A DNA stretch of 27,938 nt from a virus (IMGVR_UViG_3300032288_004743:1-27938); one strand, 5' to 3'; positions 1 to 27,938 are shown, counted from the first letter of the stretch. The notes: generated by a model not told the origin, from the sequence alone. Translations and numbers: made by a program.

Positions 1-49
1 AATTGATCTGCTTGAACTCTTATTCCAGTTAGCAAAACCGGGAGTAAAC

Positions 50-66
50 TTCCTTAGAGAAAGGAA
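50..66 (-). other. Small hairpin just past the minus-strand gene
   Basis: TTCCTT (50-55) and AAGGAA (61-66) form a 6-bp stem with a 5-nt loop, immediately downstream of the stop codon of the 88-aa minus-strand gene. No T-run follows on the minus strand, so it is at best a weak terminator or mRNA 3'-end structure, and it may be chance in a purine/pyrimidine-biased stretch. Confidence 0.2.
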
Positions 67-69
67 AGA

Positions 70-336
70 TTAACCATTCAAGATGGTTAAAATCTTTTCC
101 ATTGTTACTTGCTGGGAGTATGTCACCAAGAATGCCACTGCTGACATTCTCTTTTCGGCCTCCTCTTGATTGTAACCATCCCAACTCCAAGAGACGGTTA
201 ACTTGACATTTAACCTTTGGCCGAATACCCACTGTTGAAGGTCGCGACCTAAGGCAATATCCCTGGCATCGCCAGTTCTGTTAAGCAATAGTAGATCAGT
301 ATTTTGATCTTCGAGTTTTACAAATAAAGTTTTCAT
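70..336 (-). CDS. Hypothetical protein, 88 aa
   Basis: I do not recognise this protein. It begins MKTLFVKLEDQNTDLLLLNR and is a soluble, mixed-charge sequence with a Trp/Tyr-rich middle (VSWSWDGY) and no signal peptide or membrane segment. The start is supported by an AAGGAT ribosome binding site 8 nt upstream on the minus strand. That site is preceded by a (CAA)7 tract. It is the only minus-strand gene in the window and is visibly richer in G+C than the + strand genes, so it probably belongs to a different transcription unit from the morphogenesis block that starts at 623. An overlapping minus-strand frame (29-232) has no ribosome binding site and is a shadow. Function unknown; existence fairly likely. 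Confidence 0.6.
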   Translation of the reverse strand: MKTLFVKLEDQNTDLLLLNRTGDARDIALGRDLQQWVFGQRLNVKLTVSWSWDGYNQEEAEKRMSAVAFLVTYSQQVTMEKILTILNG

Positions 337-350
337 AGCGAAATCCTTTT

Positions 351-371
351 GTTGTTGTTGTTGTTGTTGTT
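351..371. repeat. (GTT)7 microsatellite, a CAA-repeat mRNA leader on the minus strand
   Basis: Seven perfect GTT units lie directly upstream of the minus-strand gene. In the mRNA of that gene they read as a run of CAA/AAC units, then AAAGGAT and the start codon. CAA repeats form no structure and are known to promote translation in other systems, so this may act as an open leader. A slippage-prone tract in this place could also tune expression. Confidence 0.85.
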
Positions 372-404
372 GGTCTGTTTCAATCCTCTATTGGATCTCA
401 TCAG

Positions 405-422
405 TACGAGGAAAACCTCGTA
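405..422. promoter_or_regulatory. Perfect inverted repeat in the divergent intergenic region
   Basis: TACGAGG and CCTCGTA form a perfect 7-bp stem around AAAA (TTTT on the other strand). It lies between the two divergent transcription units, near where a minus-strand transcript from the candidate promoter at 423-452 would begin. It could be an operator or a hairpin at the 5' end of the mRNA. There is no T-run, so a terminator role is unlikely. Confidence 0.4.
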
Positions 423-452
423 TACATACCGGGGTGGGCTAAAAACTTTCAA
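423..452 (-). promoter_or_regulatory. Candidate sigma70-like promoter for the minus-strand gene
   Basis: On the minus strand TTGAAA (447-452) is followed after 18 nt by TATGTA (423-428). The -35 box is close to consensus but the -10 is poor. It is correctly placed to transcribe the 88-aa gene through the CAA leader. Weak evidence. Confidence 0.25.
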
Positions 453-504
453 AATTATTAAAAAAACATTAATAAATACCTCCCCTCAATTTACACTATA
501 TCTT

Positions 505-528
505 TTTTTAGACTAGGCATTTTTAGAC
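505..528 (+). repeat. Pair of 9-bp direct repeats upstream of the morphogenesis block
   Basis: TTTTTAGAC occurs at 505-513 and again at 520-528, 15 bp apart, about one and a half helical turns. The pair lies about 95 bp upstream of the first + strand start codon and just before a TATAAT (540-545). Repeated short sites in this position could bind a regulator of late transcription; that role is inference. Confidence 0.4.
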
Positions 529-622
529 CCGGGTACCCCTATAATTTGCTTTTCCTTTTCTTGCTATTTTGCTATTTTAAAATTTATAATTATATATCTT
601 TTTTCCCTATATGGAGAATTTT

Positions 623-1354
623 ATGTCTAAAGAAGAACGCCAATTAGAATACTTTAAAAAAATTTCAAATGATGATCGCTATAGTAAATACTTAAATCGT
701 CTTTCTGAAAAACAAGTTAACAAGATTAAAGCATCTGTTGGTCATCAAGGGGTTTATACTATCTCCCCCATTATTTGCCAAGGACCAGATAAGTGTCCTT
801 TTCTTTCTCGCTGTCCTATTCCTGACTATGACGATAACGGAAAGTTGTTAAAAGGTAAGCTAGATGATTATCCTGTTAACCAACCTTGTATAGTAGAAAA
901 AATTTTTATCGAACAAAAGATTTTAGATTATATGAAGCATTTAGATGTTGATCCTACTAATCCTGTAGAGATGTCTATTGTAGATGAGTTATCTCTTATT
1001 GATTTATATAAGAATAGATGTATGACAGTATTATCTAGTGGAGATAAGAATGGATTTGGTAGAGATTTTCTTTTAACTGAAGTTACTGGTTTTAATGAAA
1101 ATGGTGATGTCGCGACTCAAACCAAGTTACATCCTTTATTAGACTTAATTGATAGGTTAGAGAGAAGAAGAGAGAAATGGTTAGAGAAATTGATGGAAAC
1201 TCGTAAAGCTAGAGCAGAGTTTATTTCTAAGATGGATGATAGTACTAATTCTAAAGTCTTGGGTGAAATTCAAAAGTTAAGAGAGGCTTTAATAAATAAC
1301 TCTGAGTCTGTTATTATGATTGGCGAGGAGATATTGTTAGATGATCACGACTAA
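623..1354 (+). CDS. Cys-cluster protein at the head of the morphogenesis block, 243 aa
   Basis: I chose ATG 623 rather than the in-frame ATG at 611, because GGAG (613-616) lies 6 nt before 623 and inside the longer version. Residues C52, C58, C64 and C89 (ICQGPDKCPFLSRCP, then QPCIVEK) form a compact cluster that probably binds zinc or an Fe-S cluster. The rest is mainly helical and highly charged, with an Arg/Lys/Glu-rich helix (ERRREKWLEKL) that could be a coiled coil. Its position ahead of terL makes a small-terminase or packaging accessory role possible, but no HTH is evident and I do not assign one. Its 3' end overlaps the next start by 14 nt, suggesting translational coupling. Confidence 0.8.
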   Translation: MSKEERQLEYFKKISNDDRYSKYLNRLSEKQVNKIKASVGHQGVYTISPIICQGPDKCPFLSRCPIPDYDDNGKLLKGKLDDYPVNQPCIVEKIFIEQKILDYMKHLDVDPTNPVEMSIVDELSLIDLYKNRCMTVLSSGDKNGFGRDFLLTEVTGFNENGDVATQTKLHPLLDLIDRLERRREKWLEKLMETRKARAEFISKMDDSTNSKVLGEIQKLREALINNSESVIMIGEEILLDDHD

Positions 1355-4300
1355 TCCAAAATTTGCTAGCTATTCTTTATCTGTATTAAGTCCTACTGGT
1401 ACATTTGCAATGCAAGGTTCATCAGGGGAAGTACAGGTAATTAAAGATGCTGAACAAGGACAAAAGTTTAATATTACTTCTGGTACACGTACTCAATTAA
1501 TAAATAAACCGCCGTTTGAAGAGAATATATTAAAAAACGCCGTATTATTTGATATTGAAACTCTTGGTGTACAAACTCAAACAATACACGAAATGTCTTT
1601 GTTTGATTTAGAGAATAACAAGCTAACTGTATTCTTACCAGAAAATAATCTTATTAGAGATGCTAATCATGATATTAATGCATTTAATATGGTATCTAGT
1701 TCTAAGAGAGAGAAAGTAGATGTACTTAAACAGTTAGGTGATGATGCAAAGGCTAAATTATCTTTTAAAGATATTGCGTTTGCTGATTTCTTAATGAATA
1801 GAAAAGCGTATACAGAATTAATTCAAGAGACTAGTGGAAAAGCAGAATTCAATGCATTTAATAACTTACTTACTAATTTACAAGCAATAGACGATAATGC
1901 AAGTTTAGATGCTGCTAATAAAGAGAAACAGAAAGCTGCGTTGCTTTTTAATGATGCAAATGTTTCTATGCTTAGGGACAAATCTTTATTGAAAGATGCC
2001 GGATTTAATAAAGCTTTTGAGAGAGACAATCAATATTTAGCTAGATACATACTTGAAGGTTCTGAAGCATTTGAAAAATTTCAAAAAGAACAACCAGCGC
2101 TATCTAAATTCTATTCTTATTTATCTGAAGCTTCTGGCAAGTTTAATCAAACAGATTTAACTGAATTAACTGAATCTTATATTAAATCACTTGGTACTTC
2201 TGGTAAATATACTGCAGATCAATTAAAAGGTTTGAATATTGAAATTGTACAAGGCAAACCAATGGATCAGCTACTTAAAGATGTAGCTTCTAGAATGCAA
2301 GATAAAACTGTATTTATTGCAAATGCAGCGTTTGAATCTAAACAAATTGGCGCGCAAATACAAGCCTCTGTAGAAGATCAATTAAATCAAAGAATTACAG
2401 CCAAAAAAGCGGAATTAGGTTTAACTGCAGATCAGGAATTACCAAGAAAGATTCTTTCTGCAATTAAAGAAGAAGTATATAGTGAACATAATCCTTTTGC
2501 AAAGGTTGGTTTTGCAGGCTCTGTATCTACTGGTGAACCTTTTTATGTATCTGGTATTGAATATAATGCTGCAGCTACACAAGGTAGAATGACTGGTAAT
2601 TATACTGGATTAGCTAAACAGATATTACAAGGTACTGCACCTGGCGAAACAAGAGACATTCTTGACATATTTAGAGCAGAACAATCTATGCTTAAAAAAT
2701 ATGATATTACTAGTGCAAATAGACCAATTGCTTTATCTGTTGAAATGCAGGGTAGGTTACATAAATTTACAGAATTAATGATGTCTGGCGCGTCCGAAGA
2801 AGAATTAAAAGAAACGCTAAGTAAGTTTAAAGAAACACACACTTCTTCTCTTGACGTTATGGTGCATGAAGCTACTGCATTAAAGCAATCTGTAGTACAA
2901 ACAGAAGCTTTATTTGAATATATGACTAGAACAGATAGAGGTAAGGACTTATTTAAATTAGCCAAAGAAGGAAAAGGTGGATTATATCAAGCTGTTGCTT
3001 ACGGCAAGATACTTGAAGATTTAAGTCCTAAATTAGAAAAAATTGCTCTACAACAAAGAGTAGTCACTAATCTTAAACAAGTAGAAGAATTTGGTTATGC
3101 TACTCAAGCTGAAGTCACTGGTATTAAATATAGAGAGCAACAAAGAGAAATTGGAACTCCTGATAATAGGTTTTTATTAAAAGAGAAATTAGCTACTCCT
3201 AATTATGAACGTAAAGAGTTAATGACTTTTGAAGATTTTAAAAAATCAATTTTAGAACAAGAGATATATGATTATAAGGGTAAACCACAAGATTTTGTAG
3301 AGATAGAAAAAGGATTGCTAGGTAGTGGTTTTATTAAACCATTAGGAGAGGGTAAATATGAGTTTGTAGATCATTTGACTAATATAGAAGATCAAAGTGA
3401 TGCAGCTAAAGAAACAAGGTCTAAATTTAAAGATTATATAAAGGCGCAAGAAAATAAAGTTTCTGAATCTATTAAATCAGTAGAAGAATATTCTGAGAAT
3501 TTCAATTTAACTAACTTCAAGAATAGCGTTAATAAATTCTTTGGAATGAATAATCTTGAAGATATTAAACCAGTAGAAATTCAACCGGGATTTACTAAAA
3601 AACTCACTCCAGAACAAAAAGCTGCACAAGAAGTAAGATCTACTACTAAAGCTTTAAACCAACATTTAAGTGAAGCTAGATCTCACTTTATGTTTATGAT
3701 GAAAGATTTCTATGGTAAGCCTCAATTTAGCGATATAGAAGCTGCGTTAGACGATGAACATCATGTAGTCAGTAAATTAAATAATACTACTACTCCTGAA
3801 GTGAGACAATTATTTGAAGATTATAAAAATACTGGAGAAATTACAGTTGGCAAAACTAGAAAACAAAAACCAAAGACTGCAACTGCAGAACCTGAAATTA
3901 AAAAAGCTTTTGTAAAAGATTATTTAGAAGCGCGCTATCATGAAGAAACTGGTATCAACCAAGACTTAAATAGAATCACACCTGCGCAACAAGAAACTTA
4001 TATTGCCGGACAAAAAAGAATATTACAACAAGCTGCAGAGAGAGAATTACTTTTTGGTACGCAAAATATTCCAGAAGCAGAAAAACAAATAAATGAGCAA
4101 ATAATTTACGGTAAGAAGACCGTTGGTGAATATAGACAAGACTTTTCTACTTACAAACAAACTGGTGAAATAAAAACTTCTTACGGTGCAAATATTTTAG
4201 ATGAATCTTTTTCTAAAGATTCAAGCGATGCCGATAAAGCAAAAAGATTTTCTCAAGTTGTATTCGAAGCGGAAGAATCCGCTAGAATGCCATTAGGAGC

Positions 4301-6128
4301 TTCAGGAGAAGTACTTAAATATACAGAACCTGAAATTAAGAATTATTTAATAAATAATGAAGTTCCAACTTCTTCGCCAAAAGTATTAGCTGAAGCACCA
4401 GCTATAATTGAACCTACCGTTAAGCCTAATGCAGTTAATATAGAAATGCCGACTGCAAAACAAATAAACGAGATTGCAGAACCAATAATGAAAAGAAATC
4501 TAAACCAAGGTTTAGATCAAGTCATTAAAGATTCATTTAGAAGTTCGAAAGTAATGAAGGGTTTAGGTGTTTATGCAGCTGGTGCTGCGAGTTTGGGTTT
4601 ATTAAGTTTAGCTCAAGAAGATTTACCAAAAGAAAAATCGTTAGTATCTCAAGATTATAGTTCTTGGTTTGAAAATCAAAAACAATATTTTGGTAGCGAA
4701 AGTAATTTTAAAACCGCAATTAATAAGAAATATGAATCTACTTTTGAAGGTTTACCAGAAGAAGGCTTTGCTTCTTATTTAAGAAAGATAAACACAGACT
4801 TTGGTTCTCCTTATCAAGGTCCAGAAATTTCTCAAGGTGTATTTGATAATCAAAGATTAATGAATGAACGCCGTAAATATATGCGACAAGTATTTGCAGA
4901 TCGTAATTTTAGAGAAGGTGGTGAAATTCACGATATGCTTAGAAGTTTTGTTTCTTTTAGACCAAAGTTTCAAAGAGTACAACAATTATATAGCGAACAT
5001 GAACAAGTAGATGACAGAACTTTAGCAGGATTAAAAGGTAAAAACTTAGTAAAATTAAAAGTAAGTGACGAATATCAAATAAATGTAGAAGACGCAGATA
5101 CTATTACCTTACAAAGAAAAGGGGTACCAAATAATAGTCTTGCTGCGTTTATGGGATCTAATAGTTTTAGTTTCCGTTTAGCTGGTATAGACGCTCCTGA
5201 AACTGCACACGAAGGAAGAGCATCTCAACCACACGCAGAAGAATCTAAGAAGCTATTACAAAATTTAATTAGCAAGGGTGAATTAGATATTGTTGTTGAT
5301 CCAGAAAATGTAACTTATGGTCGTCAAGTAGCTACTTTGTTTTCTAAAGGAAAGAATTTAAACTTAGAATTAATTAGAGAAGGTGCTGTATCTTATCTCC
5401 CTTTTAAAGGAAAGGGTCAGCAACAGATGTATGATCAGAAAGCGTATGCAGCTGCTCATAAATATGCATCAGAAGCAAATAGAGGTATGTGGGCTGAACC
5501 TTATTTCCAAGTATATGCTGACATGATGCGACGCACTGGACAATCAATTACTTTTAATACTTTGGTAAATGCTCAAGAAACTGCAAAGAATTCCATTACA
5601 AGTAATATTGCCACAACAATGGAACAAGCACAACAAGAAGGTGAATATACTCAAGCTCAAAAAGAAGAGATGAATTTAATTGCGGAAGATATTAAAGATA
5701 GAAAAGGTTTGCAAAAATCACAACCTGAAGTCTTTAAATCTTTAGAATTAAGAAAACAGTATGAAGAGACTAAAAATACAAATCCTTTAAAGGATGATTT
5801 TAGTGGACGTTTTGTTGATGGTTCTTTAAATAATCAAAAGTATAATTCTCATTTAGATGAGATGTCTTATGATTTAAAGAGATTAATAGAATCAAAAGGT
5901 AGTAAAAATTTAAATAATAAAATGAAAACTACTGGTTCTAAAAGAAATAACTTAGATTTAGTAGAGAGTGGTATGAACGCACAAAAGAGTCAATCTATTA
6001 CTCAAACAAATCCACAAATGCACATAGATAGAGAGAAACGTATAATGAGACAAAATGCAATGCAAGCCATGCAACATAAAGCTTTGCTTAATTTAAAACA
6101 ATCACCAATAAACCATCATAGGATGTAA
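1341..6128 (+). CDS. Giant dual-nuclease protein: DnaQ-like exonuclease plus SNase domain, 1595 aa
   Basis: The N-terminal third carries DEDDh-type 3'-5' exonuclease motifs: FDIETLG (D71, E73), NAAFESKQIG (motif II, with E332 where Asp is normal) and HTSSLD (H500, D505). The spacing between motifs is long, implying insertions. Residues about 1237-1370 are a staphylococcal-nuclease domain: DADTITL (D1251, D1253), RLAGIDAPET (R1279, D1284, E1287) and YGR (R1328) match the Ca-binding and catalytic positions of the family. Between the domains are mostly charged helical regions and one hydrophobic Gly/Ala stretch (about 1073-1091). The C-terminus holds MRQNAMQAM (1569-1577), almost the same as a motif in the next protein. 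The gene sits two genes before terL. Possible roles are a virion-packaged nuclease ejected with the DNA or a packaging-linked nuclease; the domains are clear, the role is inferred. The start has GAGGAG 10 nt upstream. Confidence 0.9.
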   Translation: MITTNPKFASYSLSVLSPTGTFAMQGSSGEVQVIKDAEQGQKFNITSGTRTQLINKPPFEENILKNAVLFDIETLGVQTQTIHEMSLFDLENNKLTVFLPENNLIRDANHDINAFNMVSSSKREKVDVLKQLGDDAKAKLSFKDIAFADFLMNRKAYTELIQETSGKAEFNAFNNLLTNLQAIDDNASLDAANKEKQKAALLFNDANVSMLRDKSLLKDAGFNKAFERDNQYLARYILEGSEAFEKFQKEQPALSKFYSYLSEASGKFNQTDLTELTESYIKSLGTSGKYTADQLKGLNIEIVQGKPMDQLLKDVASRMQDKTVFIANAAFESKQIGAQIQASVEDQLNQRITAKKAELGLTADQELPRKILSAIKEEVYSEHNPFAKVGFAGSVSTGEPFYVSGIEYNAAATQGRMTGNYTGLAKQILQGTAPGETRDILDIFRAEQSMLKKYDITSANRPIALSVEMQGRLHKFTELMMSGASEEELKETLSKFKETHTSSLDVMVHEATALKQSVVQTEALFEYMTRTDRGKDLFKLAKEGKGGLYQAVAYGKILEDLSPKLEKIALQQRVVTNLKQVEEFGYATQAEVTGIKYREQQREIGTPDNRFLLKEKLATPNYERKELMTFEDFKKSILEQEIYDYKGKPQDFVEIEKGLLGSGFIKPLGEGKYEFVDHLTNIEDQSDAAKETRSKFKDYIKAQENKVSESIKSVEEYSENFNLTNFKNSVNKFFGMNNLEDIKPVEIQPGFTKKLTPEQKAAQEVRSTTKALNQHLSEARSHFMFMMKDFYGKPQFSDIEAALDDEHHVVSKLNNTTTPEVRQLFEDYKNTGEITVGKTRKQKPKTATAEPEIKKAFVKDYLEARYHEETGINQDLNRITPAQQETYIAGQKRILQQAAERELLFGTQNIPEAEKQINEQIIYGKKTVGEYRQDFSTYKQTGEIKTSYGANILDESFSKDSSDADKAKRFSQVVFEAEESARMPLGASGEVLKYTEPEIKNYLINNEVPTSSPKVLAEAPAIIEPTVKPNAVNIEMPTAKQINEIAEPIMKRNLNQGLDQVIKDSFRSSKVMKGLGVYAAGAASLGLLSLAQEDLPKEKSLVSQDYSSWFENQKQYFGSESNFKTAINKKYESTFEGLPEEGFASYLRKINTDFGSPYQGPEISQGVFDNQRLMNERRKYMRQVFADRNFREGGEIHDMLRSFVSFRPKFQRVQQLYSEHEQVDDRTLAGLKGKNLVKLKVSDEYQINVEDADTITLQRKGVPNNSLAAFMGSNSFSFRLAGIDAPETAHEGRASQPHAEESKKLLQNLISKGELDIVVDPENVTYGRQVATLFSKGKNLNLELIREGAVSYLPFKGKGQQQMYDQKAYAAAHKYASEANRGMWAEPYFQVYADMMRRTGQSITFNTLVNAQETAKNSITSNIATTMEQAQQEGEYTQAQKEEMNLIAEDIKDRKGLQKSQPEVFKSLELRKQYEETKNTNPLKDDFSGRFVDGSLNNQKYNSHLDEMSYDLKRLIESKGSKNLNNKMKTTGSKRNNLDLVESGMNAQKSQSITQTNPQMHIDREKRIMRQNAMQAMQHKALLNLKQSPINHHRM

Positions 6129-6130
6129 AA

Positions 6131-7315
6131 ATGGAAGTTAATAATAATTTAGATTATGCAAATGATAAATCGTTAGGTTCTGCAGCGTTTAATACTTTAA
6201 GTACAAGTGCTTTAGTATACACTGCTGCTAAAAATTTAAATCATTTAAGCACAGGTGGCGCTCAATTCTTTTTAAACGCAAATCCGGTAAATACTGCTTC
6301 TACAAGTGGTTCTGCAGCTGCGTTTATATTTGAAGAAGTAGCAGGTGGACCAAAGTATTCAAATATTCAACAACTAGGCTCTCAATACTTAGATACTAGT
6401 ACTAATAAAATTTTAGATCCTGCAAAAGTAGAATCAGCTATACTTAATAATCAAAAGAATGTTGGTGCTTTAAAAGGCGTCGCTATTAATCCTATGGGTG
6501 GCGTAGGTATGGCTTTGGGTTTGGGTATGACTGCATGGACTATGTACGATAGCTACCAAACAGATGGTATGCAAGGTATGGCAGAAGCAGCATTAGCATC
6601 TAGTATTGCTTATCCATATGGTTTTAAAGCTACTATGCGTACTGAAACTATTAATATATCAAATTTGCAAAATTATATGCGAGATACAAGATTTGAACAA
6701 ATGGCAAAGAACATGGGTTTAGATAAAGCTGATTTAGAAACAAAAGTTAGAAATGGCAGTACTTTAAAATTAGCAGATAATAATAGATGGTTTACTAATA
6801 ATTTTACTGGAAAGGGTAATATTCCTTATTTGTCAGTTGGTCTTGGTATGATGGGACCTATTATGGGTGCGGCTGTTTTTGGTAATTTAGGTTTTGGTAT
6901 GGGTAAAGCAATTGGTAATGGTATTTCGAATATGCTAGGACAAGGAGATTCTATGGCATTAGGAACCTTAGGTGGTATTGCTGGTGCAATGGCTATGGCT
7001 CCTATTGGTGCAACAATTATGAGAAGTTTCAAAGGTGCTTTGGGTTTTGGTGCTTTAATTGGTGGTGGTGCAATTTTATCTAAAACTGCTGGCGGTTTTA
7101 TTTCTGAAGGCATGAAAAGAATATCTCAAAACAAACGAGGTCTAGATTTTTCTACAGATGCGCAACCTTATTTCAGCAGAAGCGCAGTTACTATGAGACA
7201 AAGAGCTTTGCAAGCTATGTCAAATTCTGTTACAAATGCTAGAAGTGCTTTAGGTAATGAAGCATCTATTATGCATATGAACCGCGATTATTTTGCAACC
7301 TATGGAAGATTATGA
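6131..7315 (+). CDS. Gly/Ala-rich membrane-pore-like virion protein, 394 aa
   Basis: No family is recognised by name. The N-terminal 110 residues are polar. Hydrophobic, small-residue-rich stretches follow at about 122-138, 231-266, 275-297 and 302-324, with GxxxG-type spacing (for example VGLGMMGPIMGAAVFGNLG) like membrane-inserting helices. The C-terminus carries MRQRALQAM (355-363), then a Ser/Asn-rich tail with SALGNEASIMHM. The MRQxAxQAM element recurs at the end of the preceding nuclease. The ribosome binding site AGGAT is 6 nt before the ATG, and the stop overlaps the terL start by 4 nt (ATGA). Such a composition next to packaging genes suggests an ejected protein that forms a conduit through the host membrane; this is inference. 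Confidence 0.85.
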   Translation: MEVNNNLDYANDKSLGSAAFNTLSTSALVYTAAKNLNHLSTGGAQFFLNANPVNTASTSGSAAAFIFEEVAGGPKYSNIQQLGSQYLDTSTNKILDPAKVESAILNNQKNVGALKGVAINPMGGVGMALGLGMTAWTMYDSYQTDGMQGMAEAALASSIAYPYGFKATMRTETINISNLQNYMRDTRFEQMAKNMGLDKADLETKVRNGSTLKLADNNRWFTNNFTGKGNIPYLSVGLGMMGPIMGAAVFGNLGFGMGKAIGNGISNMLGQGDSMALGTLGGIAGAMAMAPIGATIMRSFKGALGFGALIGGGAILSKTAGGFISEGMKRISQNKRGLDFSTDAQPYFSRSAVTMRQRALQAMSNSVTNARSALGNEASIMHMNRDYFATYGRL

Positions 7316-9510
7316 AAAAACCTGACACATCATTTTTATATGAAACAAATGAATACGGCGTTGTACATCATAAAATACATGCTGAAGTTCCAGAAGACGT
7401 AATTCAATATTATAAAGAAAATTATGATATTAGAACTGATGTACATAAGACTTGTATATCTTGCCAAATTCGACAAATAGAAAAATATCCTGGAGAGGAT
7501 AAATTTATAATTCCATGCAAGGGTATACCAAGAGGGTTGCCACCGGGTTCTGCTGAGAAATTAGAAGAAATTTCTAAAACCTCTGGCGTTCCAAAGGAAC
7601 AAGCTAAGCGTTTAATGTTAGCTACAATTGACCCTGTTGCTTGGGCTGAATTAATGTTTGGTTTTGATGATAAAGATAATAAATGGAAATTAAGAGCATA
7701 TCAAAAAGAACAATTAAGATGTACTTCTAAACGTATTGCAATTAGAGAAGGACGTCGTTCTGGTAAAACGTTTATGAGCGCGCTTAAATTACTTTATTAC
7801 GCATTTAATTTAAAGGTATCTAAAGGACGTGATTTGCAAGGTAGAGAGGTTATGCTAGGACCAAGCATAATGATAGTTACTCCTTATCAGGCTCAATTAA
7901 CTAATATCTTTGAGGAAATGGAAAGATTAGTAAAACGTAATTATGAATTAAGATCAGAAATAGTAAGTGGAACTGGAGATAATCTTTATATTAAAACGCC
8001 AACCTTTAAAATGGAATTTAAAAACCAAGCTTCAATTACAGGTTTTGTTTCTGGTATTGGTATGCGACAAGACGGTTCTGGTGGTGGTACCATGCGTGGT
8101 TTCTCTGCTGATATTGTTTATCTTGACGAAATGGATATGATTCCAAAAGATGTATTAGATAAAGTTATTAATCCTATTTTAGCTACTACACCAGATACAA
8201 TGCTTATAGCTACATCAACACCAATTGGTAAGAAATCTAAGTTTTATGAATGGTGTTTAGAGCGTCCAGATTTCAAAGAAGACTTTCACCCTTCAAGTGT
8301 AATTCCTCACTGGGAACAAATAAAAGAAGAGATCATTAGAGAATCTACTAAAGAATCTTTTATGGCAGAATATATGGCGGTTTTTGTAGACTCTGAATCA
8401 GGTGTGTTTAAATCTGAATGGATTCAAAAAGCTCGCGCAGATTATACATATTTAGATGCGTCTAACCCTTCTAAGATTAGTGAACTTGGTATTCAGAATT
8501 CATTAAACAGAACTGTTGCTATTGGTATTGACTGGAATAAAAATGCTGGTACTGAATTCTACGTTATCGGATATTTTCCTGTAGCTCAAATGTGGGTAGC
8601 TTTAGATGCCTTGAATATTCCACACGAGGAATATTCAGCTAAACGTTGGATCAGTGAATTAATTAAATTAAATTTTAAATGGAAACCAAATTATATATAT
8701 GCAGATGAAGGTTATGGACATACTATTATTGAAGATTTAAGATATGAAACTTATAGACTTAGACAGAAACAAAATAAAACCGCTGTTGATTTAGAAACAG
8801 TGTTGATACCAGATAGACTTACTGCGTTTAATTTCTCTTCTAATGTAGAATTAAAAGATCCAGTAAGAAATGAAATAATTAAGAAACCTGGTAAAAACTT
8901 CTTAGTAGAGAACGCACAGCGTATTTTTGAAGAAGGTTGTTTTGTTTTTCCGGCCGAAGATGAAAAATTAAAAAATCAATTACAGAATTATGTAATTGCA
9001 AAACGTCATCCAAGTACAGGAAAACCTGTATATGGAATGCTTAATGATAGAATTGGCGACCATAGACTAGATGCTTTAATGTTAGCTCTTGGTGCTTTAG
9101 TATTAGAAGAATCAGTATATAATGGCAAATCTATGATGCCATCAGTACCGTCCTTTCATAAACGTAATGAAACTTCAAATGAATATATTTCGCCATCTAT
9201 TGAAGCTGATGAAAAATTAAATGACATGAAAAAGAAAAACTTTCCTGGTCAAGTTAATATCTTAAAGATTCTAAGAGGTGGCGGTTCCGAAACAGAAGAT
9301 AAAATTGCTAAAGAAGTTTACAAGCAAGATGGATTACCTGCTTATCAACCAAAACAGAATCAAAAGGATCGTAGCTTGATTAAACAGAAAGAGTTATCTA
9401 TATTAGAAGGTATAGAAAATTGGAAACAAAACCCAAGCCAAAACACAGTTTCTTCATTTGGTGTTGCTCCAAAAAGAGGACGTTTTGGTAGCAAGAATAG
9501 GAGTTGGTAA
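7312..9510 (+). CDS. terL: Terminase large subunit (packaging ATPase-nuclease), 732 aa
   Basis: This is the motor that pumps DNA through the portal and cuts the concatemer. The ATPase domain has Walker A GRRSGKT (147-153), Walker B VYLDEMD (D272, E273) and a coupling motif ATSTPIG (300-306). The C-terminal RNase H-like nuclease domain has acidic residues at IGIDWN (D407), YIYADEG (D465, E466) and LNDRIGDHRLD (D583, D587). The length is large for the family because of an N-terminal extension with C48, C51 and C69 (CISC, then IIPC), a possible zinc site, and a basic, disordered C-terminal tail after about 620. It overlaps the upstream gene by 4 nt, and its last base is the first base of the next ATG. 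Confidence 0.97.
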   Translation: MKKPDTSFLYETNEYGVVHHKIHAEVPEDVIQYYKENYDIRTDVHKTCISCQIRQIEKYPGEDKFIIPCKGIPRGLPPGSAEKLEEISKTSGVPKEQAKRLMLATIDPVAWAELMFGFDDKDNKWKLRAYQKEQLRCTSKRIAIREGRRSGKTFMSALKLLYYAFNLKVSKGRDLQGREVMLGPSIMIVTPYQAQLTNIFEEMERLVKRNYELRSEIVSGTGDNLYIKTPTFKMEFKNQASITGFVSGIGMRQDGSGGGTMRGFSADIVYLDEMDMIPKDVLDKVINPILATTPDTMLIATSTPIGKKSKFYEWCLERPDFKEDFHPSSVIPHWEQIKEEIIRESTKESFMAEYMAVFVDSESGVFKSEWIQKARADYTYLDASNPSKISELGIQNSLNRTVAIGIDWNKNAGTEFYVIGYFPVAQMWVALDALNIPHEEYSAKRWISELIKLNFKWKPNYIYADEGYGHTIIEDLRYETYRLRQKQNKTAVDLETVLIPDRLTAFNFSSNVELKDPVRNEIIKKPGKNFLVENAQRIFEEGCFVFPAEDEKLKNQLQNYVIAKRHPSTGKPVYGMLNDRIGDHRLDALMLALGALVLEESVYNGKSMMPSVPSFHKRNETSNEYISPSIEADEKLNDMKKKNFPGQVNILKILRGGGSETEDKIAKEVYKQDGLPAYQPKQNQKDRSLIKQKELSILEGIENWKQNPSQNTVSSFGVAPKRGRFGSKNRSW

Positions 9511-11246
9511 TGACTATACCTCAATTATTTAATAAATTAATGGGTAGAGGTGTTTTAGGCAATGTTGGCGATGCTGTAGTTAGTATGGGGAAAGAAGCTC
9601 AAGAAACCTATAAACAACACACTAATGCGGTTGGTAAAAATGTATTTAAAGATTATGATAAAGCTCCAATTGAACCTACTTTTGCTCGCGTAGATGAGAG
9701 TATTTACGGTAGTGATCCAACGACACTTGCTGCAATACCAACAAGAACAAGAACTGCTACAGAAGAAATGCTTTTTAATGAAATAACAAATAGAAATACT
9801 CAAAGGCAAGCTTACTCAACTTATGATGCTCAAAAAAAAGTTTATGATGAACAACAGGGTTTGATGAGTAAATTATCTGGAGATGTATCATTAGGCAAAG
9901 ATGAAACAAAAGAAACTGTTTTAGCAGCAGCTCAAAAAGCAGGCACAATTAATGAGTCACAAAAGTCAGCCTTAGATTATTTTATGGTTCAAAATCAAGG
10001 AAAAGCTTATACTCCTGATAGCATTGATAAAACTTTTGCAGTAAGAGATGAAAGCGTTGTTGATAAATTTCAAACAAAATCTGCTACATTCTTAGAAACA
10101 CCAACTTCTATGCCTGGTATGTCTAAGATTGGAGATGATGGTGATAAGAATCAATTTGCTTTAAAAAATGATTTAATTACTCTTGGTGCAGGTGCTGCAG
10201 TTGGTGGTATAGTAGGTTCTGCAATGTATGATAATGCAGAAGGTGGTATGCTTACAGGGTTAGCTGGTGCTGGTTTAGGTCGTGGTATTGCGCGCGCAGT
10301 AAATAAAAATATAGATTCTATTAGTGCTTATGGAATGAAAACTGTACTTGGTGATCAATTAGTAAAAGAGGGGGATAAAGTTGGTTATGGTATTGATAAA
10401 GCCAAAATGCAAAAGCTTGGTTTTACAGATGCAGATAAATTAGACGTAGATGTCACTACTGGTAAAGTAACTCAAGGAGGAAAAGATTTTGATTTAGAAG
10501 CCCAAAGAAAAGCTACTGAAGCAAATGCTAAAACTGAATTGACTATGGAAGATATTGGTTTAGGTGCTAAGGTTGGAAACAAAGATGAAAAAGTTGGTAC
10601 TTTTACTCAAAGAATAATAAATGAAGAAGAAAATACTTTTAATAAATCTGTAAGTGATATTAATGCCGAGCCTGCTATTGCTAGTCATAAAGCTACAGCG
10701 CCAACAATAGATCAAGAAATTAATGTTGGTGGTTATGATATAAACGTGCCAGCAAATACACAATTAACTGATGACATGATTAAGCAACAAGTTTTAAAAC
10801 AAAGAGAAACAAATCTATTAAATGAAAAGAATACCATATCGAACAATGCAGGATTAACTAAAGAAGCCAGAGATAAACAATTATTTGAAAACGAAATGAA
10901 ATCTCAAGCGTTTACTAAAGATGGTGCAAGAAATGCTTCTTTATTAGAAGATCAAGCTAAAGCTGCACATGCAGCTATTTTTAAACCACAGAAGAATGTT
11001 GCTGTCGATGCAAAACAAGCAGACACTATGAATCTAAATAATCTAAAAAGTAAAAAAGAAAATGATTTAGGTGCAGTTCAAAACATGGCTAAAAATATGT
11101 TGACGAATCCAGGCGGAGCGGGTAGACTTACTGGACAATACAGAAACATGATTCTTGGTGGTGCCGCTCTTTCTGGTGTTGCTTTTACATCTAATAAAAG
11201 AGATTATAGAAGAGGCATTAACGCTAATAAAGGAAATAGAATATGA
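9510..11246 (+). CDS. Gly/Ala-rich protein downstream of terL, 578 aa
   Basis: The family is unknown. ATG 9510 is the likely start: AGGAG (9499-9503) lies 6 nt upstream, and the ATG shares its A with the terL stop codon. An upstream in-frame TTG at 9504 has no suitable site. The protein is mostly polar and charged, with a Gly/Ala-rich hydrophobic stretch at about 223-262 (ITLGAGAAVGGIVGSAMY, then GLAGAGLGRG) and another at about 547-560 (MILGGAALSGVAF), followed by a basic tail (SNKRDYRRG). With the proteins at 1341 and 6131 it makes three candidate membrane-active virion proteins around terL. The gene probably continues the operon, with a 4-nt overlap to the next ORF. Confidence 0.85.
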   Translation: MTIPQLFNKLMGRGVLGNVGDAVVSMGKEAQETYKQHTNAVGKNVFKDYDKAPIEPTFARVDESIYGSDPTTLAAIPTRTRTATEEMLFNEITNRNTQRQAYSTYDAQKKVYDEQQGLMSKLSGDVSLGKDETKETVLAAAQKAGTINESQKSALDYFMVQNQGKAYTPDSIDKTFAVRDESVVDKFQTKSATFLETPTSMPGMSKIGDDGDKNQFALKNDLITLGAGAAVGGIVGSAMYDNAEGGMLTGLAGAGLGRGIARAVNKNIDSISAYGMKTVLGDQLVKEGDKVGYGIDKAKMQKLGFTDADKLDVDVTTGKVTQGGKDFDLEAQRKATEANAKTELTMEDIGLGAKVGNKDEKVGTFTQRIINEEENTFNKSVSDINAEPAIASHKATAPTIDQEINVGGYDINVPANTQLTDDMIKQQVLKQRETNLLNEKNTISNNAGLTKEARDKQLFENEMKSQAFTKDGARNASLLEDQAKAAHAAIFKPQKNVAVDAKQADTMNLNNLKSKKENDLGAVQNMAKNMLTNPGGAGRLTGQYRNMILGGAALSGVAFTSNKRDYRRGINANKGNRI

Positions 11247-11668
11247 GTTTAATTATTCAAAACGAATCTTTCGCAAATTTTGATCCAATACTAGATTCTT
11301 TTGTAACTTCTCACAATGGTTACACTGGTGGTGCTGATGAATTTTTATTTTATTTAAAGAATAATGATTTAAATAAAACTTATAGAAACATACAAATCAA
11401 ACCAGTGTTTCATCAAGGTGAATTAGAAGAAGGTGCTGTACTTACTAATACTGGTTGGTCAGTTAAGATTGCTTATGGTTCAGATTTATTATCCGAACGT
11501 GAATGGGATGAAGTTCCAATTAATCAAATATGTGAAATAGAATCTATTAGTAATGATATTACTTTGCGCTATCCAGTTAGGGTAAGAATTTATTGTCCTG
11601 GAAAAGCTACTCCGCAAGTAAGATTAGATTTAAAACTTAATTTAAGTTATATAGAAGAAGTAGTTTAA
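11243..11668 (+). CDS. Small beta-rich structural protein, 141 aa
   Basis: The start overlaps the previous stop (ATGA), with AAGGAAA upstream. The sequence alternates polar and hydrophobic residues in beta-strand style (IQIKPVFHQGELEEGAVLTN, then SVKIAYGSDLLSE, then VRVRIYCPG), with no membrane segment. It looks like a single beta-sandwich, of the sort used for head decoration or neck accessories. I cannot name a family; a structural role comes from composition and position only. Confidence 0.8.
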   Translation: MSLIIQNESFANFDPILDSFVTSHNGYTGGADEFLFYLKNNDLNKTYRNIQIKPVFHQGELEEGAVLTNTGWSVKIAYGSDLLSEREWDEVPINQICEIESISNDITLRYPVRVRIYCPGKATPQVRLDLKLNLSYIEEVV

Positions 11669-12190
11669 ATGAGTATTCCTTTTTTTAGTCAAATATATCG
11701 TGGCGAAGTTTCTAAAGATTACGGCGATGTAATTAAAAACTTTGCTGAAAAGAATGTAAATTCTTTCAAACCAGAAAAACAAAATCCAAATACAACTTCT
11801 GAAGCTGATATATTATCTCCTACTCAAGAAGAAGTAGAACAATTATTAGCTAAATCAAGAGCGCAACCAGATAAGGCTTACACTCAAGAAGAAGCTGCAA
11901 TGGCAAAGAAGTTTATTGATGATTTAAAAATAGAATGTCCAATTGTTAGAAAAGATATATTTGATTTTAAATCTTCATTACACAATGACATCATGCAACA
12001 AACTGATAAGTTTTCATTAGATATTTCAAATAATATTACTTTAAAAAACTATGCATATGAAGTTTTTGAAACAAGTAAAAATAAAATAACTTATGAAGAT
12101 TACATTGTTCTTCTAGAATTAAAAAAAGAAATAGAAACAAAAGAACAAGCTGAAATGATTTTGGAGGAAGAAAATGGGATTTTTGAGTAA
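11669..12190 (+). CDS. Hypothetical helical protein, 173 aa
   Basis: The ATG directly follows the preceding TAA, so translation is probably coupled. The protein is acidic and helical, with SPTQEEVEQLLAKSRAQ and YTQEEAAMAKKFIDDLKIE as clear amphipathic helices and a Glu-rich end. No motif is recognised. Its last 17 nt overlap the next gene in another frame and contain that gene's ribosome binding site. Confidence 0.8.
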   Translation: MSIPFFSQIYRGEVSKDYGDVIKNFAEKNVNSFKPEKQNPNTTSEADILSPTQEEVEQLLAKSRAQPDKAYTQEEAAMAKKFIDDLKIECPIVRKDIFDFKSSLHNDIMQQTDKFSLDISNNITLKNYAYEVFETSKNKITYEDYIVLLELKKEIETKEQAEMILEEENGIFE

Positions 12191-12485
12191 ATTATCTAAA
12201 GGCGAAATTTTAGAAACTGCACAAGAAGATAACTATATAGAAGAGTTGTATGAAAAATTGTTTGCAAAAATTGCTAGAGATTTTGCCGTTAAAGAAGATT
12301 TACAACAAAGTCAAATGGAATTCTTACAGAGAATGATGCTTGTATCTCCTCAATTTAATCAATCAATACAAGCTGATTCTTTATCTTTTTCTAATAACGA
12401 TTATGCAATTAGAAAAGCTCAAGAATACAAAGAGAATTTAAAAAGACCTTTTCATAAACGTAGAAAATATAAGGATATTATTTAA
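12174..12485 (+). CDS. Hypothetical helical protein, 103 aa
   Basis: A strong GGAGG (12163-12167) stands 6 nt before the ATG, inside the end of the previous gene. The protein is small, mostly helical and rich in Gln (DLQQSQMEFLQRMM), with a very basic C-terminus (LKRPFHKRRKYKD). The basic tail could contact nucleic acid or an acidic partner. No family is recognised. It is directly followed by the next ATG with no gap. Confidence 0.8.
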   Translation: MGFLSKLSKGEILETAQEDNYIEELYEKLFAKIARDFAVKEDLQQSQMEFLQRMMLVSPQFNQSIQADSLSFSNNDYAIRKAQEYKENLKRPFHKRRKYKDII

Positions 12486-15308
12486 ATGAATGAAAGATAT
12501 TATCAAGCGGTCATAGAATTAATTAATGCTTATGAACGTGGTTTGATTTTAAGTTTAAATAAAAAACATACCGAAACAACACCGAAAATATTAATGATGG
12601 CTCCATTACTTACAATGGAAGCCGCAATTGAAACATCTGAATTAGGTTTTGATTTGAATTTTGCTGATGTAGCTAGTAGAACACAAAACTCTTATAAAGA
12701 ACCTGTATTTGAACAGAAAAGTTTTGCAGTTAAAGATGCTAATACGGGGGCTACTACTAATGTACAAAACAATAAAAAAGTAGAGAGCATATATGAAGAA
12801 TGTTTAATTGACGGCCAACATATTACTGGTTCATCTAATCCTTCTATTATTGCAAATAAAACAAAGTTTGAAGCTAATAATATAGACTTTGGTGATATGT
12901 ACTCTTACTCACCAACAAAAACACCTACTCTTAAATTTGGATATAAAGCTACAAATGATTTTAAATACAAAATAGATGTAATTCGCGATAAGAATGTTTC
13001 TAAATGGATTGATGAAAAAATGGCGTCATTTGATTCTAATGGCGATGGCATTCCAGATAAAGTTAATATATTTGGTTGGAAAACAAACTTTGGTTTAGAA
13101 AATTGTTTAAATTGTTTTTTTGACGTTAAATTTGATTTGTATATTCCGGCTTTAGAATGGGGTTTTGATTTAAGTAAGTTATTAAATAAAATAAAAAATC
13201 TTTTACAACAGATGAAAGCTGCATTAGATCCAACTGGCTTAATGCTTGGTATTTGTGCGTTTCTAGAAGCTCTAAAAAACAATGGTATTTGTCCAAAGAA
13301 TTTACCACCACTAGCTATGCTTTTACCAACATTGTTTAGTAAATATACTTTTGATATGTTAGGTGTGCGTTTAAATTTAACTGGATTATTTTTGCCACTA
13401 TTAAAAACTATTCTTGGTGCAATTATATCTACTATTGAAAATTTTCCAAGATTAATCAATCCTATATTTGATTGTTTAATTAACGGTTTAATTGGTGTAA
13501 ATTATATAATTAAAAACTATATATCTGCATACGATAAAATTGTTAATGAAAGTATTAGCGCAATAAATACTATTGCTAGCGTTCCAAAAAGAACTTATAA
13601 GAATTTAAAAAATCTTTTTAGTTATATAACTACTTCTGATGAAGAAATGCTTAAAGAGATTGCTGACATAGTAGAAGATATGAAAGCAGTAGAAGAAGAT
13701 TTACAAACTCAAGAAGAGAAAAGATTAAAAGTTAAAAAAGAAATAGCTCTATTAGAAAATCAATATGATAAATATGTTTTGGAATTATACGATTTTCTAA
13801 AAGGCACATCTTTAGTTAATCCTAATTTTAATTACGAACAAGCTAAGCAAAGAGTGTATCTTGGCGATAAAAATGCATTTAACCCAACTTTAGGTAGTTA
13901 TAAATATCAACCAGTGTACGATATTTTATCTGGAAGAAATAATATAAATAGGCCTTTTGGTTCAGAAATAATTGATGCTATTGAAAAGAAAAGAAATATT
14001 TTAATTCAAGATAGTGACGTTAGGATTCTTTTATTAAGAACTTTTAAAAAGTATATTGATGACAATTTTGAACATTTCGAAGAAGGAAGTGACAATTATA
14101 AAGTTCAATTCGAAACACACCTTAAAGATACTAATAAATTAGAAGTTACTATTTTTGAAAAAAAACTTATCTTATTTAATTGGTTAACTACTAATAGATT
14201 GATAATAGTCGATGCTCCTGTTTCAAAAGAATTAGATGGTTTTTTATTTGTACCATATGAAACTTTTGCTAATTTTATTTATGGAAATGTTAATAAAGTA
14301 AGAGAAGTTTTAGATGGTTATATGAAGGGTTTTGCAGAATTTCATGATAAGCAAATGGAAAAATTAAAACAATATAGCGGGGATCAGTTAAAATCAGACG
14401 CATTAAAACAAACATTAAAAAACAACTATGAAAGTGCAATGGATATTTGGGATGATAAACAAAGACGCGCTAAATTAATTGAAGGCACTAGAACAATTAA
14501 CGAACCAACAAGAAGAAACGTTTTTACTTCAATTTATGAAGATGCAAAAAAACAATTAGCAAATTCTGAATCTGGTGGTAGTGATGGGTTGGGATTTAAT
14601 ACTAATGATTGGTTGAATCCTAAAACCTTTCAAAAAGAAGATTTGAAAAAAGGTAAATTAGGTTTAACTACAATTGATGATCCTTTGCTGGCAACTTATG
14701 GGGTTCAAGGAAAACTTAATTATATCGAAGAACCACCTTTGATTACTTATAAATCTAAAATGCTTGAAAAATATAAAGGTTCATCTGTAAATCTTACTAT
14801 CGAACGCGGCATATTATATTTAAAAGAATTAAAAGGGTATATAAATACTTTCTTTGGAAATCTAATTAACTCTTTTAAAGCTTTATCTTTCTATATGAAA
14901 GATACATTGGATTTAGATATTAAAATAAATGGTTCAATTTTAGAAATATTACATTTAATTAGATTCTTTAAATTAATCTATAAACTTATTCAGAACGGTT
15001 TAACTGATTGTAAAAAGATAAAAGAAAATCCAAGAATGGCTCAAGGAATAATTAATCAATTATATACTAATGCTGGTAATCCAACTATTAGCGTAATGCC
15101 TACTGTTCCAAACCCATTAGATCCAAGTTTAAATCAAATGTCTTTGGAAACAATAAATAAAAAGCTTACTGTAGCTAACAATCTTACTGGTAAAAAATAT
15201 CATATTGATGCTGTTGATTGCCAAGAAATTGGAAACATAAAGCTAAATGATAATAATCTAGAAGATATTTATAAACAAATGCTAAACAATTTCTACAATA
15301 AGGGGTAA
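12486..15308 (+). CDS. Large structural protein with Ca-loop and hydrophobic core, 940 aa
   Basis: The family is not recognised. In order: a polar N-terminal part; DSNGDGIPD (183-191), which fits the DxNxDGxxD calcium-binding loop of EF-hand, dockerin and thrombospondin repeats; a Cys pair (C207, C210); a long hydrophobic and amphipathic helical region (about 228-355) with further Cys residues (GICAF, GICP); a heptad-like coiled coil (about 385-432); and a charged C-terminal half ending in another hydrophobic helical stretch (about 800-840). It lies between terL and the portal. It could be a large internal-head, neck or ejected protein. The ATG follows the previous stop directly. Confident as a gene, unsure of role. 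Confidence 0.85.
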   Translation: MNERYYQAVIELINAYERGLILSLNKKHTETTPKILMMAPLLTMEAAIETSELGFDLNFADVASRTQNSYKEPVFEQKSFAVKDANTGATTNVQNNKKVESIYEECLIDGQHITGSSNPSIIANKTKFEANNIDFGDMYSYSPTKTPTLKFGYKATNDFKYKIDVIRDKNVSKWIDEKMASFDSNGDGIPDKVNIFGWKTNFGLENCLNCFFDVKFDLYIPALEWGFDLSKLLNKIKNLLQQMKAALDPTGLMLGICAFLEALKNNGICPKNLPPLAMLLPTLFSKYTFDMLGVRLNLTGLFLPLLKTILGAIISTIENFPRLINPIFDCLINGLIGVNYIIKNYISAYDKIVNESISAINTIASVPKRTYKNLKNLFSYITTSDEEMLKEIADIVEDMKAVEEDLQTQEEKRLKVKKEIALLENQYDKYVLELYDFLKGTSLVNPNFNYEQAKQRVYLGDKNAFNPTLGSYKYQPVYDILSGRNNINRPFGSEIIDAIEKKRNILIQDSDVRILLLRTFKKYIDDNFEHFEEGSDNYKVQFETHLKDTNKLEVTIFEKKLILFNWLTTNRLIIVDAPVSKELDGFLFVPYETFANFIYGNVNKVREVLDGYMKGFAEFHDKQMEKLKQYSGDQLKSDALKQTLKNNYESAMDIWDDKQRRAKLIEGTRTINEPTRRNVFTSIYEDAKKQLANSESGGSDGLGFNTNDWLNPKTFQKEDLKKGKLGLTTIDDPLLATYGVQGKLNYIEEPPLITYKSKMLEKYKGSSVNLTIERGILYLKELKGYINTFFGNLINSFKALSFYMKDTLDLDIKINGSILEILHLIRFFKLIYKLIQNGLTDCKKIKENPRMAQGIINQLYTNAGNPTISVMPTVPNPLDPSLNQMSLETINKKLTVANNLTGKKYHIDAVDCQEIGNIKLNDNNLEDIYKQMLNNFYNKG

Positions 15309-15310
15309 TT

Positions 15311-16708
15311 ATGGGTTGGCTTGACTTTTTAAATAATACAGAAAATAAAGAAAATGATTCTGAACAAAAGAAAAAAGAACAAAATGCAGCTACAAAAGAT
15401 AAATTTGAAAATACTGGAGAGAATTTAAACGGCACACTTAGTGATTTTCAAAAACTTTTAATAGATTTAGAAAAACAAAGAAGACAAATAGAAGGTGAAC
15501 CTCCATTAGCGCCTAATGATCCCTTATTGAATATCGGTAAGGAACCAGAAAAAGGTGGCGTTGGTACTGAAACTCAAGCTACTTCTGCTAGTACTTCTGA
15601 ATTAACTCCAGCTGCACCAACAAAGAAATCAGATACTAAATTTTATTATTATACTGATGATGAAGGAAATATAAGAAAAACAACTGACTTCATGTACTGG
15701 TATGAAGATCATGGACAAGGTGCAGTTAATAGAGGTTATAAAGAAAAAACCACTACCGTTTCTTCCGAAACAATTGATGATCCATCTAAAATACCTTACG
15801 AAACTGATGAAATAAAAAACAGAGAAATAGCTACTGATTCTTTTAAAATTAAAATAAAAAAGAGAAGTACTGGAGATATATTATACGAAACAGCATTAAT
15901 GATGGAAAGAGAGCAAGCTTTAAAAAGAAAATTAACTCCAAAAGTAAAAAGAGAAGCTAAATCTTCTTATAAACCTAAAAAAGAAATAAACAAAAATATA
16001 AAAGTCATTCCTTTTGATGAAAAGAATAGTTATTTAAATAATGCAACTGCTTGGATAACCGATCCTACACAAAAACAAGAGAAATTTTCTTTATTTTTAA
16101 ATCCAGAAGATGAATTAAAGTTTAAACAAACAAATAAACCTAGCATTTCTTTAAAAATTGAAGATAGAAAATTCACACAAATGGAAAAAGATATTTTGCA
16201 AAGTATGATTGATGACATTGCAGATGTAAGTAATTATTTAAGAATAATCGACAAAACGTATTCTTCCAAAAACAATAGTATTACAAGCGTTTTGGAAAAC
16301 TTAAAAAGAAAACAAAAAAAATCAAATTCTATTCCTCAAGAATTACCAAAAAAACCAGTTATAGATTTTCAAAAAGTTTTTGAAAATGCAATAGACAACA
16401 TTGAATTATACAGAGATCCCGCAACCGAAAACAAAACAACTCTTCTAAGACAAGAAAATCCAGAAGATTCTAATAAACCGGCATCAATCCAATCAGTAAA
16501 AGTTAGATATGAAACTGGGTCTAACCCTAAAAGAAAAAAGATACCAGTTATAGATTTTGAAAAAGTTTTTGAAAATGCAATAGACAACGTTGTTATATAT
16601 AGAGGGCCTATGATTCCACCGACTACTGATAAACAAATGTTAAAACAAACTAGGGATCTTTTTAAAAAGATTAGAAAAGCAGAACCAAACTATAAATGGA
16701 AAATGTAG
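15311..16708 (+). CDS. Charged protein with an internal duplication, 465 aa
   Basis: AAGGGG lies upstream of the ATG. The protein is very rich in Lys, Glu, Asn and Thr, with a disordered-looking first 110 residues and a Tyr-rich patch (TKFYYYTDDEGNIRK). Near the end is a duplicated element: PVIDFQKVFENAIDNIELYR (from residue 349) and PVIDFEKVFENAIDNVVIYR (from 412), 63 residues apart. Two copies of an amphipathic helix like this suggest a docking motif that binds a repeated partner. No family is recognised. It sits directly before the portal, so a portal-binding, scaffold-like or neck role is possible but unproven. Confidence 0.8.
   Translation: MGWLDFLNNTENKENDSEQKKKEQNAATKDKFENTGENLNGTLSDFQKLLIDLEKQRRQIEGEPPLAPNDPLLNIGKEPEKGGVGTETQATSASTSELTPAAPTKKSDTKFYYYTDDEGNIRKTTDFMYWYEDHGQGAVNRGYKEKTTTVSSETIDDPSKIPYETDEIKNREIATDSFKIKIKKRSTGDILYETALMMEREQALKRKLTPKVKREAKSSYKPKKEINKNIKVIPFDEKNSYLNNATAWITDPTQKQEKFSLFLNPEDELKFKQTNKPSISLKIEDRKFTQMEKDILQSMIDDIADVSNYLRIIDKTYSSKNNSITSVLENLKRKQKKSNSIPQELPKKPVIDFQKVFENAIDNIELYRDPATENKTTLLRQENPEDSNKPASIQSVKVRYETGSNPKRKKIPVIDFEKVFENAIDNVVIYRGPMIPPTTDKQMLKQTRDLFKKIRKAEPNYKWKM
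16355..16588 (+). repeat. Near-perfect 45-bp direct repeat inside the 465-aa gene
   Basis: Copies at 16355-16399 and 16544-16588 differ at a single base (C to G, changing Gln to Glu). They are 189 bp apart, exactly 63 codons, so the reading frame is kept. The match is much closer at DNA level than the flanking sequence, pointing to a recent duplication or gene conversion. Confidence 0.95.
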
Positions 16709-16763
16709 GCTTGAACAAATATGATTATTAATATAGAATTTGCAAAAGAACAGAGAGGTAAGA

Positions 16764-18479
16764 ATGTCTAAATTTAATTTAATAAATAAAGCCTTTAAAA
16801 CTTTAGATATACAAAAAACAGCACAATCATTAGAAGATAATAATAAACCCTTATGGATTGAAAATATTCCTGGCGTAAGAATTAAAAGATTAGACAATAA
16901 ATCTTACTCTTATAATGACAGATTTAGAGGCAATTGGTTTAAGCCAGAATACGATCTTACCGAATTGCAAATTGCTCAAGATACAGATGCGTATTTATTT
17001 AAAGCTATTCAAAAGAAAGTACATAAAATTATTCTAGCTGGTTGGGAATTTGTAGGTAAAGATAAAGAAGTAGTTAATTATATTAAGAAACGTATAAGAG
17101 AAATAGAAATTGTATCTGGTAAAGCTTTTGATGAATTAGTAATTAGCACTGCTCATGATCTTGCTAGGTATTCAAATTGTATGTGGGTAAAAGTAAGAGA
17201 TCCAGAAGCCTCTTCTGGTGTGATTAGACCGCATCAAAATAAAGAATTAGATCCTGTTGCTGGTTATTTTATTCTTCCATTTGAAACATTATGGTTCAAA
17301 GTAAAACCTAATGGTGAAATAAAAAAGATTATGCAAATTATGCATAATACAGCGCGAATGAAAGAATGGAATCCGGAAGATGTGATTCATTTCTACACTA
17401 ATAGAAAACCAGGTTTTGCAATGGGTACTCCTGAGGTATTACCAGTATTAGAAGACTTGGCTTTATTAAGAAGAATGGAAGAGAACGTAGAAGGATTAGT
17501 AGACGCAAATTTAAATCCTTTATTTCATTATACAGTTGGTACTGACGAACATCCTGAACGCTATGGACCTGATGGTACAAAAGAAACAGATATAGTGCGT
17601 CAAACAATTGAATACATGCCTAGCGGTGGTATTTTTGTGTCTGATCATAGACACAAAATTGAAGCTATTGGATCTGAGGGTAAAGCTTTAAATGCAATTG
17701 AATATTTAGAATATTTTAAGAAAAGAGTATTCGCTGGATTAGGAGTTAGTCCAATGGATATGGGTGAAGCTGATTCTGCAAATAGTAGTACAGCAAGTAC
17801 TTTATCTAAATCAGCTATTCAAGATGTAGAAGCCTTACAGGCTAATATAAAAATCTTTATTGATAATTATGTAATTAATGAATTGTTAATTGAAGGTGGT
17901 TTTACAGATGCAATTATGGATCCTGAAAAACGTGTAGAAATTAAATTTGGTACGGTAGATAAAGAAGAGAAATCTAAATTAGAAAACCAAACTATTCAAC
18001 TGTGGTTAAATAAATTAATCACAGAAGATGAAGCTCGCAAACGTTTAGGCGAAAAACCAATGGAAGATAAGAATAGAGAACATACTTATTATAAATTGTA
18101 TGAAGAGCCCGCAGCATTATTAAAAATAATGGGTTCTGCAGTTGACGCTTCTGCACAAGCCTTAGCTAAAAATCCTTCTTCTAATTTGACTGAAGAACAA
18201 TTGAGTAAAGAAAAAAATGAAAAGCAGAAACAACAAGAAAAATTTACTCAGAACCAACCACAAGCTCAAATGAAGGGTAATGTAATAAAGCCCGGAGCAG
18301 CTAATCAATCTAATAATCAAGCTAGACCTGAAAATCAAAAAGGTGTAAGAAATGCACCAAAATTTAATAAAGATGAAACAAATGATAAAAATAACTTGAT
18401 TTCAGAGACTCTGGATAAGATATTATCTAATGAAGAAATTGATAAAGTTTTAAATGACTTTATTGAAAAAGTAAAATAG
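16764..18479 (+). CDS. Portal protein, 571 aa
   Basis: This forms the dodecameric channel at the unique head vertex, through which TerL drives DNA and to which the neck attaches. The start at 16764 is chosen because AGAGAGG stands 5 nt upstream; an in-frame TTG at 16740 has none. Typical portal features are an early wing-type region (DAYLFKAIQKKVHKIILAG), a central stretch with WNPEDVIHFYTNRKPGFAMG and TPEVLPVLEDLALLRRMEEN, the FAGLGVSPMDMGEADSANSS segment and the long-helix region that follows (STASTLSKSAIQDVEALQAN). The C-terminal 90 residues are Gln/Asn/Lys-rich and probably disordered. It is followed by the protease and capsid genes, the standard order. Confidence 0.9.
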   Translation: MSKFNLINKAFKTLDIQKTAQSLEDNNKPLWIENIPGVRIKRLDNKSYSYNDRFRGNWFKPEYDLTELQIAQDTDAYLFKAIQKKVHKIILAGWEFVGKDKEVVNYIKKRIREIEIVSGKAFDELVISTAHDLARYSNCMWVKVRDPEASSGVIRPHQNKELDPVAGYFILPFETLWFKVKPNGEIKKIMQIMHNTARMKEWNPEDVIHFYTNRKPGFAMGTPEVLPVLEDLALLRRMEENVEGLVDANLNPLFHYTVGTDEHPERYGPDGTKETDIVRQTIEYMPSGGIFVSDHRHKIEAIGSEGKALNAIEYLEYFKKRVFAGLGVSPMDMGEADSANSSTASTLSKSAIQDVEALQANIKIFIDNYVINELLIEGGFTDAIMDPEKRVEIKFGTVDKEEKSKLENQTIQLWLNKLITEDEARKRLGEKPMEDKNREHTYYKLYEEPAALLKIMGSAVDASAQALAKNPSSNLTEEQLSKEKNEKQKQQEKFTQNQPQAQMKGNVIKPGAANQSNNQARPENQKGVRNAPKFNKDETNDKNNLISETLDKILSNEEIDKVLNDFIEKVK

Positions 18480-18495
18480 ATGGAGAATAATCAAT

Positions 18496-20589
18496 ATGCC
18501 TAATATAATTAAGTTTAATGATTACGTTCAAATTAATCCTGATAGTAAAATTTTAACTTTATCAAAAGAAGACAAAATTAAAATTACAGATAATTTGATT
18601 ACTAATTCTTATACTAAAGGTAAGGGGTTAGTAATTACTTACGACCTTTCACATTCTGGTAGAAAAATTAATAATAGAGTTTATAGTGCGCGTGGACAAC
18701 GTAAAGGTGTTGAATCTTTAACTAATCCTTTTAATAAACCAATTTTAAAACATCACGACCAACATACCGATCCTATTGGTAGATTTATTGGTGGTGAATA
18801 TCAAGATTTATCAGAACATATTATGAGTCATTTAAGAAATGACTTGTCTGCTTATAATCAATTGCGTCATGCATTTGATGCTGATGAACCAGAATACATG
18901 TATCGCTCTTTAAAGAAATATGAATTATTAACTAATTCTACTTGGCCTGGTATTGGTAGAATGCGTGTAAAAGCTAATATTACAGATGAAGATGCTATTA
19001 AAAAGTTTCTTGATGGTAGATATTTAACTTTTAGTGCAGGCTCATCAACCAATAGACATGTTTGTTCTATTTGTAATGAAGATTGGGCTACTAATGGACC
19101 TTGCGAACATACTCATGGTAGAGACTATGATGGCGAAATGTGTGTATTTATTTGCGGCGACTTTATTGTTCATGAAGGTTCTGTAGTGAATACACCTGCT
19201 GATAATTTCTCTCAAGTAGTATCTATTGAAAGAATGACTGATTCAGAATTACCAATTAAAGAAAAACAAATAAAAGACAATAATGCAATTGAAATCATAT
19301 TTACTGATTTTGAAATGGAAAACAATAATGACGTTCAAAACGAGAGAGGATCTTCCGATGAGTCCAACACCAATGAAAAAACCAATGAAACCCAAGAAGA
19401 CAACCAAGAAACAGCCAACGAAGAAATACTAGAGGATTTTGATTTTGTCTCTTTAGATGAAAAAACATTTAAAGTACCTGCAGGTGCAAAAGGTAATGCA
19501 CAAAAGGTTCTTGATTGGAAAGACAAATATGGATCTGAAGTTAAAGGTATGACTGCTGTTGGTTGGGCGCGTGCAAGACAATTAGCTACTAAATCAGAAA
19601 TTGGACTTAGTACTGTTAAACGCATGGCTATGTTTAATCGTCATAGAAAGAATGCAGAAGTAGATCCTCAATATAAATCTGAACCATGGAAAGATCGTGG
19701 ATATGTTGCATGGTTAGGTTGGGGTGGTACTTCTGGTATTGATTGGGCGATTAAAATTTCTGAAGCTAATAATGATGCTGAAATTGAACAAATAAACAAA
19801 GAATTTGAGGTTAATATGTCAAACGAAAACCAAGATTTAACAGCCGAACAAACTGTTATTAATAATGAAGATCAAAATATTGATTGGTTCACACTTGATC
19901 TGGCATTAACTGCACTAATGGAAGATAAAGCTCTTTCTGCAGAAGCTAGAAATAGATTACCAACTGATGTATTTTGCGGGCCAGATAAAACATTTCCAGT
20001 ACCTGATTGCGCTCACGTTACTGCAGCTAGAAGATTGATTAATCAATCTAAGCTTTCAGACGATCAAAAGAAGAAAGTTCTATCTTGCGTTAGTGGTAAA
20101 TCAAAATCTTTGGAATGCGAAAAATCTAAAGACCAATTAGATATTGAATCTTTGCAAGTTAAATATGATTCAGCGATTTCTAGAATTTCTGAATTAGAAG
20201 AAAAGATTAAGCAAATGCTTGAATTATTTGTAGCGAAGAGTCAAAATAAAGATGCAGAAACAAGTGTCAATAATGACTCTCAAAATAATGTAAATATTGA
20301 CACAAATATTTCTGTAAATAATGACACTGAAAATACTGTAAAAATTAACGAAAATAACCTTGACTTGCTTACCAAAAATGTAGAGAATCCATCTCAACAC
20401 TTAGGAGATAGCGAAAACGTGATTAATACTAAGCCTACAACAAAGCTTGATGCATTTGAACAAAATATTTGTGACCAATATTTTTCAATTAAAACTCAGT
20501 TTGGAGTTGATGCGGCTGAAGATTATTTATTTACTCAAGCAAGTTATTTACCACGCGGCTTTCATCCAGAAAACTTTACAAACAATTAA
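18496..20589 (+). CDS. Prohead protease fused to extra domains, 697 aa
   Basis: GGAGAA precedes the ATG. Residues 40-245 look like a capsid maturation protease: NKPILKHHDQHTDPIGR (catalytic-type His at 86/87), DGRYLTFSAGSS (candidate Ser at 180-184), and an embedded Cys/His cluster (CSIC, then CEHTHG, then C216 and C220) ahead of EGSVVNTPAD. Then follow an acidic low-complexity linker (about 285-315), a domain with AVGWARARQLATKSEIGLST and a Trp-rich WLGWGG segment (about 325-425), a second domain with LPTDVFCGPDKTFPVPDCAH (about 465-545), a coiled coil (550-580), a duplicated Asn-rich stretch (590-621) and a conserved-looking tail. The C-terminal half may act as scaffold. An in-frame ATG at 19816 with GAGG upstream could give a separate scaffold-like product of 257 aa. 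Confidence 0.85.
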   Translation: MPNIIKFNDYVQINPDSKILTLSKEDKIKITDNLITNSYTKGKGLVITYDLSHSGRKINNRVYSARGQRKGVESLTNPFNKPILKHHDQHTDPIGRFIGGEYQDLSEHIMSHLRNDLSAYNQLRHAFDADEPEYMYRSLKKYELLTNSTWPGIGRMRVKANITDEDAIKKFLDGRYLTFSAGSSTNRHVCSICNEDWATNGPCEHTHGRDYDGEMCVFICGDFIVHEGSVVNTPADNFSQVVSIERMTDSELPIKEKQIKDNNAIEIIFTDFEMENNNDVQNERGSSDESNTNEKTNETQEDNQETANEEILEDFDFVSLDEKTFKVPAGAKGNAQKVLDWKDKYGSEVKGMTAVGWARARQLATKSEIGLSTVKRMAMFNRHRKNAEVDPQYKSEPWKDRGYVAWLGWGGTSGIDWAIKISEANNDAEIEQINKEFEVNMSNENQDLTAEQTVINNEDQNIDWFTLDLALTALMEDKALSAEARNRLPTDVFCGPDKTFPVPDCAHVTAARRLINQSKLSDDQKKKVLSCVSGKSKSLECEKSKDQLDIESLQVKYDSAISRISELEEKIKQMLELFVAKSQNKDAETSVNNDSQNNVNIDTNISVNNDTENTVKINENNLDLLTKNVENPSQHLGDSENVINTKPTTKLDAFEQNICDQYFSIKTQFGVDAAEDYLFTQASYLPRGFHPENFTNN
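19358..19432 (+). CDS. Candidate overprinted small basic protein, 24 aa
   Basis: In a different frame inside the protease gene, AGAGAGGA (19343-19350) stands 7 nt before an ATG opening a 24-codon ORF that begins MSPTPMKK. It contains nine Lys and several Pro and Thr and ends in KKY. The same DNA encodes only an acidic low-complexity linker in the protease frame. There the codons end in C unusually often (TCC, AAC, ACC, GCC). Those C bases are the middle bases of Pro and Thr codons in the small frame, which would explain the odd codon use. It is short, so chance is a real alternative. Confidence 0.35.
   Translation: MSPTPMKKPMKPKKTTKKQPTKKY
20263..20358 (+). repeat. Tandem 48-bp imperfect repeat encoding an Asn-rich linker
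   Basis: Two adjoining 16-codon units in the protease gene read SVNNDSQNNVNIDTNI (from residue 590) and SVNNDTENTVKINENN (from 606). They follow a coiled coil and precede the C-terminal domain, so they probably form a flexible spacer whose length can change by unit gain or loss. Confidence 0.75.
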
Positions 20590-20607
20590 TCATAGGAGTT
20601 ATTAAAT

Positions 20608-21912
20608 ATGGCTATTGATAGATTCCAAAGTAGGTTTAAAACTCGTAACGATCTGATGGATCAGATTACACCAAATAACGTAGTTCAAACCAACGTATCA
20701 GTTCCAGCAGGCGAATGGAAACCAGCTGATTGGCTTCCAGTTGTATGGCAAAATCAAAGATCTAAGGACTATTTCGTAATGTCTGCAGGTAAGATTGTAT
20801 CTTTCTTTGCTGATGGTAGAATTGTTCCTTCCGGTCTTCTCGCAAAAGTAAGTGGCGCAGCTGATACAGATGCTGTTCTTCTTACTTATTCACAACTTGA
20901 TGCTGAAGCACGTGCACTAGATGTAAGAACAAATAGATTTGTTGATTCTACATCTTTGCTAGATGCTAGTGTTACTCTTGAACAATTTGTAATTGCTCTT
21001 AGAGATCGTGGTCTTATTGCTGTAGATCATGCAGCTTTTGGTCAAGGTGCAGCTCTTGCAGATTTCCAACAAGCTGTTTATGATTGCATTTCTTCACCAG
21101 TTGGTGTACTTGCTTATGATGTATTTGTATGGGCTGGTGATAATCCTGCTAATTTACATTTTACAAATTATCAAAAACAACATTTGATTCAATTCTTTAC
21201 AGATGTTCAAATGAGAGTTCCTCAAGTTGCTGTTTCTGGCGGTACAAAAGTTGTTGCTGCTGCTGATGTAATTTCTGGTGCTACTTTGGCTTCTATGGCT
21301 CGTTATGCTGGTCTTCCAGTTGAAGCTCTTGTTGCCGTTCAACTTGGTACACCTGGTTTAATTGCAGCTAATACTAAGAGGACTCCTATGTCTTGGACAA
21401 ACCTTGCTGCTGGCGCTTCTACACGTTTGCGTAGCGGTGTAGATCTTCTTGCAAAAGAAGGCGATTGGTTTGTTGATGAACCTGCTGGCATGTTGATTAT
21501 GTTCTCTCTTAATGGTGCTGGTGCTGCTCTTCCTGCAGTATTTGCTAACAAGACTTTAAGTTTCTATGTTTATGATGGTGCAGCTTCTCATCAAGATCGT
21601 ATGCAACATTTTGTTGGTGCTGGTAAGCCTGGTGATTTTGTTACATTTGATGAACATTCAAACTTTATTTCTGTTCCTGCTGCTGATGTCGGTGATGCTT
21701 TTGCAAATGGTATGATTTGTGGCCGTTTACTAAGTATTTTCAAGGAACCAAAGAGTCTACTTGAAAGAGTACGTACTGGCTTCCAAGGCGATGAATTTGG
21801 TCCTACTGGCAAGATGCCTGGTAGTGCTACACAAGGTTTCTCTGATTTGATTACTCTTTCACAAGAAGTTGTAGCTGATCAGATTGTTGTAATTAACGTA
21901 AAGTTTATTTAA
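20608..21912 (+). CDS. Capsid-associated structural protein, 434 aa
   Basis: AGGAG lies 8 nt before the ATG. The protein starts MAIDRFQSRFKTRNDLMDQ and is rich in Ala, Val and Gly, with many beta-strand-like segments (PVVWQNQRSKDYFVMSAGKI) and no membrane or signal segment. It sits between protease and capsid genes and shares with the capsid gene a codon style richer in GCT, CTT and CGT, consistent with an abundant virion protein. It could be a decoration, accessory or second shell protein. I cannot name the family with confidence. Its end (SDLITLSQEVVADQIVVINV) looks structured rather than tail-like. Confidence 0.8.
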   Translation: MAIDRFQSRFKTRNDLMDQITPNNVVQTNVSVPAGEWKPADWLPVVWQNQRSKDYFVMSAGKIVSFFADGRIVPSGLLAKVSGAADTDAVLLTYSQLDAEARALDVRTNRFVDSTSLLDASVTLEQFVIALRDRGLIAVDHAAFGQGAALADFQQAVYDCISSPVGVLAYDVFVWAGDNPANLHFTNYQKQHLIQFFTDVQMRVPQVAVSGGTKVVAAADVISGATLASMARYAGLPVEALVAVQLGTPGLIAANTKRTPMSWTNLAAGASTRLRSGVDLLAKEGDWFVDEPAGMLIMFSLNGAGAALPAVFANKTLSFYVYDGAASHQDRMQHFVGAGKPGDFVTFDEHSNFISVPAADVGDAFANGMICGRLLSIFKEPKSLLERVRTGFQGDEFGPTGKMPGSATQGFSDLITLSQEVVADQIVVINVKFI

Positions 21913-21928
21913 TAATTAGGAGAATATT

Positions 21929-23263
21929 ATGCCAGTTTTAAAATTAGTCGACGGTACAGAATTATCCTTACCAAGTAACCAAAAGCAAGCAGCTCGCTTT
22001 CTTGCTGACATGATCCGTAGTAATGGTCATGTTCCTAATTCAGATCAAAAAGTATCTTGGAAATCTTTTGCTGAAACAATCAGTCCTAAGAATAAAGATT
22101 TAGTTAAGGCTTCTGAAATTACACCTTTGCTTCAAACTTCTATGGAAATTTTAATCCGTGAACCTGTTGAACCAAATGCAATCATTACACCTTTATTTAC
22201 TCGTATTCAAGCACAAGGCCTTAACACTCAAATTTTGATGGGTGCTATGGGTGCTGTATATGCTGGTGATGTACAAGAACTTGGTACATATCCAGAAGTT
22301 AATTTCCAAATGGGTGGTGCTGTTTCTACAGCTTATATCGGTAAGAGCGGGATTGCTGCTTCTTTCACTGATGAAGCTCTTCGTTATAGCACATTTGATA
22401 TCATGGCAAAGAACCTTGAACTTATGGGTAATGCACTTGTACGTCACAAGGAACAAAAAGCTGTCGCTTTCTTGAAGCAACTTGGTACTTCTTTGTATGA
22501 CAATATCAATCCTTCACATTCTATTTATGGCGTAACCACTGGTCGTGGTTTGGCTGCTAATAAACTTGTTGGTAATGGTACTTTGTCCATGGACAACCTT
22601 ATGCGTGGTATGGCTCATATGGCTGAAGAAGGTTTCTCAGCTACAACATTGCTCATGCACCCATTATTCTATTATTCATTTATTCAAGATCCTATTTTAC
22701 GTCAAATGATGTTGATGCATGGTGGGGGATCTTGGTTCAATGCATATACTGGTGCACCTGGTGTATTGACTCCTTATAACAATGGTACAATGGGCGCTAT
22801 GGGTCCAACCAATGGTACAAAGATCAACAATGGTCGTGGTATTGGTTCTTCTGGTCAAGGCAGCAATGGTTCTGAAATTTCTTCAGTAACTGCTCGTTCA
22901 CAACAAGCTACTTCTGCTCCAAACCTTCCAAGTTATTTCCCATTTAACTTCCAAATCCTTGTATCTCCTCTTTGTCCTTATGATCCTGTTTCTGAAACAG
23001 GGGATATCTTCTTGCTCTCTGGTGGTAACATTGGTTATCATTTGGTTGATGAAGAACCTACAACTGTTGAATGGCGCGATGAAAACACAGAATCTGTCAA
23101 GGTTAAGATCCGTGAACGTTATGGTTTTGCTGTAGCTCATGAAGGTCAAGGCGTTGGCGTATTTAAGAATGTTAAGAGATCTGAACAATTCTGGGATGGT
23201 ACTGTTAAGGCTCTTGCTGAAATGGAAGACCTCTCTGAATCAGGCGTCAAGGGTAACATGTAA
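21929..23263 (+). CDS. Major capsid protein, 444 aa
   Basis: AGGAG precedes the ATG. The arrangement portal, protease, accessory, capsid and the sequence style fit an HK97-fold shell protein. The first 55-65 residues (up to about SEITPLLQTSMEI) are a likely N-terminal arm removed by the neighbouring protease. The core then begins REPVEPNAIITPLFTRIQAQ. A Gly/Asn/Ser-rich loop (about 275-325) interrupts the core and may be an exposed insertion. The C-terminal part (VKVKIRERYGFAVAHEGQGV) resembles the end of the shell domain. Arg codons shift from AGA to CGT/CGC here, as expected for the most highly expressed gene. It is followed by the only strong terminator in the block. Confidence 0.85.
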   Translation: MPVLKLVDGTELSLPSNQKQAARFLADMIRSNGHVPNSDQKVSWKSFAETISPKNKDLVKASEITPLLQTSMEILIREPVEPNAIITPLFTRIQAQGLNTQILMGAMGAVYAGDVQELGTYPEVNFQMGGAVSTAYIGKSGIAASFTDEALRYSTFDIMAKNLELMGNALVRHKEQKAVAFLKQLGTSLYDNINPSHSIYGVTTGRGLAANKLVGNGTLSMDNLMRGMAHMAEEGFSATTLLMHPLFYYSFIQDPILRQMMLMHGGGSWFNAYTGAPGVLTPYNNGTMGAMGPTNGTKINNGRGIGSSGQGSNGSEISSVTARSQQATSAPNLPSYFPFNFQILVSPLCPYDPVSETGDIFLLSGGNIGYHLVDEEPTTVEWRDENTESVKVKIRERYGFAVAHEGQGVGVFKNVKRSEQFWDGTVKALAEMEDLSESGVKGNM

Positions 23264-23299
23264 TATCTCCTTGAAAACTGTAGAATAATCCTGTAGCTT

Positions 23300-23327
23300 A
23301 TAAGGGAGGCGGATCCGCCTCCCTTAT
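23300..23327 (+). terminator. Strong palindromic terminator after the capsid gene
   Basis: A perfect 28-nt inverted repeat with arms containing GGGAGGCG and CGCCTCCC is followed by TTATTTATTTA. The stem is G+C-rich in an A+T-rich genome and lies 36 nt after the capsid stop. The trailing T-run is interrupted, so it may be partly leaky. It probably separates high capsid expression from the neck genes. Its near symmetry means it could also act on the opposite strand, or stabilise the 3' end of the capsid mRNA. Confidence 0.8.
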
Positions 23328-23346
23328 TTATTTATAGGAGAATAAT

Positions 23347-24589
23347 ATGTCTTGGTTTAAATCAAAAAAAGAATTAGAATTATATATGGAAGATGACTTT
23401 ACGTACGATCCATCCAACCCTTATACTGCAATGATAGAAGAAGAATTTATTGAAGTTAAAATAGGTGCAAAAACAAATGACAATAAACTTGATGACAGAA
23501 CTTTGCTACCCACAGAACCAATCGACGAACATACCGATAGGGTCTAGTCTTTATTTAGTTTTTGATAAAGAGGTAGATTTAGAATCTATACGTAGCTCGG
23601 TTATTTTATTTGGTAATGATTCAGATCGTACTGTAATGCCTGATAATGCATTATGGATTAATGAAAAACAAGGTGAGAATAAGGACTTTTTAAAAAGTCC
23701 TGGATATAAAGGCTTTTGTGAGTTTGATGTTGATATAAAATATTTAGATGCTCAAACTTTAGAAGTAATAGACGTTAATAATGATTTTGACAGAACATTA
23801 TATTATTGCGGCGTAATAATAACTCCTAAGATTACATTTGCAGTTAATACGGAATATACATTTTATATAATTGGTGCAAATACTCAATCTTTGGATCCAA
23901 TATACCAAACAAACAAAGCTGTATCTTTACGTACTGTTTATTCTCCAAAATTAATTGATACATTAGATTCTAGAATTAAGATAAGAGGAAATTATAAAGG
24001 AAAAGAATTAAATGGAAATAATTTAAATATTCAAATTGTTTCTTCTGGTAATGGTAATGTTGCACAATATGTATATTGGTTTGACGATCAAAATATTGAT
24101 ATGTCAAAAGTATCTAGATGTTCTGGACGTTGGAGATCAATAGATAAAGGTTTAGTAATTAAGTTTGATGATACTCAATATACTGAAGGCGAAATTATTA
24201 CTATTAAATGCTATCCTGTCGATTTATTACAAGATAGTTATATAGTTAAATTTACAACAAATGACGGCTCTATATTTATTGAACCAGAACCAGATTATAG
24301 AAGTACAAGTCCAATCAATACAGTAGTACAAGTAGATCCAAATGATAAACTTTTATCAATTATTTCTATTACTCCTGCAAGTGGTGAAGTTAATGTACCA
24401 ATTGAATCAAATAGAATAGTAATTACTTTTAATAAGAATATAGATCCCGCAACAATTACTCAGGATACTATTAAATTACAAGCATTACCAGTAAGTGGAT
24501 TCTATGATGATGGTCGTGATAAAAAAAGAGAATATAAATTGTATAAGATACTATCAGTTGAAGATAATAAAGTAATCATAGAATTTTAG
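23347..24589 (+). CDS. Ig-like (Big_5 type) structural protein read through a +1 frameshift
   Basis: A strong GGAG site starts a 66-codon frame (23347-23547) beginning MSWFKSKKELELYMEDD. The +1 frame is open from 23465 to 24589 but lacks a good start (GTG 23465 has no clear site). Both frames have Pro at the same place: CCC 23509-23511 in frame 0 and CCA 23510-23512 in +1. Joining there gives LLPQNQSTNIPIGSSLYLVF. This aligns without gaps in spacing with the second Ig-like repeat of the same protein, ITPASGEVNVPIESNRIVIT. The joined product is about 413 aa with two Big_5/SbsA-like repeats. It could be a programmed shift, a real mutation or a sequencing error. Role: probably a neck or tail accessory that binds other virion parts or surfaces. 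Confidence 0.75.
23509..23512 (+). other. Proposed +1 frameshift site CCC-A
   Basis: The switch must fall between the +1-frame stop at 23462-23464 and the frame-0 stop at 23545-23547. CCC followed by A lets a Pro-tRNA re-pair on CCA one base downstream, and the resulting protein keeps Ig-repeat register. Loss of one C from the CCC would give exactly the same product, so the sequence alone cannot tell recoding from an indel. Confidence 0.5.
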
Positions 24590-24598
24590 GAGTTATAA

Positions 24599-25594
24599 AT
24601 GCGCAAAATAAATTTGAATTCATCTATTAAACTTAAAGTTCTATTTACTGATTTTTCTGACAATCCAGTAGATCCAGAATCTTTTTACTTAATAATTACT
24701 AAACCAGATCAAGAACAAATTACTATTGATGTTGGTTTTGTAAGAGTAGAATTAGGTTATTATTATTTAGATTTTAATAATACTAACTTAGAAGGTGTTT
24801 ATACTGAAGAATGGATAGCTACTATCAATGGACAAGAGATTTCATTTGATTTTCAGTTTGAAGTATTAGGCGGCGGCAAAATACAACAAAAACAAAATTT
24901 AATTGATTATAATCAAGTTATTCTTGTTTCATTATCTAATGAGATATCAGCTCTTGACGGTTCTAAATTAGAAAACAATGAAGAAGCTTATTACTGTACT
25001 GAATTTAATCCTTTTTATGCACCAATTGAAATGTTGAGAGTAGAATGTGGTAGCTGGATGAGTAACATTCCAGATGACACATTAGCACTAGCAATTCATT
25101 GGTCTTCAAAAAAAGCCGATGATATAACTCATCACAAACCAGTAGGGCCTAATTATTATTTTGCCAGAACCAGATTTGTTTTGTTTGACGCAGCTATTAG
25201 TCTTTTTACAATGCCTGTTGGTTCTTATGGTTCTAACTCTCAAACACATAAAACACTTGGTGATTTATCAGTTCAAAATTCTGATCTTGATCTCGATATT
25301 AAAGACTTACTTAAAGAATATAAAGAACAAAGAGATGAATGGTTTAGAGTAGTTAATGCCGGCGGACATATTACTATTGGTCAATCTTTAGGACCAACAT
25401 TTGCAGAGAAATCTATTGCTAGAAAAGACAAAAATATGGTTTCTCGTCAATGGCATGATCCTTGGAACGAATACTATTGGGTACCAACTGCTAATGCTAA
25501 ATATAAGAAACCTGGTGAATCTAAATACAAATCAGGGTTTACTATTTGGAATTACTATTACTTTAGCACACAAAGACTTGGTAGAGGTCAATGA
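24599..25594 (+). CDS. Neck or tail-accessory protein with N-terminal Ig-like domain, 331 aa
   Basis: AGGAG lies just upstream of the ATG. Residues about 8-92 form an Ig-like beta domain (SIKLKVLFTDFSDNPVDPES, then GYYYLDFNNTNLEGVYTEEW, then FDFQFEV), of the kind phages use for surface adhesion or contacts. The remaining 240 residues are a separate domain with many aromatic residues (WNEYYWVPTANAKYKKPG, WNYYYFSTQRLG). Gene position between the capsid and the sheath suggests a head-tail joining or collar protein. The preceding gene also encodes Ig-like repeats, so the two may work as a pair. The specific family is not recognised. Confidence 0.8.
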   Translation: MRKINLNSSIKLKVLFTDFSDNPVDPESFYLIITKPDQEQITIDVGFVRVELGYYYLDFNNTNLEGVYTEEWIATINGQEISFDFQFEVLGGGKIQQKQNLIDYNQVILVSLSNEISALDGSKLENNEEAYYCTEFNPFYAPIEMLRVECGSWMSNIPDDTLALAIHWSSKKADDITHHKPVGPNYYFARTRFVLFDAAISLFTMPVGSYGSNSQTHKTLGDLSVQNSDLDLDIKDLLKEYKEQRDEWFRVVNAGGHITIGQSLGPTFAEKSIARKDKNMVSRQWHDPWNEYYWVPTANAKYKKPGESKYKSGFTIWNYYYFSTQRLGRGQ

Positions 25595-26133
25595 TGTTTA
25601 AACGTACTTTTCACGTAGTTAATAGAGAGAAAGATTTAAGAAGAACTTTTGATGACTTTATTCTTGGAAAGTCTGGTGGTATTAAACATGCTCATAAAGT
25701 TTTAATTCGTCGCGCAAGATTAAAAGATGATAAAGTTTTAAAATGCAAATGCGTTGATTTTTTAACTGATGAATCTGCAACTGAAACATCTTGTAATTAT
25801 TGTTTAGGAGAAAAGTATATTTGGGACGAAGAATTTACAGAATGTTACAGTATGTTAAAAGATTCTACTTTAAGTAGCAAAATAAGAAAACGAGAATTCG
25901 GTGAATTAAAAGTAAGTTATCGTACTTTTTACTTTCGCTATGATACTAAAATCGATTATAATGATAAAATAATTATGATGAAACTTGATTTAGAAGGAAA
26001 AGTGATGATACCGTACAAACGAGAAGTCATTTATCGGCCCGAAACAATTCAAGTTTATAGATCTGATTTTGGCAGAGTAGAATACATTGCTGTACATTGC
26101 CGAGAAGATCAAGCTATAAGACTGGAGAAGTGA
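25594..26133 (+). CDS. Neck protein with Cys4 zinc-ribbon-like motif, 179 aa
   Basis: ATG 25594 is preferred over 25591 because AGAGG (25583-25587) is then 6 nt away. The A of this ATG is the last base of the previous stop. C51, C53, C67 and C70 (KCKC, then CNYCLGEKYIWDE) form a CxC...CxxC cluster ending in a CxxCxG turn like DnaJ-type zinc knuckles. C84 follows. Around it are a basic N-terminal part and a beta-rich C-terminal half (VSYRTFYFRYDTKIDYNDKI). Position among neck genes before the sheath suggests a head-completion or connector protein. Metal binding is inferred from spacing. Confidence 0.8.
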   Translation: MFKRTFHVVNREKDLRRTFDDFILGKSGGIKHAHKVLIRRARLKDDKVLKCKCVDFLTDESATETSCNYCLGEKYIWDEEFTECYSMLKDSTLSSKIRKREFGELKVSYRTFYFRYDTKIDYNDKIIMMKLDLEGKVMIPYKREVIYRPETIQVYRSDFGRVEYIAVHCREDQAIRLEK

Positions 26134-26862
26134 ATGAGTAGATTTCAATACGACGAACAAGAATTTCAAAGCGCGCAAGAGTTTATTCTTAATATTATTG
26201 ACCAAGAAGGAAATCTTACAAATAGAATTTCTACTAACGTTGTTTTGAAAAATCCTTATGAATTAAGAATAAATGACTTTCTACCTAATACAACTCCTTT
26301 GACTTTAAATGAATTTTTTTCAACTTGTTCTAATTTAATTACAGATTCACAATTAAAAAGTGGAATTATTGAAAATAAACTTGTTAAGCTTGTGGAAGAG
26401 TATCCACCAACTAGCATGGCTGAATACGGAGATGAAGTTATAACTTACAAAGTTGTTTCTAGAAGACCTGGTATGATGAATAGAGATGCTACTGGTAGGC
26501 CAGTTCGTAAGAGTACTTATTCTTATGAAACTCAAATTGTAGACGAACCAAACAAAAATATATTTGTTGAATCTCGACCGGTAGATCACATTGTTGAATT
26601 TACTTGTTGGGCTAAAACAAACAAACTCGCAAACTCAAGAGCTATTTGGCTAGAAAAACTTTTAGTAAATAATTCTTATGTGTTTGAAATAAAAGGTGCA
26701 GAGAGGTTTTTTTGGGAAGAACGTACAGCTGACGGTTTTGAAGATATTGAGAACCAAAGACTTTACTATAGACCAATTAGATTCTTTTTACGTTTTAGAG
26801 AGTTTGATATGAAAGCATATTCCATTATAAGACAATTTAACATTAATGTTTCCAAAGCATAG
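26134..26862 (+). CDS. Probable tail-completion or neck protein, 242 aa
   Basis: GGAGAA precedes the ATG, which directly follows the preceding TGA. The protein has an N-terminal helical segment, a charged middle (VVSRRPGMMNRDATGRPVRK) and a C-terminal half with alternating hydrophobic residues (VDHIVEFTCWAKTNKLANSR, then YYRPIRFFLRFREFD). Its place immediately before the sheath gene fits the tail terminator or head-tail connector slot of myoviruses. I do not recognise a definite family; the role is from position and general style. Confidence 0.75.
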   Translation: MSRFQYDEQEFQSAQEFILNIIDQEGNLTNRISTNVVLKNPYELRINDFLPNTTPLTLNEFFSTCSNLITDSQLKSGIIENKLVKLVEEYPPTSMAEYGDEVITYKVVSRRPGMMNRDATGRPVRKSTYSYETQIVDEPNKNIFVESRPVDHIVEFTCWAKTNKLANSRAIWLEKLLVNNSYVFEIKGAERFFWEERTADGFEDIENQRLYYRPIRFFLRFREFDMKAYSIIRQFNINVSKA

Positions 26863-26870
26863 GAGGCTTT

Positions 26871-27938
26871 ATGGCTTATAGAAATTTTTATAGTAGATTA
26901 CCAGGTGTTCAAGCAACATTTAACGACGGTAATTTAGCAAGAATAACTCCAGAAGTTAAAAGTGGTGCAAAGTTTTTAATTGCTTCTTCCGCAGAACAAG
27001 GTTTTACAAACCGTTTATATAGCGTTGATTCCATCGATTCAGTACTTACTGAATTTGGTGAAAATTCTTCTATTGCTAAAGCTGTTCAATTAGCTAAAGT
27101 TAATGGCGCACAAAATGTAGATGTAGTTAAAGTAAATGGTAAGCAAGCTCATCTTCTTATCAAAAAATCTATTGCAGGTGCTGATTTTCAAAAAGAAACA
27201 ATTATTAAAATCAGTCCAAAACGTACCGGAAAAATGTTTGTTGGTACTACTAATGCTAGTGGTTCAGACACTACAGTAGATATTTTAGCTGGTTATGCAA
27301 TTGCTTTGTTGCCATTTAAAAAAGGTAACATTTTTAAGCAAAGAATTTTAGCTTATCAAATCAACAATGTGAATCAACCAAGAACATTAGTTTATGATAG
27401 CGAAATGCTTTTAGCTACTAATCTTGCTTCTTTTGATATTGAAATTAACAATGAACCAGGTAATGATCAAATTCTTGTAACCCCTGAATTTTTCAATACT
27501 ACTGGTGCTCAAGGTTTTGAAATTAGTTTAGAAGATGCAGTTACCGCTTTTGATTACAAGCAAATCAAAGTGACTCTTTTGCAAACTTTGTCTCAAATTT
27601 CAGCTGCTGATATCTCTGTTTTTCAATCTGACAAGTCAGCTGATAGTTTACCTTCAGAAGATAACGGTTATAGCGTAATTAAGTTCGAACCAGAAAATAT
27701 CGATCAAGTTAGTCATCTTGAAAGATTTGCTGGTCTTGAAGTTAAATATCATGATTTAGATTATCTAGATGCAGATTTTATTTATTGTGATGGTTGTTAT
27801 GCTGATATTGCACCAGTTGAATTAGGTGCACTTAGTGCTAGTGAAAAATTAGAATATGGCGCTCATAAACTTGGTTATATGTGGAAATATATATACGAAG
27901 GTAAACCATATGTATTTTTCTTTGGTCGCAAGAATCCT
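26871..27938 (+). CDS. Tail sheath protein, 5' part (356 codons, runs off the window)
   Basis: AGGAGG (26861-26866) sits 4 nt before the ATG, and the frame stays open to the window edge. The N-terminus MAYRNFYSRLPGVQATFNDG has the 'LPGV' start typical of contractile sheath proteins, followed by the usual small alpha/beta opening domain (GAKFLIASSAEQGFTNRLYS, then LTEFGENSSIAKAVQLAK). The visible end (ISAADISVFQSD, IYCDGCYADIAPVELGAL) belongs to the middle of the protein. It would polymerise around the tail tube and contract on infection. This gene is the main evidence for a myovirus. The tube, tape measure and baseplate genes presumably lie to the right. Confidence 0.85.
   Translation, partial: MAYRNFYSRLPGVQATFNDGNLARITPEVKSGAKFLIASSAEQGFTNRLYSVDSIDSVLTEFGENSSIAKAVQLAKVNGAQNVDVVKVNGKQAHLLIKKSIAGADFQKETIIKISPKRTGKMFVGTTNASGSDTTVDILAGYAIALLPFKKGNIFKQRILAYQINNVNQPRTLVYDSEMLLATNLASFDIEINNEPGNDQILVTPEFFNTTGAQGFEISLEDAVTAFDYKQIKVTLLQTLSQISAADISVFQSDKSADSLPSEDNGYSVIKFEPENIDQVSHLERFAGLEVKYHDLDYLDADFIYCDGCYADIAPVELGALSASEKLEYGAHKLGYMWKYIYEGKPYVFFFGRKNP

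Follow-up and report, generated by a model that had tools for sequence, protein, structure and literature searches.

The locus examined here raises the question of why a phage should encode, amid the genes for building and filling its head, a giant protein with two nucleases, and on which DNA these nucleases might act. The locus lies in a stretch of 27,938 nucleotides (hereafter, the window) from a linear IMG/VR virus record (IMGVR_UViG_3300032288_004743:1-27938). The protein, which we term NUC, was described in an initial annotation as combining a DnaQ-like (DEDDh) exonuclease and a staphylococcal-type nuclease (SNase) in a single chain of the packaging module, next to terL. Our analysis supports the presence of both regions in the one 1595-aa chain (Table 1), and NUC proves to be a giant two-nuclease protein conserved across a clade of large uncultivated tailed phages.

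Table 1. Features of NUC and its neighborhood; positions are counted from the first nucleotide of the window.
Feature	Position	Strand	Basis or remark
ORF1, 247 aa, Cys-rich, conserved upstream partner gene	611..1354	+	
NUC, 1595-aa protein with predicted DEDDh domain, hydrophobic segment and SNase domain	1341..6128	+	ORF, Pfam, alignments, 54 related contigs
Predicted DEDDh motif I, F-D71-I-E73-T, residues 70-74	1548..1562	+	D71, E73, T74 invariant
Predicted DEDDh motif II, A327-N-A-A-F-E332, Glu replacing Asp	2319..2336	+	aligns with HNAxFD of DnaQ
Predicted DEDDh D439-x-x-D442 element, equivalent of the DSLALAR-type strand/helix	2655..2666	+	invariant; in register
Predicted DEDDh motif III, E498-x-H500-x4-D505	2832..2855	+	invariant in 39 sequences
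Glycine-rich hydrophobic segment, residues 1071-1089	4551..4607	+	most hydrophobic 19-mer of NUC
EGxxxxGxxxxxRxxxTDFGSPYQG motif, residues 1135-1160	4743..4820	+	DFGSPYQ invariant in 25 sequences
SNase domain, residues 1278-1385	5172..5495	+	PF00565, E 3.3e-16
Conserved C-terminal tail of NUC, ending MRQNAMQAMQHKALLNLKQSPINHHRM	6024..6125	+	tail profile matches 1562-1595
ORF3, 394 aa, multi-hydrophobic, with conserved TMRQRAxxAMxxSxxNARSALGxEA tail	6131..7315	+	
TerL, large terminase subunit	7312..9510	+	PF03237, E 7e-13; phrog_2, E 4.5e-33
Portal protein (module context)	16740..18479	+	phrog_9232, E 6e-46
Weak protease match	18496-20589		
Major capsid protein (module context)	21929..23263	+	PF25209, E 3e-16

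The matches to portal, protease and capsid proteins, together with a weak tail-sheath match that begins at the 3' end, identify the window as the head/packaging module of a contractile-tailed phage. The neighbors recognized by profile thus agree with the earlier placement of the gene in this module and not among replication genes. The adjacency to terL has to be qualified: the direct neighbors of NUC are ORF1, whose end overlaps the start of NUC by 14 bases, and ORF3, directly before which NUC stops, with TerL being the second gene downstream. By TerL and portal, the window groups with Acinetobacter phage ME3, Bacillus phage KLEB27-3 and Moorella phage MTATph1, a set that corresponds to the 0305phi8-36-like group (PMC5000817). 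Both direct neighbors of NUC have homologues in this set (ORF1: ME3_9 and KLEB27-3 gp005; ORF3: KLEB27-3 gp009 and ME3_12), and ORF1 is found 5' of NUC in every contig reaching that far. ORF1 bears the cysteine motif CxxxxxCPFLSRCP and is a candidate terminase partner; the annotation of ME3_9 as an RNA methyltransferase looks doubtful. Marginal matches to a PHROG small terminase (E 0.009) and to TrbI (E 0.016) were taken as chance. Elsewhere in the module, ORF5 (9504-11246, 580 aa) has glycine-rich hydrophobic stretches and a C-terminus, RRGINANKGNRI, that is kept in close relatives; TerL ends in KRGRFGSKNRSW; and a protein with a Big_5 Ig-like domain is encoded 3' of the capsid gene (23465-24589), possibly as a head decoration.

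A search for close relatives with the NUC protein alone returned no match. With TerL as bait, five contigs were recovered (67-83% TerL identity), each with a NUC gene; alignment of these relatives led to 34 loci and a wider alignment to 75, of which 54 are core relatives on IMG/VR contigs, counting near duplicates and some contigs that cut NUC at their end. Several of the contigs span 100-184 kb. Over the length that it covers, each core contig retains the order ORF1-NUC-ORF3-TerL-ORF5-6-7-8-9-portal-protease, with small extra ORFs inserted in a few members. A tblastn search of 50,697 phage genomes recovered similarity to the SNase domain only and no full-length relative; likewise, the best 80 matches listed from a scan of GTDB contigs were SNase-only loci, with no full-length relative among them. 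A search of the open-access literature found no description of a DnaQ-SNase fusion family. One member has nevertheless likely been deposited already, judging by structural comparison: A0A6J5NQ80 (1342 aa, uncultured Caudovirales phage), annotated by its SNase domain only ('Staphylococcal nuclease (SNase-like), OB-fold'), is the best structural match to the model of a NUC homologue (E 1e-37).

The SNase domain is the more readily recognized of the two. PF00565 scores 60.1 bits in NUC against a curated cut-off of 21 and matches every relative scanned. The active-site set named in the initial annotation (R1279, D1284, E1287 and R1328) is invariant across 25 relatives, as are D1251, D1253 and Y1326, and their equivalents likewise do not vary when 39 sequences are compared. 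The structural comparison suggested for this domain returned the expected OB-type fold, with the AF2 model of a homologue (L051) matching staphylococcal nuclease 1EY4 at E 4e-6 and TM(target) 0.80. Profile, conservation and model together leave us certain of the domain assignment. NUC shares with staphylococcal/micrococcal nuclease (PF00565) the fold, the calcium-ligand aspartates and the equivalents of R35, E43 and R87, but its SNase domain forms part of a giant phage protein, in which it follows a hydrophobic segment.

The N-terminal region is far more diverged. With Pfam, single sequences gave no significant exonuclease match: RNase_T was touched by 3 of 34 members (best E 0.04) and an Rv2179c-like model by one (E 0.002). 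Yet DxET, DxxD and ExHx4D do not vary across 39 homologues with a mean column identity of 24%, ANxxFE is almost as constant, and D71/E73 and H500/D505, as proposed earlier, are invariant in both the 25- and the 39-sequence alignments. The second motif likewise lies where it should, with the reservation that its acidic residue is Glu332 rather than the canonical Asp: A327 is invariant and the N, F and E are conserved in at least 90% of 25 relatives, Glu being present in nearly all members and Asp in L048. Against a profile of 17 bacterial DEDDh proteins, hhalign gave the NUC profile 91.8% over motif I alone; after removal of clade-specific insertions, a trimming that was itself guided by the motifs, it aligned 143 columns at 97.2% (E 3.4e-11) with motifs I, II, DIxD and III in register, the last against HxALxD. 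Motifs II and III without motif I still aligned in register (E 9e-4 versus E >= 0.2 for controls). The AF2 model of the window's exonuclease domain is confident (pLDDT 90.9, pTM 0.90), with motif I forming its first strand. Foldseek of the window's N-terminus against the PDB gave no match below E 0.76, probably because of inserted helices, the weak matches including RB69 polymerase and the arenavirus NP exonuclease; with a homologue model, ME3_11 was found at E 1e-7, followed by viral polymerases and exonucleases at E 0.007-0.6. We hence regard the NUC N-terminus as a diverged DnaQ-like exonuclease on the strength of its motifs and the profile comparison, and as DnaQ-like rather than a canonical DEDDh enzyme in light of the conservative acidic substitution in motif II. 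With the DnaQ/epsilon 3'-5' exonucleases it shares motifs I and III and the DIxD element in the same order, and its predicted secondary-structure order fits the RNase H-like topology; it differs in the motif II Glu, in a motif I-II spacing of ~260 residues in the window as against ~90 in DnaQ, and in its late-gene context.

One rival reading is that NUC is a replication or recombination enzyme, its DEDDh domain proofreading for the phage's own Pol III-type polymerase. The clade does encode a Pol III alpha, and Pfam finds no other RNase_T-type exonuclease in the 9 records searched; however, the RNase_T model misses NUC as well, which makes that lack weak evidence. Further, the distance between the polymerase and NUC amounts to at least tens of kilobases in most of the clade's large records; the head-module position of NUC, its fusion to an SNase and its hydrophobic segment are equally out of keeping with proofreading, and the host can supply DnaQ. 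We therefore consider a replicative role very improbable. As a separate observation, Pol III alpha appears to be divided between two ORFs in L027, L032, L048, L051 and L053, with up to 5.5 kb separating them and the break always near profile position 100; in L035 a single 1184-aa ORF contains the two halves and an insertion. This looks like a split-intein or split-gene arrangement.

Between the two nuclease domains lies a hydrophobic stretch, which had been placed at residues 1073-1091 and was recovered here, shifted by two residues, as the top-scoring 19-mer of the protein. Its position is kept despite ~24-28% sequence identity: in nearly all of the 38 homologues checked, the top hydrophobic 19-mer lies 58-132 aa ahead of DFGSP, the exceptions being L031 (top 19-mer elsewhere) and L175 (varied motif). 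Its hydropathy is moderate (KD ~0.8-2.3) and its confidence in the homologue model is low. In a pattern search of whole large records the TDFGS motif that follows was restricted to the protein in the NUC slot, which leaves the idea of a general capsid-cargo tag unsupported; it was not found in 1.3 Mb of cellular control DNA. The NUC tail ends in SPIGHHRM or a near variant (H1592 invariant, M1595 in at least 90%). The initial annotation had seen a C-terminal motif common to NUC and the pore-like ORF3, which is not supported as homology: a profile of the NUC tail retrieved NUC-type proteins only, with ORF3 absent at E <= 1. ORF3 has a separate conserved tail, retained even in KLEB27-3 gp009 and ME3_12, and the two tails in the window have in common only an MRQxAxQAM-like stretch. 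We hence rejected a homologous shared tag in favor of two strongly conserved but separate families.

The cultured phages reveal what else may occupy the NUC slot. In ME3 it is ME3_11 (UniProt A0A172PZZ4), which like NUC has DnaQ-like motifs (DTETTG, NHRFE, that is, N-x-x-F-E, and HTALSD) and a hydrophobic C-terminal segment, and which matches the exonuclease profile weakly but in register at motif III; unlike NUC, it has 529 aa, lacks an SNase domain and ends in a different tail. The SNase of ME3 sits instead inside the 2329-aa baseplate hub ME3_37, and that of MTATph1 inside the 2225-aa CDS0032. Hardies et al. (2007) had observed an SNase on the hub of BtI1 and left it unexplained (PMC2147016). 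These hub or hub-like proteins resemble NUC in carrying an SNase on a giant protein but belong to the tail hub, with no DEDDh domain reported, in contrast to the terL-adjacent head module of NUC. Thus, the SNase is a part that can be exchanged among the giant proteins of the virion modules in this superfamily. In KLEB27-3 the slot protein gp006 has hydrophobic segments and ends in ERIGHHKM plus seven residues; it has no recognizable nuclease, and no SNase was found anywhere in that genome. With the hydrophobic segments and IGHHKM tail alone retained, the nucleases resemble a cargo that a carrier protein can bear or lack.

The presence of SNases in baseplate hubs, and the classically secreted, calcium-dependent nature of these enzymes, would also suit a nuclease whose SNase, with or without the exonuclease, acts outside the cytoplasm, in the envelope or a biofilm matrix, where it would remove DNA during entry or destroy the DNA of competing phages. 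We deem this improbable: NUC lies in the head module and not the tail module, no signal peptide is evident in it, and a proofreading-type DEDDh exonuclease would be odd as an extracellular enzyme.

The chief rival to ejection is a packaging-linked role, in which NUC, at the portal or terminase of the infected cell, would trim or debranch DNA and thereby allow packaging to begin or be completed, in the manner of T4 gp4. Its place as the second gene upstream of terL in the head module accords with this, as does the precedent of the T4 gp4 head-completion nuclease, whose homologues are virion-associated nucleases required for packaging (PMC7824862). Moreover, ME3_10, annotated as a head completion protein, directly precedes ME3_11, and KLEB27-3 and MTATph1 have a calcineurin-like/'DNA repair exonuclease' gene between terL and portal (L008:9924-10817; L009:2677-3537). 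The TnsA/REase nuclease domain of the gp4 type is, however, absent from NUC, where Pfam gives SNase only and the profile comparison DEDDh. Pairwise distances over 15 contigs point the same way: those of NUC follow the structural genes, ORF3, 6, 7 and 9 (rho 0.67-0.76), well above TerL (rho 0.35), while ORF1 and TerL agree at rho 0.85. Proximity to terL by itself is thus weak evidence of a terminase partnership, and the correlations are suggestive against NUC being a dedicated terminase partner. A packaging enzyme would also not be expected to have a conserved hydrophobic segment or an SNase that recurs in the hubs of relatives, nor to be replaced in KLEB27-3 by a protein without a recognizable nuclease. 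We hold the packaging role to be possible but doubtful.

We favor the reading that NUC is virion-borne and ejected, acting on DNA met on entry, with a probability of about one in two. Several of its features tend to fit such a protein, and we counted the following in its support: (i) the fixed head-module slot in the core relatives; (ii) the hydrophobic segment conserved in position; (iii) ME3_11 in the slot combined with the SNase of the ME3_37 hub; (iv) the carrier-like slot protein of KLEB27-3; (v) distances that track ORF3, 6, 7 and 9 and not TerL; (vi) the absence of any SNase besides the slot protein from each record searched, 12 of them core and 12 distant. Counted against it were the annotation of the KLEB27-3 slot proteins as 'hypothetical' while other proteins there are called 'structural'; the moderate hydropathy and low model confidence of the segment; the basis of the distance correlations in just 15 contigs; and the fact that no self-protection mechanism was identified. 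SNases also usually need millimolar calcium, which would restrict action in the cytoplasm.

Briefly, we conceive the mechanism as follows. NUC would be a late, virion-borne protein of the ME3/0305phi8-36-like large myophages, most likely internal to the head or in the neck, which might be loaded during head assembly and leave the particle with or before the DNA. The glycine-rich segment, perhaps together with the multi-hydrophobic ORF3, could seat it at the host membrane, where the SNase domain would make internal cuts and the DEDDh domain trim 3' ends, degrading the DNA met on entry, be it that of the host chromosome or some other DNA present at the envelope. What we infer in this scheme is the place of NUC in the virion, its ejection and insertion into the membrane, and the target and metal that it uses. 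Head-packaged, ejected enzymes are known in T4 Alt, P1 DarB and the N4 virion RNA polymerase, which resemble NUC in the proposed mode of action, by analogy only. If NUC is virion-borne, then a branch of large phages that is poorly represented in culture would have a family of giant entry proteins with two nucleases, so far annotated by the SNase domain alone, and this might answer the question posed in 2007 by the staphylococcal nuclease on the superfamily's hub proteins; ME3_11/ME3_37 offer a testable case in a cultured phage. If NUC instead serves packaging, DNA at the portal would be processed by a protein that unites two enzymes.

The 17 distant loci (L184-L200) suggest a broader version of the ejection reading. 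ORF1 is detected in 15 of them, and the protein adjoining it always has an SNase. DnaQ-type motifs can be made out in L187, L188, L193, L195 and L197, with L196, L198, L199 and L200 being near copies, but not in L185, L189, L190, L191 and L194. Slot proteins in two loci have kinase-like matches (Bud32 in L185:989-4825, E 8e-6; ABC1 in L191:2906-8047, E 8.5e-5), and TDFGS is repeated two to four times per protein in some of these relatives. The varied enzymes and repeated motif suggest a modular carrier. We tentatively raise the possibility that the slot between ORF1 and ORF3/TerL houses an ejected multi-enzyme carrier for the first moments of infection: a chassis of hydrophobic segment, TDFGS motif (up to four copies) and conserved tail, onto which lineages would load a DEDDh exonuclease, an SNase, a Bud32/ABC1-like kinase and possibly others, as a phage counterpart of polymorphic effectors. 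A strict unit of hydrophobic segment followed by TDFGS was rejected for the distant relatives, where a strongly hydrophobic stretch precedes the motif in only 5 of 13 cases. By eye, the giant protein of L194 (3038-6748) also has a kinase-like region. Finally, the slot proteins of L184 and L185 have a stretch in common, ...LLPGxxN...GVGVY..., after which L184 has a nucleotidyltransferase-like DIDLLV; Pfam assigns no family here, and the region looks like a further enzymatic module.
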